Shown here: positions 1-64,000 of the stretch, in pieces
Layout of the letters: each line of letters starts with the position of its first letter
Position numbering within the stretch: the first letter of the stretch is position 1
Source of the DNA: Lachnospiraceae bacterium AC2029
Lineage (GTDB): Bacteria; Bacillota; Clostridia; Lachnospirales; Lachnospiraceae
Direction: 5' to 3'
Assembly (NCBI GenBank): GCA_000703065.1
Contig: JNLK01000001.1
Location: forward strand, 2,378,001 to 2,442,000
DNA length: 64,000 nucleotides
Made by a program: the position numbers and the translations under genes
The notes under the pieces: generated by a model
Seen by the model: only the letters and a program-made list of their open reading frames with translations
Database searches by the model: none
Told to the model about the DNA's origin: nothing

Positions 1-1
1 G

Positions 2-3000
2 TATGAAGAGGTCGGAGGTCAGGAGACTGAGTATCGCTATTATGCAAAGGCAGACGGAACTCTGTACCGGAATGAGTGGGCCGACGATCATGATTATTAC
101 TTCCTGGATGACTGCAGGGGTGCGGACGGACTGGTTGAGATTTCCGGAAAGACCTATCTCTTCCGTGATGGAGAGTTGATCCGGTCGGGCCTCTCTCGGG
201 TTGACGGTATATGGTATTCCAGTAATGACGAAGGTGTTGCAACTGTTCTGAAGAATACAAGCGGCTGGGTTCAGGTTGATTCCTATAAGTACTATTTCAA
301 GGACGGAGAACCGGTACGGGGTAGGGTCATCAAGATCGGAAATGCCTATTACGGCTTCATGTATGATGGCAAACTGTATACAAATACTTCATTTGAAAGT
401 GAGATCGATGATGAATGGAGATACTTCCGGGCGAAGGCTGACGGAACCCTTTATACCGGCTGGGTAAATTACTATGGAACCAGATATTATTATCATGAGA
501 ACGGTATGGCGGCGTGCGGTATCGAGGTGATCGACAAGCAGAAATACCTCTTCAATTACACAGGTGAACTGCTGATCAACCGGGTGCAGTATGATGGTGA
601 AACGGATGCATACTATATGGGTGATGCCGAGGGCCATCCGAAGAAGATGGTGAACGGTTGGAATACCGCTTCCGACGGAACCAAATACTATTTTGAAAAC
701 GGGGAACCCCTTGTTTATACAGTGAAGAAGATCGGAAATGCGTATTATGGCTTTGGCAGATACGGAGCCATGTATAAAGATACTTCATTCTCTTTCTCTG
801 ATGAGGAGGATCAAAGTATCTCATACCGCGCAAAAGCCAATGGAACACTGTATACCAGTGCCTGGTATGAAGCAGGAGATCAAAGGTATTTTTATAAGGC
901 AAATGCTCAGGGGGCTACAGGCATCCTGACACTGGGCGGTAAGAAGTATGCTTTCGATGAAGACGGAAGGATGAGACGGTCGGAATACTTCTATGAGAAC
1001 GGTGTCGGATATCTTGCGGATTCCAAGGGAGGAATCCAAAAGGCAGCTGCCGGCTGGAACAAGGTGGACGGAAATAATTATTACCTGAAGAAGGGTGCAT
1101 TTGTGTGGGATGCCGTAGTCAAGATCGGTGCGGATTACTACGGATTCGACTGGGAAGGCCGACTTCTCAAGGATCAGAGCTTCTACTCCTGGGACGAGAG
1201 CACCGGAAAGTATGCCTATTACCGGGCACAGGGAAATGGAAAACTGCTCCGGAATACATGGGATGGTTTCTACTATTACCAGGCAAATGGTCAGTCGTTG
1301 CGCGGAAGACAGAAGGTTGGAGGTAAGTATTACTACTTCAACTATGACGGTCAGGCAATCTCCAATGAATATGTTGTTGTTGACGGTGTCAGCTACCATG
1401 CTGCAGCCAGCGGTGTCCTTTCCAAGGTGACAAAGGACGGGTTGTACCGGACAGGCATTGGAAAGTACGATCTGATCTACATATCCGGCGGCAAGACTCT
1501 GAAGAATCAGTGGAAGACCGTTGGCGGTAAGAAGTATTATTTCGGTAGTGATGGCTATGCATATCGTAATGATGTTTACAGCATTTCCGGGAAACTGTAT
1601 CTGTTTAACTCGGACGGGACCCTTGCATCCTCAGGCTGGCAGTGCGGAGATCAGTACTTTGTAGCGAAGGACGGAAGTCTTGTGACCGGTAAGGTGAAGC
1701 TTGGCGGAGTATGGTACTATTTTGATAAGGATTGGGGCGAAAAGCAACATGGCTGCGTGGAGGTGAACGGAAAGAAGGAACTCTACGGGGCAGACGGTAA
1801 ATATGTCGGAACCATTTCCAAGAAGGGATGGAACACCATTTCCGACCAGAAGTATTACCTGCTGGATAACGGCGAAATGGCAGAGGGTTACTGGAAGATC
1901 GGCGGTGCAGGATATCTTTTCGAAAGAAATTACAATACCAAGGCGTACCCGATGGCGAAGAATATTAGAAGGTGGTGCGAAGCGGGAGAATGCCTGTTTA
2001 CGTCCACCGGAAAGCAGCTTCAGAATGGCTGGTATCAGCTGGAGGGCGCATGGTATTATGCAAAGAACGGTGAGCTGGTTGACGGTCTGCAGACCATCGG
2101 CGGAAAGAAGTATCTGTTCGAAGATTATGTGATGGTATATGAAAGTAAAGTGATTGACGGAACCCTGTATACGATCAATAAGAGCGGCGTTGTCACATCG
2201 ACGAAGAAGGTGGCAAACGGAACCTGGACACTGGCTGACGGCGATTACTATTATTACAAGAACGGTAAGCCTTTCACCGGCTGGGTAGGAAAGTATTATA
2301 TCCTGAATGGTGTCATGCAGCGGAACGGAATAACCAAGGACGGCTATTGGGTAAACTACAACGGTGCATACCAGAGTACTGCAGGATGGGCAGTAAGCGG
2401 CAGCGGCAAGGGAAAGACAGTGACAGCCCATTATGTAAAGAAGGGTGGTAAGCTGGCCAAGAAGCAGTGGCTGCAGATTGGTAAGAAATGGTATTACTTC
2501 AATGAGGAATATTGTGCAGTTGACGGACCCCAGAAGATTGACGGTGTATGGTATCTCTTCAGTGACAATGTATATGTGAAGACCCTGGGCAAGAAGCTTC
2601 CGAACGGCTGGGTCAAGGGCGGAAAGTACTGGTATTACTTCGACTTCGGTTCGATCGTGGAAGGCGTTAAATCGGTCGATGGCAAGGCCTACAATTTCGC
2701 CTACAGCCGCATGCTTGAAGGTACGTTGTATGACGGAAGATATTCGGCCGCTTCGGGTGTGGTTCAGGCTTACACTGGCTGGAAGCAGCTGAACGGAAAG
2801 TGGTATTACTTCGACAAACTGAATCAGGCCGTAACCCACGGCTGGATATATGACGGCTCGAAGCACTACTACATGTATGAAGGCGAACTGGTGACCGGCA
2901 GCCGTGTGATCAATGGCAGACTGTATCAGTTTGCAGGCAGCGGAGCCATGGTGAAGCAGATCACTGCTCCTGACGGCTGGTACCAGCTGGGCAAGGACTG

Positions 3001-3271
3001 GTACTATTTCGAGAACGGAAGAGCGCTTACATCCCGGATCGTAACCTACCAGGGTAAGAACTACCTGATGGGTGAAGACGGCAGGATGGTCACAAACGGA
3101 AGCGCAAGATCGTATTACGGAAATGGTGGTCTGTTCTATGCTGACAAGAACGGCGTGATCGTAACCAATACCTGGAAGAAGGTTGACGGTGTGGATCGTT
3201 ATTTCGGCGCTGACGGAACGGCGCTTTTCGGAGCACAGAAGATCGGCGGAAAAGAGTATTATTTCGACTGA
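2..3271 (+). CDS. cell-wall-binding repeat protein, 5' end outside the window
   Basis: The reading frame is open from base 2, so the true start lies upstream and at least 1,089 residues are visible. Essentially all of it is made of degenerate 20-40 residue repeats rich in Gly, Tyr and Trp, with recurring cores such as GWNTASDGTKYYFENG, KIGNAYYGF, GKWYYFD and ADGTLYTG. These are the choline/glucan-binding (CW_binding) repeat type that anchors surface or secreted proteins to wall polymers or extracellular glucans. No catalytic domain, LPXTG motif or membrane anchor is visible; the chain ends in KEYYFD just before TGA. The enzymatic or adhesive domain, if any, must be N-terminal and outside the window. 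A hairpin terminator follows. Family assignment is confident; ligand and role are unknown. Confidence 0.85.
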   Translation, partial: YEEVGGQETEYRYYAKADGTLYRNEWADDHDYYFLDDCRGADGLVEISGKTYLFRDGELIRSGLSRVDGIWYSSNDEGVATVLKNTSGWVQVDSYKYYFKDGEPVRGRVIKIGNAYYGFMYDGKLYTNTSFESEIDDEWRYFRAKADGTLYTGWVNYYGTRYYYHENGMAACGIEVIDKQKYLFNYTGELLINRVQYDGETDAYYMGDAEGHPKKMVNGWNTASDGTKYYFENGEPLVYTVKKIGNAYYGFGRYGAMYKDTSFSFSDEEDQSISYRAKANGTLYTSAWYEAGDQRYFYKANAQGATGILTLGGKKYAFDEDGRMRRSEYFYENGVGYLADSKGGIQKAAAGWNKVDGNNYYLKKGAFVWDAVVKIGADYYGFDWEGRLLKDQSFYSWDESTGKYAYYRAQGNGKLLRNTWDGFYYYQANGQSLRGRQKVGGKYYYFNYDGQAISNEYVVVDGVSYHAAASGVLSKVTKDGLYRTGIGKYDLIYISGGKTLKNQWKTVGGKKYYFGSDGYAYRNDVYSISGKLYLFNSDGTLASSGWQCGDQYFVAKDGSLVTGKVKLGGVWYYFDKDWGEKQHGCVEVNGKKELYGADGKYVGTISKKGWNTISDQKYYLLDNGEMAEGYWKIGGAGYLFERNYNTKAYPMAKNIRRWCEAGECLFTSTGKQLQNGWYQLEGAWYYAKNGELVDGLQTIGGKKYLFEDYVMVYESKVIDGTLYTINKSGVVTSTKKVANGTWTLADGDYYYYKNGKPFTGWVGKYYILNGVMQRNGITKDGYWVNYNGAYQSTAGWAVSGSGKGKTVTAHYVKKGGKLAKKQWLQIGKKWYYFNEEYCAVDGPQKIDGVWYLFSDNVYVKTLGKKLPNGWVKGGKYWYYFDFGSIVEGVKSVDGKAYNFAYSRMLEGTLYDGRYSAASGVVQAYTGWKQLNGKWYYFDKLNQAVTHGWIYDGSKHYYMYEGELVTGSRVINGRLYQFAGSGAMVKQITAPDGWYQLGKDWYYFENGRALTSRIVTYQGKNYLMGEDGRMVTNGSARSYYGNGGLFYADKNGVIVTNTWKKVDGVDRYFGADGTALFGAQKIGGKEYYFD

Positions 3272-3307
3272 TCCCCGCATCAAAGCCCTAACAAGGTAAA
3301 CTAAAAA

Positions 3308-3367
3308 AACAACGGGTGTACCCTCCGGCAGCTGATTTCAGCTTCCGGGCGGGTGCACCCGTTTTAG
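3308..3367 (+). terminator. terminator of the repeat-protein gene
   Basis: The arm AACGGGTGTACCCTCCGG pairs imperfectly with CCGGGCGGGTGCACCCGTT and a short T-run follows. It lies 37 bases after the stop codon of the repeat-protein gene. Confidence 0.65.
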
Positions 3368-3505
3368 TCTTCAGAGACGATGGAGCAGGAGGGAACCCCG
3401 CCATCTCCAAGGTGATGCCGGACGGAAAAATGACCTTCCGGTTAACATAACTACGCGAACCGGTTAGTTGGAACGAACTATATGACAAAATCGCCATTTC
3501 GTTGC

Positions 3506-3534
3506 TTGACTTCCCATCCGATAAACCTTATACT
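3506..3534 (+). promoter_or_regulatory. pckA promoter
   Basis: TTGACT at 3506-3511, a 17-base spacer, then TATACT at 3529-3534: a near-consensus vegetative promoter. It leaves a leader of roughly 110 bases before pckA. No clear operator or riboswitch is visible in the leader. The rest of the 3272-3649 gap holds only the preceding terminator. Confidence 0.75.
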
Positions 3535-3649
3535 ATATAAGGTTTTTTGTGAATCGTGATCTGTCCGTGGGACAGGGCTGTCTGATCAGAGAGACGGCCG
3601 GTATGGCGCAGGACGGATTTCAATATTAAAGAAAAGAGGTACGAAGAAC

Positions 3650-5263
3650 ATGGCAGTAGTTGATCTGAGCAAGTACGGCATCACAGACGTACAGGAAATC
3701 TACCACAATCCTTCTTTTGAGGATCTTTACAATTTTGAGATGGATCCTTCCCTTGAAGGATTCGACAAGGGCGTTGAGACAGAACTCGGTGCCGTAAATG
3801 TTATGACAGGTGTTTACACCGGTCGTTCTCCCAAAGACAAGTTCATCGTTATGGATGAGAATTCCAAGGACACAGTATGGTGGAATACACCGGAGTATCC
3901 GAATGATAACCATGAGGCTTCCCAGGAAGCATGGGCTGCAGTAAAGGAGATCGCTAAGAAGGAGCTGTCCGGCAAGAAGCTTTTCGTAGTTGATGCTTTC
4001 TGCGGTGCAAACGAGGATACACGTATGGCTGTCCGCTTCATCATGGAAGTTGCATGGCAGGCACATTTCATCAAGAACATGTTCATCCAGCCGACAGCTG
4101 AGGAACTGGAGACCTTCGAGCCCGATTTCGTTGTTTACAACGCATCCAAGGCTAAGGTAGAGAACTACAAGGAGCTGGGCCTCAATTCCGAGACAGCAGT
4201 AGTCTTCAACATCACAAGCCGCGAGCAGGTTATCATCAACACCTGGTACGGCGGAGAGATGAAGAAGGGTATGTTCTCCATGATGAACTACTATCTGCCG
4301 CTGAAGGGCATTGCTTCCATGCACTGCTCCGCAAATACAGATATGGAAGGTAAGAACACAGCTATCTTCTTCGGACTTTCCGGAACAGGTAAGACCACAC
4401 TTTCCACAGATCCGAAGCGTCTCCTGATCGGTGATGACGAGCATGGCTGGGATGACAACGGTGTCTTCAACTTCGAGGGCGGCTGCTATGCAAAGGTTAT
4501 CAACCTTTCCAAGGAAAATGAGCCGGATATCTACGGCGCTATCAAGAGAGATGCACTTCTTGAGAACGTAACCGTAGACGCTGAAGGCAAGATCGATTTC
4601 GATGATAAGAGCGTAACAGAGAATACACGTGTATCTTATCCGATCGAGCACATCAAGAACATCGCCAAGAACGTTAACGGAAAGTCTTCCGGACCGGACG
4701 CTGAGAACGTGATCTTCCTGTCCGCAGACGCATTCGGCGTACTTCCGCCGGTATCCATCCTGACACCGGAGCAGACACAGTACTACTTCCTGTCCGGATT
4801 CACAGCAAAGCTTGCAGGTACCGAGCGCGGTATCACAGAGCCCACACCGACCTTCTCCGCTTGCTTCGGCCAGGCATTCCTGGAGCTGCATCCGACAAAG
4901 TACGGCGAGGAGCTTGTTAAGAAGATGCAGAAGAACGGCGCTAAGGCTTACCTTGTAAACACCGGCTGGAACGGAACAGGCAAGCGTATCTCCATCCCGG
5001 ATACCCGTGGTATCATCGATGCCATCCTTTCCGGAGATATCAAGAAGGCACCGACCAAGAAGATCCCGTTCTTCGATTTCGAAGTACCGACAGAGCTTCC
5101 GGGCGTATCCACAGAGATCCTTGATCCCCGTGATACCTATGCAGATGCTGCTGAGTGGGAAGAGAAGGCAAAGGATCTGGCAGGCCGCTTCATCAAGAAC
5201 TTCAAGAAGTATGAGACAAATGAGGCAGGTAAGGCACTTGTTTCCGCAGGTCCCCAGCTGTAA
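3650..5263 (+). CDS. pckA: phosphoenolpyruvate carboxykinase (ATP)
   Basis: Interconverts oxaloacetate + ATP and PEP + CO2 + ADP. In fermentative gut bacteria it often runs toward oxaloacetate, fixing CO2 on the way to succinate or aspartate; the direction here is inference. The 537-residue length is typical of the ATP-dependent family. Visible signatures are GRSPKDK (about 58-64), the kinase-1a/Walker A loop GLSGTGKTT (242-250), GDDEHGW (261-267) and the EGGCYAK segment that follows, which contribute the metal and phosphate ligands. The start is set by an AGAGGT ribosome site about 9 bases upstream. It is a single-gene transcript, with its own promoter at 3506 and a terminator at 5304. Codon use is highly biased, as expected for an abundant enzyme. 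Confidence 0.97.
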
Positions 5264-5303
5264 GATTTATTAAAATTCATATTTGCGGTGAAAGCCGCAC
5301 AAC

Positions 5304-5346
5304 GAAGGAGCCGCCCGTGTTACACGGAAGCGGCTCCTTCTATATT
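5304..5346 (+). terminator. pckA terminator
   Basis: GAAGGAGCCGC and GCGGCTCCTTC form an 11-bp stem around a short loop, followed by TATATTT. It starts 40 bases after the pckA stop. Confidence 0.85.
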
Positions 5347-5379
5347 TGACTAATACTGTCCATTCGACGAGGCGCTGAA

Positions 5380-5600
5380 AAGGGATGGCCACGATGCCTT
5401 TCGAGGTCATTGCGGGTCCCGGCACTTGGCAATCCGTGAGCGAAGCGAAACGGGAAGCCTATGTGCCGCTGGGGGCACCCGCAACTAAGGCGCGAGCCGG
5501 ACGCATGCGTGCCGGTGGCACGCGGTTATGCGTCGAATGCGACCAAGCGGCAGCGCGACCCGAGTAAGGCATCTGTGCTCAGACCATAGTGCCGAGGACA
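5380..5600. repeat. GC-rich intergenic hairpin cluster
   Basis: This non-coding stretch between pckA and the phosphatase gene is built from inverted repeats. The clearest is 5500-5534: GACGCAT pairs with ATGCGTC and encloses GCGTGCC-GGT-GGCACGC. Motifs such as GAGCGAAGCGAAAC resemble the GAA-loop hairpins at 25.4, 39.9 and 61.1 kb. A 60-codon open frame at 5385-5567 follows the palindromes and looks accidental. Confidence 0.55.
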
Positions 5601-5640
5601 ATTTGTGTGACAGAATGCTCACTTGCCAGGAGGTAATTCG

Positions 5641-5669
5641 TTGACTTGCCCGGATGTCAGCCTTATACT
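5641..5669 (+). promoter_or_regulatory. promoter of the PPP-type phosphatase gene
   Basis: TTGACT at 5641-5646, a 17-base spacer, TATACT at 5664-5669. The hexamers and spacing are identical to those of the pckA promoter. The leader is about 45 bases. Confidence 0.75.
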
Positions 5670-5719
5670 GAAACTATAGGCAAGGGGGCAGGATGTGAAG
5701 CGACTTCCGGAGGTGTACC

Positions 5720-6517
5720 ATGGCAACATATGTGATGTCGGATATTCATGGCTGTTATACGGAATTTCAAACGCTTCTTAAGAAGACAGGCTTTGATCCG
5801 GAGAAGGACGAACTGATCATTGCAGGCGATATCGTGGATCGGGGAGCGGAGAATTATGAGATGCTGGAGTATGCGGCCTCCAAACCGGAGGGCGTTACAT
5901 TTCTCATGGGAAATCATGATCAGGACTTTATCCTGTACTGCCATACACTTGTGGCCCTCTACAGAACGCTGAGGGATACGGAGGATGAGGACCTCTGCAG
6001 CTTCATCCACAGGGAGGATGTCATTTATCCCTACCTGGAGTTTGTGAGAGACCGATACGATACGGTCCGCTATCTGCTCGAGGAAGCAGAGGAACCGCTG
6101 ACAACGGGGGATTTCGAACGATGGGCCGGCTGCATGGAGCAGTTCCCCTATTACGTCAGGAGGAAAGTGAACGGCAAACGGTACATCATCGTGCATGCAG
6201 GGTATATCTCCGAGAAGGACTATCGGGAGGCTGTGAGAAAGGGAACCACCAGATACCCGGACGGGATCGAACAGTTCTATGTCTGGGCCCGGGAGGAAGG
6301 ACTGCGGTACGGAGAGGAAGGGACCACGGTCATTTTCGGTCATACGCCCACCATTGCCGAGCATGATTTCTTTAATCATGGAAGAGTGATGGTCCGGAAA
6401 AGGAGGAAGAAACGGTTCATCAACATCGATTGCGGATGCGTCTTTCGGAAACAGCATCCAGAGGCGAACCTTGCCTGCATCCGGCTGGAGGATGAGAAGG
6501 TCTTTTATCTTCGATAG
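5720..6517 (+). CDS. metallophosphoesterase of the PPP (serine/threonine phosphatase) family
   Basis: 265 residues with the complete PPP dimetal signature in order: SDIHG (7-11), GDIVDRG (36-42), GNHD (64-67), a later HAGY (159-162), GHTP (207-210) and a final INIDCG. These are the Asp, His and Asn ligands of the two-metal centre. Bacterial relatives dephosphorylate phosphoproteins or dinucleoside polyphosphates (PrpA/PrpE- or ApaH-like), and the sequence alone does not choose between them. No signal peptide or membrane segment, so cytoplasmic. The start is supported by GGAGGT about 8 bases upstream. It stands alone behind its own promoter; an XRE regulator follows 280 bases later. Fold confident, substrate unknown. 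Confidence 0.88.
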   Translation: MATYVMSDIHGCYTEFQTLLKKTGFDPEKDELIIAGDIVDRGAENYEMLEYAASKPEGVTFLMGNHDQDFILYCHTLVALYRTLRDTEDEDLCSFIHREDVIYPYLEFVRDRYDTVRYLLEEAEEPLTTGDFERWAGCMEQFPYYVRRKVNGKRYIIVHAGYISEKDYREAVRKGTTRYPDGIEQFYVWAREEGLRYGEEGTTVIFGHTPTIAEHDFFNHGRVMVRKRRKKRFINIDCGCVFRKQHPEANLACIRLEDEKVFYLR

Positions 6518-6798
6518 TTTTTCTAAATGTGACAATTCTGCGAAATGCCGCATTTATACTACAAATATAATGACAATGAATGCCGTGGATGTTAGAATCA
6601 ATTTTGGTCGTCAGGTGATGCCACGGCATGTCATGCCGCTTGTCCGTCGCTTCGGGTAAGTGGCTTTTTTTTGCCAAAAGAGGTGTATCTTTTTTTTCGA
6701 AGGAAGGAGTTCGGGATGGAAAGGAAAGGAAAGTACAGAACATAATAAGACCCCGACGTTACTTCGGTTTCGATGGGGGTCGGAACAGGAGGAGAAGG

Positions 6799-7050
6799 AT
6801 GATGATACCAATGATCAATCTTACTGAGACCGGTCGGAACATCGTACGTCTTCGGAAGAGGGCAGGCCTTTCCGTAAAGGATCTGCAGCAGGTCTTCGGA
6901 TTTGCGACTCCGCAGGCGATCTACAAGTGGCAGCAGGGACTGGCACTTCCGACCATCGACAATCTGGTCATTCTGGCAATGCTTCTGGGTGTAACCATGG
7001 ATGAGATCATCGTGGTTGACCCGGGCATGCCCCTGGACAAGATCGCGTAG
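6799..7050 (+). CDS. small XRE-family helix-turn-helix regulator
   Basis: 83 residues, consisting of little more than one Cro/C1-type DNA-binding domain (about residues 8-65) with the pattern NIVRLRKRAGLS..DLQQVFGF..PQAIYKWQQG..LPTIDNLVILA. The frame is open upstream to 6628, but the start at 6799 is chosen because GGAGGAG lies 5-10 bases ahead and the HTH then begins normally. No partner or effector domain is present. Upstream (6518-6798) lie a weak TATACT at 6555 and a small hairpin (GACCCC...GGGGTC) near 6748-6776, possibly an operator or leader. The next gene encodes the TerD-like protein 190 bases downstream; whether it is the target is unknown. Confidence 0.85.
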   Translation: MMIPMINLTETGRNIVRLRKRAGLSVKDLQQVFGFATPQAIYKWQQGLALPTIDNLVILAMLLGVTMDEIIVVDPGMPLDKIA

Positions 7051-7240
7051 CGATCTGAAACTCGGTAGATAGTGCCGCTTACTTCACAGGTGGCAGGGGG
7101 CCGCAGCAGTTGCTGCTGTCCCGGAACGGTTCGATTCCGTAAATAGTGGCACGATATCACATATAGGGCAGCTAGCCGGATTTACTTCAAAATCAGTCGG
7201 AGAAAAGAAATCCGGCAATATCGCCCCAAAAGGAGACAGT
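7051..7240 (+). other. leader region of the TerD-like gene, unassigned
   Basis: This 190-base gap contains GCAGCAGTTGCTGC and an inverted repeat CCGGATTT (from about 7175) with AAATCCGG (about 7208) ending some 25 bases before the next start codon. These may form a leader structure. I see no confident promoter. Confidence 0.3.
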
Positions 7241-9298
7241 ATGAAAGAGTTATACGAAAGCGTGCTCTTTGAAAAGCATATACTGGTCCACGACAGCAGC
7301 AGGAAGGAGGAGCATCCCTTCGAGACGCTCTTCTCTCTGGCGAATCTGTTCGGGATCCGGATCATTTCCGGTGAGGAACTGGTACAGTCGGAAATGATCC
7401 ATGTAGCAGAACGGGAACTGGGTACAAATGTACCGGAGCCCTTCTATCGGGGCTTCCCGGAAAGCGTCCGGGAGCTTTCGCCGGACCGGCTGCTCTTTGA
7501 CCAGCTGGTTCATTATATGGTGACCTATGGCTTCGGAGATTTCTCCGCGCCGGGACACTCCCTTTTTGAGGGAGACCGCAAGGGTGATTTTGAACGCGCC
7601 GCATTTAAAGAGAATACGGAGATCCGTGAGTTCTCAGTCCTGACAGAGGACGAGGCTATGGTGAAGCTGACGGAGATGGCGGACGGACTTCTGGCCGGAA
7701 GCCGCCCCCTCAGCAAGCGTCAGTATGAGCTGGTGCTTGATATCACGAAGGAGCCGGGCTACCGGCTGCCGGCCATCGCGTCGAAGGACACGGCTGTCCG
7801 CCTGCTTCTGGATACCGGAAGCTTGCGTTTTGCGGACAGTCTGATGCTTTCCGATGTGATCCGGATCACGGATGAGCTGAGCTATGCACATAATAACAAT
7901 ATGAACCTGCGGAAGCTGAATCTTAGAAATAAGGACCGTGTGTTTCTGACAGGGATGATCGACCGCCTGCTGGCGAACGGCCGATGTGACCTCAGAACCT
8001 GCTATGAGAAGAAGCAGATCTGGAACGGCCTGCTCCATCATATTCACTATAAGGCGAAGTCCCCGGAAGGACAGGCCTTTGTGGATGCCATGAGGGGAAA
8101 GGGCAACCGGTCCGTCTACTCTGATTTTGAGCGTGCCATGTCGGAACGCAGGGTAAGCGAGGCGGCCCGTATCCTGAGGGAAGGCAAGGGTTCGGGAGCC
8201 GTGCTCCGGAATCTGAACTACCTGATCAGCCGGTGCGGGACGAAGGCGGAGGTGGACGAGGTTCTGTCCTGCGTCGATACAAAGAATGTGATCCTGCTGA
8301 TCCAGCTCCTGCTGCAGTATTCCAACTACAAGGCGGCCGGAGAGGCAAGAACCTTCCGGTTTACAAAGCATACGAAGTTGAAGGTATATAAGGAGACGGA
8401 GGAGGATATGGCCCGAAGAGGGACGAACCTCTCCGAGGATGTTACCGGACAACTGGCCGAGGTGATCCGGACCCGGCTGGCCGGCGTTCTGAAGGGACGG
8501 CTGGGAAAGGTTTATATCAGTCCCGGGATGGAGCGTTATGCGCTTCCGCTCCAGGAGACGACCTCGCAGGGCGGTTTCGGAGTCCTTACCAGAGGAACCC
8601 GTATCCCCATCGGTGAAGGCAGGAAGCTTCGTGCCTTTACCTACTGGGAGAAGGTAAATGATATCGACCTTTCGGTCTTCGGGATAGATGAAACGGGAGG
8701 ACGAAGGGAGTTCTCCTGGAGGACCATGGCCGGGAATCAGTCGGATGCGATCACCTATTCCGGTGACGAAACCAGTGGCTATAACGGCGGTTCGGAATTC
8801 TTCGATATCGACCTGCCCCGGTTCCGTAATAAATATCCGGACATGCGTTATCTGATCTTCTGTGACAATGTGTTCAGCAGGGTCAGCTTTACAGACTGCT
8901 TCTGCAGAGCAGGCTATATGTTCAGGGACAGAAAGGATTCGGGAGAGATCTTCGAGCCGAAAACCGTGGAATCTGCTTACAGGATCAACTGCGACAGTAT
9001 GTTTGCATACCTTTACGGTATTGACCTTGCCACAAATGATCTGATCTGGTTGAACATGGCCCGTGACAGTCAGGCTGCGGTTGCCGGAACCACAGGGATG
9101 GATTTCCTGACGGATTACTTCCATGTGACCGATGTGATCAATGTGGCTTCCTTCTTTACGATGATGGCCACGGAGGTCGTGTCCGATCCCGCGGAAGCGG
9201 ATGTGGTGGTTACCGATCAGCCGGTTGAGGTATTGGAAGAGACCGAGGTGATCCGTGAGTTTGATCTCGAGCGGATGATCGCGCTGATGAATCAATAA
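7241..9298 (+). CDS. 685-aa protein with a TerD-like C-terminal domain
   Basis: I recognise no full-length family. Residues about 446-610 follow the TerD (tellurite/stress response, calcium-binding beta-sandwich) pattern: GVLTRGTRIPIGEGRKL, then FTYWEKVNDIDLSVFGIDETG, then ITYSGDETSGYNGGSEFF with IDLPRF. This resembles the WD..DLDAS.., HSGDN.TG.G..DDE and VDL blocks of TerD, with two acidic clusters where TerD binds Ca2+. Residues 1-430 are mostly helical, without recognised motifs, signal peptide or membrane segments. TerD-like domains usually occur in ter operons; here no terC, terB or other ter gene is nearby. The start is supported by AGGAGA about 6 bases upstream. It ends at a long palindromic terminator. 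TerD similarity moderate; function unknown. Confidence 0.7.
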   Translation: MKELYESVLFEKHILVHDSSRKEEHPFETLFSLANLFGIRIISGEELVQSEMIHVAERELGTNVPEPFYRGFPESVRELSPDRLLFDQLVHYMVTYGFGDFSAPGHSLFEGDRKGDFERAAFKENTEIREFSVLTEDEAMVKLTEMADGLLAGSRPLSKRQYELVLDITKEPGYRLPAIASKDTAVRLLLDTGSLRFADSLMLSDVIRITDELSYAHNNNMNLRKLNLRNKDRVFLTGMIDRLLANGRCDLRTCYEKKQIWNGLLHHIHYKAKSPEGQAFVDAMRGKGNRSVYSDFERAMSERRVSEAARILREGKGSGAVLRNLNYLISRCGTKAEVDEVLSCVDTKNVILLIQLLLQYSNYKAAGEARTFRFTKHTKLKVYKETEEDMARRGTNLSEDVTGQLAEVIRTRLAGVLKGRLGKVYISPGMERYALPLQETTSQGGFGVLTRGTRIPIGEGRKLRAFTYWEKVNDIDLSVFGIDETGGRREFSWRTMAGNQSDAITYSGDETSGYNGGSEFFDIDLPRFRNKYPDMRYLIFCDNVFSRVSFTDCFCRAGYMFRDRKDSGEIFEPKTVESAYRINCDSMFAYLYGIDLATNDLIWLNMARDSQAAVAGTTGMDFLTDYFHVTDVINVASFFTMMATEVVSDPAEADVVVTDQPVEVLEETEVIREFDLERMIALMNQ

Positions 9299-9299
9299 T

Positions 9300-9366
9300 G
9301 AGGGTGCCTGTCACTGTGCAAATACACGAATTATTTGCTGTATTTTCACGAGTGACAGGCATCCTT
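9300..9366 (+). terminator. long palindromic terminator after the TerD-like gene
   Basis: AGGGTGCCTGTCACT and AGTGACAGGCATCCT pair, and the stem continues inward through GTGCAAATACA / TGTATTTTCAC with one bulge and mismatches. It begins just after the stop codon. The GTGACAGGC-type arm resembles the long palindromes at 25720 and 48096. Confidence 0.7.
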
Positions 9367-9380
9367 TGTCATTGTATAAT
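9352..9380 (+). promoter_or_regulatory. promoter overlapping the palindrome, upstream of the IS insertion
   Basis: GTGACA at 9352-9357, a 17-base spacer, TATAAT at 9375-9380. It points into the IS element 20 bases downstream. Its original target may have been the ABC exporter operon now beyond the IS (inference). Confidence 0.5.
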
Positions 9381-9471
9381 GAAAATGTGTGTGCGTTTAT
9401 CCTCTCTCAGCAAGAAGACCCCCTCCTCTAAGGTGGGGGATGAATTGCGCACAAATTTGCTGAATGTTCAC

Positions 9472-9500
9472 ATGACAATTACATGAAAATGTGCTATAAT
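9472..9500 (+). promoter_or_regulatory. tnpA promoter
   Basis: ATGACA at 9472-9477, a 17-base spacer, TATAAT at 9495-9500, 38 bases before the tnpA start. Confidence 0.65.
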
Positions 9501-9537
9501 ATAATCAGTCGAATTCTTCTATAGAGGTATAATATAT

Positions 9538-9969
9538 ATGGATTTAGACAACAATGCACATTCAGTATTTTTGCTTCACTATCATCTTGTTCTGGTTGTA
9601 AAGTATCGGAGAAGAGTTTTCAATAAATCAATATCAAACAGGGCGAAAGAGATATTTGAGTATATTGCTCCCCGATATAACATTTCCCTTGAGGAATGGA
9701 ATTATGATGCCGATCATGTACACATTCTCTTTAGGGCACATCCAAATACCGAGATCAGCAAATTCATAAACGCATATAAAAGTGCGAGCAGCAGGTTGTT
9801 GAAGAAGGAGTTCCCGGAGATTAGGAAAAAATTATGGGAAGAGTATTTCTGGAGCCAAAGTTTCTGCCTGCTTACCACAGGTGGCGCACCGATCGAGGTA
9901 ATCCGGAAGTATATCGAAAGCCAGGGGCAGAAGAAACGAGGCAGAGATAGCGGTAAAGAGAAGAAATAA
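9538..9969 (+). CDS. tnpA: IS200/IS605 Y1 transposase TnpA
   Basis: 143 residues, the normal size for this single-strand 'peel and paste' HUH transposase. The metal-binding HUH motif is HVHIL (60-64), and the catalytic tyrosine is Tyr125 in VIRKYIESQ, on the C-terminal helix. The dimer recognises the subterminal hairpins and cuts at short tetra/pentanucleotide sites to move circular single-stranded intermediates. The start is preceded by AGAGG. It ends 18 bases before tnpB. All catalytic residues are present and no frameshift is seen, so it appears functional. Confidence 0.95.
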   Translation: MDLDNNAHSVFLLHYHLVLVVKYRRRVFNKSISNRAKEIFEYIAPRYNISLEEWNYDADHVHILFRAHPNTEISKFINAYKSASSRLLKKEFPEIRKKLWEEYFWSQSFCLLTTGGAPIEVIRKYIESQGQKKRGRDSGKEKK

Positions 9970-9987
9970 TACAGAGGAGAGCATGAT

Positions 9988-11106
9988 ATGGCCAACAAAG
10001 CGTTCAAATTTCGTCTCTATCCCAATCAGGAGCAGGAAGTTCTGTTATCGAAGACATTTGGATGCGTAAGATTTGTATATAATCGATGGTTGGACCGGAA
10101 GATCAAACAGTACGAGGAAGACAAGACAACCGTTACATATACAATGTGCGCCGGGGAGATGGCAGAACTGAAGAACGAAGAAGGCTACACATTCTTGAAG
10201 GAGGTTGACAGCATAGCACTTCAGCAGGCGCTGAGGCATCTTGATACAGCCTTCCAAAACTTTTTTCACCTGCCGCAGACAGGATTTCCGAGATTCAAAT
10301 CTAAAAAAAGCAATCGAAACAGTTATTCAACCGTATGCGTTAATGGGAATATAAACATTGCAGACGGTTTTTTAAAGTTGCCGAAGATCGGAAGGGTGAA
10401 AGTGAAAATGCACCGTGTCATTCCGGAGGGATACATACTGAAATCCGTGACGATCAGCAAAACACCCTGTGGAAAGTATTGTGCCAGTATATTGTACGAG
10501 TATGAACAGAATACTGTCGAAAAGAAAACGGATACATATCTTGGGCTGGATTATTCCATGCGCGAACTGTATATTGACAGCAACGGAAATGAACCGGAAT
10601 ATCCGGGATACTACAGACAGGCAGAGAAAAAACTGAAAAGAGAGCAAAGAAGACTTTCGCTTATGCAAAAGGGATCAAATAATCGGACCAAACAGCGGAT
10701 AAAAGTTGCAAGACTTCATGAAAAAATCGCAAATCAGAGGAAGGACTTTCTTCACAATCAGTCCAGACAGATAACCAATGGCTATGACTGCGTGTGTGTG
10801 GAAGATCTTGACATGAAGAAAATGTCGCAGACAATGAAGTTTGGCAAATCGATTTCGGATAATGGATGGGGGATGTTTGTATCATTTTTGCAATATAAAC
10901 TGGCGGAGCAGGGGAAGAAGCTCGTAAAGGTAGACAGATATTATGCCAGCAGTCAGATCTGTTCGTGTTGCGGTTATGTAAATGAGGAAGTGAAAAGCCT
11001 TTCAGTCAGACAGTGGATTTGTCCGGATTGTGGGGCGCATCATGACCGAGACATAAACGCGGCGATTAATATCAGAAATGAAGGCATGAGGATTGTTTCT
11101 GTATAA
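9988..11106 (+). CDS. tnpB: TnpB, RNA-guided RuvC nuclease of the IS605 element
   Basis: 372 residues. The RuvC-like triad is visible: Asp188 in LGLDYS, Glu272 in VCVEDLDM and the HHDRDINAAINI block (Asp353/355). A zinc ribbon CSCCGY...CPDCG (326-329 and 345-348) sits between the second and third. The N-terminus has the usual FKFRLYPN start and CVRFVYN motif. TnpB uses an RNA from the element's right end to cut re-formed donor sites next to a TAM, which promotes element retention. GAGGAG precedes the start and the gene is probably co-transcribed with tnpA. The triad and zinc ligands are intact, so activity is plausible. Confidence 0.93.
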   Translation: MANKAFKFRLYPNQEQEVLLSKTFGCVRFVYNRWLDRKIKQYEEDKTTVTYTMCAGEMAELKNEEGYTFLKEVDSIALQQALRHLDTAFQNFFHLPQTGFPRFKSKKSNRNSYSTVCVNGNINIADGFLKLPKIGRVKVKMHRVIPEGYILKSVTISKTPCGKYCASILYEYEQNTVEKKTDTYLGLDYSMRELYIDSNGNEPEYPGYYRQAEKKLKREQRRLSLMQKGSNNRTKQRIKVARLHEKIANQRKDFLHNQSRQITNGYDCVCVEDLDMKKMSQTMKFGKSISDNGWGMFVSFLQYKLAEQGKKLVKVDRYYASSQICSCCGYVNEEVKSLSVRQWICPDCGAHHDRDINAAINIRNEGMRIVSV

Positions 11107-11270
11107 TATATAGAAAAGCAAAGAATGAACCGTGGGGCACACGGGGATAGCTCGCTTATGCTTAGCACATTAGTGCTATCGAACGAGAACCGACAGCTCG
11201 CCGACAGGCGAGAGGAAGCCCCCACCTCTTCAGGTGGGGGAGGATGTCACGCGCTCATTCATATCAGGGG
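11107..11270 (+). ncRNA. probable TnpB guide (omega/re) RNA
   Basis: In IS605 elements the TnpB guide RNA is made from the tnpB 3' end through the right end, and its guide is the flanking DNA. Here the stretch after tnpB contains hairpins TAGCAC-ATTA-GTGCTA (11163-11178), CTCGCC-GACA-GGCGAG (11197-11212) and the right-end CCCCCACC/GGTGGGGG stem (11219-11240). If the element ends at 11250, the guide would start GCGCTCATTC at 11251. The exact 5' end and guide length cannot be read from sequence. Confidence 0.6.
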
Positions 11271-11291
11271 ATGTAGTTGAAGGGGGGATTT

Positions 11292-11969
11292 ATGAAGATC
11301 ATTACAACAGAGAATCTGACAAAGGTGTATGGTTCGGGGGATACCGCTGTTACCGCAGTGAATCATCTGAATCTGGAGATCGAATCCGGACAGTTTACCG
11401 CCATCATCGGTTCTTCCGGGTCCGGGAAATCATCGCTTCTGAATCTTCTCGGAGGCCTGGATACTCCGACCGAAGGGTCCGTTATGATCGACGGAACCGA
11501 TATTTATACGCTGAGCGATGAAAAGCGTTCCGTCCTGCGGAGAGAGAAGATCGGTTTTATCTTCCAGAATTTCAATCTCATCCCGGTGCTGAGCGTGGAG
11601 GAGAATATCGCCATGCCTGCGCTTCTGGACGGCAGAAAGGTGGATCCGGCGGAGATGGACGAGCTCCTGAAGATCCTGAGCCTGGAGAACCGCCGCACAC
11701 ATCTTCCCAACGAGCTTTCCGGAGGTCAGCAGCAGAGAGTATCCATCGGACGTGCGCTGATCAACCATCCGCCTGTGATCCTTGCGGATGAACCCACGGG
11801 AAATCTGGATTCCAGGAATACTACGGAAGTAATGAATATGCTGATCGATGCGGTGAAGACCCGCAATCAGACATTGGTTCTCATTACCCATGAACCTGAG
11901 ATCGCCGAGATGGCGGACCGGGTGCTGCAGATCGAGGACGGACATATCGTCAGCGATACGGCGAAGTAA
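11292..11969 (+). CDS. ABC exporter ATP-binding protein (MacB/LolD type)
   Basis: 225 residues with Walker A GSSGSGKS (40-47), signature LSGGQQQR (142-149) and Walker B VILADEPTG (162-170). The short length and SVEENIAMPALL spacing are typical of ATPases that power FtsX/MacB-type mechanotransmission systems. The start at 11292 has AGGGGGG 5 bases upstream; an in-frame upstream ATG at 11277 lacks a ribosome site. The cognate permease begins 10 bases after its stop. Substrate unknown; such pairs export peptides or lipids, or sense antibiotics. Its original promoter may lie beyond the IS element (see 9352). Confidence 0.93.
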   Translation: MKIITTENLTKVYGSGDTAVTAVNHLNLEIESGQFTAIIGSSGSGKSSLLNLLGGLDTPTEGSVMIDGTDIYTLSDEKRSVLRREKIGFIFQNFNLIPVLSVEENIAMPALLDGRKVDPAEMDELLKILSLENRRTHLPNELSGGQQQRVSIGRALINHPPVILADEPTGNLDSRNTTEVMNMLIDAVKTRNQTLVLITHEPEIAEMADRVLQIEDGHIVSDTAK

Positions 11970-11979
11970 GGAGGGGCGT

Positions 11980-14358
11980 ATGAAGAGTCTTTCTACACTT
12001 ACGTATCGTTACATGTGGACGAACAGAAAGAGGACCATCACCACCATCGTCGGAGTCTTTCTGGCGGCCGTGCTGATCTACACCATCTTCTGCATGGTAT
12101 ACAGTTACCAGCGGAGCATGGATGAAAAGAACTATGCGGATACCGGCGGATATGACGCGGTCTATACTGTGACGCCGGATGTGGCGGAGAAGATGCGGAC
12201 GGATTTCCGGACTTCCAAGACTCTGGGAGACCTGGCAGTTACAAATCTCTGGATCTCCTGGACGGATGAAGAGGATGGTGTGACCCGTATCGACAGCTTT
12301 GAGGATATGGCCTATCCGACAGCGCTTTCCAAGGGAACCTACCCGAAGAAGGATCAGGAGGTATTGGCCCCGACGGATATAAATGAAATGGGGCAGACCA
12401 TCGAGAGCTACGGAGAAAACGGGACCGCTACCGTTGGAAAGGTTGTGGGTCTTACCACGGATAAGGACTATGACGCGCCGTACTATGCACTCCTTACGGA
12501 TGAAAAACTGAAGGCTGCAGAGAGTGTCATGATATATATCTCCTTTGAGGAGAAAAGCGGCTTTGCTGAGAAGATGGAAGCCGTTGCTTCCGCCTATGGC
12601 ATAGGCGGGGGCGAGGTAAATGAACTCGGGCTGGAGTTTTTCAGAGACGGAGATCAGGAACTCAATTTGTCCAAGGCGGCCATGGACGCAATTATTCTCA
12701 TCTTCGTTGCCGTCTTCGGAATGATCCTGATGATCATCATTCGTAATGCCTTTAACATTTCCGTAAATGAGCGCATGAAGGATTACGGTATCCTTCGTTG
12801 TATCGGACTGACAAGGAAGCAGATCATCGGAATGATCATTAAGGAAGCACTGATCGTGGCGCTGATCGGAAGCGTGCTGGGCATGCTGGCGGGACACCTG
12901 CTTACCATGGGATTCTTCGCCATCGTGAATGCATCCGGCTTCCTGAAGACGATCCTTACCGGAACCGCAATTACGCTCCATGCCGGATTCTTCATCAAAA
13001 CGGTCCTTGGGACACTGATCGTGGTGAGCTTTGCCACCTGTCTTTCCATGGTATCGCCGATCCAGAAACTATTTAAGATGAACCCCATCGAGACCCGCAG
13101 TCAGCCGGAGAAGCTCAGCAAACACGGACGGAAGGGGGGGCTTTCGGAAGCAAAGGTAAAGCGCTACGGCGTTGCCATCGCCTACGGTATTCATAATGCG
13201 AAGCGTTCCAAAGGACGATTCATCGCAAGTGTGATCACCCTGGGACTGGGCGTGGCTCTTGTGGTGGCGTCGGGTACGGCCCTTCGTACCATGAAGAGTA
13301 CAGAGTTCCGTTCGGCAAATGATTATGATGCGGTTGCAGCCTGGAATTCCTATGATGCCTGGAAGAAGGTTTGGGATGAACGGAAGACGGATCCGGATAC
13401 GGACGCAGTCTACGGTTATACGGAATATACCCTGACGGATGAAGCGAAAAAAACCGGTTTTTCCGGGGAATCCTTCCAGATGCTGGGCTTGACCGGCAAT
13501 CTCTATCAGATTTTTGCGGAGGAAGCCCGGATGCAGGATGCATCCGCAGATTCCGGTAAGGTGTCCGTGATCCAGGTGCCGAACCTGTATGGCGAAACCA
13601 AATGGAATGTGGGTGACACCTTCAAGGTGAAGTACTCTGACAAAGAATTCTATGTTGCCGGGACCATGGATCCGGAACTGGCAGAGAAGTTCCTGATGAC
13701 CAACTATGTTACGGTATGGTCCAGGTCGGATTATTATATCTACAGGATGGACGCGGATAATATGCCCATCGGCGCGGTGGAACCGAAGTCCATGTACACG
13801 GTGAAGAAGGAGTCCGGTGACAGGGAGGTTATGGATGTTTCCCTGGAGGCAAATATTCTGACCGGGACCAAGGGAAGAGACTATGAGGAGCTGCAGAAGG
13901 AGCTCTATGATTCAGGGGCCTACAAGGTGGCAAATATCGGAGCGGCCTTCCGTATGGTCAGCTTCCTGCACCTGGGAATCCTGTGCGTGATCGCATTTAT
14001 CCTGGTGCTGATCATTACCAATACCATCAATGTACACCGCAGCCAGCTGCACAACCGAAGGGATGAATTCAAAACCCTCCGGTGCATCGGTCTCTCCGAG
14101 AAGCAGAAGAAGACCATGCTGCTGGCAGAGGGTATGGCTTCCTCCATCCTGGCGGTGATCGTGGGAACCCTGCTGGGGCTTTGCCTGGCGTTCCTGCTGG
14201 CCATGGTGGTATATAACGGAAACGGAATAACCGGAAATTATCTTCCGGAGGTTATGCATATCCGGTTTACACCGGACTGGGTTGCGATCCTTGTGACCGG
14301 TGCTGCAATCATCTTTATGGGCTGGCTGGTTGCAGTCACGACGAAGGATGAAGTGTAG
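11980..14358 (+). CDS. FtsX-like ABC permease with two FtsX domains
   Basis: 792 residues from the ATG at 11980 (ribosome site GGAGGGG). One membrane segment at about 18-42 is followed by a large extracytoplasmic domain, then three segments (about 258-400), a fifth at about 435-455 opening the second half, another extracytoplasmic domain, and three C-terminal segments (about 690-790). Both membrane blocks carry the FtsX pattern, with RNAFNISVNERMKDYGILRCIGLTRKQ in the first half and the parallel INVHRSQ..EFKTLRCIGLSEKQ in the second; these intracellular coupling helices contact the ATPase. This internal duplication is usual for the two-FtsX group. No regulator or two-component system lies alongside, so the substrate cannot be guessed from context. 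Confidence 0.9.
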   Translation: MKSLSTLTYRYMWTNRKRTITTIVGVFLAAVLIYTIFCMVYSYQRSMDEKNYADTGGYDAVYTVTPDVAEKMRTDFRTSKTLGDLAVTNLWISWTDEEDGVTRIDSFEDMAYPTALSKGTYPKKDQEVLAPTDINEMGQTIESYGENGTATVGKVVGLTTDKDYDAPYYALLTDEKLKAAESVMIYISFEEKSGFAEKMEAVASAYGIGGGEVNELGLEFFRDGDQELNLSKAAMDAIILIFVAVFGMILMIIIRNAFNISVNERMKDYGILRCIGLTRKQIIGMIIKEALIVALIGSVLGMLAGHLLTMGFFAIVNASGFLKTILTGTAITLHAGFFIKTVLGTLIVVSFATCLSMVSPIQKLFKMNPIETRSQPEKLSKHGRKGGLSEAKVKRYGVAIAYGIHNAKRSKGRFIASVITLGLGVALVVASGTALRTMKSTEFRSANDYDAVAAWNSYDAWKKVWDERKTDPDTDAVYGYTEYTLTDEAKKTGFSGESFQMLGLTGNLYQIFAEEARMQDASADSGKVSVIQVPNLYGETKWNVGDTFKVKYSDKEFYVAGTMDPELAEKFLMTNYVTVWSRSDYYIYRMDADNMPIGAVEPKSMYTVKKESGDREVMDVSLEANILTGTKGRDYEELQKELYDSGAYKVANIGAAFRMVSFLHLGILCVIAFILVLIITNTINVHRSQLHNRRDEFKTLRCIGLSEKQKKTMLLAEGMASSILAVIVGTLLGLCLAFLLAMVVYNGNGITGNYLPEVMHIRFTPDWVAILVTGAAIIFMGWLVAVTTKDEV

Positions 14359-14422
14359 GAAGGTTTCCGGGACGGTCAGGTTACCGGCTGGGACATATAC
14401 ATAAGAATGTAGAGGGAATGCT

Positions 14423-15313
14423 TTGTACACATTGTTTACTGACACAGATACCGATACAACAAAAAAGATAGCAGATCATTACGGCTACCGGCTGATCAGT
14501 ATGCCGTACGCCGTGGAGGCGACGGAGACCCTGCCCTATATCGACTTCGAGGAATTTGATTCCCATACCTTCTACGATATGCTGAGAAGCGGGGTCATGC
14601 CACGGACCGGTTCCATCAGTGAGATGAACTATGTGGAGTATTTTGAACCGGAGTTTGCGGAAGGGCGGGACATCCTGTATGTGCATTTTTCCAGGAACAA
14701 TTCCTCCACGTTCAAAGCCATGGACCGGGCGGTAGCGTCCCTGAAGGAGAAATATCCCGGCCGGGAGTTCTATGAGATCGATTCCAGAGCCATCTCCGTA
14801 GGAGCGCTGGCTGTGGTCTGCGAGGTAGGAGATCTGTACCTGAAGGGATGTTCCGTGGAGGAGATCCTGAAATGGGCTGAAACGGAAGTGGATCATTTTG
14901 CGGCTTATTTCTTTGTGGATGATCTGAAATTTCTGCAGAAGAGCGGACGTGTCGGCGGGATCGCGGGCTTCGTGGGGAATTTCCTGGGAGTACGCCCCAT
15001 GCTCTATATGAGTGCGGGGGGAAATCTGGAGGTCATAGGGAAGGAGCGAGGACGTCTCAACGCCATGCGTTGTCTCGTCGCTTATGTGGAGGAGCTGGGA
15101 GAGGATCTGGAGAAGCACAGGATCATCATCGGTCACGCGGATGTGCCGGAGCTGGCAGAACGTCTGAAACAGATGCTGATCGAACGCTTCGGAGAGAACC
15201 TGTGGATCGAGACCGTACCGGTCAACCCTACGGTGGGCTGCCACTCGGGACCTGATACACTTGGACTCTCATTTCACGCAAGGTGCCGGCTCAGTCAGCG
15301 TCGGAAAAAATGA
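14423..15313 (+). CDS. DegV family fatty-acid-binding protein
   Basis: 296 residues with the DegV layout: an N-terminal FTDTDTDT segment, MPRTGSIS (59-66) at the ligand-binding Ser/Thr loop, the IDSRAIS region, and the VDDLKFLQKSGR...LGVRPML block that lines the fatty-acyl cleft. Family members bind free fatty acids and some (FakB) hand them to the kinase FakA; no fakA is seen here. The start codon is TTG, chosen because AGAGGG lies about 7 bases upstream and no ATG in frame gives a complete N-terminus. It lies 64 bases after the permease gene and 42 bases before the GNAT-like gene, so it may share their transcript. Confidence 0.88.
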   Translation: MYTLFTDTDTDTTKKIADHYGYRLISMPYAVEATETLPYIDFEEFDSHTFYDMLRSGVMPRTGSISEMNYVEYFEPEFAEGRDILYVHFSRNNSSTFKAMDRAVASLKEKYPGREFYEIDSRAISVGALAVVCEVGDLYLKGCSVEEILKWAETEVDHFAAYFFVDDLKFLQKSGRVGGIAGFVGNFLGVRPMLYMSAGGNLEVIGKERGRLNAMRCLVAYVEELGEDLEKHRIIIGHADVPELAERLKQMLIERFGENLWIETVPVNPTVGCHSGPDTLGLSFHARCRLSQRRKK

Positions 15314-15355
15314 TCGGAGATATATGATCAGAGATAAAGGATCGGAGAATACTAT

Positions 15356-16477
15356 ATGATTGAAGTGAAGGAAGTGAAAACGAAGAAGCAGCAGAAGGAA
15401 TTTCTGGAGTTTCCGCTCCGGCTCTACCGGGACAACCCGTATTTCGTCCCGCCGTTTTACATGGATGAGAAGAAGCTCTTCGACCCGGATAATGCACATT
15501 CTGAAACCAGTGAGGCAATCTTTTTCAATGCCTATGTGAACGGAAAGATCGCAGGCCGGATCGGAGGAATCCTGCAGAAGGCTGCAAATGAGAAATGGGA
15601 TCAGAAGCGGGTACGCTTCAACCGGTTTGACGCCATCAACGACAGAAGAGTCGCAAAGGCGCTCTTTGATGCTGTGGAGAAATGGGCTAATCAGAAGGGA
15701 ATGAAGGAGGTCTGCGGTCCCCTGGGCTTTTCGGATCTGGAAAGGGAAGGCCTTCTGATCGAGGGCTTTGACCAGCTCTCGTCCTACCATGAACAGTACA
15801 ATGCGGATTACTATCAGAATCTGGTGGAATCCTGCGGATACAGGAAGGAAGTGGACTGGATAGAGAGCAAGATCTATCTGCCGGATGATAAGGGAGAATC
15901 CCTGCAGCGGATGTCCGACTTCGTAATGAAACGCTACAACCTCCGTTTCGGCGCGGCGGCTACCATAGATGAATTCTATGAGAAGTACGCGGATCCCTTC
16001 CTGGATCTTCTGGATGAGAGTTATAAAGACATATACGGCTACGTGCCTCTGACCAAACGTGAAAGACAGTCGATCAAGGACGACATGCGAAAGATCGTCA
16101 ATCCGAAATATGTGGATGTGGCATTGGATGAAAATGATAAGGTCGTGGCCCTGGGGCTTTGCTTCCCGTCCATATCCAAGGCGGTTCAGAAGTCCTACGG
16201 ACACCTGACGCCGGCTGCGCTTCTCCGGCTGAAGAAGGCTCTGGACCACCCGAAGATCATCGATCTGGCGTTTATCGCTGTGGCTCCGGAGTATCTGGAC
16301 AAGGGGGTGAATGCCATCGTGGCAGCGCGTCTGGCCAGGATCCTTCGTGAGGACGGAGTGGAGTATGCCGAGACGCTGCTGAATCTGGAAACCAATACAG
16401 CCATACTCCAGCAGTGGAAACGCTTCAATGCGGTGCAGCATAAACGTCGCCGGTCTTACCTGAAGAAGCTGGACTGA
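15356..16477 (+). CDS. GNAT-superfamily-like N-acetyltransferase, YghO type
   Basis: 373 residues. The N-terminus (VKTKKQQKEFLEFPLRLYRDNPYFVPP) and the KEVCGPLGFSDLEREGLLIEGFDQ centre match a bacterial family annotated as GNAT-like. The C-terminal half (IDLAFIAVAPEYLDKGVNAIVAARL...ETNTAILQQWKRF) has the feel of an acetyl-CoA-binding GNAT fold. No membrane segments; cytoplasmic. The substrate is unknown. GGAG precedes the start and the short upstream segment repeats GATCGGAGA twice. It ends 8 bases from the convergent galK with no obvious terminator between them. Confidence 0.7.
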   Translation: MIEVKEVKTKKQQKEFLEFPLRLYRDNPYFVPPFYMDEKKLFDPDNAHSETSEAIFFNAYVNGKIAGRIGGILQKAANEKWDQKRVRFNRFDAINDRRVAKALFDAVEKWANQKGMKEVCGPLGFSDLEREGLLIEGFDQLSSYHEQYNADYYQNLVESCGYRKEVDWIESKIYLPDDKGESLQRMSDFVMKRYNLRFGAAATIDEFYEKYADPFLDLLDESYKDIYGYVPLTKRERQSIKDDMRKIVNPKYVDVALDENDKVVALGLCFPSISKAVQKSYGHLTPAALLRLKKALDHPKIIDLAFIAVAPEYLDKGVNAIVAARLARILREDGVEYAETLLNLETNTAILQQWKRFNAVQHKRRRSYLKKLD

Positions 16478-16485
16478 TGAGGGTG

Positions 16486-17805
16486 TCAGATCACACGGAT
16501 CCCTCCGTACTTCCGGATCTTCAGCTCCATGCAGGCGCCTTCCCCGAATAAAGCATCCATGGCGTTCCGATAGGCCTTAGTTTTGGCAACCGGCACGAAG
16601 GCCTGGATGGTTCCGGCAAAACCGCCTCCGTGAACGCGGACCACGCCGGTTTCCAGCAGACTGATATCACCCGAGGAGAGTCCGAGAACCGACTCGCTGA
16701 CCGCTAGAGCCACGGACATGTTCTGATGAGCGATGTCATGGGTGGTATATACATTTTGAAGAAACTTAAACGAGGAGTCTCCCGATGCCCGGACGGCCCG
16801 GAGGAAGGAGCGGATATCGCCGGTGCGAAGGGCAGTGGATTCTGCCTCGACCCGGCGGTTTTCTTTATAAAAATGCAGTGCCCGGAGTACGGGGCGGTCC
16901 CCCAGTTTCTCCCGGAGTGCGGGAATGGCAAGGACCACTTCCTCTTCGGGAACCTGACGAAGGACCGCCTTTCCGAATTCTGCGGCGACCGACTTCATTT
17001 CCGCGGGGACCGCCGCATAATCAGCGGTCAGGTCTGCGTGGGAGCCCTTGGTGTCCGTGATGCAGAGACTGTAACCGGCCTCGGTGAGATCGAATTCGAT
17101 CCGTTCCACCTTCGGATTCTCGGGATCTTCGAAATCCATGTGACAGAGGCTTCCCACGGAGCAGGCCATCTGGTCCATCAGTCCGCAGGGCTTTCCAAAG
17201 TAGATGTTCTCTGCATACTGTCCGATCTTTGCTATGGTGATGGCGTCGCAGGACATGTCATTATAGAGACCGTTCAGGATGGTTCCGATCAGAGTCTCAA
17301 AGGCGGCAGAAGAGGAGAGGCCGGAGCCTCCCAGAACCTCACTGGTGATATAGGCGGAGAAGCCGCCCACCTGATATCCGCGGGATACAAGTCCCGCAAC
17401 CATGCCACGGATCAGACCGGCTGTGGTCCCTTCCTCTTCGGGAAGAGGGCTGAGCTCGGAGGGGTCCTCCGGCAGGGCGAGCCGGATCTCCGGATAGCCG
17501 GCGGATTTTACACGGATCTCCTTACCGTCATCGGGAGCGGCAACGGCGATGGCATCATCGTTGATGGATGCGGCAAGAACCTCACCGTGCTGGTGATCGG
17601 TATGATTTCCTCCGATCTCGGTCCGTCCGGGGGCGCTGTAGATCTCCACGGGACGGTCTCCGAACAGGGCCCGGAAGGACTCCAGCGCATCGAGATATCT
17701 TTTCTCCTCCGAAGGAACCCTTGCCGGTTCCTGATAAATATCTGTAAGCTTCTCCCGGAGTTCTCCGGTCATGATCAGCTGCTTTATCGATTCGATCGTC
17801 TGCAT
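16486..17805 (-). CDS. galK: galactokinase
   Basis: Phosphorylates galactose to galactose-1-phosphate in the Leloir pathway. The 439-residue product carries all three GHMP-kinase signatures: the galactokinase motif APGRTEIGGNHTDHQHG (58-74), the ATP-loop GGSGLSSSAAFE (159-170) and the C-terminal VHGGGFAGTIQAF. The frame extends upstream to 17913, but the start at 17805 has AAAGGAGAG about 6 bases ahead and aligns with the family. No galT, galE or regulator gene lies beside it, so the pathway genes are elsewhere. Transcribed from its own promoter divergent to the EAL gene. Confidence 0.95.
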   Translation of the reverse strand: MQTIESIKQLIMTGELREKLTDIYQEPARVPSEEKRYLDALESFRALFGDRPVEIYSAPGRTEIGGNHTDHQHGEVLAASINDDAIAVAAPDDGKEIRVKSAGYPEIRLALPEDPSELSPLPEEEGTTAGLIRGMVAGLVSRGYQVGGFSAYITSEVLGGSGLSSSAAFETLIGTILNGLYNDMSCDAITIAKIGQYAENIYFGKPCGLMDQMACSVGSLCHMDFEDPENPKVERIEFDLTEAGYSLCITDTKGSHADLTADYAAVPAEMKSVAAEFGKAVLRQVPEEEVVLAIPALREKLGDRPVLRALHFYKENRRVEAESTALRTGDIRSFLRAVRASGDSSFKFLQNVYTTHDIAHQNMSVALAVSESVLGLSSGDISLLETGVVRVHGGGFAGTIQAFVPVAKTKAYRNAMDALFGEGACMELKIRKYGGIRVI

Positions 17806-17836
17806 ACAAGCTCTCCTTTCACTTCGATGTGAGTTG

Positions 17837-17865
17837 AGTATAACATGACCGCCCGGTATCGTAAA
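17837..17865 (-). promoter_or_regulatory. galK promoter
   Basis: On the minus strand: TTTACG (17860-17865), a 17-base spacer, TATACT (17837-17842), about 30 bases before the galK start. Confidence 0.55.
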
Positions 17866-17978
17866 CGTGAAGAGCGCGAATCTAAACGTTATGTAGAAAG
17901 TGTATAAAATCAAATGGTATTTTTGTCGGCTTTTTTACTAAAAAACTTTGTTAAAATGTGGTGTTTATTGTAAAAATG

Positions 17979-17987
17979 TGATATAAT
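17979..17987 (+). promoter_or_regulatory. extended -10 promoter of the EAL gene
   Basis: TGATATAAT (17979-17987) is an extended -10 element. No good -35 hexamer lies 16-18 bases upstream. The surrounding 60 bases are markedly AT-rich, consistent with a promoter region. Confidence 0.5.
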
Positions 17988-18053
17988 AACGTTACCGAAT
18001 TATGCCCAAATGGCAAAAAGTGATGGAATTTCGAAGAAAGGAGGAAGCGATAT

Positions 18054-19946
18054 ATGCCGGTTCATGTTCAAACCTGTGGTCTTGTGCTTGATATTCTGCT
18101 GATCTATTTCTTCCTCCGGCATGAAACCGTAGGACTCTTCAGTGAGCGGATCTTCCGCATGTCTCTGGTTGTCAACACGGTATGTGTGGTTCTTGATATT
18201 CTTTCTGTTGCTGCTATCGTTTTCCGGGATTTTGTTCCGGGCATTCTGGTGCACGGAGTCTGCAAGCTGTATCTTGTATCCCTGATCGGCTGCTCCTATA
18301 TGGGCTTCCTCTATACGAGCAATGATATCAGACATCTTCGTGAGGATGAGACCTTTAACCGCGTGATACGTATCATACTCGGCCTGGGAGCGTTCTTTGT
18401 CCTTATGCTTCCGATCGATTACTATCATGAGGGAAATGTTGTATACAGCCACGGACTTGCAACCGGACTTACCTATGTCATCGCACCCGCATTTATCATC
18501 GGATCCCTGGTCCTTACCTTTACCCATGGCAAGTATATGAATGCCAGCAGAAGAAATATCATCCGTGCATGGATGGCGCTGGAAATTCTGGCGGCAACGA
18601 TTCAGTTTATCTTCCCGCAGCTTCTTCTGGTGGGCTTCGGCTCCGCTATGGGACTCTTCATCCTCTACTGTGAGCTGGAGAGCCCGGAGGTGTATCTGGA
18701 CCGTACCACGGGTATCTTCTCCTTTGATACGCTGGTGATCTACCTGAAGCAGATGTTTGCCGAGGGACGGAAGTTCGTAGGTATCATGGTCTGCACCAAC
18801 GATGAATGGAAGATGGATAACGAGCAGGAGAGCAGGATCCTTCTGGAGATCAGTGAATATCTGCATTCCTTCGGCAGTGCGAAGCTGTTCCGGTGTTCCG
18901 GAAATGACTTCATGCTGATCTACGACGGTGAAGAGTATGAGAAGAGCCAGATCGAAAGCGCGATCAATCTGGACGTGATCAAAGCACGGTTCGGTCAGCC
19001 CTTTGACGGGACAATGATGATCGACGCGAAGTTCCTCTATATTCCGGATGCACGGATCGCTACCGACTGCGACGAGTATCTGGAGATCTGCCGGATCAAT
19101 AAGGATGAGATGGATCGAAATGAGATCAGCCGTCTTCTGGATGAGGAATCCGGAAGTCATATCCGTCAGCAGAGACAGATCAGGAGTGAGATCGTTGAAG
19201 CTCTGGCGGAGAACCGGGTACAGGTTCATTTCCAGCCCATTTATTCCATTGAAGAGCAGAAGTTTGTATCTGCCGAGGCTTTGGCGCGAATCATCAGTTC
19301 CGAAGGCAAGCTGATCATGCCGGGACTGTTTATTCCGGTGGCAGAAGAGTATGGTCTGATCGATCAGATCGGAGAACGTGTCTTTGAGATCACCTGCCGG
19401 ACTTTCCGGGAGAAGGCTCTGAAGGACATGGGTATCCGGTATCTGGAGGTGAATCTGTCCGTGGCCCAGTGCGAAAACAGCCGCCTTTCGGACATTTATA
19501 ACCGTATCATGGAACAGGAAGAGGTTGAGCCGACCTCGATCAATCTGGAGATCACGGAAAGCTCTACCCTGCATTACAGAAATATTCTGCTGGAGAACAT
19601 GAACGCCCTCGGGCGTCTGGGCTGCAGCTTCTCTCTCGATGACTTCGGTACGGGTGAGAGCAATCTGAACTACATCGTGGATATGCCGGTACAGATCGTG
19701 AAGTTTGACCGGTCCATGGTGCAGGACTACTTCGTGAATGACAGAGCCAAGACCGTTATGCGTGCAACGGTTGCCATGATCAAGGAGATCGGCCTGAAGA
19801 TCGTGGCCGAGGGAGTCGAAACGAAGGAACAACTTGACGCAATGGAGGAATTGGGTGTAGATTATATCCAAGGTTATTACTTCTCGAAGCCTCTGGCTGA
19901 GAAGGATTTCCTCAGTTTCCTCGAAGTCAAGAATAAGGTTGCATAA
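18054..19946 (+). CDS. membrane-bound EAL protein (c-di-GMP phosphodiesterase) with degenerate GGDEF
   Basis: 630 residues. About six membrane segments occupy residues 8-205, probably a sensory 7TM-like module. A vestigial GGDEF-like domain (about 215-350) has SGNDF (282-286) where the active site should be, so no cyclase activity is expected. The EAL domain (about 375-625) is intact: EAL at 408-410, EITES (499-503), LDDFGTG (528-534), KFDRS and AEGVET (585-590), which supply metal and catalytic residues for hydrolysing c-di-GMP to pGpG. GGAGG precedes the start. The MoxR gene starts about 21 bases after its stop, suggesting co-transcription and c-di-GMP input to that cluster (inference). Confidence 0.92.
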   Translation: MPVHVQTCGLVLDILLIYFFLRHETVGLFSERIFRMSLVVNTVCVVLDILSVAAIVFRDFVPGILVHGVCKLYLVSLIGCSYMGFLYTSNDIRHLREDETFNRVIRIILGLGAFFVLMLPIDYYHEGNVVYSHGLATGLTYVIAPAFIIGSLVLTFTHGKYMNASRRNIIRAWMALEILAATIQFIFPQLLLVGFGSAMGLFILYCELESPEVYLDRTTGIFSFDTLVIYLKQMFAEGRKFVGIMVCTNDEWKMDNEQESRILLEISEYLHSFGSAKLFRCSGNDFMLIYDGEEYEKSQIESAINLDVIKARFGQPFDGTMMIDAKFLYIPDARIATDCDEYLEICRINKDEMDRNEISRLLDEESGSHIRQQRQIRSEIVEALAENRVQVHFQPIYSIEEQKFVSAEALARIISSEGKLIMPGLFIPVAEEYGLIDQIGERVFEITCRTFREKALKDMGIRYLEVNLSVAQCENSRLSDIYNRIMEQEEVEPTSINLEITESSTLHYRNILLENMNALGRLGCSFSLDDFGTGESNLNYIVDMPVQIVKFDRSMVQDYFVNDRAKTVMRATVAMIKEIGLKIVAEGVETKEQLDAMEELGVDYIQGYYFSKPLAEKDFLSFLEVKNKVA

Positions 19947-19967
19947 TACCAAGTGAAGGAGAAGATT

Positions 19968-20960
19968 GTGGAGCAGCAGAATAATATCTCACAGGAAGAG
20001 TTTGACCTGTCTCAGGAAATCATAGGGAAGCTCTCGAATTACTACGACTCGAAGGTTGTAGGACAAAGAATTATGAAATTTGCACTGGTGGCAGCTGTTA
20101 TGGCAGACGGACACATTCTCGTGGAGTCCGTGCCGGGTCTCGCGAAGACAACAGCTGCCAAGGCCATTTCCGATGCAGTGGACGGGAAGTTCTCCCGGAT
20201 CCAGTGCACGCCGGATCTTCTGCCCAGTGATATCATAGGTACACAGATCTATAATCAGTCTTCCGGTCGGTTCGAGACGATCCTCGGACCGGTCTTTGCG
20301 AACTTTGTACTTCTGGACGAGATCAACCGGTCCAGTGCGAAGACGCAGAGCGCCATGCTCGAGGCCATGCAGGAACGCCATGTGACCATCGGTGGAGTGA
20401 CCTACGAGATGCCGGAGGATGTTTTCATTGTAATCGCAACCCAGAACCCCATCGAGCAGGAGGGTACTTACCTTCTGTCCGAGGCACAGACGGACCGTTT
20501 CCTTATTAAGGAGAAGATCACCTATCCCTCTCCGGAGGAAGAGGCCGAGATCCTGAACCGGATCGAAAGCGGCGCCATGGAGAAGACTCCGGCCGTGCTT
20601 TCCATTCAGGATGTGGACCGTCTGCAGGCGATCACGGAGAAGGTCTATGTGGACCCTGCCATCAAGAAGTACATCTCCTATATCGTGGATGCGACCCGGC
20701 ATGCGGATACGGTCCTGCCGGAGGAACTGGCGCGCTATGTACGTATGGGTGCGAGCCCGCGTGCTTCCATCGCCTTCCTTAAGATTGCCAAGGCCGTAGC
20801 GCTCCTCTACGGACGCACCTATGTGACTCCGGATGATGTCAAGGCGCTCCGGTATCAGGTGCTCCGTCACAGAGTGGAACTGAACTATGCGGCAATTGCG
20901 GATGATGTATCTGTTGAGACGATCATTGATAAGATCTTCGGCAGTATCCGTACACCGTAA
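19968..20960 (+). CDS. MoxR-family AAA+ ATPase, cluster 1
   Basis: 330 residues. A MoxR-type Walker A variant (SVPGLAKTT) and Walker B (LLDEINRSSAKTQSAMLEAM) are visible, with sensor 1 in VIATQNPIEQEGTY and an arginine-bearing SEAQTDRF segment. MoxR ATPases act as chaperones that mature or insert partners, usually with DUF58 and VWA proteins, as here. The start is taken as GTG at 19968 because AAGGAG is 6 bases upstream; a GTG at 19953 in the same frame has no ribosome site. It heads the DUF58-VWA-VWA-TPR run and may be read through from the EAL gene. Confidence 0.9.
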   Translation: MEQQNNISQEEFDLSQEIIGKLSNYYDSKVVGQRIMKFALVAAVMADGHILVESVPGLAKTTAAKAISDAVDGKFSRIQCTPDLLPSDIIGTQIYNQSSGRFETILGPVFANFVLLDEINRSSAKTQSAMLEAMQERHVTIGGVTYEMPEDVFIVIATQNPIEQEGTYLLSEAQTDRFLIKEKITYPSPEEEAEILNRIESGAMEKTPAVLSIQDVDRLQAITEKVYVDPAIKKYISYIVDATRHADTVLPEELARYVRMGASPRASIAFLKIAKAVALLYGRTYVTPDDVKALRYQVLRHRVELNYAAIADDVSVETIIDKIFGSIRTP

Positions 20961-21062
20961 CGAAAAATTTCGCGGGATCTCCATAAAGTCCCGTGTGTGA
21001 TTCGTATCATCTTATGTAGGTGATATTGCATCAGACAGTGGCATTCAAAGGGTTGCTTAATT

Positions 21063-21929
21063 ATGGATTACGATTATCTGTCCAGGATCAGGGCGAATCT
21101 TACCCTGTATTCCAAGAAGAAAACTTCAAATCTGCTGGACGGTGGATTCCGCTCGATCTTTCGCGGGCGGAGTCTTGATTTTGATGACCTGAGGGAGTAT
21201 ACCTACGGTGATAACGTTCGTGATATCGACTGGAAATCCTCTTCAAAGACGGGGAAGACTCTGGTCCGCCGTTATATCGCTGAGAGAAAGCACAATATCC
21301 TTCTGATTGGCGATTCCGGTCTGAAAATGGTCGCGGATACCGATGCAGGGGAGCCGAAGGAGAAGCTGGCGGTCATGACGCTGGGTTCTCTTGCCTATCT
21401 TGCAAACCGTCATGGGGATGATTTTGCTCTTCTCATGAACCGTGGTGCAGGTATGGATTTCAGTTTCTTTAAGTCCGGAGAGGTACATTTTGAAAGGATC
21501 GTCCGTCGCTACGAAACCTCCATCGGACAGAGCCCCAGAAGGGATCTGGGAAGCCTTCTGAATTATGTGGCGGATCATTTTCGGAGAAGGATGCTGATCT
21601 TTATCGTTACGGATATGGAGGGAGCCTCCCATGTGGATGACCGCCTTCTGAAGAAGCTTACCGTACAGAGCGACGTTCTCTTCCTTACGGTCTCGGACGC
21701 CTATCTGACAGGGGGTATGGCATACGATGTGGAAGGGAAGGATTATGAACCTGAGTTTCTGCAGTCCTCCCGTCGGCTGGGCCGGCTGGAGCGGTCTGAG
21801 AGAAAGTCCCGCAGGGCGTCCTTTGAGACGCTCTGTAAGAGATATGATGTAGGCTTTACGGAGATCCGGAAGGAAGCGGAGCTGATCGACCGTATCGCCG
21901 AACTGATGGAAGAACACAAAGGAGTATAG
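21063..21929 (+). CDS. DUF58 protein, cluster 1
   Basis: 288 residues, soluble, with the DUF58 hallmark LREYTYGDNVRDIDWKSSSK near residue 40-60 followed by a VWA-like fold (NILLIGDSG...) in the C-terminal part. DUF58 proteins are the usual MoxR partner. It is preceded by 102 non-coding bases and AAAGGG. It is shorter than the DUF58 protein of cluster 2 and lacks that protein's N-terminal membrane helices. Confidence 0.85.
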   Translation: MDYDYLSRIRANLTLYSKKKTSNLLDGGFRSIFRGRSLDFDDLREYTYGDNVRDIDWKSSSKTGKTLVRRYIAERKHNILLIGDSGLKMVADTDAGEPKEKLAVMTLGSLAYLANRHGDDFALLMNRGAGMDFSFFKSGEVHFERIVRRYETSIGQSPRRDLGSLLNYVADHFRRRMLIFIVTDMEGASHVDDRLLKKLTVQSDVLFLTVSDAYLTGGMAYDVEGKDYEPEFLQSSRRLGRLERSERKSRRASFETLCKRYDVGFTEIRKEAELIDRIAELMEEHKGV

Positions 21930-21940
21930 GAGCAGCCAAG

Positions 21941-22426
21941 ATGCAGACGTCAGTTGAATTACAAAATCCAATGTCATACTATCTCTTCTGGCTGATCCTG
22001 GCGATCGTTGCGGTGGCAGCGGTATTCTTCCTTCAGATCTTCTTCCGGATCCTTCTTCGGGATCAGCTGAAGAGGAAGAAGGATCCGAAGCAGCCGAAGG
22101 TTCATGCACCGAAGAAGAAACCTCTCTCCGTGCTGAAGTGGGAATATCTTCAGAGGCTGGATTATCTGGAGCGTGGGATCATGGCCGGCTCCTACACGAA
22201 GAGAGCCGCGTATCAGGAGCTGTCCATGCTGATCCGTACCTTCGTAAATGATGCGACGGGGATCAAGGTACAGAACTATTCTCTTCAGGAGATCCGGAGA
22301 GTCGGGATCCCGGGGCTGACTGCCCTGGTACAGGAATACTATGAGCCGGAATTTGCACGGCAGTCCATGGCGGACATCCGCGCATCTCTGTTCCGGACCA
22401 GAAAGGCGATTCAATTATGGACTTGA
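21941..22426 (+). CDS. small membrane protein of MoxR cluster 1 (DUF4381-like)
   Basis: 161 residues: one membrane helix (about 14-35), a basic linker (LKRKKDPKQPKVHAPKKKP) and a helical cytoplasmic tail (YLERGIMAGSYTKRAAYQELSMLIR). Position between the DUF58 and VWA genes and this topology fit the small DUF4381-type proteins of MoxR/Bat operons, although the similarity is by layout rather than clear motif. It overlaps the next gene by 10 bases, indicating translational coupling. Confidence 0.6.
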   Translation: MQTSVELQNPMSYYLFWLILAIVAVAAVFFLQIFFRILLRDQLKRKKDPKQPKVHAPKKKPLSVLKWEYLQRLDYLERGIMAGSYTKRAAYQELSMLIRTFVNDATGIKVQNYSLQEIRRVGIPGLTALVQEYYEPEFARQSMADIRASLFRTRKAIQLWT

Positions 22427-23499
22427 AATATCCCATTTTTCTATATATCGGGATACCTGTGCTGGTTGCGGGTCTGGTCGTCATGCATATTTTCGGGCGC
22501 AGGAGGAAATACAAGGGAGGACGCCGTGTGGCGAATACCCGGTTTTTCCGCGGACTCGCAGAGTATGAAGGACAGAAGCAGCTTCGACGTGTCCTTGCGG
22601 TGGTGCTCGAGGTATGCATCATCGGAAGTCTCATTTCTTCCCTGATCCTTGCGGCACGTCCCTATCGGACGGAAACCACCAGTAACGGCGTGAAGAAGAG
22701 GGATATCTTCCTCTGCCTTGATGTATCCTACTCCATCTGCTATCTGAACTATGATCTGGTGGACAGTCTGGAGGAGGTTGTTGCAGGGCTGAAGGGAGAC
22801 CGTTTCGGTATCCTGATCTTCAACACATCCTCGGTACTCTACGTCCCCATGACGGATGACTATGATTTCATCCGCCAGAAGCTGGAGGATCTGAAGGAGT
22901 ATTTCCGTCTCCAGAAGATCTATCAGGACGAGACCTCAAGTTATGACTTCGGAAATACCGAAGATTATATGAAAATGAGGGAGGTTCTGGATTATTACGA
23001 TGCAGGAACCCTTGTCAATAACTATACCAAGGGAAGCTCTCTCATCGGAGAGGGACTTGCCAGCTGTGTTTACAGCTTTCCGCGACTTGCCAGCGAGGAC
23101 CGGACACGTCTGATCATCATGGCAACGGACAATGCGGAAATGGCGCTTTCCACCCCGCTTGTTGAGCTGGACGGAGCCGTCGATCTTTGTATTAAGAATC
23201 ATATCAAAATGTTCGGTCTGTTCCCGGATCAGGAAACCTATGATAAGGGAAATTACAGCGACTACACTACGGATATGAGTGAATTCCAGGCCGGAGTTGA
23301 GCGGACGGGCGGAACCTTCTATCAGCAGTCCAAAACTCTGACGGTGGAGGATATTGTTGCTGATATTCAGCGGCAGGAGGCCCTGGAGGTGGATGAACTG
23401 ATCATTACCAAGGAGATCGATCAGCCTGAGGCATTTGTGATCGTGCTTCTGGTGTGCCTGACGCTGGGATTCGGAGCAGGAGTGGTACTGAAATCATGA
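22417..23499 (+). CDS. VWA-domain membrane protein, cluster 1 (BatA-like)
   Basis: 360 residues. N-terminal membrane helix (6-25), a second near residue 65-80, a von Willebrand A domain (about 90-300) starting DIFLCLDVSYSIC, whose DVSYS gives the DxSxS metal-ion-dependent adhesion site, and a C-terminal helix (about 340-358). This is the BatA/BatB topology: VWA anchored between helices. Its stop overlaps the next start as ATGA. Probably works with the MoxR ATPase in envelope stress or assembly; the partner is unknown. Confidence 0.85.
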   Translation: MDLKYPIFLYIGIPVLVAGLVVMHIFGRRRKYKGGRRVANTRFFRGLAEYEGQKQLRRVLAVVLEVCIIGSLISSLILAARPYRTETTSNGVKKRDIFLCLDVSYSICYLNYDLVDSLEEVVAGLKGDRFGILIFNTSSVLYVPMTDDYDFIRQKLEDLKEYFRLQKIYQDETSSYDFGNTEDYMKMREVLDYYDAGTLVNNYTKGSSLIGEGLASCVYSFPRLASEDRTRLIIMATDNAEMALSTPLVELDGAVDLCIKNHIKMFGLFPDQETYDKGNYSDYTTDMSEFQAGVERTGGTFYQQSKTLTVEDIVADIQRQEALEVDELIITKEIDQPEAFVIVLLVCLTLGFGAGVVLKS

Positions 23500-24461
23500 T
23501 GACTAACCCGATACTTTCAAATTACATCGTGATCCCTGTCCTGGCGGTTCTTCTGGTGGGTGTACTTGTGATGGTGCTCCGGCGGCATGACAAGGTGTGG
23601 TGCAAGGTTCTGTCTGTTGTTCGTGTGACACTGATCCTCGGTCTGGCGTTTGTGATCAATCTGCGCCCGTCGGTGAAGCGGTACAACGCAGAGATCGAGC
23701 TGAAGAACATTGACGTTCTATTCGTTGTGGACACCACCATCAGTATGTGGGCAGAGGACTATGACGGAAATAAAAAGCGGATGGACGGCGTGCAGGAAAC
23801 ATGTGATTACATCCTGGAGGAACTGGCGGGAAGTAATTTTTCTCTGATCCGTTTTGATAACCGCTCGCAGATCCTGGCACCCTTTACGCAGGACGCGCGA
23901 AGTGTCTCGGACGCATTTTCCACCATCAAACAGCCGGATACATATTATGCACGGGGAAGCTCCCTGAACACTCCGTATGAGGAAATGAAGGAAATGCTGA
24001 TCTCCTCCTCCAAGAAGGAGGAAAGAAAGACGGTGGTATTCTTCATCAGCGACGGTGAGATCACGGATGATTCCCAGCTTCAGAGCTATGCGGAGCTGGA
24101 GCAGTATATTGACGGCGGCGCGGTGCTTGGTTTTGGTACAAAGCAGGGCGGTAAGATGGAGGCGAACAACGGGTATTCCCGGAAGTACATCCAGGACCCC
24201 GGAACCAGTGAGGATGCGATCTCCGCGCTTAATGAGGAAAACCTGCAGAAGATCGCGAAGGATCTTCAGGTTGAGTATATGAACATACGCAGTCCGGAGG
24301 AGGTTGGAGCCCTTCTGGATTCCATCAAGAGTGGTAGCAGCATCCGGATGGAAGAGGCGGAGATGATCACCTATGAGGATATCACCTGGATCCTGGGAAT
24401 CTTCGGAGCAGCGCTTCTCATCTGGGAACTGATCTCTATCGTATGGCAGCGGAAGCTGTAG
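23496..24461 (+). CDS. second VWA-domain membrane protein, cluster 1 (BatB-like)
   Basis: 321 residues from ATG at 23496, which overlaps the previous stop by ATGA; the frame is open further upstream but that part lies inside the preceding gene. Two N-terminal helices (about 8-25 and 35-52), a VWA domain with MIDAS DTTIS in VLFVVDTTISMW, and a C-terminal helix (about 293-315). The paired VWA proteins may form a heteromeric membrane complex (inference). Confidence 0.83.
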   Translation: MMTNPILSNYIVIPVLAVLLVGVLVMVLRRHDKVWCKVLSVVRVTLILGLAFVINLRPSVKRYNAEIELKNIDVLFVVDTTISMWAEDYDGNKKRMDGVQETCDYILEELAGSNFSLIRFDNRSQILAPFTQDARSVSDAFSTIKQPDTYYARGSSLNTPYEEMKEMLISSSKKEERKTVVFFISDGEITDDSQLQSYAELEQYIDGGAVLGFGTKQGGKMEANNGYSRKYIQDPGTSEDAISALNEENLQKIAKDLQVEYMNIRSPEEVGALLDSIKSGSSIRMEEAEMITYEDITWILGIFGAALLIWELISIVWQRKL

Positions 24462-24473
24462 TGAGGAAATGCC

Positions 24474-25394
24474 ATGGAAGAAAAGGACAGGAAAGATCAG
24501 GATAAGAAAGAACTGAAGAAACTGAATAAGGACAACAAGAAGGAAAACAAGAAGGAAAAGGCCGAAAGCCGTTCTGACGGAAAGAAGGCAGACAGCAAGT
24601 CCGGGAAAGCAGGAAAGAAGAAGTTCCGTGTAAAAAATGCGAGACTTTTCATGTTCTGGATCGACGTGGCTGTTGTATTTCTGCTTGCCTTCGGTCTCTA
24701 CATGGGGATCCGTTATTTCATGAATTCCAAATTCCTTTCGGCTTATGAGGCGGGAAATTACGAGACGGAGCTTGAGGAAAGCCTGAAGAAGGTGAACCTG
24801 ATCGAAAGCTATCTCCCCTATTATAACTTGGGTAATGTGGCTTATAAGGAAGGGGACTATAACCGCGCCATCGCCTACTATAAACAGGCGCTGGAGAAGG
24901 ATCCGCCGAAGCATAAGGAGTGCCCGATCCGTGTGAATCTGGCGCTTGCCATGATCCAGAAGATCGATTTCCAGGATCTCTCCACCGAGAAGAAGCTTCA
25001 GAATGCTCTTCAGACCCTGCGCGCGGCCAGAGTGGTCCTTACCGTTCATGGGTGTGCGGATCCGGTCGGAACTGACGGACATGATCCGGAAGCGGAGCAG
25101 TTAAAGCAGGATATCGATAAGATGATCGAGCAGCTGGAGAATCCGCCGGATCAGGATCAGCAGCAGGATGATAATCAGGATCAGAATCAGGACCAGAATC
25201 AGGATCAGAACCAGGATCAGGACCAGCAGCAGAACGACGATAAGGAAACCGAACAGGAGAAGAAGATCCGAGAGCAGCTTGAACAGCAGCAGCAGGATGC
25301 CCTGAAGGAGCGTGCTGATACCCAGCAGGACTACGATTCTCAGCAGAATGACGACGGCGGCAGCAGCTGGAATTTTGATGGAAAGAACTGGTAG
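24474..25394 (+). CDS. TPR membrane protein with Gln/Asp-rich tail (BatC/BatE-like)
   Basis: 306 residues: a 50-residue highly charged Lys/Asp/Glu N-terminus, one membrane helix (about 60-80), tetratricopeptide-like repeats (about 90-190; YYNLGNVAYKEGDYNRAIAYYKQAL is a good TPR), then a low-complexity tail rich in DQNQDQNQDQ and QQQ to residue 290. The layout fits BatC/BatE proteins that close MoxR/Bat operons. It ends right before a hairpin terminator. Start supported by GAGGAAA upstream. Confidence 0.8.
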   Translation: MEEKDRKDQDKKELKKLNKDNKKENKKEKAESRSDGKKADSKSGKAGKKKFRVKNARLFMFWIDVAVVFLLAFGLYMGIRYFMNSKFLSAYEAGNYETELEESLKKVNLIESYLPYYNLGNVAYKEGDYNRAIAYYKQALEKDPPKHKECPIRVNLALAMIQKIDFQDLSTEKKLQNALQTLRAARVVLTVHGCADPVGTDGHDPEAEQLKQDIDKMIEQLENPPDQDQQQDDNQDQNQDQNQDQNQDQDQQQNDDKETEQEKKIREQLEQQQQDALKERADTQQDYDSQQNDDGGSSWNFDGKNW

Positions 25395-25425
25395 GAACGA
25401 AAAATCCATCAGGATTTTTCGTTCC
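25394..25425 (+). terminator. terminator of MoxR cluster 1
   Basis: GGAACGAAAAATCC-ATCA-GGATTTTTCGTTCC, a perfect 14-bp stem. Its first base is the last base of the stop codon of the TPR gene. It is the first of ten hairpins in a row. Confidence 0.8.
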
Positions 25426-25713
25426 GTATACGCCCACGAGCGAAAGCTCGTGCCCCGCGAAGCGGGGGGCGAATGCGCCGTCAATGGGCGCATGAGCAGG
25501 CCGCATATTTCTTCATATTTCTTCAGAAATATGCGTATGGTGCCATGACGCGTTTACACGCGTCATGCATGCCCGATTCTCGGTCATGGTTGCGCTTCGC
25601 GCAACGCATCCTCACTTCGTTCGGACCTGATTTTGCTTCGCAAAATCTGGCCTGCCGTATACGCCCACGAGCAAAAGCTCGTGCCCCGCGAAGCGGGGGG
25701 CGAATGCGCCGTC
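25424..25713. repeat. array of GAA/TTC-loop hairpins with a 59-bp direct repeat
   Basis: Two copies of a 59-bp unit (25424-25482 and 25655-25713, one mismatch) each contain CACGAGC..GCTCGTG and CCCCGC-GAA-GCGGGG. Between them lie hairpins at 25503-25534 (GCATATTTCT), 25544-25567 (CATGACGCGT-TTAC-ACGCGTCATG), 25589-25605 (GTTGCGC-TTC-GCGCAAC) and 25629-25647 (GATTTTGC-TTC-GCAAAATC). No gene is present. Confidence 0.85.
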
Positions 25714-25719
25714 CATTAA

Positions 25720-25778
25720 GACAGAGGGACAGGTTCCGTGTCACATGAAAATGTGACACGGAACCTGTCCCTTCTGTC
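25720..25778. terminator. 27-bp palindrome, likely bidirectional terminator
   Basis: GACAGAGGGACAGGTTCCGTGTCACAT pairs with its complement across a GAAA loop, with one bulged base. It is almost the same palindrome as at 48096-48160. It separates the convergent MoxR cluster 1 and pyk. Confidence 0.75.
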
Positions 25779-25793
25779 ATGCCATGAAGCAGG

Positions 25794-27212
25794 CTAGTCT
25801 TCGATGCACTCCACTTTTATGATGTTGGTGTTGCCGCTGTGTCCGTCCATCAGTCCGCCGGTCAGGACCACATTGTCCCCGGCCTTCAGTCCCAGCATCC
25901 GGGTAGCCTCACGGATGGAGTTGGAGAACATGGATTCCATGGAATCGTAGATCCCGCAGAGCATCGGGGTTACGCCCCAGCTCAGGTTCAGCTTCCTCCA
26001 GACCTTCTCGGAGGTGGTCATTCCGATGATGTCCACCGGGCAGCGGAATCTGCTGACCATGCGGGCGGTACGGCCCGACAGGGAATTTACGATGATACAT
26101 TTTGCCTTTACGTCGATGGCCATGGAGCAGGTGGAGTGGGATACGGCATCCAGGTTGTTTCGGATCTCCACATCCAGAGCCTTAAAACGCTTCTCGTAAT
26201 GGATGGTTTCTTCGGTGACCTCGATGGTCTGGATCATGGTCTTCAGTGCTTCCAACGGATATTTGCCGGAAGCGGTCTCGCCGGAAAGCATCACGGCGGA
26301 GGTGCCGTCGTAAACGGCGTTGGCCACGTCGGAAACCTCGGCTCTCGTGGGACGGGGCTTCTCGATCATGGATTCCAGCATCTCCGTGGCGGTGATGACA
26401 CGGGTGCCCAGCATACGGCACTTGGTGATCAGGTGCTTCTGGATCGCGGGGACCTCCACTGCAGGGATCTCCACGCCCAGATCTCCGCGGGCGATCATGA
26501 TCCCGTCTGCGATCTCGCAGATCTCATCGATATGATCCACACCGGACCGATTCTCTATCTTGGCGATGATGTCGACATCGCGTCCGCCGTTGGCATCCAG
26601 GAAGTCCCGGAGAGACTGGACATCCGCCTTCGTGGATACAAAGGAGGCAGCCACATACTCGATCCCCTGGCTGATACCGAAGAGAAGGTCGGACTTGTCC
26701 TGCTCGCTGAGGAAGACCTGGTTCAGTACCTTGTTGGGGAAGTTCATGCTCTTGCGGTCGGAGAGGACTCCGCCGGAGATACATTTGCAGACGGCATCCG
26801 TTCCCTGAAGATCAGTCACCTCGAAAATGACCAGGCCGTTGTTGACCAGGATACGGTCGCCTACGTTGAGATCGTCCACCAGACGGTCATAGCTGACGGA
26901 TACGCGGGTGTTGTCTCCCTCCACATCCTGTGTGGTAAAGACAAATGTGTCGCCTTCTCCAATGGTTACCTTATGATCCTTAAAGGTACGGATCCGGTAC
27001 TCGGGCCCCTTGGTATCCAGCATGATGGCGATGGGAAGGCACAGCTTGCTCCGTACCTTCTTGATCAGATCGAATTTCTTCTTATGCTCCTCGTGTGTTC
27101 CATGGGAGAAATTAAGACGGGCCACATTCAGTCCGGCACGGCAGAGAGCCGAAAAGGTCTCTTCGTTGTCGCAGGCAGGGCCGACGGTTGCGATGACTTT
27201 GGTTTTACGCAT
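25794..27212 (-). CDS. pyk: pyruvate kinase
   Basis: Converts PEP + ADP to pyruvate + ATP, the last step of glycolysis. 472 residues, the core A/B/C-domain form without the extra C-terminal PEP-utiliser domain found in some Bacillota. Visible: TKVIATVGPA near the N-terminus, NFSHGTHEEH, LDTKGPEYR, IIAKIENRSGVD with the catalytic Lys, MIARGDLGVEIP and the EMLESMIEKPRPTRAE potassium/metal signature. The B domain sits between LDTKGPEYR and the IENRSG segment. The start is at 27212, preceded by AGGAGG; the frame is open 9 codons further without a site. Monocistronic, with its own promoter. Confidence 0.97.
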   Translation of the reverse strand: MRKTKVIATVGPACDNEETFSALCRAGLNVARLNFSHGTHEEHKKKFDLIKKVRSKLCLPIAIMLDTKGPEYRIRTFKDHKVTIGEGDTFVFTTQDVEGDNTRVSVSYDRLVDDLNVGDRILVNNGLVIFEVTDLQGTDAVCKCISGGVLSDRKSMNFPNKVLNQVFLSEQDKSDLLFGISQGIEYVAASFVSTKADVQSLRDFLDANGGRDVDIIAKIENRSGVDHIDEICEIADGIMIARGDLGVEIPAVEVPAIQKHLITKCRMLGTRVITATEMLESMIEKPRPTRAEVSDVANAVYDGTSAVMLSGETASGKYPLEALKTMIQTIEVTEETIHYEKRFKALDVEIRNNLDAVSHSTCSMAIDVKAKCIIVNSLSGRTARMVSRFRCPVDIIGMTTSEKVWRKLNLSWGVTPMLCGIYDSMESMFSNSIREATRMLGLKAGDNVVLTGGLMDGHSGNTNIIKVECIED

Positions 27213-27310
27213 GGGATTCCTCCTGATTCTATCATTCATTTTGCTACCCGAATATGTTGCTTTCGGGTGCTTCGATGTAAAGGTTTGATTGATGTGTGAT
27301 ACTGACTTTC

Positions 27311-27339
27311 ATTCTAACATGCACCGGTCTGTTTTTCAA
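27311..27339 (-). promoter_or_regulatory. pyk promoter
   Basis: Minus strand: TTGAAA (27334-27339), a 17-base spacer, TAGAAT (27311-27316). The leader contains a small ACCCGAA / TTCGGGT hairpin (27246-27269). Confidence 0.65.
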
Positions 27340-27439
27340 TTGCCTTGGCTTTTTCCATAGCGATTCCTTAGCTGCCTCGTGATAACGGGGAGCGGTATGA
27401 CCATGATGAGATCCTTGATGGATGATGATGGGAGAGTGC

Positions 27440-27462
27440 TGATATTCGATATTGGAATATCA
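27440..27462. promoter_or_regulatory. inverted repeat, candidate operator for MoxR cluster 2
   Basis: TGATATTC-N7-GAATATCA is a perfect 8-bp inverted repeat followed at once by another GATATTC. It lies 20 bases upstream of the -35 at 27482, an activator-like position. Confidence 0.45.
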
Positions 27463-27481
27463 CGATATTCATATCTGTCAT

Positions 27482-27510
27482 TTGTCAGGGAGTGCCATTT
27501 TCGGTATAAT
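27482..27510 (+). promoter_or_regulatory. promoter of MoxR cluster 2
   Basis: TTGTCA (27482-27487), a 17-base spacer, TATAAT (27505-27510). The leader is about 160 bases long. The rest of the 27213-27677 gap has no credible gene. Confidence 0.7.
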
Positions 27511-27677
27511 GATTACAGGGTTATAGATATGGCCCGGAGGTCTTTATGTTTTGGGGATGACAACATCAATAATAATTATAATGCGACAACGCAAAAAAAA
27601 TGATAGAATAAACAACATAGACAAGCCGGTTTCCGCCTTTTCGGAACGGGCAGAGCAAAGGAAATGAGGATGTTTCA

Positions 27678-28610
27678 ATGTCAGACGTTCAGAAAATTCA
27701 GGCAGTTCAGGATAATGTTAATAAGGTGATCAAGGGTAAGGAGCATGTGGTACGCAAGGTACTTGCAGCCGTGATCGCCGGCGGACACATTTTGATGGAG
27801 GATATCCCGGGCGTGGGAAAGACGACACTGGCCACCGCTTTTGCGCGTGCCCTGTCTCTGGCATACAAACGTGTCCAGTTCACGCCGGACGTTCTTCCCA
27901 GTGATATCCTGGGCTTTTCCATGTATAACAGTGCCACCAAGGAATTCGAGTATCGGCCGGGATCGGTCTTCTGCAATCTCTTCCTTGCGGATGAGATCAA
28001 CCGTACCTCGCCCAAGACCCAGTCGGCGCTCCTGGAGGTTATGGAGGAGGGAACGGCTACGGTGGACGGAGTGACCCGCAGACTGCCGGATCCCTTCATC
28101 GTAATAGCCACCGAGAACCCCTATGGTTCCTCGGGTACACAGCTTCTCCCGGAATCCCAGCTGGACCGTTTTATGGTCTGTCTTTCCATGGGTTATCCGG
28201 CGCATGCCGATGCGGTTCAGATCCTGAAGGGAAATGCGCTGAACCCCATTTCCACGGTGGAAGCGGTCCTTGGAATGGAGGAGCTGATCGCGCTCCGGAA
28301 GGAAGCCAATGATATGTATATCAGGGATGAGATCTACGAATACATCGTCAACCTGGTGGAGACCACAAGACAGATCGATCTCTTCTCCATGGGAGCCAGT
28401 CCCCGTGGTACCATTGCACTTCTTAAGATGGCAAAGGCCATGGCGGTGATCGAGGGACGTAACTACGTGACCGCTGCGGATGTTCAGTCCGTTACACGGG
28501 ATACCCTCGGCCACAGAGTGAAGCTGGGACAGAGGACCCGTGCCCAGGGGATCAATATGGACGGGGCGATCCGCATGCTGCTGGAAACGGTTCCCGTTCC
28601 GAGAATCTAA
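27678..28610 (+). CDS. MoxR-family AAA+ ATPase, cluster 2
   Basis: 310 residues. Walker A DIPGVGKTTLA, Walker B LADEINRTSPKTQSALLEVM, sensor ATENPYGSSGTQLLPESQLDRF. Only moderately similar to the cluster 1 ATPase: it has the canonical GVGKT loop instead of GLAKT, so the two are distinct paralogues rather than a recent duplication. GAGGA precedes the start. It heads a four-gene run with DUF58, transglutaminase and DUF4230 genes, the classic MoxR-DUF58-TGc arrangement. Confidence 0.9.
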   Translation: MSDVQKIQAVQDNVNKVIKGKEHVVRKVLAAVIAGGHILMEDIPGVGKTTLATAFARALSLAYKRVQFTPDVLPSDILGFSMYNSATKEFEYRPGSVFCNLFLADEINRTSPKTQSALLEVMEEGTATVDGVTRRLPDPFIVIATENPYGSSGTQLLPESQLDRFMVCLSMGYPAHADAVQILKGNALNPISTVEAVLGMEELIALRKEANDMYIRDEIYEYIVNLVETTRQIDLFSMGASPRGTIALLKMAKAMAVIEGRNYVTAADVQSVTRDTLGHRVKLGQRTRAQGINMDGAIRMLLETVPVPRI

Positions 28611-28671
28611 ATCCACAGATACTATTTGTCCGAAAAAGAGAAATGATCTACAACAAAGAAAGGCTGTCAGC

Positions 28672-29712
28672 GTGAAAACCAGAATCCATGTTACAAGAAT
28701 AATTGCATATCTGGTGCAGCTCGCGCTTGTGGTCTTTCTTTATTGGTTCCTGCGAAGCCATTTCTTTCTGATGCTTCTTGCCATCATGGCGGTGGTTCCG
28801 GTCATTTCCCTGGTATCCGTCTTCATCCTGCGCAGGATGGTGGACGTCACGCTGATCGCACCGGAGCGACAGCAGGGAAGGGACGAGGCCGGGTATCTTA
28901 GGATGCTGATCAAAAACCGTTCCTGGATCATGTCCTTTGATGCCAATATGATGCTTCACACCGAAAATGTTTTCTATGGCGATTCTGCCACGGTACGGCT
29001 GTCCGTTCCGATCCAAATGCATTCAACCTATGAGAAAATGATTCCGCTCAGGTATACCATGAACGGGATGTACCGGTATACCCTGGACGGTTTTACCATG
29101 CGGGATCTTCTGGGAGTGGTATCCCTGTGCAAGAAGGTGACGACGGTAACGGAGGTGACGGTCTTTCCGGCTGAGGAGGGGGCCAGGGTCGGGAGCCTTT
29201 CCGACATGTCCAGAGGCATGACGGAGAGTGAAGAGACCATGAAACGCGGACATGATTTCTCGGATGTATCCGATGTCCGTGAGTATATCCCCGGGGATAA
29301 GCTCATGTCCATTCACTGGAAGCTGTCGGCAAAGCGGGATATTCTGATGGTGAAGGACAGGGTGTCCATGTCGGATCAGCAGATGGTGATCCTGACGGAG
29401 CTTTCCGGAGGAGATGAGCAGATCGATGAGGTCCTGACGCTGACCTACGGAGTCTGCATGGCATTTGTCCGGGAGCAGGTATACATCCGGCTGATGTGGT
29501 GGAGCGAGGGGCGTTATTCCTTTGAGGAACGTCAGATCATCAATAAGGAATCTCTGAAGGCGGCCTTTTCGGATCTGTATTTTGACAAGATCTACACGGA
29601 TACGGAGAAGACGCGGGAGCTGATGCGCAGCATCCGCCCGGAATTAAAGGCCTACGTGCATATATGTAACAGAAACGGAGAAGCAAATGCCGAGGTTGTC
29701 GAGCAGGACTAA
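28672..29712 (+). CDS. DUF58 membrane protein, cluster 2
   Basis: 346 residues from GTG at 28672, which has AAAGG upstream; the frame is open from 28540 but that part overlaps the MoxR gene. Two N-terminal membrane helices (about 8-25 and 28-46), an extracytoplasmic-like beta region, then the DUF58 core with VREYIPGDKLMSIHWKLSAK (about 200-220). It overlaps the transglutaminase gene by 26 bases. Partner of the MoxR ATPase. Confidence 0.83.
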   Translation: MKTRIHVTRIIAYLVQLALVVFLYWFLRSHFFLMLLAIMAVVPVISLVSVFILRRMVDVTLIAPERQQGRDEAGYLRMLIKNRSWIMSFDANMMLHTENVFYGDSATVRLSVPIQMHSTYEKMIPLRYTMNGMYRYTLDGFTMRDLLGVVSLCKKVTTVTEVTVFPAEEGARVGSLSDMSRGMTESEETMKRGHDFSDVSDVREYIPGDKLMSIHWKLSAKRDILMVKDRVSMSDQQMVILTELSGGDEQIDEVLTLTYGVCMAFVREQVYIRLMWWSEGRYSFEERQIINKESLKAAFSDLYFDKIYTDTEKTRELMRSIRPELKAYVHICNRNGEANAEVVEQD

Positions 29713-32179
29713 ACAACTGAATAAGGCAGAAAAGCAGGCGGCCAAAGAGGAACGGAAGAGGATCCGTATCTCGGCCTGGAGGGATGAGGATACCCGGGAG
29801 CTCCCGCTCTGTAAGGGCGTGACCATCGATCAGTCCGTCTACAAGATCGCGGAGAACCGACTCTGGACTCTTCTCATCAAGGGATTTATCGTGTATCTCA
29901 TCACTGCAGGAGGGATCGGAAGCTACCTGACGATGATGGAGATCCCATTTTCGGAGATCATCTTCCATACGGTGATCCTGATCACGGCGATCCTTTGTGC
30001 ATGTCTGTATCACAGCTGGAAATCAGAGAACCTGGGTTATCTGATCTTTTTCAGTGTCTACGCAGTCATTCTCTTTCTGTTCCGGGACTACATCAACAGT
30101 GGTTTCTACGCCATAGTCAATGAGACGAATGAATGGATCTCCGCCTATTTCAACACGGAAGGTACGCAGCATTATAACGAGCGGATCGCCAACAGGTATG
30201 CGGCGGTTACGGTTGCCGTGACGCTGATCGGTATCGCGGCGAATATCCTGCTGAATAACTATATTCTCCGCCGGGCGCGGTATATGATCGCGGCGGGCAT
30301 GGGAGTGACACTGAATCTGGTGGGGCTCTACATGGACAAGGAGCCTGCCCTCATGTATTCCCTGATGCTGATCACGGGACTCTGCATGACCTATGTCCTG
30401 AAGTGCGGAAGGCATTTCTGGCTCAGCCGGAATGATCATATCTTCAAACGAAAGAAGTGGGGTCTGTCCTACGGGCATGACCAGAAATCACTCCGACAGG
30501 GAATGCTGCTGGTGCTTGTACTGGTGCTTCTGATCGCAAATGTGGTCAATCTGATCCGGCCGAGGGATCAGTATATCTACTACAGGTCGGAAAGTGAACT
30601 GAAGTCTACTACAAAGGATCAGATCCAGAATCTTCTGATCCTGGGTCTTGCCGGCTTCTGGAACTGGTATCCGAACAACGGTGGTCTTGCCAGCGGTGAA
30701 CTGGGAGGAGTTTCCTCCATCAACCTGGACTACCAGCCGGATCTGAATCTCACATTTACGCCCTACAGTACCGGAACGGTATATGTGAAGAATCTGATCG
30801 GCCAGACCTATGTTCCCAATGAAAATTACTGGATACAGCCTGAGACCTATGATCTGGCGGAGGAGCAGAACCTCTATGACGCGGAAGCCCTGCGGCAGGC
30901 CTACGAGGCAGGAGAGCCGAAGGCAGCGAAGGGAGTCATGCAGATCAAGAACATCGCTGCACCGGCCCAGAACTATCATCCGTACTATACCATGATGGAA
31001 CATGGACCACTGTGGCAGAGGAAGACGCAGGAGTATGAGTATTATCCGCTTCTGGATGAGTCCCTTCTGACCCAGGAGTCCCGTGAGGTGGATCCTGCGT
31101 ACCTGGTGGTACCGGAGGATAACCGTGCAGCCATCAATGATCTGATCGTAGAAGCGCAGCTGTCACCAAAGGATGACCCGGAAATGACGGTCACCAAGCT
31201 TTCGGATTATTTTGAGAAGGAGATACCCTATACGATCCGCCCGGGAGCAACCCCGAGAAGAGAGGATTTCATCAATTTCTTCCTGACAAAGAACCGGAAG
31301 GGCTACTGTGCACATTTTGCCAGCACGGCAGTTCTGACGTTCCGTGCGCTGGGAATCCCGGCAAGATACTGTGAGGGGTATGCGGTTTCCTACAGTCAGA
31401 TCCTGTCCCGCGGTGAACTGGTGGAAGGTGAAGAGAACAATTATGATAAATTCTACAGCGGGTACAATGCACTGGGAGAAACCGCTGTGGTCAGCGTGAA
31501 TGCCACGGATGCCAATGCCCATGCATGGGTGGAGGTATACATCGATAAAAAGGGCTGGGTGATCGCTGAGGTGACTCCGTCCACCTCATCGGATGAGGAT
31601 GAAGAGCTCGGCTCCTTCTGGGAGAATTTCAGCGATCTGTTCGGTGACGGGGATACAGACAATGCGACCGATTCCGGAGACGGAGGCGGAGGTTTCAGAA
31701 TCTCCATCGACGACGGTATCATGAAGATCGTGGCCTATGTCCTGATCGTGCTGATCCTGCTCGCACTGCTGATCTTCCTTGGCTTCAAGGTGGCACCGGT
31801 GATCCGTTACCATATCGCTTACAGCAACGGAGACTGGTCCGAACGTCTGATCCTGTACTACAGCAGGGCCATGAGAAGGCGACGAAGAGACAGTGAACTA
31901 AGGTCCTGTGTGAACTATCGCGAGCAGACAGAACTGCTTTATGACAGAAGAAGAGAAGCAGGGGTTCCGAATTCCGAGTGGATGGAGTATAATGAACCTG
32001 TACAGGTGGATGGCCGAAGAGTGAACTCACCTCCTCTGGAGGAACTGATCCATGTTCTGGAGCAGGCGGGATTCTCGAAGGAACCGATCACCGAAGAGGT
32101 ATTCCATACATCGAAACTTCGGGTGGACGAGCTACTGAAGAAGGTTCGTCAGAAAGGAGCAAAGAAGGATGAGGAGTGA
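29687..32179 (+). CDS. transglutaminase-like membrane protein, cluster 2
   Basis: 830 residues. A basic N-terminal tail (1-60), about six or seven membrane helices (about 70-290), an extracytoplasmic transglutaminase/protease-like domain (about 480-650) and a final helix (about 685-705) with a cytoplasmic tail. The Cys-His-Asp-type core is visible: GYCAHFASTAVLTFRALGIP with the catalytic Cys, ANAHAWVEVYI with His, and the following GWVIAEVTPS. Between helix and tail is a Gly/Ser/Asp-rich linker. This is the TgpA-like architecture of MoxR operons. It may cleave or cross-link surface proteins; the substrate is unknown. The last 11 bases overlap the next gene. Confidence 0.87.
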   Translation: MPRLSSRTKQLNKAEKQAAKEERKRIRISAWRDEDTRELPLCKGVTIDQSVYKIAENRLWTLLIKGFIVYLITAGGIGSYLTMMEIPFSEIIFHTVILITAILCACLYHSWKSENLGYLIFFSVYAVILFLFRDYINSGFYAIVNETNEWISAYFNTEGTQHYNERIANRYAAVTVAVTLIGIAANILLNNYILRRARYMIAAGMGVTLNLVGLYMDKEPALMYSLMLITGLCMTYVLKCGRHFWLSRNDHIFKRKKWGLSYGHDQKSLRQGMLLVLVLVLLIANVVNLIRPRDQYIYYRSESELKSTTKDQIQNLLILGLAGFWNWYPNNGGLASGELGGVSSINLDYQPDLNLTFTPYSTGTVYVKNLIGQTYVPNENYWIQPETYDLAEEQNLYDAEALRQAYEAGEPKAAKGVMQIKNIAAPAQNYHPYYTMMEHGPLWQRKTQEYEYYPLLDESLLTQESREVDPAYLVVPEDNRAAINDLIVEAQLSPKDDPEMTVTKLSDYFEKEIPYTIRPGATPRREDFINFFLTKNRKGYCAHFASTAVLTFRALGIPARYCEGYAVSYSQILSRGELVEGEENNYDKFYSGYNALGETAVVSVNATDANAHAWVEVYIDKKGWVIAEVTPSTSSDEDEELGSFWENFSDLFGDGDTDNATDSGDGGGGFRISIDDGIMKIVAYVLIVLILLALLIFLGFKVAPVIRYHIAYSNGDWSERLILYYSRAMRRRRRDSELRSCVNYREQTELLYDRRREAGVPNSEWMEYNEPVQVDGRRVNSPPLEELIHVLEQAGFSKEPITEEVFHTSKLRVDELLKKVRQKGAKKDEE

Positions 32180-32807
32180 ACGATCGGAAAGAGCAGAGCG
32201 CCGCAGAGTCTGGTGGGCGAGTCTGAATCAGATGACCAGGACCGTTATTCTGATCGTGGTTGCGATCGCGCTGATCATGGGCGGAGTTTGGCTGAAGACC
32301 TTCCTGTTCGGAAAGAGTGAGCCGAAGATCACAGCGGATTATATTACCGGAAAGCTTGAGACCGCCAGTGATCTGACGACTGCGGAGCTGACCTATACCG
32401 GTCTTATAAAATTCGAGGACGGTTCGATCCCTTTACTGACTCAGAAGGGATTTACGATGAAATATACGGCAACCGTACGTGCGGGAATCGATTTCTCCAA
32501 GATCGAGGTTGATGTAAACAGTAAAACGGTCGTGGTTACGATCCCGGAGACGGAGATCCAGTCCGTGGATGTGGATTCCAACTCCATCAGCTTCTATGAT
32601 CAGAGCTATGCGATCTTCAACTGGGGCAGCAAGGATGATGTGACTACAGCGATCCAGGCGGCACAGAATGATGTGGCGTCAAATGCGGATGTGGAGTCGC
32701 TGAAACAGAAATCAGCCGAGCAGACGGAGAAGCTGGTTCGCGGGCTTCTGGAGGATGCCATCGGAGATAAGGAGCTGATCATCAAGAAGAAGGCGGCTAC
32801 GAACTAA
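32169..32807 (+). CDS. DUF4230 family membrane protein
   Basis: 212 residues with a basic N-terminus, one membrane helix (about 24-46) and an extracytoplasmic domain whose TAELTYTGLIKF, YTATVRAGIDFSKIEVDV and VVVTIPETEI segments fit DUF4230. Function of the family is unknown. Its start overlaps the transglutaminase stop by 11 bases, so it is translationally coupled and probably belongs to the same envelope complex. Confidence 0.8.
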   Translation: MRSERSERAERRRVWWASLNQMTRTVILIVVAIALIMGGVWLKTFLFGKSEPKITADYITGKLETASDLTTAELTYTGLIKFEDGSIPLLTQKGFTMKYTATVRAGIDFSKIEVDVNSKTVVVTIPETEIQSVDVDSNSISFYDQSYAIFNWGSKDDVTTAIQAAQNDVASNADVESLKQKSAEQTEKLVRGLLEDAIGDKELIIKKKAATN

Positions 32808-32953
32808 ATCCGGAGGAGCAGCGGGTGTTTGATCCGTTGGCGCATACCGGAGCGTCAACCTCTTTTCCCCGACCGTCATTTGTGAACACATTGCAAACTG
32901 TCTGACAAATCTGCGAATATCACGAAAAAATAAGATAAATTCACAAATCGATA

Positions 32954-32982
32954 TTGACATGTCACGCAAATTGCACTATAAT
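32954..32982 (+). promoter_or_regulatory. perfect consensus promoter of the orphan RNA
   Basis: TTGACA (32954-32959), exactly 17 bases, TATAAT (32977-32982). No open reading frame of credible size follows for 500 bases. Confidence 0.85.
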
Positions 32983-32988
32983 AAACTT

Positions 32989-33363
32989 ACATAGAAAGAG
33001 AACGGATCATACCTGCAGCGGTACTGCAGGAAATACCTCAGGTGGTGAGGGGTAAATAAGCGAGGAAGGAAGGTAGATAAGACGGCCGAAGAAATAGCGT
33101 ATATGGCAACCTTAGTTACCGAGATAAACGTCCTGGAAACCCGGGAGGTACAGACGTCGTAGGATGAAAAGGCTGTATAGATATATCACGTAGAAACAGC
33201 AAATGGCGGTAATTGGTATCACAAGTGGTACGGGAACGTAAGGTACGGGTTGAACGAAATAGAATCAAAGGCGACCTGCCCGTAGGCAAAGGCCAGGTGG
33301 GGACGCAAAAAACTTCATAAGATATATTGGAGGGCATCCACCCGAGATGGATGCCCTCTTTCG
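32989..33363 (+). ncRNA. probable structured non-coding RNA, about 370 nt, family not recognised
   Basis: It is bounded by a perfect promoter and a strong terminator and has no ORF with a ribosome site. Inside are several stems: CCTGCAG-CGGTA-CTGCAGG (33012-33030), a TCCTGG/CCCGGGA hairpin flanked by ACGTC...GACGT near 33130-33160, and GCG-ACCTG...CAGGT-GGGGA-CGC near 33270-33306. The element GGTACGGG occurs twice near 33227-33260. I compared it by eye with RNase P RNA, tmRNA, SRP RNA and 6S RNA and found none of their conserved blocks. Transcript ends are inferred from the promoter and terminator. Confidence 0.7.
33329..33363 (+). terminator. terminator of the orphan RNA
   Basis: GAGGGCATCCA pairs with TGGATGCCCTC (11 bp) across CCCGAGA, followed by TTTCG. 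Confidence 0.85.
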
Positions 33364-33493
33364 TATTGTTTGGTCTTACCTACCTTGCGATTCATTCACG
33401 AATCTTCTCCATTTTTCGTATCTTCGCTACCTGAATTCGGGATGAAGTGAATTTCCACTTCAGATAATCAGGGAAGTATGTTAGAATACCCGC

Positions 33494-34003
33494 ATGGAAA
33501 AAAAGACTTCAAAAAGAGTGATCGTGTTTCGGGTTCTGGTGATCCTTTGGATGATCGTGATCTTCCTTTTCTCCGCCGCAGACGGAAATGAGTCTTCAAA
33601 AACCAGTGGCTGGGTGGGCCGGATGATCGGCTCCATCTTCCATTCGGACTTTGAGGACTGGACAGAGGAGGAGCAGGAGGCCTACGCCGAGAAGATCGAA
33701 TATCCCATAAGAAAAGCAGCCCATGCCACGGAATATGCCGTGCTGGCACTGCTTTTCTTCGGTGCGCTGCCCTTCGAGGGAAAGAAAAGGTATCTTCTTT
33801 CCTGGCTCTTCGCAGCACTCTATGCATGTACGGATGAGTTTCACCAGCTCTTTGTTCCCGGACGGGCCGGGACGCTGTTCGATGTAGGTGTGGACAGTCT
33901 CGGGGCGCTGGCAGGACTTCTCATTCTGTGGGGGATCCTCAGTCTCAGAAAGAAACTCCGGAAACATCCGGACGAACGGTGCACGCCCACGCAAACTCCG
34001 TAG
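33494..34003 (+). CDS. VanZ-like family membrane protein
   Basis: 169 residues with four membrane segments. The VanZ-like core RKAAHATEYAVLALLFF...ALYACTDEFHQLFVPGRAGTLFDVGVDSLGAL is complete, including the conserved His, Glu and Asp residues facing the membrane interior. VanZ itself gives low-level teicoplanin resistance, but most VanZ-like proteins stand alone with unknown function; no glycopeptide-resistance genes are near. The upstream 130 bases contain a GAAGTG/CACTTC hairpin and TAGAAT but no convincing -35. Confidence 0.88.
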   Translation: MEKKTSKRVIVFRVLVILWMIVIFLFSAADGNESSKTSGWVGRMIGSIFHSDFEDWTEEEQEAYAEKIEYPIRKAAHATEYAVLALLFFGALPFEGKKRYLLSWLFAALYACTDEFHQLFVPGRAGTLFDVGVDSLGALAGLLILWGILSLRKKLRKHPDERCTPTQTP

Positions 34004-34058
34004 ATTTTTCGTCTGAGACATCTGATTCGACTTGCTCAGTAGATCACCTTCCTGCAGA

Positions 34059-34784
34059 TCACTCTCCGTCGACGATCTCGGAGTTTACCTTTATGATGGC
34101 GCGGGGCAGGGCATCCCGGGAGTTGTTCCAGGGCTTGTCCGCATTGCGGTGATCGAACTTGTCGATGAACCAGGAGGTGTCGCCGTTGACCCTTTCCAGG
34201 TTCGCGAAGAAGACCTTGTTCAGTGTGGCGTACAGGGAATCCGCATCGCCCTTTCCGAGACGTTTTCCGCCTTCATCGTAGAGGCGTCCGTAGTGGGATA
34301 GGCAGAAGCCCTTACAGTTCTCGACTTTTCCTCTGAAATCCGAATCCTTCTTCCAAAGATAGAAGAAGGTATCCACATAACGGTCAAAGACCGGAGTGAT
34401 CCTCTGGCAGACGAAGCAGGTGCTTTCAACCTCATGGATCAGTTTTACGACAGGAGCTTCTCCTGTCTTTTTTGTCAGAAAGCCTCCCCGTTCGCCGGGC
34501 CCCTGATCCGCTGCGGCCTTCAGATCCTTCAGAAGCTTATTCATGTGGGTGTTCATCATAAGAGCAAGTCCCAGACGGTTCTTTCTGGAATAGAGCTGAC
34601 GGATATGGACGGAGCAGAAGCCCAGCTTGTCCGTCACCTCACGATTGTCATCCTCCATATAGCTCGGTCCGAGTGTGAACTCGATCGCCGAATTCTCGAT
34701 GCTGTGATACATTTCACAGAAGGGGCATTCGGAGTCCCCTTCAAAGGCTTCATTCACCGGGATCGTAAAAAGCTGTTCAGCCAT
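34059..34784 (-). CDS. DUF6062-like cysteine-rich protein
   Basis: 241 residues, soluble. Four regularly placed Cys/His elements, CPFC (about 20-23), GFCSVH (about 55-60), CFVC (about 120-123) and GFCLSH (about 158-163), suggest two metal-binding or redox sites built from a duplicated module. I recognise it as the Lachnospiraceae-type DUF6062 group; function unknown. The start at 34784 has AGGAGG 6 bases upstream; an in-frame TTG two codons earlier is too close to it. Convergent with the VanZ-like gene. Confidence 0.7.
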   Translation of the reverse strand: MAEQLFTIPVNEAFEGDSECPFCEMYHSIENSAIEFTLGPSYMEDDNREVTDKLGFCSVHIRQLYSRKNRLGLALMMNTHMNKLLKDLKAAADQGPGERGGFLTKKTGEAPVVKLIHEVESTCFVCQRITPVFDRYVDTFFYLWKKDSDFRGKVENCKGFCLSHYGRLYDEGGKRLGKGDADSLYATLNKVFFANLERVNGDTSWFIDKFDHRNADKPWNNSRDALPRAIIKVNSEIVDGE

Positions 34785-35008
34785 AGTCAACCTCCTGATT
34801 TATACAATCTTTTCATAGTGTCGTACTTTTGCAGACGGGGTAAGAATAAGTATGGAATTTTCCTAATGATTATATTAAAATATAAGAGTTATCTGTCCTT
34901 ATCATACAATACATCACGGGGGCAGGCAACAGAAACGAACATGTGGTGTTACGGTTCGCGTCAGAGGCCTTTACAAAAGCGCATGGACCGTGGCAGAGAG
35001 GGAGAGTT

Positions 35009-36520
35009 ATGAAAGGAATCCGGAAGAAGATCCTGCTCATTGCATTTACGGTTCTGGCGATGCTGGGGCTTTCCTCCTGCGGCTCGGATATCCCGGAAAA
35101 CCGGGTGAATTCGATCGATGACATGGAGGGTAAGACCATCGGTGTCCAGCTGGGGACCACGGGGGATATCTATGCCTCGGATATGGAAGGCGATGAAGCA
35201 GGCACGAAGATCGAACGCTATAATAAGGGTGCCGATGCGGTTTCTTCCCTGAAGCAGGGAAAGATCGACTGTGTGATCATTGATGAACAGCCGGCGAAGG
35301 CGTTTATCCGTCAGAATGAGGAGCTTAAGATCCTGAATGAGGAGTTTACCCTGGAGGATTACGCGGCAGTGATCGCAAAGGGAAATGAGGCACTTCTCGA
35401 TGAAGTAAATCAGGCGCTGGAAGAGCTGAAGAAGGACGGAACCCTGCAGAAGATCATCGACCATTACATTCCCGATGAGCAAAGCGGCGAGGTGAACGAT
35501 TTCACCTATACTCAGACAGTAACCGGCGGGGAGAAACTTCGCATGGCAACCAATGCGCAGTTCCCGCCTTATGAGTATTACGAGAACGGGAAGATCGTGG
35601 GGATCGATGTGGATATCGCAAAGGCCATTGCGGATAAGCTGGGACGCGTGCTGGTGATCGATGATATCGAATTCGACGCTATCATCAATGCAGTCAGCTC
35701 CGGAAAGGCGGAAATCGGTCTTGCAGGCTTTACTGTGACGGATGAGAGAAAGAAGCAGATCAACTTCTCCGAATCCTATACCACCTCCAAGCAGGTGGTC
35801 ATCGTACGGGATGACGAAGCCATTAAGGCAGCCAACAGCCTGGGAGGTAAGCTGTACAACAGTTTCATCAAGGAAGGACGCTGGAAGTTCCTGGCGCAGG
35901 GTCTTCTGAATACCATCATCATTACCATCGTGGCGATCCTGATCGGTACCGCCCTCGGTTTTCTGCTGGCCATGGTGCGTGTGGCACATGAGAAGAACGG
36001 ATCCTTTACGATTCTGAACTATATTGTAAAGATCTACGTGACCATCATCCGGGGAACGCCGATGATGGTACAGCTTCTGATCATTTATTTCGTGATCTTC
36101 GCCTCCGTGGATATCAGTAAGATCCTTGTGGCGATCATTGCCTTCGGTCTGAACTCGTCTGCATATCTCTGCGAGGTCATCCGATCAGGTATCATGTCCA
36201 TAGATGAGGGACAGTTTGAGGCGGCGAAGAGTCTCGGCCTCAGCTATTCCGTGATGATGAAGTCCATCATCCTTCCCCAGGCGCTGAAAAATGTACTTCC
36301 GGCCATCGGAAATGAGTTCATAGCACTTCTGAAGGAGACCTCCATCGCAGGCTACATCGGTCTGCAGGATCTGACGAAGGGAGGGGATATCATCCGCAGT
36401 ATCACATATGAACCGCTGCTTCCGCTGCTGGCGGTGGCGCTGGTATATCTGCTTCTGGTCGTGCTCCTTTCGGCAGGGGTGTCCTGGCTGGAGAGGAGGT
36501 TGAAGAAGAATGAGCGCTAA
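35009..36520 (+). CDS. amino-acid ABC importer: substrate-binding domain fused to permease, lobes permuted
   Basis: 503 residues from ATG 35009 (GGGAG upstream). A lipoprotein signal with lipobox LSSC (Cys24) is followed by a solute-binding region and a HisM/GlnP-type permease (about 282-503; five helices; EAA loop [23 protein letters not shown]). In the usual family-3 binding protein the [11 protein letters not shown]...[12 protein letters not shown] lobe comes first and the [13 protein letters not shown]...IDCVII lobe second. Here [13 protein letters not shown] starts at 41 and the [24 protein letters not shown] tail helix ends at 154, whereas [22 protein letters not shown] begins at 177 and runs to about 267. 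It overlaps the ATPase gene by 11 bases. Substrate is probably a polar or cationic amino acid (inference). Confidence 0.88.
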
Positions 36521-37271
36521 TATAGATCGCAGCAATGAAGTGCTGCTTTCCGTCAGGAGCCTTTGGAAGTCCTTCAATGGAAGGGAGGTGCTGAAGGGCA
36601 TCGACCTGGACATTCACCGGGGAGAGGTGATCTCCATTATCGGTCCCTCCGGTTGCGGAAAGTCCACTCTGATCCGGTCCATGAATCTTCTGGAGGAACC
36701 GAGCCATGGGAGTATCGTCTTTGAAGGCGAGGAACTGACGAGGAAGAGTCCGGCGGAGCAGAACCGGATCCGCGAGCGGATCGGCATGGTGTTCCAGCAG
36801 TTCAATCTCTTTAAGAATATGACGGTTCGGGCAAATATCACGCTGGCCCCTGTGAAGCTGGGAATGCTCAGCCAGGAGGAAGCGGATAAAGAGGCCTTGC
36901 GGCTGCTGGAAATGGTAGGTCTTGCCGATCATGCGAACAAGTATCCGGCACAGCTGTCCGGAGGTCAGCAGCAGCGTGTGGCCATCGCCAGATCTCTTGC
37001 CATGAAGCCGGACGTGATGCTCTTTGATGAGCCCACCTCCGCGCTGGATCCGGAAATGGTGGGAGAGGTCCTGAAGATCATGAAGAATCTTGCGGCTGAG
37101 GGCATGACCATGGTGGTGGTGACTCATGAGATGGGATTCGCCATGGGCGTATCCAGCCGGGTCCTCTTTATCGACGAGGGTGTGATCAAGGAGGATGCGC
37201 CGCCGGATGAACTGTTTACGAATCCACAGAACAAACGGCTCAGAGAATTCCTGAGCAAGGTACTGAGGTAA
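36510..37271 (+). CDS. amino-acid ABC importer ATPase (GlnQ/HisP type)
   Basis: 253 residues: Walker [10 protein letters not shown] (about 45-53), signature [16 protein letters not shown], Walker [15 protein letters not shown] and the HEMGFA switch His, all characteristic of polar amino-acid uptake ATPases. Its start lies inside the permease gene (11-base overlap), making a two-gene importer unit in which binding protein and permease are one chain. Confidence 0.95.
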
Positions 37272-37320
37272 GTCGGTACATTTACCGGGGAGAACACAAA
37301 CGACATAAGGGGAAATAAAA

Positions 37321-39027
37321 ATGAAAAACTCACGTGCAATGAAGAGAATATGTGTTACGTTTATTCTTCTGGGAGTTCTGGCAGTAGTGATCTACACATT
37401 ATGTACGACGCTGGAGGTGGGGCCGGATTACCAGAGCAAATTCTATGCAACCTGGATCGCACTGCTCCCGCCGCTCTTTGCCATCCTGCTGGCACTGGCT
37501 ACCAAGGAGGTTTACTTCTCCCTGTTTATCGGGGCGGTCATGGGTGCTCTTCTGTATGCCAACTTTGATGTTGAGTATGCACTTACCACCATGCTGTTCG
37601 GAACGACCACAGACGGTGATGCTGCAGGTCTGATTCCGAAGATCTCGGATTCCTGGAATGCCGGTATCCTGGTGTTTCTGGTCCTGCTTGGGATCCTGGT
37701 GGCATTGATGAACAAGGCCGGAGGTTCCGCGGCCTTCGGGCGCTGGGCATCTACTCATATCAGGACAAGAATCGGAGCTCAGCTGGCTACTATCGCCCTG
37801 GGTATCATGATCTTTGTGGATGACTATTTCAACTGCCTGACCGTCGGCAGTGTTATGCGTCCGGTTACGGACGGACACAAGGTATCCCGTGCGAAGCTGG
37901 CTTATCTGATCGATGCTACGGCAGCACCGATCTGTATCATCGCGCCCATCAGCTCCTGGGCTGCGGCAGTTACCTCCTCCGTTCCGGAGGATGCGGGGAT
38001 CAACGGCTTCCAGGTATTTCTGCGGACCATCCCCTATAACTTCTATGCGATCCTGACGATCGTCATGATGATCTATATCACGGTTCGACGTGTGGACTAC
38101 GGTCCCATGAAGCAACATGAATACAATGCAATAAAGGGGGATCTTTTCACCAACGGTAAGGTGGAGGGCATGGAGGAGCCGGAACCCAATCCCAGGGGAC
38201 GGGTGCTGGATCTGATCCTTCCTGTGGTTGTTCTGATCGGCGGCTGTATCATGGGTATGGTTTATACCGGAGGCTTCTTCGAGGGTGAGAGCTTTATTGA
38301 TGCCTTTGCAAATGCAGATGCATCTGTTGGTCTGGTATACGGTGCCTTTATCGCACTGATCTTCACCTTCTTCTACTACATGTATCGGGATGTCATCAGC
38401 TTTAAGGATTTTGCGGCATGCATCCCCAGGGGCTTCATCGCCATGGTTGCCCCGATCCTGATCCTGGCGCTGGCATGGACCCTGTCAGGTATGACAAACC
38501 TTCTGGGCGCAAATAAATTTGTGGCAGTAGCTGTGAGTGGTTCTGCGGGTGCGCTTCAGGCATTCCTTCCTGCAGTTGTCTTCCTGGTGGCACTCGGACT
38601 TGCATTTGCGACCGGAACGTCCTGGGGAACCTTCGGAATTCTGATCCCCATCGTGCTGGGTGTATTCGACAGCGGAGAGATGATGGTGATCTCCATCTCC
38701 GCATGTCTGGCAGGCGCTGTCTGCGGTGATCACTGCTCACCCATCTCGGATACGACGATCATGGCATCGGCAGGTGCACAGTCCAATCACGTAAATCATG
38801 TTTCCACGCAGCTGCCGTATGCACTTACGGTTGCGGGGGTTTCGGCAGTGACATATATCATTGCCGGTTTTGTGAAGGATGCATGGATCGTACTTCCGAT
38901 CGGTATTGCGCTGATGGTCGCAACACTGGTCTTCATTGAAAGGATTGTCGGAAGAGAGCCGGTTGAGATAAGGATCCATGGAGAGAAAAGCTCATCAGAG
39001 GAATCGGTAAACGAAGAGGAGGTGTAG
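37321..39027 (+). CDS. NhaC-family Na+/H+ antiporter
   Basis: 568 residues with about 12 membrane helices. The NhaC signature region is visible: IFVDDYFNCLTVGSVMRP (about 160-178), then YLIDATAAPICIIAPISSWAA (about 195-215) and GDHCSPISDTTIMASAGA (about 470-488), the duplicated inward helices with conserved Asp and Ser. NhaC family members exchange cytoplasmic Na+ for protons, or other organic ions in some cases. GGGGA precedes the start; the gap to the ATPase gene is 49 bases. The SDR gene begins 1 base after its stop. Confidence 0.88.
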   Translation: MKNSRAMKRICVTFILLGVLAVVIYTLCTTLEVGPDYQSKFYATWIALLPPLFAILLALATKEVYFSLFIGAVMGALLYANFDVEYALTTMLFGTTTDGDAAGLIPKISDSWNAGILVFLVLLGILVALMNKAGGSAAFGRWASTHIRTRIGAQLATIALGIMIFVDDYFNCLTVGSVMRPVTDGHKVSRAKLAYLIDATAAPICIIAPISSWAAAVTSSVPEDAGINGFQVFLRTIPYNFYAILTIVMMIYITVRRVDYGPMKQHEYNAIKGDLFTNGKVEGMEEPEPNPRGRVLDLILPVVVLIGGCIMGMVYTGGFFEGESFIDAFANADASVGLVYGAFIALIFTFFYYMYRDVISFKDFAACIPRGFIAMVAPILILALAWTLSGMTNLLGANKFVAVAVSGSAGALQAFLPAVVFLVALGLAFATGTSWGTFGILIPIVLGVFDSGEMMVISISACLAGAVCGDHCSPISDTTIMASAGAQSNHVNHVSTQLPYALTVAGVSAVTYIIAGFVKDAWIVLPIGIALMVATLVFIERIVGREPVEIRIHGEKSSSEESVNEEEV

Positions 39028-39028
39028 G

Positions 39029-39820
39029 ATGAGACAGGCAAAGAGAGAAGGCTGGGCGGTGATCACGGGAGCAACCAGTGGCATCGGTCTGGAATTTACG
39101 CGTCACCTGGCCCGTCAGGGGTATCAGCTTCTGCTGGTGGCACGGAGGGGCGACAGGCTCTATCACATGAAGAAGAAGCTGACGGAACACGGCGTAACAA
39201 CAAAGGTCCTTATGGCGGATCTGGCCACGGAGTACGGCAGGGAAATGCTGATCCGCTGGATGCAGCATCATAATATGGAGGTCTTTATCAACAACGCAGG
39301 CTTCGGGCTGGCAGGAAGCTTCCTTGAAACGGATGTGCTCCGGGAACAGGGAATGATCGAGTTAAATGTGACAGCCATGCATTTACTGATGAAGGCTGCC
39401 CTGAAATCCATGGAAAAGCGTAACAAGGGTTACATCCTGAATGTGGCATCCTCTGCGGGACTGCTCCCCGGAGGACCGTATATGGCAACCTACTATGCCA
39501 CCAAGGCTTATGTGGCAAGTCTGACCCAGGCTGTGGCGGAGGAACTCCGTCTTGCAGGAAGCGGGATCTATGTGGGATGTCTCTGCCCGGGACCGGTGGA
39601 TACCGAGTTCAATCAGGTGGCGGATGTAAAGTTTGCCCTGAAAGGGATCACTCCGCAGAAGTGCGTAAGAACGGCATTCTCCGGAATGAAGAGACGAAAG
39701 ACCGTCATTGTTCCCACCCTTACGATCAAGGCAGCGGTAGTCTTCGGAAGACTCCTGCCCAGAAAGACAGCGGTACGACTGGCCGGGAAGCAACAGCAAC
39801 GTAAAACAGGTTCTATTTGA
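39029..39820 (+). CDS. short-chain dehydrogenase/reductase
   Basis: 263 residues. Cofactor motif TGATSGIG (about 14-21), Arg at the end of beta-2 (VARRGDR) favouring NADP(H), NNAG (about 90-93), catalytic Ser in NVASSAG and YYATK with the active Tyr and Lys, and the PGPVDTEF loop. Substrate unknown. Translationally coupled to nhaC (GGAGG lies within the nhaC 3' end). The last coding bases contain GGTTCTATTTG (39809-39819), the reverse complement of the core of the tandem repeat that follows. Confidence 0.9.
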   Translation: MRQAKREGWAVITGATSGIGLEFTRHLARQGYQLLLVARRGDRLYHMKKKLTEHGVTTKVLMADLATEYGREMLIRWMQHHNMEVFINNAGFGLAGSFLETDVLREQGMIELNVTAMHLLMKAALKSMEKRNKGYILNVASSAGLLPGGPYMATYYATKAYVASLTQAVAEELRLAGSGIYVGCLCPGPVDTEFNQVADVKFALKGITPQKCVRTAFSGMKRRKTVIVPTLTIKAAVVFGRLLPRKTAVRLAGKQQQRKTGSI

Positions 39821-39841
39821 ATAGCAGGTTAGCGATGCGAC

Positions 39842-39963
39842 TGCACGCTTGCGTGCATAGTTGCAATCGCTGAGCTGCGGCCTGCGAAGCAGGACCGGCA
39901 CGAAGCGTCGCAGACAGAAGCCGCGAAGCGGCGACGGATGCAGCAGAGCTGCAGACGGTCTGC
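39842..39963. repeat. hairpin cluster with GAA loops
   Basis: Consecutive stems: TGCACGC-TT-GCGTGCA (39842-39857), CCTGC-GAA-GCAGG (39881-39893), GCCGC-GAA-GCGGC (39920-39932), GCAGC-AGA-GCTGC (39940-39952) and GCAGAC-G-GTCTGC (39951-39963). Non-coding; resembles the array at 25.4 kb. Confidence 0.75.
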
Positions 39964-39970
39964 GACCGAG

Positions 39971-40140
39971 GCGTGCCGGCAAATAGAACCGCTGTCCGCA
40001 GCGTGCCGGCAAATAGAACCGCTGTCGGCAGCGTGCCGGCAAATAGAACCGCTGTCGGCAGCGTGCCGGCAAATAGAACCGAAGCCCGAGGCGTGCCGGC
40101 AAATAGAACCGTTGTCCGAGCGTGCCGGCAAATAGAACCG
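39971..40140. repeat. six-copy 30-bp tandem repeat
   Basis: Units begin at 39971, 40001, 40031, 40061, 40091 and 40120 (the last after 29 bases). Each starts GCGTGCCGGCAAATAGAACC, while the remaining about 10 bases vary. The array ends about 20 bases before the TcdA-like start codon. A plus-strand frame would read ACRQIEPLSA repeatedly, but without a ribosome site. Units touch each other, with no unique 30-base spacers, so it is not a CRISPR array. Confidence 0.9.
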
Positions 40141-40160
40141 TGAAAGAAAGGACTCCATCC

Positions 40161-40892
40161 ATGTCATCTCCAACAGACAACTTCATCAGAACCCGCTGGC
40201 TCCTCGGTGAAGCCGCCATGCAGCGGCTGGCGGAGAGCCGGGTTGCGGTCTTCGGCGTGGGCGGTGTCGGCGGCTATGTGGTTGAAGCACTGGCCAGATC
40301 CGGCGTCGGCGCCATCGACCTCTGTGATAAGGATGATGTGGATGAAACAAATCTGAACCGCCAGATCATAGCTCTGCAGAGTACGGTGGGGCGCCCGAAG
40401 GTGGAGGTAGCCGCAGAGCGGATCCGGGATATCAATCCGGACTGCCGTGTAACGGCACATCAGCTGTTCTACCTTCCGGAGACGGCAGACCGGTTTGATT
40501 TTTCAGAATATGACTATGTAGTGGATGCGGTGGATACGGTGACCGCAAAGCTGTCCCTGATCCTGCGGGCAAAGGAAGCCGGTGTGCCCCTCATTTCCTC
40601 CATGGGGGCGGGGAACAAGCTGGATCCGACGGCCTTTCGTGTGGCAGACATCTATGATACCACTGTCTGCCCGCTGGCGAAGGTGATGCGACGGGAGTGC
40701 AGAAAACGCGGGATCGAGCATTTGAAGGTGGTGTATTCCACGGAAGAAGCGATGGTGCCGCAGAGTGAGGAGCCTGTCGGAGAACAGCCTTCCGGACATC
40801 GGAAACAGAGTCCGGGATCGGTGGCGTTTGTGCCCTCTGTGGCCGGGCTGATCATCGCAGGGGAGGTCGTGAAGGATCTCTGCAGAGAATAA
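40161..40892 (+). CDS. ThiF/E1-family tRNA t6A dehydratase (TcdA-like)
   Basis: 243 residues with an adenylating E1-like Rossmann fold: VFGVGGVGGYVVEALARSG (about 29-47), DKDDVDETNLNRQ (about 55-67), the ISSMGAGNKLDPT segment and a C-terminal GSVAFVPSVAGLIIAGEVVK helix. TcdA cyclises the t6A37 modification of ANN-decoding tRNAs using ATP. The start at 40161 has GAAAGGA upstream; the frame is open back into the tandem repeat but that portion encodes repeat sequence. thrS follows downstream behind its own promoter, a thematic link since t6A is made from threonine. Confidence 0.87.
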   Translation: MSSPTDNFIRTRWLLGEAAMQRLAESRVAVFGVGGVGGYVVEALARSGVGAIDLCDKDDVDETNLNRQIIALQSTVGRPKVEVAAERIRDINPDCRVTAHQLFYLPETADRFDFSEYDYVVDAVDTVTAKLSLILRAKEAGVPLISSMGAGNKLDPTAFRVADIYDTTVCPLAKVMRRECRKRGIEHLKVVYSTEEAMVPQSEEPVGEQPSGHRKQSPGSVAFVPSVAGLIIAGEVVKDLCRE

Positions 40893-40963
40893 GCTGATTG
40901 TTGAGGTATCACAGTGGAACGAGAGGAGTTCACGAACCGGTTGCGCTGATGAACAGAACGTGC

Positions 40964-40992
40964 TTTACATTTTACGGCGACTGGCGTATAAT
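40964..40992 (+). promoter_or_regulatory. thrS promoter
   Basis: TTTACA (40964-40969), a 17-base spacer, TATAAT (40987-40992), upstream of the T-box leader. Confidence 0.8.
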
Positions 40993-40997
40993 GAGCA

Positions 40998-41275
40998 AAG
41001 ACTGAAATCGTTGAAGAGGACATGATCCTGCAGAATGTCTTTACAGAGAGAGGTGCCGGAGTTTACACGGATCACGCGGACATCGGGCTGGAAGCACCTT
41101 AAGAATACTGCTGTATTACCCCCTCGGAGAGACCGGTGAACCGGTACGGATGGCTCCGTGAAAGGCCGTAAATCAAGTGGAAGCATCGGGCGATTGCCGT
41201 ATAGAGTGATGCTTCAATCAGGGTGGAACCGCGATCTTATCGTCCCTGACTTGCCGGAAGGCAGGTCGGGGACGT
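40998..41275 (+). promoter_or_regulatory. T-box leader of thrS
   Basis: The T-box sequence AGGGTGGAACCGCG is at 41220-41233. Upstream are a long stem I region with AGAGAGAGGTGC...AGCACCT pairing (about 41044-41100) and further helices. Downstream, CGTCCCTGAC...GTCGGGGACG (41241-41274) forms a 15-bp terminator that competes with AGGG-CCCT antiterminator pairing. Uncharged tRNA-Thr would stabilise the antiterminator. I could not fix the specifier codon by eye; ACC and ACT candidates lie near 41097-41120. Confidence 0.93.
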
Positions 41276-41347
41276 CGTGCTTTCTATGAATAATGAGCCA
41301 CGCACAGCTCACATGAACAAGTACTATATTTTCAAGGAGGATATAAC

Positions 41348-43159
41348 ATGGACAAGGATGAAAAGAAGGAATTTTACCTGAGTGTTTACCGTCATTCGCT
41401 GGCACATATTCTTGCAAAGGCAGTGATGGAGATCTTCGGTAAGGATGATGTGCAGATCACCATCGGTCCCCAGATCGCTGACGGTGCTTACTATGATTTC
41501 GAGCTTCCCCGTACGGTGACACAGGAGGATTTCAAGACCATCGAGGATAAGATGCGTGAGATCATCAAGCGTCGCGAGGACTGGACACGGAAGGAAGTGA
41601 CAAAGGAAGAGGCATTGGAAATGTTCAAGGATCAGCGCTTCAAGGTGGAGCTGATCAATGAGCTTCCGGAGGATGAGACCATCACCGTTTATTATACAGG
41701 TGACGATTATGTGGATCTCTGCCGCGGACCTCACGTATCCAATTCCCAGGAGCTGATGAATGCCGCATTCCAGGTTAAGTCCGCATCCGGTTCTTACTGG
41801 AGAGGTGATGAGAAACGCGACCAGCTGCAGAGGATCTATATCTATGCATTCCCCACCAAGGACGAGCTGAAGGCACACCTGGCACTGATCAAGGAGGCTA
41901 TGGAGCGTGACCACAAGAAGCTGGGCAAGGAGCAGGAGCTTTTCATGTTTGACGAGACTGCTCCGGGTATGCCTTACTGGCTGCCCCGCGGCTTCAAGCT
42001 GTATAACTCCCTGCTTACCTTCTGGAGAGAACTGCATGAAGAGTACGGCTATCAGGAGATCCTGGCTCCGGTCATCAACCACAAGACTCTGTGGGAGACC
42101 TCCGGTCACTGGGGACATTACAAGGAAAATATGTTCCTTGTGACAAATGCCTACACGGACGAGGAGAGCGGTGAGGAGAAGATCGATACCGATATCAAAT
42201 ATGCGATCAAGCCCATGAACTGCCCCAACGCCATCAACGTATACAGGAATACCATGCACAGCTATAAGGAGCTTCCGCTCCGTTACAGCGAGACACAGGT
42301 CATCCATCGCCGGGAGAAGTCCGGAGAGCTGAACGGTCTGTTCCGTGTACAGATGTTCCACCAGGACGATGATCATACCTTCCTGATGGAGGATCAGATC
42401 GAGCAGGAGATCTCCGATATCATGGATATCGCAGAGAAGATCTACGGCACATTTGGCCTTACCTATGTAGCCGAGCTGTCCACACGGCCGGATGACTTCA
42501 TGGGGGCACCGGAGCTCTGGGACGAGGCTGAGGCTTCCCTGAAGCGGATCCTGGATAAGAAGTACGGTGAGGGACAGTACGAGATCAATGAGGGAGACGG
42601 AGCCTTTTACGGACCGAAGATCGACCTGAAGATGAAGGACTGCATCGGCCGTGAGTGGCAGATGGGAACCATCCAGCTGGATTTCCAGCTTCCGCTGAAC
42701 TTCGACCTCCGCTATATCGCACCTGACGGATCCCAGAAGCGTCCGGTTATGATCCACAGAGCCATCTTCGGATCCTTCGAGCGTTTCATCGGAATCATCA
42801 TTGAGAACTTCAAGGGAGCATTCCCCTTCTGGGCATCCCCGTATCAGGTTGGAATCGTTCCGATCCGCCCGGAGCATAACGAGTATGCAAAGAAGGTGGA
42901 GAAGGCCCTTCGCGCAGCCGGCATCCGTGTGGAGGCAGACTACAGCGATGAGAACATGAAGACGAAGATCAAGGGCTTCAAGAAGTACAAGGAGCCGTAT
43001 GTGGTGATCATCGGTGACAAGGAAGCAGAAGAGGAGACCGTATCCGTCAATGTCCGCGGCAACAAGCAGATGAACGGGATCGCTCTTGCAGACTTTGTGG
43101 CTCTCTGCGACCGCATGAACCGTGAGCGTACCCTTGAGATCGTGGATTCACTCGAGTAG
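41348..43159 (+). CDS. thrS: threonyl-tRNA synthetase lacking the TGS domain
   Basis: Charges tRNA-Thr. 603 residues. The protein opens directly with the editing domain (HSLAHILAKAV at about 16-26; DLCRGPHV at about 123-130), followed by the class II catalytic core with MNCPNAINVY (zinc Cys), motif 2 RYSETQVIHRREKSGELNGL, FHQDDDHTF and motif 3 region HRAIFGSFERFIGI, then the anticodon-binding domain (about 500-600). Most bacterial ThrRS have an extra N-terminal TGS domain of about 60 residues, absent here. The ATG has AGGAGG 8 bases upstream and the T-box precedes it directly, so the start is not misplaced. Terminator at 43186. Confidence 0.96.
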   Translation: MDKDEKKEFYLSVYRHSLAHILAKAVMEIFGKDDVQITIGPQIADGAYYDFELPRTVTQEDFKTIEDKMREIIKRREDWTRKEVTKEEALEMFKDQRFKVELINELPEDETITVYYTGDDYVDLCRGPHVSNSQELMNAAFQVKSASGSYWRGDEKRDQLQRIYIYAFPTKDELKAHLALIKEAMERDHKKLGKEQELFMFDETAPGMPYWLPRGFKLYNSLLTFWRELHEEYGYQEILAPVINHKTLWETSGHWGHYKENMFLVTNAYTDEESGEEKIDTDIKYAIKPMNCPNAINVYRNTMHSYKELPLRYSETQVIHRREKSGELNGLFRVQMFHQDDDHTFLMEDQIEQEISDIMDIAEKIYGTFGLTYVAELSTRPDDFMGAPELWDEAEASLKRILDKKYGEGQYEINEGDGAFYGPKIDLKMKDCIGREWQMGTIQLDFQLPLNFDLRYIAPDGSQKRPVMIHRAIFGSFERFIGIIIENFKGAFPFWASPYQVGIVPIRPEHNEYAKKVEKALRAAGIRVEADYSDENMKTKIKGFKKYKEPYVVIIGDKEAEEETVSVNVRGNKQMNGIALADFVALCDRMNRERTLEIVDSLE

Positions 43160-43185
43160 AACGGAAGATATCATCTGAATTATGT

Positions 43186-43217
43186 AAACCGGCATGGAAC
43201 GTCCATGCCGGTTTTTT
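43186..43217 (+). terminator. thrS terminator
   Basis: AAACCGGCATGGA pairs with TCCATGCCGGTTT (13 bp), followed by T-run. Confidence 0.92.
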
Positions 43218-43234
43218 ACACATATGAAAAAAAC

Positions 43235-43263
43235 TTGATATTTCAGTCCGGATAACATAAAAT
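43235..43263 (+). promoter_or_regulatory. promoter of the cdaA-cdaR run
   Basis: TTGATA (43235-43240), a 17-base spacer, TAAAAT (43258-43263), 38 bases before the first start codon. Confidence 0.65.
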
Positions 43264-43301
43264 AGGGTCTAGGTATGTGTTCCTATAAAAGGAGAATCCT
43301 T

Positions 43302-43790
43302 ATGTTGGATGAAGAGAAGATCCGTCTTATGACGCAGGTCACCATGTATGAGAAAAATGAAGAGTTCGGCAGCCTGGTGCTGGCGCGGTATTATCGGGAG
43401 GATTATGTCCGTTTCGGCTGTATTCGTACCGTGCTGGTTGCTACCGTTACCTATTGGCTGATCGTTGCGACCTATGTATGCTACCGATTCGAAGAGATCC
43501 TCCGGGAGATCAATAACATGGATTACTTCAGCGTCATCGGAAAGCTGATGCTGGGTTATGTGGGATTTGCCGGGATCATGTTCATTCTCGCGTTTTTGAT
43601 CTATCATATCCGATATCAGTCCGCAAAGAAGGGATTGATCCGGTATAACAGAAATCTGAAGAAGCTCATCGCCATGGAAGAGCAGACGGAATACGTGCTG
43701 GAGGATACCCAGATCCACGTAAGCCACAGTATTGGCGGGGATGACCCCATGCTGGATGAGAACACGATGAGCGGGAGGAATGGACAGTAA
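43302..43790 (+). CDS. two-helix membrane protein upstream of cdaA, unknown
   Basis: 162 residues from ATG 43302, which has AGGAG 9 bases upstream (an ATG at 43275 lacks one). Soluble N-terminal stretch (1-45), membrane helices at about 48-68 and 90-112, then a charged cytoplasmic tail. No family recognised. It overlaps the next gene by one base (TAATG), so the two are coupled; position suggests a role linked to the c-di-AMP synthesis unit or the cell envelope. Confidence 0.75.
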   Translation: MLDEEKIRLMTQVTMYEKNEEFGSLVLARYYREDYVRFGCIRTVLVATVTYWLIVATYVCYRFEEILREINNMDYFSVIGKLMLGYVGFAGIMFILAFLIYHIRYQSAKKGLIRYNRNLKKLIAMEEQTEYVLEDTQIHVSHSIGGDDPMLDENTMSGRNGQ

Positions 43791-45073
43791 TGGCTGAATT
43801 GTTTAAAATCAAAAATAAGGTTCGGGATGTGATCCGAAAGTATGAGGAGATCATATTCCCTGTTCTCCGCCTGATCTGGTGTTATCTGGTATTTTCAAAT
43901 ATTCATTCCATGTTCCACTACATGGATCTCCTTGACCGTAAAATAGTGATCTTCCTGATCGCGGTTCTGGTGTCCGTTCTTCCGGAAGGCTTCCTTCTTT
44001 TTGCTGCCGGAGTCGTGATCGGTGTCAACTGTTATACGGTAAATATCGAAGTCGGGCTTGCATTCACGGTACTTTTCATGGTCATGTACTGTCTGTATCT
44101 CCGATTCTTCCCCAAATTCTCGTACGCCATTTTCCTGGTTACGATCTGCTATTCAATCGGCATGCCGTATCTGGCACCGATGGTGATCCTCGTTCTGGCG
44201 GGGATCGGAGGCGCTCTTCCGGCTGCATTCGGTGTCATGCTGCATTATTTTGCAAATGCGGTGACCGAACTGAACATTCAGCTGACGGCTGCGGAGGACG
44301 ATTCCAAGGTTGCGGTCCTGGGGTATTTCATTGACCATATCGTGAAGAATAAGGAAATGTATATGATGATGCTTGTATTTGCACTGACCATCGTGCTGGC
44401 ATCGATCATTTATAAGCTTTCCTTCCCGTTCTCGCACTACGCTGCGATCGCGGCGGCAGCCGTGTTCTGCATCATTCTCACATTGATCATGGGAGCTGTC
44501 CTGAAGGAGACTCCGGACACCTCTGCCGCAATGGGCGGTTCACTGCTGGGAATGCTGATCTGTCTGGTGCTCGAGGTCTGCAAGGGAGTTTTGGATTTCA
44601 AACACGTCCAACGAGTCCAGTTTGAAGATGATGAGTATTATTACTATGTAAAGGCCATTCCGAAGCTGGATGCGCCGAAGAAGAAAAAGAAACCGCTTCC
44701 CAAGAAGCCTCAGGGAGGACGTCCCCCGCAGAAGTCAGGACAGGGAAAGAACCCGGCACAGAAGCCTCAGGGTGAGCCCCAGGGAGAAGACAGCGAGAGA
44801 ACGAGAAGACTTCAGGCAGAGGCGAACAGTAACGCCGGACGACCGCAGGGTGAAAGACCGGCAGGAGAGGAACGGGAAGGCAGAGCCCTTACCAACGAGG
44901 AAAGAATTGCCAGGGAGCAGGAGAGGACGGCTATCCGTTCCGATGGTGCTCCGGCCAAGCGGATCGCCAGAATGGTAGAGGAAGCAAAGAAGAATCGTCC
45001 GGTGGAGACTCCGCAGGAAACACAGGTAAAGAAGAAAAAGCAGTCCGAGGATGATTTTGAGGATCTCGGATAA
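43790..45073 (+). CDS. polytopic membrane protein with basic Pro-rich tail, unknown
   Basis: 427 residues. Seven or eight membrane helices (about 20-265) followed by a 150-residue hydrophilic tail rich in Lys, Pro, Gln and Arg (PKKKKKPLPKKPQGG, KPQGEPQGED, EEAKKNRPVETPQE). No motif of a known transporter or enzyme is apparent. It is followed 31 bases later by cdaA and coupled to the gene before it. The low-complexity tail may bind acidic partners or nucleic acid (speculative). Confidence 0.75.
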   Translation: MAELFKIKNKVRDVIRKYEEIIFPVLRLIWCYLVFSNIHSMFHYMDLLDRKIVIFLIAVLVSVLPEGFLLFAAGVVIGVNCYTVNIEVGLAFTVLFMVMYCLYLRFFPKFSYAIFLVTICYSIGMPYLAPMVILVLAGIGGALPAAFGVMLHYFANAVTELNIQLTAAEDDSKVAVLGYFIDHIVKNKEMYMMMLVFALTIVLASIIYKLSFPFSHYAAIAAAAVFCIILTLIMGAVLKETPDTSAAMGGSLLGMLICLVLEVCKGVLDFKHVQRVQFEDDEYYYYVKAIPKLDAPKKKKKPLPKKPQGGRPPQKSGQGKNPAQKPQGEPQGEDSERTRRLQAEANSNAGRPQGERPAGEEREGRALTNEERIAREQERTAIRSDGAPAKRIARMVEEAKKNRPVETPQETQVKKKKQSEDDFEDLG

Positions 45074-45104
45074 CATGTAGCACGAGAAGGAACGGGGTGT
45101 TCCC

Positions 45105-45995
45105 ATGGGTGGTATCGGAACATTTTTCAGTACATACTTCAGCTGGTTTTACATTCCGCATGTAACCTGGACGGATGTATTGGATATCATAATAATTGCA
45201 TATCTCGTGTACCACATCCTGGTCTGGTTCAAGACGAGCCGCGCATGGACGCTGTTAAAGGGGATCCTTGTGCTTGCTCTGTTCCTGGGTCTGGCCGCGT
45301 TGCTGCGTCTGAATACGATCCTCTGGCTTGCCAGAAACATCTCCAGCGTGCTTGTGATCGCGCTGATCATTCTGTTCCAGCCGGAGCTTCGACGGGCATT
45401 GGACGAGCTGGGACGAAAGCGGCTCCTGAACCGTTTCTTCAATCTGGATGAACGGGAAGAGGGAGAAAGCCGTTTCTCCGACAAGACCGTGTATGAACTG
45501 GTACGGACTGCGGCTGAGCTGTCCAAGGCCAAGACCGGAGCCCTGATCGTCATAGAGCATGATACTCCCCTGGGAGAGTATGAGCGGACAGGTATCAGTC
45601 TGGATGCTGTAGTCAGCACCCAGTTGCTGGTCAATATCTTTGAGAAGAACACACCTCTGCACGACGGCGCGGTGATCATCCGTGAGAACCGGGTGGTGGC
45701 GGCAACCTGTTATCTGCCGCTGACGGAGCGCGGGGATGTGAATAAGGAGCTGGGAACCAGACACCGTGCGGGTCTGGGGATCAGTGAGAATACGGACAGT
45801 ATGACCATCATCGTGTCGGAGGAGACCGGAGCGATCTCCGTAGCTCACCGGGGACAGCTGATCCGGAACCTGAATGATGATGCCCTTCGGAAACAGCTGG
45901 AGCAGCTGCAGGACAAGCAGGTTGAGCCGCGCCGGAAGAGATGGAAGAAGGGAGGTCAGAGCGATGAAGCCCAGAATGAAAAAGAGTCTGTTTGA
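45105..45995 (+). CDS. cdaA: diadenylate cyclase CdaA
   Basis: Makes c-di-AMP from two ATP. 296 residues: three membrane helices (about 25-95) then the DisA_N cyclase domain with LHDGAVII (185-192) and GTRHRAGLG (217-225), the two catalytic motifs. The charged C-terminal 30 residues are longer than usual. c-di-AMP controls potassium and osmolyte transport and wall homeostasis in this phylum. cdaR overlaps its 3' end by 32 bases. glmM, the usual third gene, is not downstream. Confidence 0.96.
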   Translation: MGGIGTFFSTYFSWFYIPHVTWTDVLDIIIIAYLVYHILVWFKTSRAWTLLKGILVLALFLGLAALLRLNTILWLARNISSVLVIALIILFQPELRRALDELGRKRLLNRFFNLDEREEGESRFSDKTVYELVRTAAELSKAKTGALIVIEHDTPLGEYERTGISLDAVVSTQLLVNIFEKNTPLHDGAVIIRENRVVAATCYLPLTERGDVNKELGTRHRAGLGISENTDSMTIIVSEETGAISVAHRGQLIRNLNDDALRKQLEQLQDKQVEPRRKRWKKGGQSDEAQNEKESV

Positions 45996-47271
45996 TCACC
46001 TGGGCCTGAAGATCCTTTCGCTGGTTCTTGCCGTTCTGATCTGGATGCTCATCATGAATCTGGATGATTATACCATGACCAAGACCATTCGTGATATCCC
46101 GGTCATGGAACAGAACGGAGACACCATCGAAAGGCTGGGAAAGGTCTATAGCGTTACCAGCGGAAATACGGTGGATATTGTGATCCAGGGACCAAGATCC
46201 GTAGTGGATCCTCTGACGGCAAATGATTTCACGGCTACCGCAAATCTGGCGGAGCTGTCCATCACCAATACGGTTCAGATCGCGGTTGCCGCGAAAGAAA
46301 CGAAGGTAAACGGACAGATCGATATCACCTATGTGAACAATACGATGAATCTGTCCATCGAGGACAAGATCATGAAGGAAATGCCGGTCAAGACGCAGCT
46401 GAACGGAAATGTTGCTGCAGGGTATGCGCCCGGGGAATGTACGGTTACTCCGAATATCATCAAGATCACGGGACCTGAATCCGTACTGAATCGTGTTACG
46501 GAGGTGCGTGCGACAGAGGATGTGAGCGGCATGCACAGCAGCTTCCAGGAGACGGTGAAGCTGGTCTGCTATGATGCGTACGGTGAATCGATCGTGGACA
46601 AGTCCATCGAAATGAGCGTGGAAGAGGTGACCATGGCTCTGGACGTTCATCCCACGAAGAGTGTTCCGATCAAACTGTCCACAGTCGGGAATCCGGCTTC
46701 CGGATATTCGGTGATCGATGTGAATTATAACCCGCAGTCCGTGGACATTGCGGGAGAAGAGAGTGTTCTGGAGAGTGTGAACGCCATTTATGTAAGAGAC
46801 GTTGACATAGAAGGACTCAGCGAGAAGAAGGAAGTAAATCTGAAGCTGACGGATTATCTTCCGGAAGGAACCTATCTGGCGGATGGGAATAATGACCAGC
46901 TTGCTGTCAGCATTGATTTCGAGCAGCAGACGGAGAGGGAGATCAATATCACGCCTGCGGACATAACAGTGGTTGGTATGAAGGAGGATGCCTTCGAATA
47001 CTCGCTTACAAGCTCCGGTGTATTCCGGATCAAACTGAGAGGCCTGAAGAAGGATATCCAGGATGTGACGAAGGAATCGCTTCAGTTGAAAACGGACGTG
47101 ACCGGTTTGGAGATCGGGACGCATGAACTGAAGATAACCTATGCAGTACCGAAGAATGCAACGGTTGTCATTATGGGATCCCTGACGGTTGACATCAAGG
47201 AGAAGTCCGAACAGTCGTCTGAGACTACGAGTGCCACGACAGAGGCTACGGAAGCGCCTGCTGAACACTGA
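45964..47271 (+). CDS. cdaR: CdaR, YbbR-domain regulator of CdaA
   Basis: 435 residues: one membrane helix (about 15-33) followed by four extracytoplasmic YbbR-type beta domains (repeats of the form KTIRDIPVMEQNG, MPVKTQLNGNVAAGYAPGE, VPIKLSTVGNPASGYSV), then a Ser/Thr/Glu-rich end. CdaR modulates CdaA across the membrane. The start at 45964 has GGAGGT 7 bases upstream. Terminator at 47278. Confidence 0.92.
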   Translation: MKPRMKKSLFDHLGLKILSLVLAVLIWMLIMNLDDYTMTKTIRDIPVMEQNGDTIERLGKVYSVTSGNTVDIVIQGPRSVVDPLTANDFTATANLAELSITNTVQIAVAAKETKVNGQIDITYVNNTMNLSIEDKIMKEMPVKTQLNGNVAAGYAPGECTVTPNIIKITGPESVLNRVTEVRATEDVSGMHSSFQETVKLVCYDAYGESIVDKSIEMSVEEVTMALDVHPTKSVPIKLSTVGNPASGYSVIDVNYNPQSVDIAGEESVLESVNAIYVRDVDIEGLSEKKEVNLKLTDYLPEGTYLADGNNDQLAVSIDFEQQTEREINITPADITVVGMKEDAFEYSLTSSGVFRIKLRGLKKDIQDVTKESLQLKTDVTGLEIGTHELKITYAVPKNATVVIMGSLTVDIKEKSEQSSETTSATTEATEAPAEH

Positions 47272-47277
47272 ACGGAT

Positions 47278-47309
47278 GCCCCGGCGCGACCAAGCGCCGG
47301 GGCTTTTTG
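47278..47309 (+). terminator. cdaR terminator
   Basis: GCCCCGGCGC-GACCAA-GCGCCGGGGC followed by TTTTT: a 10-bp GC stem. Confidence 0.93.
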
Positions 47310-47358
47310 TAAAAAGGATCTGTAACAGGGGATTACAAAGAAGAAGGAGGAGAAGACC

Positions 47359-48087
47359 ATGGAGGAGGCAATCGCAAAACTGCAGCAGGCAGTAAATGAA
47401 TCGAACTATATCGTATTCTTCGGTGGAGCGGGAGTGTCCACGGAGAGTGGGATCCCGGACTTTCGGAGCCAGGACGGGCTCTATGCCCAGAAGTACAAAT
47501 ATCCCCCGGAGACCATTGTAAGCCATTCGTTCTTTGTCAACAGGACGGAAGAGTTCTATGAATTCTACAAGGACAAGATGATCTTCATGGATGCACAGCC
47601 GAATGCAGCGCATAAGAAGCTGGCAGAGCTGGAAGCGGCAGGCAAGCTGAAGGCCGTGATCACACAGAATATCGACGGACTGCATCAGGCGGCCGGAAGC
47701 AAGGAGGTGCTGGAGCTTCATGGTTCCACCCTCAGAAACTACTGTCTGGGCTGCGGAAAGCGATATGACGGTGTGAAGTATATCATGGCAAATGAGGGCG
47801 TGCCGAAATGTGAGGCCTGCGGTGGACTGATCCGTCCGGATGTGGTTCTCTATGAGGAGGGCCTGGACAATTCCGTGATCCGGAGAGCGGTGGACCACAT
47901 CGCAAGAGCGGATCTTCTGATCATCGGCGGAACCTCGCTGGTGGTTTATCCGGCAGCCGGATTCATCGATTACTTCCACGGGAAGCATCTCTGCGTGATC
48001 AATATGTCCGAGACCTCGAGAGACAAGGCTGCGGATATCCTGATCCAGGGCAAGATCGGTGAGGTACTGTCACAGATCACGGTTTAG
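47359..48087 (+). CDS. NAD-dependent protein deacylase (sirtuin)
   Basis: 242 residues. NAD-binding GAGVSTESGIPDFRS (23-37), QNIDGLH (103-109), catalytic His121 in LELHGS, and a zinc module with Cys129, Cys132, Cys151 and Cys154. No Ala-Tyr-Arg desuccinylase signature was identified, so lysine deacetylation is the default inference. GGAGGAG precedes the ATG. It ends at a perfect 31-bp palindrome shared with the convergent upp gene. Confidence 0.94.
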   Translation: MEEAIAKLQQAVNESNYIVFFGGAGVSTESGIPDFRSQDGLYAQKYKYPPETIVSHSFFVNRTEEFYEFYKDKMIFMDAQPNAAHKKLAELEAAGKLKAVITQNIDGLHQAAGSKEVLELHGSTLRNYCLGCGKRYDGVKYIMANEGVPKCEACGGLIRPDVVLYEEGLDNSVIRRAVDHIARADLLIIGGTSLVVYPAAGFIDYFHGKHLCVINMSETSRDKAADILIQGKIGEVLSQITV

Positions 48088-48095
48088 CAGACATA

Positions 48096-48160
48096 GCATG
48101 ACAGAGGGACGGGTTCAATGTCACATTTCATGTGACATTGAACCCGTCCCTCTGTCATGC
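48096..48160. terminator. perfect 31-bp palindrome, bidirectional terminator
   Basis: Arms 48096-48126 and 48130-48160 are exact complements around a TTC loop, starting GCATGACAGAGGGACGGG. It sits between convergent genes and is almost the same element as at 25720-25778. Confidence 0.85.
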
Positions 48161-48171
48161 ACTCAGTTATA

Positions 48172-48816
48172 TTATTTTGTGCCGAAGATCCGGTCTCCGG
48201 CGTCGCCGAGTCCGGGACAGATATAGTCATCGTCATTGAGGCAGCGGTCCAGATTCCCGACATAGATCTCCACATCCGGGTGGGCATTGGCCAGTCGTTC
48301 CAGTCCATCCGGAGCGGCGATGATGCACATGAATTTAATGTGGGTTCCTCCGTATTTTTTGATGGAGTCGATCGCAGCCTCGGCGCTTCCGCCGGTGGCA
48401 AGCATGGGATCCAGGATCACCACCAGGCGCTGGTCGATATTCTCCGGGAGCTTGCAGAAATACTCACACGGTTCATGGGTCTTTGGGTCACGGCACAGGC
48501 CGATGTGTCCGACCTTTGCATTCGGAACCATATTCTGGATCCCGTTGACCATTCCGAGTCCTGCCCGGAGAACGGGAACGATGGCCAGCTTCTTACCGTC
48601 AATGACCGGTGACTTGCAGGTCTCGATGGGGGTTTCCACCTCCACATCCGTGATCGGAAGATCCCAAAGAGCCTCATAGGCCTCCAGCATGGCTATCTCT
48701 TCGATCAGATTTCGGAATTCTGCGGTACCGGTGGTTTTATCACGCAGCCGGGTGATCTTATGCTTGATGAGCGGGTGGTCCAGGATCACAACGTTCTGAT
48801 AGTTTTTGTATCTCAT
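48172..48816 (-). CDS. upp: uracil phosphoribosyltransferase
   Basis: Salvages uracil with PRPP to UMP. 214 residues, normal length. The PRPP-binding loop [14 protein letters not shown] (about 130-143), [10 protein letters not shown] and the C-terminal [13 protein letters not shown] uracil-binding segment are all present. The start at 48816 has GGGAG 7 bases upstream; the frame is open 29 codons further but with no site. Own promoter at 48875-48903. Confidence 0.96.
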
Positions 48817-48874
48817 GACAGTCTCCCTTCTTAAGCAAAATTCAGATCCGGAGGAAGGCATCCTCCTATAATAA

Positions 48875-48903
48875 ATTGTATGCAAAAGAGGATCGGCCGT
48901 CAA
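48875..48903 (-). promoter_or_regulatory. upp promoter
   Basis: Minus strand: TTGACG (48898-48903), a 17-base spacer, TACAAT (48875-48880). Confidence 0.7.
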
Positions 48904-48956
48904 CTTGAAGAAATGCTTTTTTCGCCGTATTTCACGGGTTTTTTTGAAAAAACACG

Positions 48957-48985
48957 TTGACGAATCAGAAGATTTCTAAGATAAT
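48957..48985 (+). promoter_or_regulatory. glyA promoter
   Basis: TTGACG (48957-48962), a 17-base spacer, GATAAT (48980-48985). Divergent from the upp promoter, 53 bases apart. Confidence 0.7.
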
Positions 48986-49071
48986 TAGTAGGATGGGCAT
49001 TTTGTATCCGTTAAGGAGCGATGCCAAAATGAATATAAGCCTGACAAGAAGGCAAAGCAAGGAGGAAAACC

Positions 49072-50307
49072 ATGTTTGATTTTGATGAGGTAGTTAAGAT
49101 TGACCCGGAAGTGGCAGCTGCCATGACAGACGAGTATAACCGGCAGAATCAGAATCTGGAGCTGATCGCTTCGGAGAATATTGCATCCAAGGCAGTTATG
49201 GCTGCTATGGGATCGCATCTGACCAACAAGTATGCGGAGGGTTATCCGGGAAAGCGTTATTACGGCGGATGTGTATATGTTGACGTGGTTGAGGAACTGG
49301 CACGTGAGCGCGCAAAGAAGCTCTTCGGTGCAGAGTATGCAAATGTACAGCCCCATTCCGGTGCACAGGCAAATATGGCAGTCTTCTTTGCAGTTATGGA
49401 GCCGGGAGATACCTTCATGGGTATGAACCTGGATCACGGCGGACATCTGACACACGGAAGTCCGGTAAATATGTCCGGTAAGTATTTCAAGTGTGTTCCC
49501 TATGGCGTAAATGCAGAGGGACGGATCGACTATGATGAGGTTCTCCGGATCGCAAAGGAGTGCAAGCCGAAGCTGATCGTTGCAGGTGCTTCCGCATATG
49601 CAAGAGAGATCGATTTCAAGAAGTTCCGTGAGATCGCAGATGAGGTCGGTGCGGTACTTATGGTGGATATGGCACATATCGCAGGTCTGGTAGCTACAGG
49701 AAACCACATGAGCCCGATCCCCTATGCAGACATTACGACCACGACCACACACAAGACTCTTCGCGGACCCCGTGGAGGTATGATCCTCTGCAGCGAGGCG
49801 GTAAATAAGAAGTACAACTTCAACAAGGCTGTGTTCCCGGGCATCCAGGGCGGACCGCTCATGCATGTGATCGCAGCAAAGGCCGTATGCTTCCAGGAGG
49901 CACTTTCTCCTGAGTATAAGGCATATATGGACCGCGTAGTGGAGAATGCATCCACTCTTGCAGGTGCGCTGATCGACCGCGGCTTCGATATCGTATCCGG
50001 CGGTACGGATAACCACCTGATGCTGGTGGATCTTCAGAAGATGGGTCTCACCGGCAAGGAGGTTGAGAAGCTTCTGGATGAGGTTCATATCACGGTTAAC
50101 AAGAATACGGTTCCGAATGATCCCCAGTCTCCGTTCGTTACCAGCGGTATCCGTGTAGGTACTCCTGCGGTTACCACACGTGGTGCGGTGAAGGAGGATA
50201 TGTTCGTGATCGCAGATGCCTTTAAGGCAGCAATCATCGATCGGGACGGCGCAGCAGCCGAGGCTCTGGTGGAGAGCATTACAAAGAAGTACCCGATCTA
50301 CAAGTAG
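49072..50307 (+). CDS. glyA: serine hydroxymethyltransferase
   Basis: Interconverts serine + tetrahydrofolate and glycine + methylene-THF using PLP. 411 residues, typical. LIASENIAS near the N-terminus, [11 protein letters not shown], the [12 protein letters not shown] segment and the PLP-lysine motif [14 protein letters not shown] (about 222-235). AAGGAGG precedes the ATG. ftsH starts 9 bases after its stop and may be co-transcribed. Confidence 0.97.
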
Positions 50308-50316
50308 GAAGAGAAA

Positions 50317-52737
50317 ATGGAAGACAACAATCAGAACAGAAATAATGATCCGAACGGTAACAAGCCGAAGCGGCCGGGGTTCACGGGAACCCTGATCCTG
50401 CTTCTGATATCCGGCGTTCTGACCCTTATATTCTGGCAACAGTTCAACAAGTTTAAATCCTCCGGCGAGGAGGAGGTCTCTTATGATAAGTTCATCACCA
50501 TGGTGGACGAGGGCAAGGTGGAGAATATCGAGATCTACAGTTCCAAGATATTCTTTACCCCGAAGGATCAGCCCGGCACGAGAGAGATCAAGTACTTTGT
50601 AGTCCGGACGGATGATCTGAATCTGGTAGACCGTCTGGCCAAGGCAAAGGTAAAGTTCTCGCAGATCGATGAGGGCGGAAGCGCCATCATGCGGACGATC
50701 CTCTCCTATGGTATCATGATCGTGGCCTTCTACATCCTGATGATGCTGATCATGAGAGGTGCCTCCAAGGGAGGCGGCATCATGGGCGTGGGCAAGTCCA
50801 ACGCCAAGGTGTATGAGATGCAGCAGGATACCGGCGTGACCTTTGATGATGTGGCCGGTGAAGAGGAGGCAAAGGAATCCCTGGCTGAGGTGGTGGACTT
50901 CCTGCATGAGCCGGAGAAGTATCTGGCCATCGGTGCAAAGCTGCCGAAGGGCGCACTCCTGGTGGGCCCTCCGGGTACAGGTAAGACCCTGCTCGCCAAG
51001 GCGGTAGCCGGTGAAGCAAAGGTTCCCTTCTTCTCGATCTCCGGTTCGGAGTTCGTGGAAATGTATGTCGGCGTAGGTGCGTCCAGAGTGCGCGACCTGT
51101 TCCGGCAGGCAAATCAGAAGGCACCCTGCATCATTTTCATTGATGAGATCGATGCCATCGGCCGAAGCCGTGATACCCGTCATATGGGCGGTGATTCCGA
51201 GCGTGAACAGACACTGAACCAGCTGCTTTCCGAGATGGATGGTTTCGATACCTCCAAGGGTATCGTCATTCTGGCGGCAACCAACCGGCCTGAGGTGCTG
51301 GATAAGGCACTTCTTCGTCCGGGCCGTTTCGACCGGAGAGTTGTGGTAGAACGTCCGGATCTGAAGGGACGCGAGGACATCCTGAAGGTTCATGCCAAGA
51401 ACGTTAAGCAGGATGAGACCGTGGATCTCCATGAGCTGGCGCTGACCACCAGCGGAGCTGTGGGCGCGGACCTGGCAAATATCGTCAACGAAGCCGCACT
51501 TCTTGCGGTCCGTAAGGGCAGACAGTTTGTATCCCAGAAGGACCTGATCGATTCGGTGGAGCTGGTATTTGCGGGTAAGGAAAAGAAGAACAAGATCCTG
51601 TCGGACAAAGAGAAGCGCCTGGTCGCTTATCACGAGACAGGACATGCACTGATGACGGTGCTCCAGAAGAATACGGTACCGGTACAGAAGATCACCATCG
51701 TGCCCCGTACAAACGGTGCGCTGGGTTATGTATGGCAGGTACCGGATGAGGAGAAGTCGCTGGAGACCCAGGACGAGATCGAGGCAGATATCGTGATCGC
51801 ATGTGCGGGACGTGCCGCAGAGGCACTGAAATTCCCGTCTGTGACCACCGGTGCGGCTTCCGATATCCAGCAGGCAACCGAAAAGGCACGCCGCATGGTC
51901 ACCATGTACGGTATGTCCGAGAAGTTCGGAATGGTACAGCTGGAGGGGATCACCGGAGAGTATCTGGACCGGAGATCCGTGCTGCAGTGCTCTGATGAGA
52001 CCGAGACCAAGATCGATTCCGAGGTTCGCTCCATCATCAAGCGTGCATATGCAAGAGCATATAAAGCACTGAAGAAAAATGAGGCGATCCTGGATGCCAT
52101 CGCTGCCTTTCTGTATGATCATGAGACCATTACGGGTAAGGAATTCGTGGAGATCTATGAGAAGGTTTCCGGCCGGAAGGTGGAGACTTCGGAAAGGCTG
52201 CTCAGCGACTCCCTGCTGAAGAGCGACGGTGACAAGGAAAAGGACAGCAAGGATAAGAACAGGGAACGTCAGAAGGTCAAGGAGAAGGAGAAGCAGCAGA
52301 AGAGGAAGGAAGGTTACTACGGTGCATTCCGGAGTCCTTATGCGCCTGAACCGAAGCCGGAGGATAAAAATCCGGAGGCACCGGAGGAAATAAGACCGGA
52401 AGAACCGGAAGAGGAAGTTACTGAATATCCTGATTCCGACAGACCGGAACAAGAATCGGCGGGATCCTATGAGGAGTCTGCGGGACCTGAAGAAGAGAAG
52501 GAAGAAGCGATCGGTCCCATGCCATGGGAAACCTACGCGAAAGAACAGAACCAACATTTTCATTCAGATGAAGATCGTATCGAACGTATTGGAGAAGGGG
52601 AAATAACGGGCGAGAAATCGGATGGAGAATCGGACGAGGAATCGGATGCAGAGCCGGATGTGGAACCGGATGCAGAACCGGAGGATGACTCGGACGTGGA
52701 GCCGGAGGAGGAGTCAGACGAGGAATCGGACTTTTAG
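50317..52737 (+). CDS. ftsH: ATP-dependent zinc metalloprotease FtsH with long acidic tail
   Basis: 806 residues, longer than the usual 600-680. Two membrane helices (about 22-40 and 128-147) flank an extracytoplasmic domain. The AAA+ module has Walker A GPPGTGKT (217-224), Walker [11 protein letters not shown], the SRH region [10 protein letters not shown] and the zinc site HETGH (about 439-443). Beyond residue 620 comes a basic then strongly acidic tail ([17 protein letters not shown], then [15 protein letters not shown] and repeated [18 protein letters not shown]) with no domain. The core should degrade membrane and regulatory proteins; the tail's role is unknown. Nine bases after glyA. 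Confidence 0.96.
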
Positions 52738-52772
52738 CAGAAGGCTTCGCAGGAAGATGAGGGGGACGGTGA

Positions 52773-54557
52773 ATGAAGCAGCTTCTGATACAGTATACGA
52801 CAGAAACAGAGCTTTATGAGCAACTGAAGGAACTTAAGAAGGAATGGGAGACCGGGGGATATACCCGGCTTCTGTTCCATGTTTTCAGCGCAACCTCCGA
52901 GGAGGCAACGCTGCAGAAACTTGCCGTGCAACTGAAGACCGAATTTCCCGATTCGGATGTTGTCGGTGCCGTTTCTGCCGGTGAGATCTGTAATGCCAGG
53001 CTGATGAAGCCGGGCATCCTGATCTCTGCGCTGTTTTTTACTTGTACGGACGTCAGAGTGGTCAAGTATGAGGACGTGAAGGGTCACGAGGCAGAGAGAG
53101 GAAAGACCATCTGTGATACGGTGAACGGACAGGACGATATTAAGGCCGTGGAACTGATCATGACCGGAACGGAATATAACACCCGTGTGATCTTTGAGGA
53201 GATCAGCCGCTGTAAGAGCGGTGTGCAGGTGTTCGGCGGATATGCCGGAGGTCATTCCATGGAGGTGGGAGAGCATTTTATCTTCGATGAAAATGGGCTC
53301 ACGGACAATAAGATCTTTGCGGTTTATTACTCCGGAAAGGATTTTCATATCGACGTGGACAAGTCCGTAGGCTGGCAGCGGCTGGGACATCATTTTACGG
53401 TGACCAAAGCCGATGAAAGCCGGATGATCGAGCTGGATAACCGGCCGGCGGTGGAGGTCTATGAGAAGTATCTGCAGATCGACCGGAATGATCATTTTGC
53501 GGAGAATACCTTTGAATTCCCGCTGATCGCGGCGGTGGAGGAGGATGAGCTGCTCCGTCACACCATCACGGTGGAGCCGGACGGGACGCTGGATCTGGCA
53601 GGCTATGTCACGGAGGGGATGAAGATCTACCTCTGTTTCGGGAATCCGTCCCTGATCGTAAAATGTGTGAACGAGCGGATCGATGAGGTACGTAAATTCC
53701 GGCCGCAGGCCATCCTGCTGTATTCCTGCTCGGTAAGAAAGTCGTTCTGGGAGGATTTCGTGGATATGGAAATGCTTCCCTTTGAGCAGCTGGCTACTAC
53801 AGCAGGGTTCCATACCTGGGGTGAGGTAAAGCGAAACCCCATCACCGGAAATGTCCTGGAGTATAATATCACCCTGCTTTCCATTGCCATGAGAGAGGGA
53901 GATGCTCCGGAGACGGAGATCCCGCCGCTTCGTATCGATGATTCGGTCCTGAAGGGGCAGGCGTCGCTGATCAAGAGGCTGACAACCCTGGTTTCGGCAA
54001 CGACCACGGAACTCCAGAACGCCTATAAGAATCTGGAGACCATGAATGACAGACTGTCCTACCTGTCAGATTATGATGCGATGACCGGAATCTTTAACCG
54101 GAGAAAGATTGAAGCAGTGATCGAACAGACTCTGACCGAGGCTGCCGCTGACGGACGGAAGGTGGGTCTTATGATGTTCGATATCGATCTCTTCAAAGCC
54201 GTGAATGATACCTATGGACATGGCAGGGGAGATTCGGTGCTGATCGAGATGGCGCGGATCTTCCGGGAAACCATCTGCAGTGTGCCGGGCGGACATCTGG
54301 GACGCTGGGGCGGTGAGGAGTTCTTCGCCGTGATCCCGGGGTACGACAGGGATGAGACCTATGCCTTTGCCGAGGAACTTCGTAAGCGGGTGGAGGCACA
54401 TAAATTCGAAGGAGTGAAGGAGACTCTGACCATCAGTATCGGGGTGATCACCGCCACCGGAACCGAAGACCGGAAGATGCTTTACAAGAATGTGGATGAC
54501 TGTCTGTATTTCGCCAAGCAGAACGGACGGAATAAGGTCATACGGTTTGAGTCATAA
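52773..54557 (+). CDS. FIST-domain sensor diguanylate cyclase
   Basis: 594 residues, no membrane segment. An N-terminal FIST_N region (about 25-215; GAVSAGEI near residue 69, VQVFGGYAGGH), a FIST_C region (about 225-370; LLYSCSVRKSFWED), a coiled coil (about 385-425) and a GGDEF domain (about 427-594) with active-site GGEEF (about 514-518). An RxxD inhibitory site five residues before it is absent (GHLGR there), so product inhibition is not expected. FIST domains are proposed small-ligand sensors. It makes c-di-GMP, opposing the EAL protein at 18 kb. The start has AGGGGGACGG upstream, 35 bases after ftsH. Terminator overlaps its stop. Confidence 0.9.
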   Translation: MKQLLIQYTTETELYEQLKELKKEWETGGYTRLLFHVFSATSEEATLQKLAVQLKTEFPDSDVVGAVSAGEICNARLMKPGILISALFFTCTDVRVVKYEDVKGHEAERGKTICDTVNGQDDIKAVELIMTGTEYNTRVIFEEISRCKSGVQVFGGYAGGHSMEVGEHFIFDENGLTDNKIFAVYYSGKDFHIDVDKSVGWQRLGHHFTVTKADESRMIELDNRPAVEVYEKYLQIDRNDHFAENTFEFPLIAAVEEDELLRHTITVEPDGTLDLAGYVTEGMKIYLCFGNPSLIVKCVNERIDEVRKFRPQAILLYSCSVRKSFWEDFVDMEMLPFEQLATTAGFHTWGEVKRNPITGNVLEYNITLLSIAMREGDAPETEIPPLRIDDSVLKGQASLIKRLTTLVSATTTELQNAYKNLETMNDRLSYLSDYDAMTGIFNRRKIEAVIEQTLTEAAADGRKVGLMMFDIDLFKAVNDTYGHGRGDSVLIEMARIFRETICSVPGGHLGRWGGEEFFAVIPGYDRDETYAFAEELRKRVEAHKFEGVKETLTISIGVITATGTEDRKMLYKNVDDCLYFAKQNGRNKVIRFES

Positions 54558-54603
54558 TAAGATGCCGGAATCAGAATAACTTCTGATTCCGGCATCTTAT
54601 TAT
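54554..54603 (+). terminator. strong terminator of the FIST-GGDEF gene
   Basis: A 23-bp perfect stem (arms 54554-54576 and 54581-54603, loop TAAC) that includes the TAA stop codon. The core reads GATGCCGGAATCAGAA. Confidence 0.9.
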
Positions 54604-54679
54604 GCGCGATACGGCCGGCAAGCGGGTGTCGTCATTATTGGTTTTACCCATCAGGATATTGTTTTAGGGTCTGACCTCG

Positions 54680-55273
54680 TCAGGTGAGCTCGTCCAGGGT
54701 TTTTCCGTAGGAGGGAAGGAAGTCGGTCAGGAAGTCCTGAACCTCCGGTAACTCCGCGGCCATGGCAGCAAGAGCCTTCTCGGTGCTTTCCTTGGCGGTA
54801 CGGAACTCCTGGTTGCCGGAGCGCTCCTCTTCGATACATTTGATCAGGGCGGACAGCTTATCTGCGGCCTTTACCATGCGGCGAAGGAGCAGTTCGTCCG
54901 GATCGGCTGATTTATGAAAGATATCCTCATATGCAGGACGCAGGTCCTCCGGAAGCTGGGAGAGCAGACGCTCGTTTGCAACGAATTCCACTCCCTTATA
55001 GGCGCTCCGGATATCTGCATTGAAATATTTGACCGGAGTCGGCATATCACCGGTGATGATCTCCGAAGCATCGTGATAAAGCCCGATCAGTGCGGCCTTA
55101 TCCGCATCCAGATGCCGGCCGTAGCGCACATTTCCGATCACTGCCAGTGCATGTGCGATCATGGCAACCTCCAGGGAATGCTCGGACAGATTCTCCGGTC
55201 GTGAGGAGCGCATCAGTGCCCAGCGTTCAATATATTTCATACGGGACAGGGTTGCAAAAAAATGTGATTCCAT
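54680..55273 (-). CDS. YfbR-like HD-domain 5'-deoxynucleotidase
   Basis: 197 residues with the HD phosphohydrolase core: SEHSLEVAMIAHALA (His) and LYHDASEIITGDMPTPVKY (HD pair and the YfbR-specific TGD.PTPVKY motif), then KAADKLSALIKC with the last Asp. YfbR hydrolyses dNMPs to deoxynucleosides. The start at 55273 is favoured because AAAGGA lies about 11 bases upstream; an ATG 9 codons earlier has no site. A promoter is at 55309-55337. Confidence 0.9.
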   Translation of the reverse strand: MESHFFATLSRMKYIERWALMRSSRPENLSEHSLEVAMIAHALAVIGNVRYGRHLDADKAALIGLYHDASEIITGDMPTPVKYFNADIRSAYKGVEFVANERLLSQLPEDLRPAYEDIFHKSADPDELLLRRMVKAADKLSALIKCIEEERSGNQEFRTAKESTEKALAAMAAELPEVQDFLTDFLPSYGKTLDELT

Positions 55274-55308
55274 AGTGTGTTTTGTCCTTTCAGATAGCAT
55301 GTAGTATC

Positions 55309-55337
55309 ATTGTATGAAGTTCCGATTCGGAAGTCAA
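55309..55337 (-). promoter_or_regulatory. promoter of the YfbR-like gene
   Basis: Minus strand: TTGACT (55332-55337), a 17-base spacer, TACAAT (55309-55314). Confidence 0.65.
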
Positions 55338-55395
55338 GAAGTAAGTCCCGACGGTGTCCCCTGAAAAAATCAATGGCTTTTTTGAAAAAAGGGGG

Positions 55396-55424
55396 TTGAC
55401 ATCCCGGAGGGTGCGTTGTATAAT
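55396..55424 (+). promoter_or_regulatory. perfect consensus promoter of amtB
   Basis: TTGACA (55396-55401), exactly 17 bases, TATAAT (55419-55424). The next start codon is about 190 bases away, after a structured leader. Confidence 0.85.
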
Positions 55425-55430
55425 TCAGAC

Positions 55431-55612
55431 TCGTAAAGGCAAGGGCGTCTTGGAGATCATTCCAAGGCGCCTTGTTTTATATCATAAAATGCAGCCCGTG
55501 AAAGGGGCGCAGGCGATGCAATGGTGTTTCGCTTCTCATGCAGAGGAACACCGCCGGCATCCTCCCTGCAGATGAAAGAAGCACCGATCGCCCGAAAGAG
55601 AGGTGCTTTTTT
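55431..55612 (+). promoter_or_regulatory. structured leader RNA of amtB, candidate attenuator/riboswitch
   Basis: First, a hairpin CAAGGGCGTCTTGG / CCAAGGCGCCTTG (about 55439-55475) followed by TTTTATAT, terminator-like. Then a nested stem: GCAGG (55509) with CCTGC (55565), GATGC (55515) with GCATC (55557), GGTGTT (55523) with AACACC (55547). Then AGCACC...GGTGCT (about 55580-55606) with TTTTTT directly before the ATG; this last stem buries the AGAGGTGC ribosome site. The layout suggests conditional termination or translation control. I do not recognise a known riboswitch class. Confidence 0.6.
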
Positions 55613-57373
55613 ATGTTAGAAGAAATGATGAGTGCAATGGATGGGAAGCTTTTTGCCGTGTGGTTCCTGATAGGCGCGGCGCTTGTGTTCTGGATGCAGG
55701 CAGGTTTTGCCATGGTGGAGTCCGGATTTGCCCGGGCGAAGAACGCAGGTAACATCCTGATGAAGAACCTGATGGACTTCTGTATCGGTTGTGTGGTATT
55801 TATCCTGATCGGTTTTGGTCTGCTGCTTGGCGAAGACCTGGTAGGGTTCATCGGAAAACCCGGATTTGATATTTTTACAGAATATGAAAACTTTGACTGG
55901 TCGAATTTCATTTTCAACCTTGTGTTCTGTGCAACAACGGCAACCATCGTATCCGGTGCCATGGCAGAACGTACGAAGTTCCTCAGCTACTGTGTATACT
56001 CCGCAATCATCTCAGCTCTGATCTACCCGATCGAGGCACACTGGATCTGGGGGGGCGGCTGGCTTGCAGATCTCGGCTTCCATGATTTCGCAGGTTCCTG
56101 CGCGATCCACATGGTGGGCGGTATCGCAGCCTTCGTCGGAGCAAAGATGGTTGGTCCCAGAATCGGTAAGTTCGAGCGGGACGAGAATGGTAAGGTTATC
56201 AAGGTCAACGCATTCCCGGGTCATAACCTGGTAATCGGAGCTCTGGGTGTATTCATCCTCTGGCTCGGCTGGTATGGTTTCAACGGTGCTGCATGTACTT
56301 CGGTAGATCAGCTGGCAAGCGTATTCGTAACAACAACGATCGCACCTTCCGTAGCAACGGTAGTCTGCATGATCTTTACATGGATCCGTTATGGTAAGCC
56401 GGATGTTTCGATGTGTCTCAACGCATCTCTGGCAGGTCTGGTTGCGATCACCGCAGGATGTGACGTAACAGACGCTCTCGGATCAGGTATCATCGGCGCG
56501 GTAGCAGGCGTTCTGGTCATCTTCGGTGTATGGCTTCTGGATTACAAGCTTCATATCGATGATCCGGTCGGTGCATGTGCAGTACATATGCTGAACGGTA
56601 TCTGGGGTACCATCGCAGTCGGTCTTTTTGCAACAACGACTGCTCCCGGAAATGATGAGCTCAGCGGTCTCTTCTACGGCGGCGGAGTTGAACTCCTTGG
56701 AAAGCAGGCTCTTGGATTTGCAGCAGTAGCAGCATGGGCAGCCATCTGCATGATCATCGTATTCCTGATCATTAAGAAGATCTTCGGACTTCGTGTCACT
56801 GAAGAAGAGGAACTGGAAGGTCTGGATCTGACCGAGCACGGTCTTGCATCCGCATACTCAGGTTTCAGTATCGTTGATATGTCCAGCGCTATGATGAGTG
56901 AGAATGAGAACACAAATCTTGGTGAATCGGATTATGATAAGGCCAGTGAGGCAAAACGGAACGCAGCGGTTCCGGTACAAAATGTAGCGGCAGCCATGGC
57001 GGGTACGATACCCGACACCGGTATCAACAAGGTAGTCATCATTACCAAGCTGTCGCGGTATGATAAGATCAAGAGAGCCCTCAATCAGTTGGGCGTTACA
57101 GGTATCACCGTTACACAGGTCAGCGGCTGTGGTATCCAGAAGGGTACCGGCGAGATGTATCGTGGAGTTGAGATGGATATGACCCTTCTCCCGAAGATCA
57201 AGCTGGAGGTCGTTGTCAGCGGTATCCCGGTTGACAGTGTGATCGAAACAGCAAAGAGGACGCTGTACACCGGTAAGATCGGTGATGGAAAGATTTTCGT
57301 ATATCCGGTCAGCAGAGTTGTAAAAATCCGTACAGGAGAGGAGAATTACGAAGCTCTGCAGGATGTGGAATAA
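55613..57373 (+). CDS. ammonium transporter fused to a PII (GlnK-like) domain
   Basis: 586 residues. Residues 1-410 are an Amt/Mep channel with 11 or so helices: MQAGFAMVESGFARAKNAGNILMKN (N-terminus), HMVGGIAAFVGA, FLIGAAL, and paired His regions (FPGHNL, CAVHMLNGIWGT). After a 60-residue linker, residues about 472-586 form a complete PII domain: TKLSRYDKIKRALNQLGVTG, the T-loop QKGTGEMYRG, LPKIKLEVVV, B-loop TGKIGDGKIFVYPV and RTGE. The T-loop Tyr51 uridylylation residue of classical PII is Met here (YRGVEM). Normally GlnK is a separate protein that plugs AmtB; here they are one chain. ATG 55613 has AGAGGTG upstream. Confidence 0.93.
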   Translation: MLEEMMSAMDGKLFAVWFLIGAALVFWMQAGFAMVESGFARAKNAGNILMKNLMDFCIGCVVFILIGFGLLLGEDLVGFIGKPGFDIFTEYENFDWSNFIFNLVFCATTATIVSGAMAERTKFLSYCVYSAIISALIYPIEAHWIWGGGWLADLGFHDFAGSCAIHMVGGIAAFVGAKMVGPRIGKFERDENGKVIKVNAFPGHNLVIGALGVFILWLGWYGFNGAACTSVDQLASVFVTTTIAPSVATVVCMIFTWIRYGKPDVSMCLNASLAGLVAITAGCDVTDALGSGIIGAVAGVLVIFGVWLLDYKLHIDDPVGACAVHMLNGIWGTIAVGLFATTTAPGNDELSGLFYGGGVELLGKQALGFAAVAAWAAICMIIVFLIIKKIFGLRVTEEEELEGLDLTEHGLASAYSGFSIVDMSSAMMSENENTNLGESDYDKASEAKRNAAVPVQNVAAAMAGTIPDTGINKVVIITKLSRYDKIKRALNQLGVTGITVTQVSGCGIQKGTGEMYRGVEMDMTLLPKIKLEVVVSGIPVDSVIETAKRTLYTGKIGDGKIFVYPVSRVVKIRTGEENYEALQDVE

Positions 57374-57405
57374 CTCCCGGGCTTTACCCCTTTCAAGTCG
57401 GGAGA

Positions 57406-57442
57406 GCGGTATGCGGTACCTTGTGTACCGTGTACCGTTTTC
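57406..57442 (+). terminator. putative amtB terminator
   Basis: GCGGTATGCGGTAC and GTACCGTGTACCGT pair with a few G-U or mismatched positions, followed by TTTCTCG. Beyond it, up to 57560, are GC-rich repeats (GGGCGGCCCGCC) and no gene. Confidence 0.5.
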
Positions 57443-57563
57443 TCGTTTACGCGGTAAGAGTTCCGGGCGGCCCGCCTGTTTGACGAATGCCCATCCGGCA
57501 CCCGGGGCGACGGTCGAGAAGGAAAGTGAATCCCACCTCCTGCGCTTTTGGCGGGAAAAGAGG

Positions 57564-57592
57564 TGGACAATTCCTTCACAAGGGCATATATT
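57564..57592 (+). promoter_or_regulatory. promoter of the DUF1653 gene
   Basis: TGGACA (57564-57569), a 17-base spacer, TATATT (57587-57592). Confidence 0.6.
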
Positions 57593-57634
57593 GTAGAGTG
57601 AGAGCCATAAAAGACGAAGAAGGAGGAGATGCGG

Positions 57635-57910
57635 ATGAGCGACAGAAGACTTCATGCAGATGATATCGTGCAGCATTTTAAAAGAGAACTTCTTTCGGAA
57701 GAGGATGCAAAGGCAAATGTATATCTGTACAAGATCGTAGGGATCGCCGAGCACTCCGAGACGAAGGAAAGCATGGTGGTCTACCAGGCACTTTACGGGG
57801 ATTTCAAGATGTATGTCCGGCCCTATGCCATGTTCATGGGGCATGTGGATAAAAAGAAGTATCCGAATGTAAAGCAGGAATACCGCTTTGAAAAGGTGAA
57901 GAAAAACTGA
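57635..57910 (+). CDS. DUF1653 family small protein
   Basis: 91 residues. The family pattern is clear: VQHFKRELL near the N-terminus, NVYLYKIVGIAEHSETKE, MVVYQALYGDFKMYVRP and the FMGHVD segment. DUF1653 proteins are small cytoplasmic beta-rich proteins of unknown role, often near phosphatases or nucleases. ATG 57635 is chosen since AGGAGGAG is 6-14 bases upstream; an ATG two codons earlier abuts that site. Terminator at 57913. Confidence 0.88.
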   Translation: MSDRRLHADDIVQHFKRELLSEEDAKANVYLYKIVGIAEHSETKESMVVYQALYGDFKMYVRPYAMFMGHVDKKKYPNVKQEYRFEKVKKN

Positions 57911-57912
57911 AA

Positions 57913-57952
57913 CAAAAAACGAAGACCCGTTCCGGCCTTCGTTTTTTGTTTG
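57913..57952. terminator. bidirectional terminator
   Basis: AAAAAACGAAG and CTTCGTTTTTT flank ACCCGTTCCGGC, an 11-bp stem with A-run and T-run on either side. It serves the DUF1653 gene and the convergent acyltransferase gene. Confidence 0.9.
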
Positions 57953-58031
57953 TGTTCTTTTATTTGTGTTCTTTCGTTTATGTTCTGACATTTCCCGGCA
58001 GGGTGTCCCTGCTCTTTGGGCAGGGAGAAGG

Positions 58032-58604
58032 TTATCCCTGCGGATGGCGCTTCTCGAAATCCGCCCACATCCATTTGGAGAATTCCGATCCCACGGAGTC
58101 ACCGGATCTGGAGAATTCCTCGGGATAGTTTACGGCCTTCCGTCTCTTCTCCACAAATTCCTCAAAGGTGCAGATCTTCCGGGCGGGAACTCCCGCGTAG
58201 ACATAGCCGCCCTCCAGATCCTTGTTTACCAGGGTCCCTGCCCCGATGATGACATTGGAGCCGATATGAACGTCTGCCAGGATCACGGATTCACTTCCGA
58301 CAAAGACATTATTCTCGATCTTGATGCAGCCGATGTATTCGCGGTAACCCTTGTACTCGCCGGAGGTGTGGTTGTTCAGCATGGCATGGATCATGTCATG
58401 GGGAATAAAGGTCACGTCCGCGGCGATCCGGACATTGTCTCCGATGGAGATCAGATCCGAATAAAGGGGGATCTTCCTGGGGGCATAGGAACTCTTCTCG
58501 CCGAAATGGGCAAAGATATTCTTCTTACGGATATAGCGGACCTTCTTTCCTTTATTGATAAAGGTGTTGATGCGGATCCATCTCCAAACTCTTTTTCTGT
58601 CCAT
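58032..58604 (-). CDS. hexapeptide-repeat acyltransferase
   Basis: 190 residues. Left-handed beta-helix hexapeptide repeats at about 85-145: IENNVFVGSESVILADVHIGSNVIIGAGTLV, with the C-terminal GGYVYAGVPARKI cap typical of the maltose/galactoside/serine O-acetyltransferase group. His69 in IPHDMIHA may be catalytic. The acceptor is unknown; surface polysaccharide is a guess. AGAGGT precedes the start, 12 bases after the diguanylate cyclase stop, so the two form one transcript. Confidence 0.85.
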   Translation of the reverse strand: MDRKRVWRWIRINTFINKGKKVRYIRKKNIFAHFGEKSSYAPRKIPLYSDLISIGDNVRIAADVTFIPHDMIHAMLNNHTSGEYKGYREYIGCIKIENNVFVGSESVILADVHIGSNVIIGAGTLVNKDLEGGYVYAGVPARKICTFEEFVEKRRKAVNYPEEFSRSGDSVGSEFSKWMWADFEKRHPQG

Positions 58605-58616
58605 AGTAATACCTCT

Positions 58617-60800
58617 TTATTTTCTCCTGGATTTCGTCTGATGCTCTTCCTTCCAGATCCTCTTGTTCTCATACATGATCTTATCGGCACGCCGAACAGT
58701 GATATTCGCTGTAGACCGATCGGTCTTCGGGTCGTAGACTGCGATTCCGAGGGCTACATGTACCTGATCCCACATGTGGGAGGATTCGGTATTGGTAGAA
58801 GTCTGAGCTTCCTCAAATTTCCGCACCAGCTCATCCCTGTTCGTATAATCTTCGTTCATCATGACAACGGCAAATTCATCTCCGCCGATCCGGAATACGG
58901 CACTGTGCCGGAAGGTCTGGCAGATCAGACGGCAGGAGGTCTTCAGATACTCGTCCCCCTTTTCATGTCCGTATCGGTCGTTGACCTCCTTCAGGTTGTT
59001 GCAGTCCAGGATACATACGGCGAATTCGACTTCCTCATCTTTGTTGATCCGTTCCTGGATATCCTTGATATAGCCGGTAAATGCGCCCTTGTTCCGTACA
59101 GAGGTCAGTGCGTCATAATTGACCCTTTTGTTCAGGTCCTCGATCAAATGCTGCTCCTCGGCGGCCTTCTTCTCTGCGTGGATGCTTCTCAGCAGGAGGA
59201 AGATGATCACCAGAAAGATCACTGCGGCAATGCCCATGAACAGTGCCAGATGTTCCTTGATAAAGTCAAGGAAGCTGGACTTTGCATCCTCTGTGGAATA
59301 GTAGTTCAGATATGCGCTGACTGTGGATTCCGGAACAACATTTGTCAGCCGGGTGAGGATGGAGTAAAGCTCCGTATTTCCTTCCCGTACGGCGAAGCAG
59401 TAGGGCATGTCCACACCCGTGGTGATAGTGGTCAGATTCATATCCTCACACTGTTTTTCGAGATTGGTGAAACGGTAGTTGCTGATCAGGATACAGTCGG
59501 CTTTACTGGCGGCTACAGCCTTCAGACAGGCCGGGGTATCCTCGTAGTGAACGATGGACCATTTCGGGAAATGATCCGCCAGGAAGATCTCATAGTTCGG
59601 ATTGCCTTCATTTACGGCTACTGTTACGGGATCCTTCCGGAGGAAGGACTGCTGATCCTCGGCACGGACCACGGCCAGCATTTCCGTACGCATCAGTGGC
59701 TGCGTCAGAACGAGGTCCATGGCCTCACCGTCATAGTCCGTCAGGTTGGAGGGGAACATGCAGTCGATCTCACCGTTTTTCAAAGCATCCATTGCCTCCG
59801 ATGCGGTTGCATATGCCTTTGGCTCGAAGGTGATCTCTGAATTGGCGATATTGCCGGCTGCAAAAGCCAGGTAGTCCTTCAGCGCACCTGTCAGTTCGCC
59901 GGAGGAATCCTTTGCACAGAATGCAAGGTAGTTGTCCTGATAACCGATCCGGATCGTACCGTGCTTCTCGAGCCACCTTTTCTCATCAGATGTGAGGTAG
60001 CGGCTGGTACTGGAATTCTTCAGGTACTTCCGGTACATTTCCTGATTATAGTAATTATTCTCGTCCTGGATCCTGCTCATGGCGGAATTCAGCTGACTCA
60101 GAAGCTCGGGACGTTTCCTGCTGACGGCAAAGTAGAAATCGGAGGAACCGATCTTGAATACAGGTACCAGATGTTCGGGGTCACCGTAGGCGTCCAGGGT
60201 AAGATAGGCATCCAGCTCACCGCGAAGCATGGCTTCTATGGAATCGTTTTCGGAACCATCCATTTCAACGATGTCGATCTTTACGGTATTGGAGATGGCC
60301 CAGGATCGGAGGATCCCTTCCTGGACACTGTCCTTTGTCACGCCCACCTTCTTTCCGTTAAGAGAGGACGGATCGTCCGAAGAAATATCTGTATTACCCG
60401 TTGATGTGAAGACATAGTAGGATTCTGTTCCCATGGGAAGAGAGGCGTACAGGATCTTCTCGGCACGTTCGTCCTTATAGGAGATATCACTCATCAGATC
60501 GATCTCGCCGTTCTCCAGCTTCTCCAAAAGCTCCGGCCAGGTACCCTCCACGTATTCATAGGTCCAGCCGGTGTAGGCAGCGATCTTCCGCTGGTATTCA
60601 TAGGCATAGCCGGATCTTCGTCCGTCAGGATCCATTTGGTTGAAGGGGGAATCGTACCAGCCGACACGGATCACCTGCTGATCATCCTTCTGTTCCTCCG
60701 CCCGAACGGAGAAAGGCATCAAAAAAGAGAACGTCATCAGAAGAGAGAGCAGGAGGGCGAGGAGCCTTCGAATATTCTGTTTTTTCGATGCAGTGTTCAT
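58617..60800 (-). CDS. sensor diguanylate cyclase with two periplasmic-binding-type domains
   Basis: 727 residues. Signal peptide (about 8-33), then two solute-binding family-3-like domains: first about 43-260 (IRVGWYDSPFNQMDPDGRRSG...), second about 283-500 (IRIGYQDNYLAFCAKDSSGEL...). One membrane helix (about 523-545), a coiled linker and a GGDEF domain (about 565-720) with intact GGDEF at about 638-642. No RxxD inhibitory site is seen ahead of it. Such proteins sense extracellular amino acids or similar ligands and make c-di-GMP. The start at 60800 has GAGGA about 9 bases upstream; the frame is open far upstream (to 61304) but that stretch includes the tRNA-proximal intergenic region. The acyltransferase gene follows 12 bases later. 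Confidence 0.92.
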   Translation of the reverse strand: MNTASKKQNIRRLLALLLSLLMTFSFLMPFSVRAEEQKDDQQVIRVGWYDSPFNQMDPDGRRSGYAYEYQRKIAAYTGWTYEYVEGTWPELLEKLENGEIDLMSDISYKDERAEKILYASLPMGTESYYVFTSTGNTDISSDDPSSLNGKKVGVTKDSVQEGILRSWAISNTVKIDIVEMDGSENDSIEAMLRGELDAYLTLDAYGDPEHLVPVFKIGSSDFYFAVSRKRPELLSQLNSAMSRIQDENNYYNQEMYRKYLKNSSTSRYLTSDEKRWLEKHGTIRIGYQDNYLAFCAKDSSGELTGALKDYLAFAAGNIANSEITFEPKAYATASEAMDALKNGEIDCMFPSNLTDYDGEAMDLVLTQPLMRTEMLAVVRAEDQQSFLRKDPVTVAVNEGNPNYEIFLADHFPKWSIVHYEDTPACLKAVAASKADCILISNYRFTNLEKQCEDMNLTTITTGVDMPYCFAVREGNTELYSILTRLTNVVPESTVSAYLNYYSTEDAKSSFLDFIKEHLALFMGIAAVIFLVIIFLLLRSIHAEKKAAEEQHLIEDLNKRVNYDALTSVRNKGAFTGYIKDIQERINKDEEVEFAVCILDCNNLKEVNDRYGHEKGDEYLKTSCRLICQTFRHSAVFRIGGDEFAVVMMNEDYTNRDELVRKFEEAQTSTNTESSHMWDQVHVALGIAVYDPKTDRSTANITVRRADKIMYENKRIWKEEHQTKSRRK

Positions 60801-60882
60801 GTTCGTATTCCTCAGAACCTTATAAACCAACCTATATAATAACATATTTTGCAGACGGTTTCTACATATTATCCATGTCTGA

Positions 60883-61050
60883 AGGTGTTTGAAAGAGGGA
60901 AGGACAGCGGCGGGATACGGACAGAGGGAGATCCTCCCGCCTATCCAGAATGTACCCCGCAGTGTGAAGGAAGAGGGACATGAGGTGCTCCGGATCGACG
61001 ATAACGGCGATGGTACATTTGAGCTGTTTATTAAGAGAGTAGGAGACTGA
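60883..61050 (+). pseudogene. 5'-truncated gene remnant (possibly TusA-like C-terminus)
   Basis: An open frame ending in TGA at 61048 encodes a well-formed protein end, ILPPIQNVPRSVKEEGHE then VLRIDDNGDGTFELFIKRV, preceded by a stop at 60880-60882. No ATG in frame; a TTG at 60889 lacks a proper ribosome site. The EGHEV..I....DG.F.L.I pattern resembles the C-terminal strand of TusA-type sulfurtransferases, but that is weak. Probably the tail of a deleted gene. Confidence 0.45.
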
Positions 61051-61114
61051 TCCGAACCTCCGGTCCGAATGGAGTGTGGTAATTGCGGTTCCAACGGAAA
61101 TATGTAATAATATC

Positions 61115-61170
61115 CATGGGTGCCCGCGAAGCGGGCGGGTCTCGTGGCCCCGAGCGAAGCGAGGGATACC
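61115..61170. repeat. GAA-loop hairpin of the dispersed family
   Basis: GCCCGC-GAA-GCGGGC (61122-61136) followed by CCCGAGCGAAGCGAGGG. The triloop style is the same as at 25.4 and 39.9 kb. The 60801-61351 gap otherwise holds the gene remnant and a short frame (61202-61306, 34 codons) that I do not call. Confidence 0.6.
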
Positions 61171-61351
61171 GTTGCGTGGTAATAGGATCCACAATCAAAA
61201 CATGGAAGAAGGACTTGGAATGATCGGCTTTTTTTCAGAAGTACCGGAGTCGTTACGGGTCCCGGCACCGGCGATCCGCGGGCCTTACAAAAAGCACCTT
61301 GCATAAAGCTGCGGAATATGGTATAGTTCTAAGGTGTTTCGGACACTGAAT

Positions 61352-61424
61352 GCTTCCGTGGCTCAGTCGGTAGAGCGATTGATTCGTAATCAATAGATCG
61401 TGGGTTCGAGTCCCATCGGAAGCT
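61352..61424 (+). tRNA. tRNA-Thr (anticodon CGT)
   Basis: 73 bases, no encoded CCA. Acceptor GCTTCCG / CGGAAGC is perfect; D-arm GCTC...GAGC; anticodon stem ATTGA/TCAAT around TTCGTAA with CGT at 61385-61387 (reads ACG); T-arm GTGGG-TTCGAGT-CCCAT. Discriminator base is T. Confidence 0.97.
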
Positions 61425-61433
61425 CAAAATGAA

Positions 61434-61476
61434 AAGGCGCAATCCCTTTGATCAGGGATTGCGTCTTTTTTTTATG
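61434..61476. terminator. terminator shared by the tRNA and the convergent gene
   Basis: GACGCAATCCCT-type stem: GCGCAATCCCT and AGGGATTGCGT around TTGATC, then a run of eight T. The stop codon of the minus-strand gene (61452-61454) lies inside the hairpin. Confidence 0.9.
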
Positions 61477-62312
61477 GATTGCACCAGGGTTACGATGGAT
61501 ACGGCGATCATACATAGAGGAACCAGAAGCATGACGTAGAAGCCGATGCCATTGGAGCTGAAACCGACGGTAAAACGGAACTCGGACTCGGAAGTGGCTG
61601 CCATGAGGATGGAAATGAATGCAATGATCAGTGTCTGGATGACCTGCCCGACTGCGGCTCCGATGTGATCGCTGAAATAAACCAGAACAGCGAGGATCAG
61701 CAGCAGAAAGAAGGCAGCGGCAACGATCACTCCGCTGACACTGGCTGCCGAGGTACTGTTGATCACACTCTTGAATTCCTCTATATTGATGTTGCTGCTT
61801 CTGAGAGGCAGAAATACTCCGATGAATTCCAGCAGGATCAGAATGAAAAAGACGATCTTGCATTTTTTTAACGCCGGGCTGACGGAAGGCTTTGCGGATA
61901 TTACCGGCTTCCGGTGATCCTGTGGCTGAGCCTCGCCATAGCTGGGTGTCGGTGCCGGCGCAGGTCGGGAATTCTGATAGCCGGTCTGTTCCGGTTGGAA
62001 ATTCTGATAGACAGTCTGCTCCGGCTGGGAATTCTGATAGACAGTCTGCTCCGGCTGGGAATTCTGATAGCCGGTCTGCTCCGGCTGGGAATTCTGATAG
62101 CCGGTCTGCTCGGGTCGGAAGTATTGATTGTTGGTCTGCTCAGGTCGGAAGTGTTGCTCGTTGGTCTGCTCCAACTGAGTCGGTCTGTAGAATGCCTCCT
62201 GTGAGGGAACATTCTGATGTGTGGATGGCTCCATTATGATCTGATCGGAGCCGCACTCCGGGCAGAAATTTCCGCGGGCACGGACCCGCCCGCAATTTGA
62301 ACATTTGATCAT
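61452..62312 (-). CDS. zinc-ribbon membrane protein with 10-residue Gln/Tyr-rich repeats
   Basis: 286 residues. An N-terminal zinc ribbon (Cys4, Cys7, Cys17, Cys20; zinc_ribbon_2-like), a linker of ten-residue repeats close to PEQTGYQNSQ (about 58-112, six or more copies, encoded by 30-bp DNA repeats), then three or four membrane helices (about 150-275). This architecture recurs in gut Bacillota proteins of unknown function, probably envelope-associated. There is a weak ribosome site upstream (AAGAAAG). The stop lies in the hairpin shared with the tRNA. Repeat number is likely variable between strains. Confidence 0.78.
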   Translation of the reverse strand: MIKCSNCGRVRARGNFCPECGSDQIIMEPSTHQNVPSQEAFYRPTQLEQTNEQHFRPEQTNNQYFRPEQTGYQNSQPEQTGYQNSQPEQTVYQNSQPEQTVYQNFQPEQTGYQNSRPAPAPTPSYGEAQPQDHRKPVISAKPSVSPALKKCKIVFFILILLEFIGVFLPLRSSNINIEEFKSVINSTSAASVSGVIVAAAFFLLLILAVLVYFSDHIGAAVGQVIQTLIIAFISILMAATSESEFRFTVGFSSNGIGFYVMLLVPLCMIAVSIVTLVQSIKKRRNP

Positions 62313-62381
62313 AGACAGTGACTTCTTTCTTGAGAGTAGGATCGGTCATTTGCCATGCAAAATGACTTCGCCATTCGTGTT

Positions 62382-62436
62382 TTAAGGTTCAAAATGATTC
62401 AGGTGACCACGCAGGCGTGTTGCCCGGAACCTTTGA
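62382..62436. repeat. intergenic inverted repeat
   Basis: AAGGTTC (about 62382) and GAACCTT (about 62430) with an inner CACGC/GCGTG. The 62313-62638 gap has no other clear feature; TTGACT at 62527 lacks a matching -10. Confidence 0.35.
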
Positions 62437-62638
62437 CCCTCTCATTATGCTACCACAGAAGAGGAGAAAAAAACAGTGGTGGCATTCACCGGAAGGAAAA
62501 GGAAATAAATATGCCACTATGCTCTTTTGACTAAAAATGATAAACTGAAGGCATGACCTCATCGCAGGGCACGGAAGATTCGTGACCGAAGGGTACGAGG
62601 ACAGACAACTTATGAAAATGGAACAAGATGGCGGGAAA

Positions 62639-63307
62639 ATGATGAGTGATCAGGGAAAGAAAAAAGAAGTAAAGGATCAGAATAAGAAGGAAAAAAATAT
62701 GCGGATCATGGCGGTGATCCTCATATCGGTCAGTCTTGTGATCGCTGTGGTTTTCGTTATTTTTCTTCGGAACCGGTACGACGACGGGGACGACACGGAG
62801 GTGACGGGTATTACTATTGAGGATGCAGAGACCTATTATCGAAAGCATGCCACGGTGATCTCCGTGACGGATGCGGATCCGGCTTCATTCATTTCGGAAA
62901 AGGAAATGAAGAAGGAACTGGAGAAAAGAGGTTTCAGTCAGTATCCCCTGAAAAGCAGCTTCAGTAAGGACGGGGAACTGCTGGATGAGGATACGTTCGA
63001 GAAGCCCGGCAAGAGTAAGCATCCCATTTATGAAATCTCCTATAAAACGGGAAGCGGAGATCTTTGGACTGTCACGGTCATGAACGGCTGCTATAAGGCA
63101 TTTCCGGTCACATATAATCAGAAGCTGTCCGGCAAGGAAGTGATCTTCTCGGAATCGGACAGGATCATGGCATATGACGCAGAGTCAGGACGCTATTTTG
63201 AACTGCAGCCCAATCAGGATGAAACCATCGTCGGATGCATAGAGAAGGTTGACGCTGCGCATCTGGATCAGTTGACGGAAAAGGAAATAGATGGATATGT
63301 CAGATAA
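62639..63307 (+). CDS. membrane-anchored hypothetical protein
   Basis: 222 residues if started at 62639; starts at 62582 (GTG), 62612 or 62642 are also possible and the ribosome site (GGCGGGA) is weak. A basic 20-residue N-terminus, one membrane helix (about 22-42), then an extracytoplasmic domain without recognisable motifs (TYYRKHATVISVTDADPASF..., GDLWTVTVMNG). Its end overlaps the SGNH hydrolase gene by 17 bases, so the pair is co-translated and probably works together at the cell surface. Confidence 0.7.
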   Translation: MMSDQGKKKEVKDQNKKEKNMRIMAVILISVSLVIAVVFVIFLRNRYDDGDDTEVTGITIEDAETYYRKHATVISVTDADPASFISEKEMKKELEKRGFSQYPLKSSFSKDGELLDEDTFEKPGKSKHPIYEISYKTGSGDLWTVTVMNGCYKAFPVTYNQKLSGKEVIFSESDRIMAYDAESGRYFELQPNQDETIVGCIEKVDAAHLDQLTEKEIDGYVR

Positions 63308-64000
63308 AAGAAAAATAATAGCATGGATCGCTGCAGTAATGATGCTTCTTTCCGTATTCGCGGTGTATTCCGGCGGAAGAGCATATGCTGGCGAGAAGAG
63401 GAAGAGAGATCTTGTCATCGTTTCTTTGGGGGATTCCTATTCATCCGGGGAAGGGATGGAACCCTTCTACGGACAGGACGAACCGCTTCAAACGAGGGTA
63501 AAGAATAAGGACTGGCTTGCCCACCGGTCTATATTGGCGTGGCCCGGTCTGCTGAGTCTCGAGGGTGTCGGATTTATGAGCGACAGCAAGGATCACTGGT
63601 TTTTCGTTGCGGCCTCAGGTGCCGTAACTTATGATTATTACGATAAGCATGATAACGAGGCAAAATTTGGTCTGAAGAACAGGGAAGGTCAGGAGAAAAA
63701 ATATAATAAGACAGATCCGGCGACCGGGAATACATTTGCCGATAAGGCTCCGCTTCTTCCGCAGAAGGAGGTATGGAAAGAGCTTAAGACGAAAAACCTG
63801 AAGGCAGATTACGTGACTCTGACCTTCGGAGGAAATGATCTGGGTTTTACCAAGGTTGCTACCACCGTATTGCTTGAGGGAAGAAATGACGCACACAGTG
63901 TTCTTGCTGCGCTTCTTCTGTCCGCTCTTAATAAAATGAAACCGGGCGGGGAGGTTCGGGAGAGGTTGAAGAATCTGTACAGGGATGTGGCAGTGGATGC
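63291..64000 (+). CDS. secreted SGNH/GDSL hydrolase, 3' end outside the window
   Basis: The frame is open from ATG 63291 to the window edge (236 codons). AAGGA is 5 bases upstream; a second ATG at 63297 is also possible. A signal-like helix (about residues 8-28) is followed by the block I motif VSLGDSYSSGEG with the catalytic Ser, and the block III motif TFGGNDLGF with the oxyanion Asn. SGNH enzymes deacetylate or de-esterify polysaccharides or lipids; the catalytic His/Asp lie beyond the window. Coupled to the preceding membrane protein gene. Confidence 0.88.
   Translation, partial: MDMSDKRKIIAWIAAVMMLLSVFAVYSGGRAYAGEKRKRDLVIVSLGDSYSSGEGMEPFYGQDEPLQTRVKNKDWLAHRSILAWPGLLSLEGVGFMSDSKDHWFFVAASGAVTYDYYDKHDNEAKFGLKNREGQEKKYNKTDPATGNTFADKAPLLPQKEVWKELKTKNLKADYVTLTFGGNDLGFTKVATTVLLEGRNDAHSVLAALLLSALNKMKPGGEVRERLKNLYRDVAVD

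Follow-up and report, generated by a model that had tools for sequence, protein, structure and literature searches.

Evidence for a conserved, free-standing structured RNA beside a DUF4230 gene in one subclade of a Lachnospiraceae genus

The window, that is, the whole stretch of 64,000 nt analysed here, carries a perfect promoter, a predicted RNA of about 375 nt and an intrinsic terminator in the space between the genes for a DUF4230 protein and a VanZ-like protein. The features of the locus are as follows.

32169..32807, plus strand: gene for a DUF4230 protein, the upstream neighbour (PF14014, E 1.5e-26)
32900..32908, plus strand: upstream promoter element GTCTGACAA, found in 12/12 aligned copies
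32954..32982, plus strand: sigma-70-type promoter TTGACA-N17-TATAAT (12/12 consensus positions, 17-nt spacer)
32961..32969, plus strand: spacer box GTCACGCAA, of which GTCnnnCAA is kept in 12/12 copies
32989..33363, plus strand: the RNA; the start is put about 7 nt after the −10 box, the end is that of the terminator
33012..33030, plus strand: 5′ hairpin H1 (CCTGCAG..CTGCAGG), two pairs changed on both sides (6 sequences)
33034..33054, plus strand: 5′ hairpin H2, two pairs changed on both sides (6 sequences)
33062..33078, plus strand: purine-rich segment GAGGAAGGAAGGTAGAT, from the alignment of 11 copies
33128..33239, plus strand: core of ~120 nt with four nested helices, P1–P4
33128–33135/33231–33239, plus strand: helix P1, with one bulged A
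33147–33151/33216–33220, plus strand: helix P2
33155–33158/33205–33208, plus strand: helix P3
33172..33200, plus strand: P4 hairpin GCUGU-AUAGAUAUAUCACGUAGAA-ACAGC, with a near-invariant loop
33275..33301, plus strand: hairpin P5 (CCUGCC..GGUGGG, with tandem U-G/G-U pairs and an inner GGC/GCC)
33313..33323, plus strand: conserved segment CTTCATAAGAT preceding the terminator, from the alignment
33329..33359, plus strand: intrinsic terminator, hairpin GGAGGGCATCCA-CCCGAGA-TGGATGCCCTCT with loop CCCGAGA
33494..34003, plus strand: gene for a VanZ-like protein, the downstream neighbour (PF04892, E 2.3e-22)

The promoter is perfect, as the earlier note had stated, but shares the rank of best in the window with a second perfect promoter at 55396–55424. 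Within its own 4.5-kb stretch, seven other sites match 9/12 consensus positions each. Perfect TTGACA-N16..18-TATAAT sites number 31 genome-wide, against 0 for a reversed-pattern control. Several of the 31 carry inverted repeats in the spacer (e.g., TTGACAGGCTAACATATGTTAGCTATAAT), suggesting operator sites. The second perfect promoter of the window, TTGACATCCCGGAGGGTGCGTTGTATAAT, stands ahead of a leader that is hairpin-rich by eye and of an ORF (55538–57373) whose product combines an ammonium transporter with a P-II domain (PF00909, E 7.7e-121; PF00543, E 2.1e-23); this leader could be nitrogen-regulated. A search of viral contigs for the pattern of the RNA promoter returned near-identical stretches with TTGACATGTCACGCAATGCGTGGTATAAT from two of them (L170, 3976–4004; L171, 12892–12920), in which the −35 region and the start of the spacer are nearly the same as those of the RNA promoter. 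The viral stretch precedes a short ORF that by eye resembles a small type I toxin, and model R3 found no RNA there.

Among the copies described below, TTGACATGTC is present in 10 of the 11 full ones and TTGACGTGTC in the remaining one; the −10 box is TATAAT in nine, and TAAGAT and TACAAT in the other two. The upstream box reads GTC[T/A]GACAA in 11 of the 12 aligned copies (GACTGACAA in G024) and starts 54–55 nt 5′ of the −35 start in all 12, with an A-rich stretch between it and the promoter. The spacer box resembles this element (GTCnnnCAA) and lies 61–62 nt downstream of it. With gaps counted, mean identity is 52% in the promoter and upstream region (12 copies) compared to 18% after the terminator (11 copies). 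A genome search for further members of a regulon, using the first box upstream of TTGACA, returned the RNA locus alone, against three hits for the reversed control. Because the upstream box is kept in all 12 alignable promoters, transcription of the RNA is probably regulated rather than simply constitutive. A DNA-binding regulator might occupy both of the GTCnnnCAA-like boxes, in which case the RNA would be made under particular conditions. Expression itself is predicted from the promoter and terminator, and the RNA may be abundant.

From 5′ to 3′, the RNA is made up of H1, H2, the purine-rich segment, a middle domain, the P1–P4 core, P5, CTTCATAAGAT and the terminator, and across the family its length ranges from about 360 to 630 nt. 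Eight copies (type 1, including that of the window) are close to the window's, and three (type 2; G034, G019 and G468) are divergent. The middle domain is an extra, variable part that six type 1 copies carry 3′ of the purine-rich segment, and is nearly absent from the window copy (G000) and from G036. At the position of CTTCATAAGAT the three divergent copies read CTGAATA. The terminator proposed in the earlier note is present as a hairpin of 11 pairs; its T-run is modest in the window (TTTCG) and longer in some relatives, and its loop, CCCGAGA, is found in 10 of 11 copies. The same heptamer recurs in the P5 region of one divergent copy (G019, L022), and CCCG occurs in both P5 and the terminator of most type 1 copies, possibly as a repeated binding motif. 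Folding of the 376-nt transcript gave −107.1 kcal/mol (z −2.75, with 1 of 100 shuffles as good), and single-sequence folding of the core was unremarkable (z from +0.62 to −2.17 in the 11 copies, −1.40 in the window). The case for a structured RNA is carried by conservation between relatives, not by thermodynamics.

The description of this ~375 nt as a structured stretch lacking an ORF was borne out. Plus-strand ORFs in the window copy do not exceed 35 aa, and no ORF is common to all copies. Six type 1 copies have a common ORF start (MQSPVAGDG or close) over the middle-domain hairpin; it diverges at once, giving products of 20–94 aa. An ORF of 19–22 aa starting in the P4 loop was seen in three copies and is absent from that of the window. 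Over the core, every plus-strand frame contains a stop in 11/11 copies, while on the antisense strand one frame is open in eight; in the other three, all six frames are stopped. The longest antisense ORFs are 36 to 92 aa (73 aa in the window, 33116–33337). Elsewhere in the window (39938–40143), ORFs repeat the unit CRQIEPLSAA, reflecting a short tandem DNA repeat.

Covariation was assessed by shuffle counts on 11 related sequences, with statistics that ignore kinship. In the alignment fitted to the model (A6), 96.3% pairing was seen and 11 of the 22 core pairs showed changes on both sides, a count reached by 0 of 500 shuffles; in the stem-only alignment, which was anchored by hand, 10 of 24 pairs were changed on both sides compared to 3.5 expected (again 0 of 500 shuffles as high). 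Both ways of aligning make the pair counts lean towards structure, and the three divergent copies account for the bulk of the core's helix changes. When the stem-only alignment was slid out of register, pairing was at most 52%, against 92.8% in the true register. Trained on type 1 copies alone (eight), a covariance model detected all three type 2 copies (E 2e-11, 1.5e-8 and 1e-5). Outside the core, changes on both sides were seen in three of nine P5 pairs and in nine of 11 terminator pairs (8 sequences each), jointly 12 of 20 pairs, which was matched by 0 of 500 shuffles. The evidence for H1 and H2 is weaker (four pairs, equalled by 12 of 500 shuffles). The five pairs of P4 are invariant in all 11 copies while the neighbouring helices covary, so that they give no evidence of pairing and instead indicate a sequence requirement.

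The core measures 119–121 nt in ten copies, differing by 1–2 nt, and its internal spacings are nearly constant in 10 of 11. All type 2 copies keep P4 and two of them keep the core length; the core of G034 is ~20 nt longer (141 nt). For the window copy and several further type 1 copies, energy minimisation of the core yields an alternative fold, in which a local hairpin (GUAUCA/UGGUAC) competes with P2. The type 2 copies fold into the nested form and, by inspection, do not have the GUAUCA/UGGUAC option, which makes P1–P4 probably the ancestral fold. The competing fold would then be noise, or else a switch.

If the RNA is functional, it would be expected to be conserved in related genomes, and the earlier note had proposed this comparison. 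Of 61 genomes searched by blastn, nine had matches, that of the window among them; all nine are from one genus. The flanking DUF4230 and VanZ proteins were used to locate the same intergenic space in further genomes, and a covariance model from eight copies then placed the RNA, with its covarying helices, in 11 of the 61 genus genomes. Two more loci are cut by contig ends: G009 holds the first part of the RNA only, and in G018 nothing beyond the −35 side is left, as the contig ends inside the promoter. DUF4230 hits were found in 29 genomes. The ten with at least 59% identity all have the RNA or its cut start (G009, G018), and the other 19, with at most 49% identity, gave no RNA match. Such a distribution is compatible with a single origin within the subclade, or with loss elsewhere. 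A motif script run downstream of DUF4230 in 15 of these 19 distant genus genomes, two of which offered only 190–226 nt, found one isolated CTGTATAG and nothing more of the RNA motifs; another of these loci has two promoter-like sites.

Wider searches gave a similarly narrow distribution. A scan for the P4 pattern in 84,980 species (one genome each) returned 11 stretches, ten of which are genuine by model R3 (84–131 bits); the eleventh (L087) was dropped as a chance hit, as it scored 18.5 bits over the hairpin only. The ten appear to be identical to ten of the genomes denoted G here, other than the window's. In 397 genomes of the family, the P4 pattern was found in the window's own copy only, and model R3, in a screen that scored nine candidates per genome and could miss distant relatives, gave four hits: the window and three borderline cases (E 0.004–0.009), which we regard as chance matches, since each lies within an open frame of ~150 codons. 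Two weak R3 hits among 38 of the 50 genus genomes that had no R1 hit (E 0.03 and 0.08) were also taken as chance, and lie in open stretches of 77 and 118 codons, respectively. There were 0 matches to the RNA among 50,697 phage and 72,556 plasmid records and 0 matches to the P4 pattern in viral contigs, and a mobile or phage origin was rejected on these grounds. The relatives come from rumen samples: rumen or omasum is stated for three, and the RUG prefix on their records presumably denotes rumen genomes. So far, the RNA is known only from one subclade of one Lachnospiraceae genus.

The genes on either side differ in how constant they are. DUF4230 is upstream in 11/11 copies, and VanZ is downstream, in the same direction, in nine. 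G019 has an ORF lacking any Pfam match in this place, and the VanZ hit of that genome is on a different contig; in G468 an ORF resembling threonyl-tRNA synthetase follows the RNA. Several genomes have a −10-like box close to the VanZ start codon, at a distance of up to about ten bases (TTAGAAT in the window; TATAAT in G474, G476 and G024), and neither the sequence nor the distance from terminator to VanZ is conserved. In the window (33476–33494) this box ends 6 nt before the ATG, as it also does in G474, G476 and G024, and the VanZ mRNA may be leaderless. Since the downstream gene varies and VanZ has −10-like boxes of its own, the RNA very probably constitutes a separate gene. Its promoter and terminator are kept together with it and its covarying pairs exceed chance, as expected of a free-standing non-coding RNA; a riboswitch or attenuator would control the same downstream gene in all members, with no separate promoter, and here this gene differs in two of 11. 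Taking these lines together, we regard a real, conserved and free-standing RNA as highly probable.

The earlier note had called the RNA an orphan that it failed to match to RNase P, tmRNA, SRP or 6S RNA, and had suggested a search of all Rfam models, in which a confident hit would make it a known RNA. No such hit was obtained. At gathering score, Rfam 15 (4227 families, among which we take raiA, ROOL, GOLLD, OLE, RNase P, tmRNA and SRP to be represented) found only a tRNA in the whole window. With E values up to 10, the RNA region gave RAGATH-30 only, at 15 bits where 59.5 are needed (E 3.3), which is not credible. Among ten relatives searched at E up to 2 there were six hits below gathering score, none of them inside the RNA of its locus. 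A sub-threshold match to Clostridiales-1 RNA (RF01699; 30 bits compared to 48, E 0.007) is found just downstream of the RNA in G034 (L021, 2754–2867). By these model tests, the RNA belongs to no Rfam 15 family. A literature search found no paper on it; survey supplements lay outside that search, and an unnamed earlier prediction is possible.

Comparison of the copies shows that the promoter architecture is conserved, that the RNA stands free of its neighbours, that helices covary and that one hairpin does not vary at all; the explanation we favour starts from these. It is a free-standing structured non-coding RNA gene with its own promoter and intrinsic terminator, in which P1–P3 would form a long irregular stem on which P4 is presented to a single specific partner. 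This partner is most likely a protein; the RNA would act in trans as part of an RNA–protein complex, and the fast-evolving middle domain would be dispensable. We give this explanation, including the protein partner, a probability of about one half. The usual reading of a P4 that is invariant while its neighbours covary is sequence-specific recognition, although tertiary contacts, a ligand or an RNA partner fit the invariance equally well. Gene linkage points to a protein partner weakly, through the upstream DUF4230 gene only.

The alternative that survives best, possible though clearly less probable, is a trans-acting regulatory RNA whose conserved unpaired stretches pair with mRNAs, the rest serving as scaffold. 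Candidates for such stretches are the P4 loop, the purine-rich segment, CTTCATAAGAT and the terminator loop CCCGAGA, and it is in keeping with this that loops and single-stranded stretches are conserved, that the terminator loop is kept while its stem covaries, and that the promoter looks regulated, as is common for pairing RNAs. However, no gene shared among the 11 genomes has the 12-nt complement of the P4 loop (TTCTACRTGATA) at a common position. This complement occurs seven times outside the RNA (0–2 per genome); the loci in G000 and G019 have a homologous gene, but the site is inside the gene in one only, and the remaining loci have no gene in common. This mildly favours a protein over an mRNA partner. 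At 360–630 nt and with a complex core, the RNA is also large for a simple pairing RNA.

The RNA could instead be a cis-acting leader of VanZ, a riboswitch or attenuator with a regulated terminator, given that VanZ follows in the same direction in most copies and that the competing pairings around P2 in some type 1 copies are what a switch would show. The absence of VanZ as the next gene in G019 and G468, the −10-like boxes directly before VanZ in several copies and the unconserved interval from terminator to VanZ all count against it, and we consider it improbable. Just as doubtful is a large RNA-only assembly of the ROOL, GOLLD or OLE type, in which the RNA would multimerise into a particle. 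The size range and the ornate conserved folding would suit it, and a ROOL RNA likewise came from cow rumen (PMC12286853); no Rfam match to ROOL, GOLLD or OLE was obtained, however, and the phage, plasmid and viral-contig collections held nothing of the RNA, while ROOL and GOLLD are phage- or prophage-encoded (PMC12286853). An unrecognised short protein-coding gene or dual-function RNA is the least probable reading and was rejected, because the ORFs are shared only partially and none is retained across all copies: the conserved purine-rich stretch does resemble a ribosome-binding site, six type 1 copies share the MQSPVAGDG start, three have the short ORF over P4 and eight of 11 have an antisense frame open over the core, but the common starts either diverge or do not occur in the window copy, G000 and G036 lack the middle domain, and a core that differs in length by 1–2 nt among ten copies has all plus-strand frames stopped in 11/11.

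Returning to the free-standing RNA with a protein partner, a bolder version, which we consider rather unlikely, is that it represents a new class of large RNA in which a long stem presents the unvarying 29-nt hairpin to a single dedicated protein. A regulator at the two GTCnnnCAA boxes, which are spaced by about six turns of the helix, would switch its synthesis, and the core might in addition change conformation between P2 and the competing local hairpin. If true, the RNA would be a riboregulator specific to this lineage that arose within one genus and works in a way unlike that of any described class. The RNA is clearly constrained and occupies a fixed place, and it was not found in Rfam or in the searched genomes outside its subclade, making it a tractable example of a large structured RNA that has recently arisen or been widely lost. 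The covariation in the divergent copies suffices to draw the core fold, and the unvarying hairpin and the promoter boxes are exact pieces to test. For the orphan large RNAs of gut and rumen Firmicutes, it adds one more testable case, only if a cultured member proves tractable.

Several known RNAs resemble the window RNA in part. 6S RNA (RF00013) is a free-standing, promoter-driven RNA, as is proposed for the window RNA. The two are different, as the window genome has a separate 6S gene of 181 nt at genome position 216657–216837. Across the 61 genus genomes the 6S model scored over its cut-off in 53 and at E 0.001 or better in 55, and it gave no match to the RNA, so that identity with 6S RNA, or replacement of it, was rejected. 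OLE, a conserved bacterial RNA of large size, probably works together with proteins; its neighbour genes are different from those of the window RNA, to which its covariance model gave no match. The raiA RNA, which we take to be Rfam RF03072, is free-standing as well. A possible RpsU pocket of OLE is discussed in PMC12286853; raiA, whose structure has been solved as that of a monomer, is a complex and conserved Clostridium RNA with a motif length of 205 nt (PMC12286853). The window RNA, at about 375 nt, is longer than this and has no match to the raiA model of Rfam at E up to 10. ROOL stands for Rumen-Originating, Ornate, Large; one example from cow rumen measures 659 nt, and phages and prophages encode both ROOL and GOLLD, frequently close to tRNA islands (PMC12286853). 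ROOL is like the window RNA in its similar size and multiple domains. It differs in that its covariance model gave no match and in its phage or prophage setting; the window RNA keeps one fixed place beside DUF4230 in 11/11 copies, and the sole tRNA that Rfam found in the window lies 28 kb away. The family thus appears to be new, and its kind, the orphan structured RNAs of Firmicutes, is one already known.
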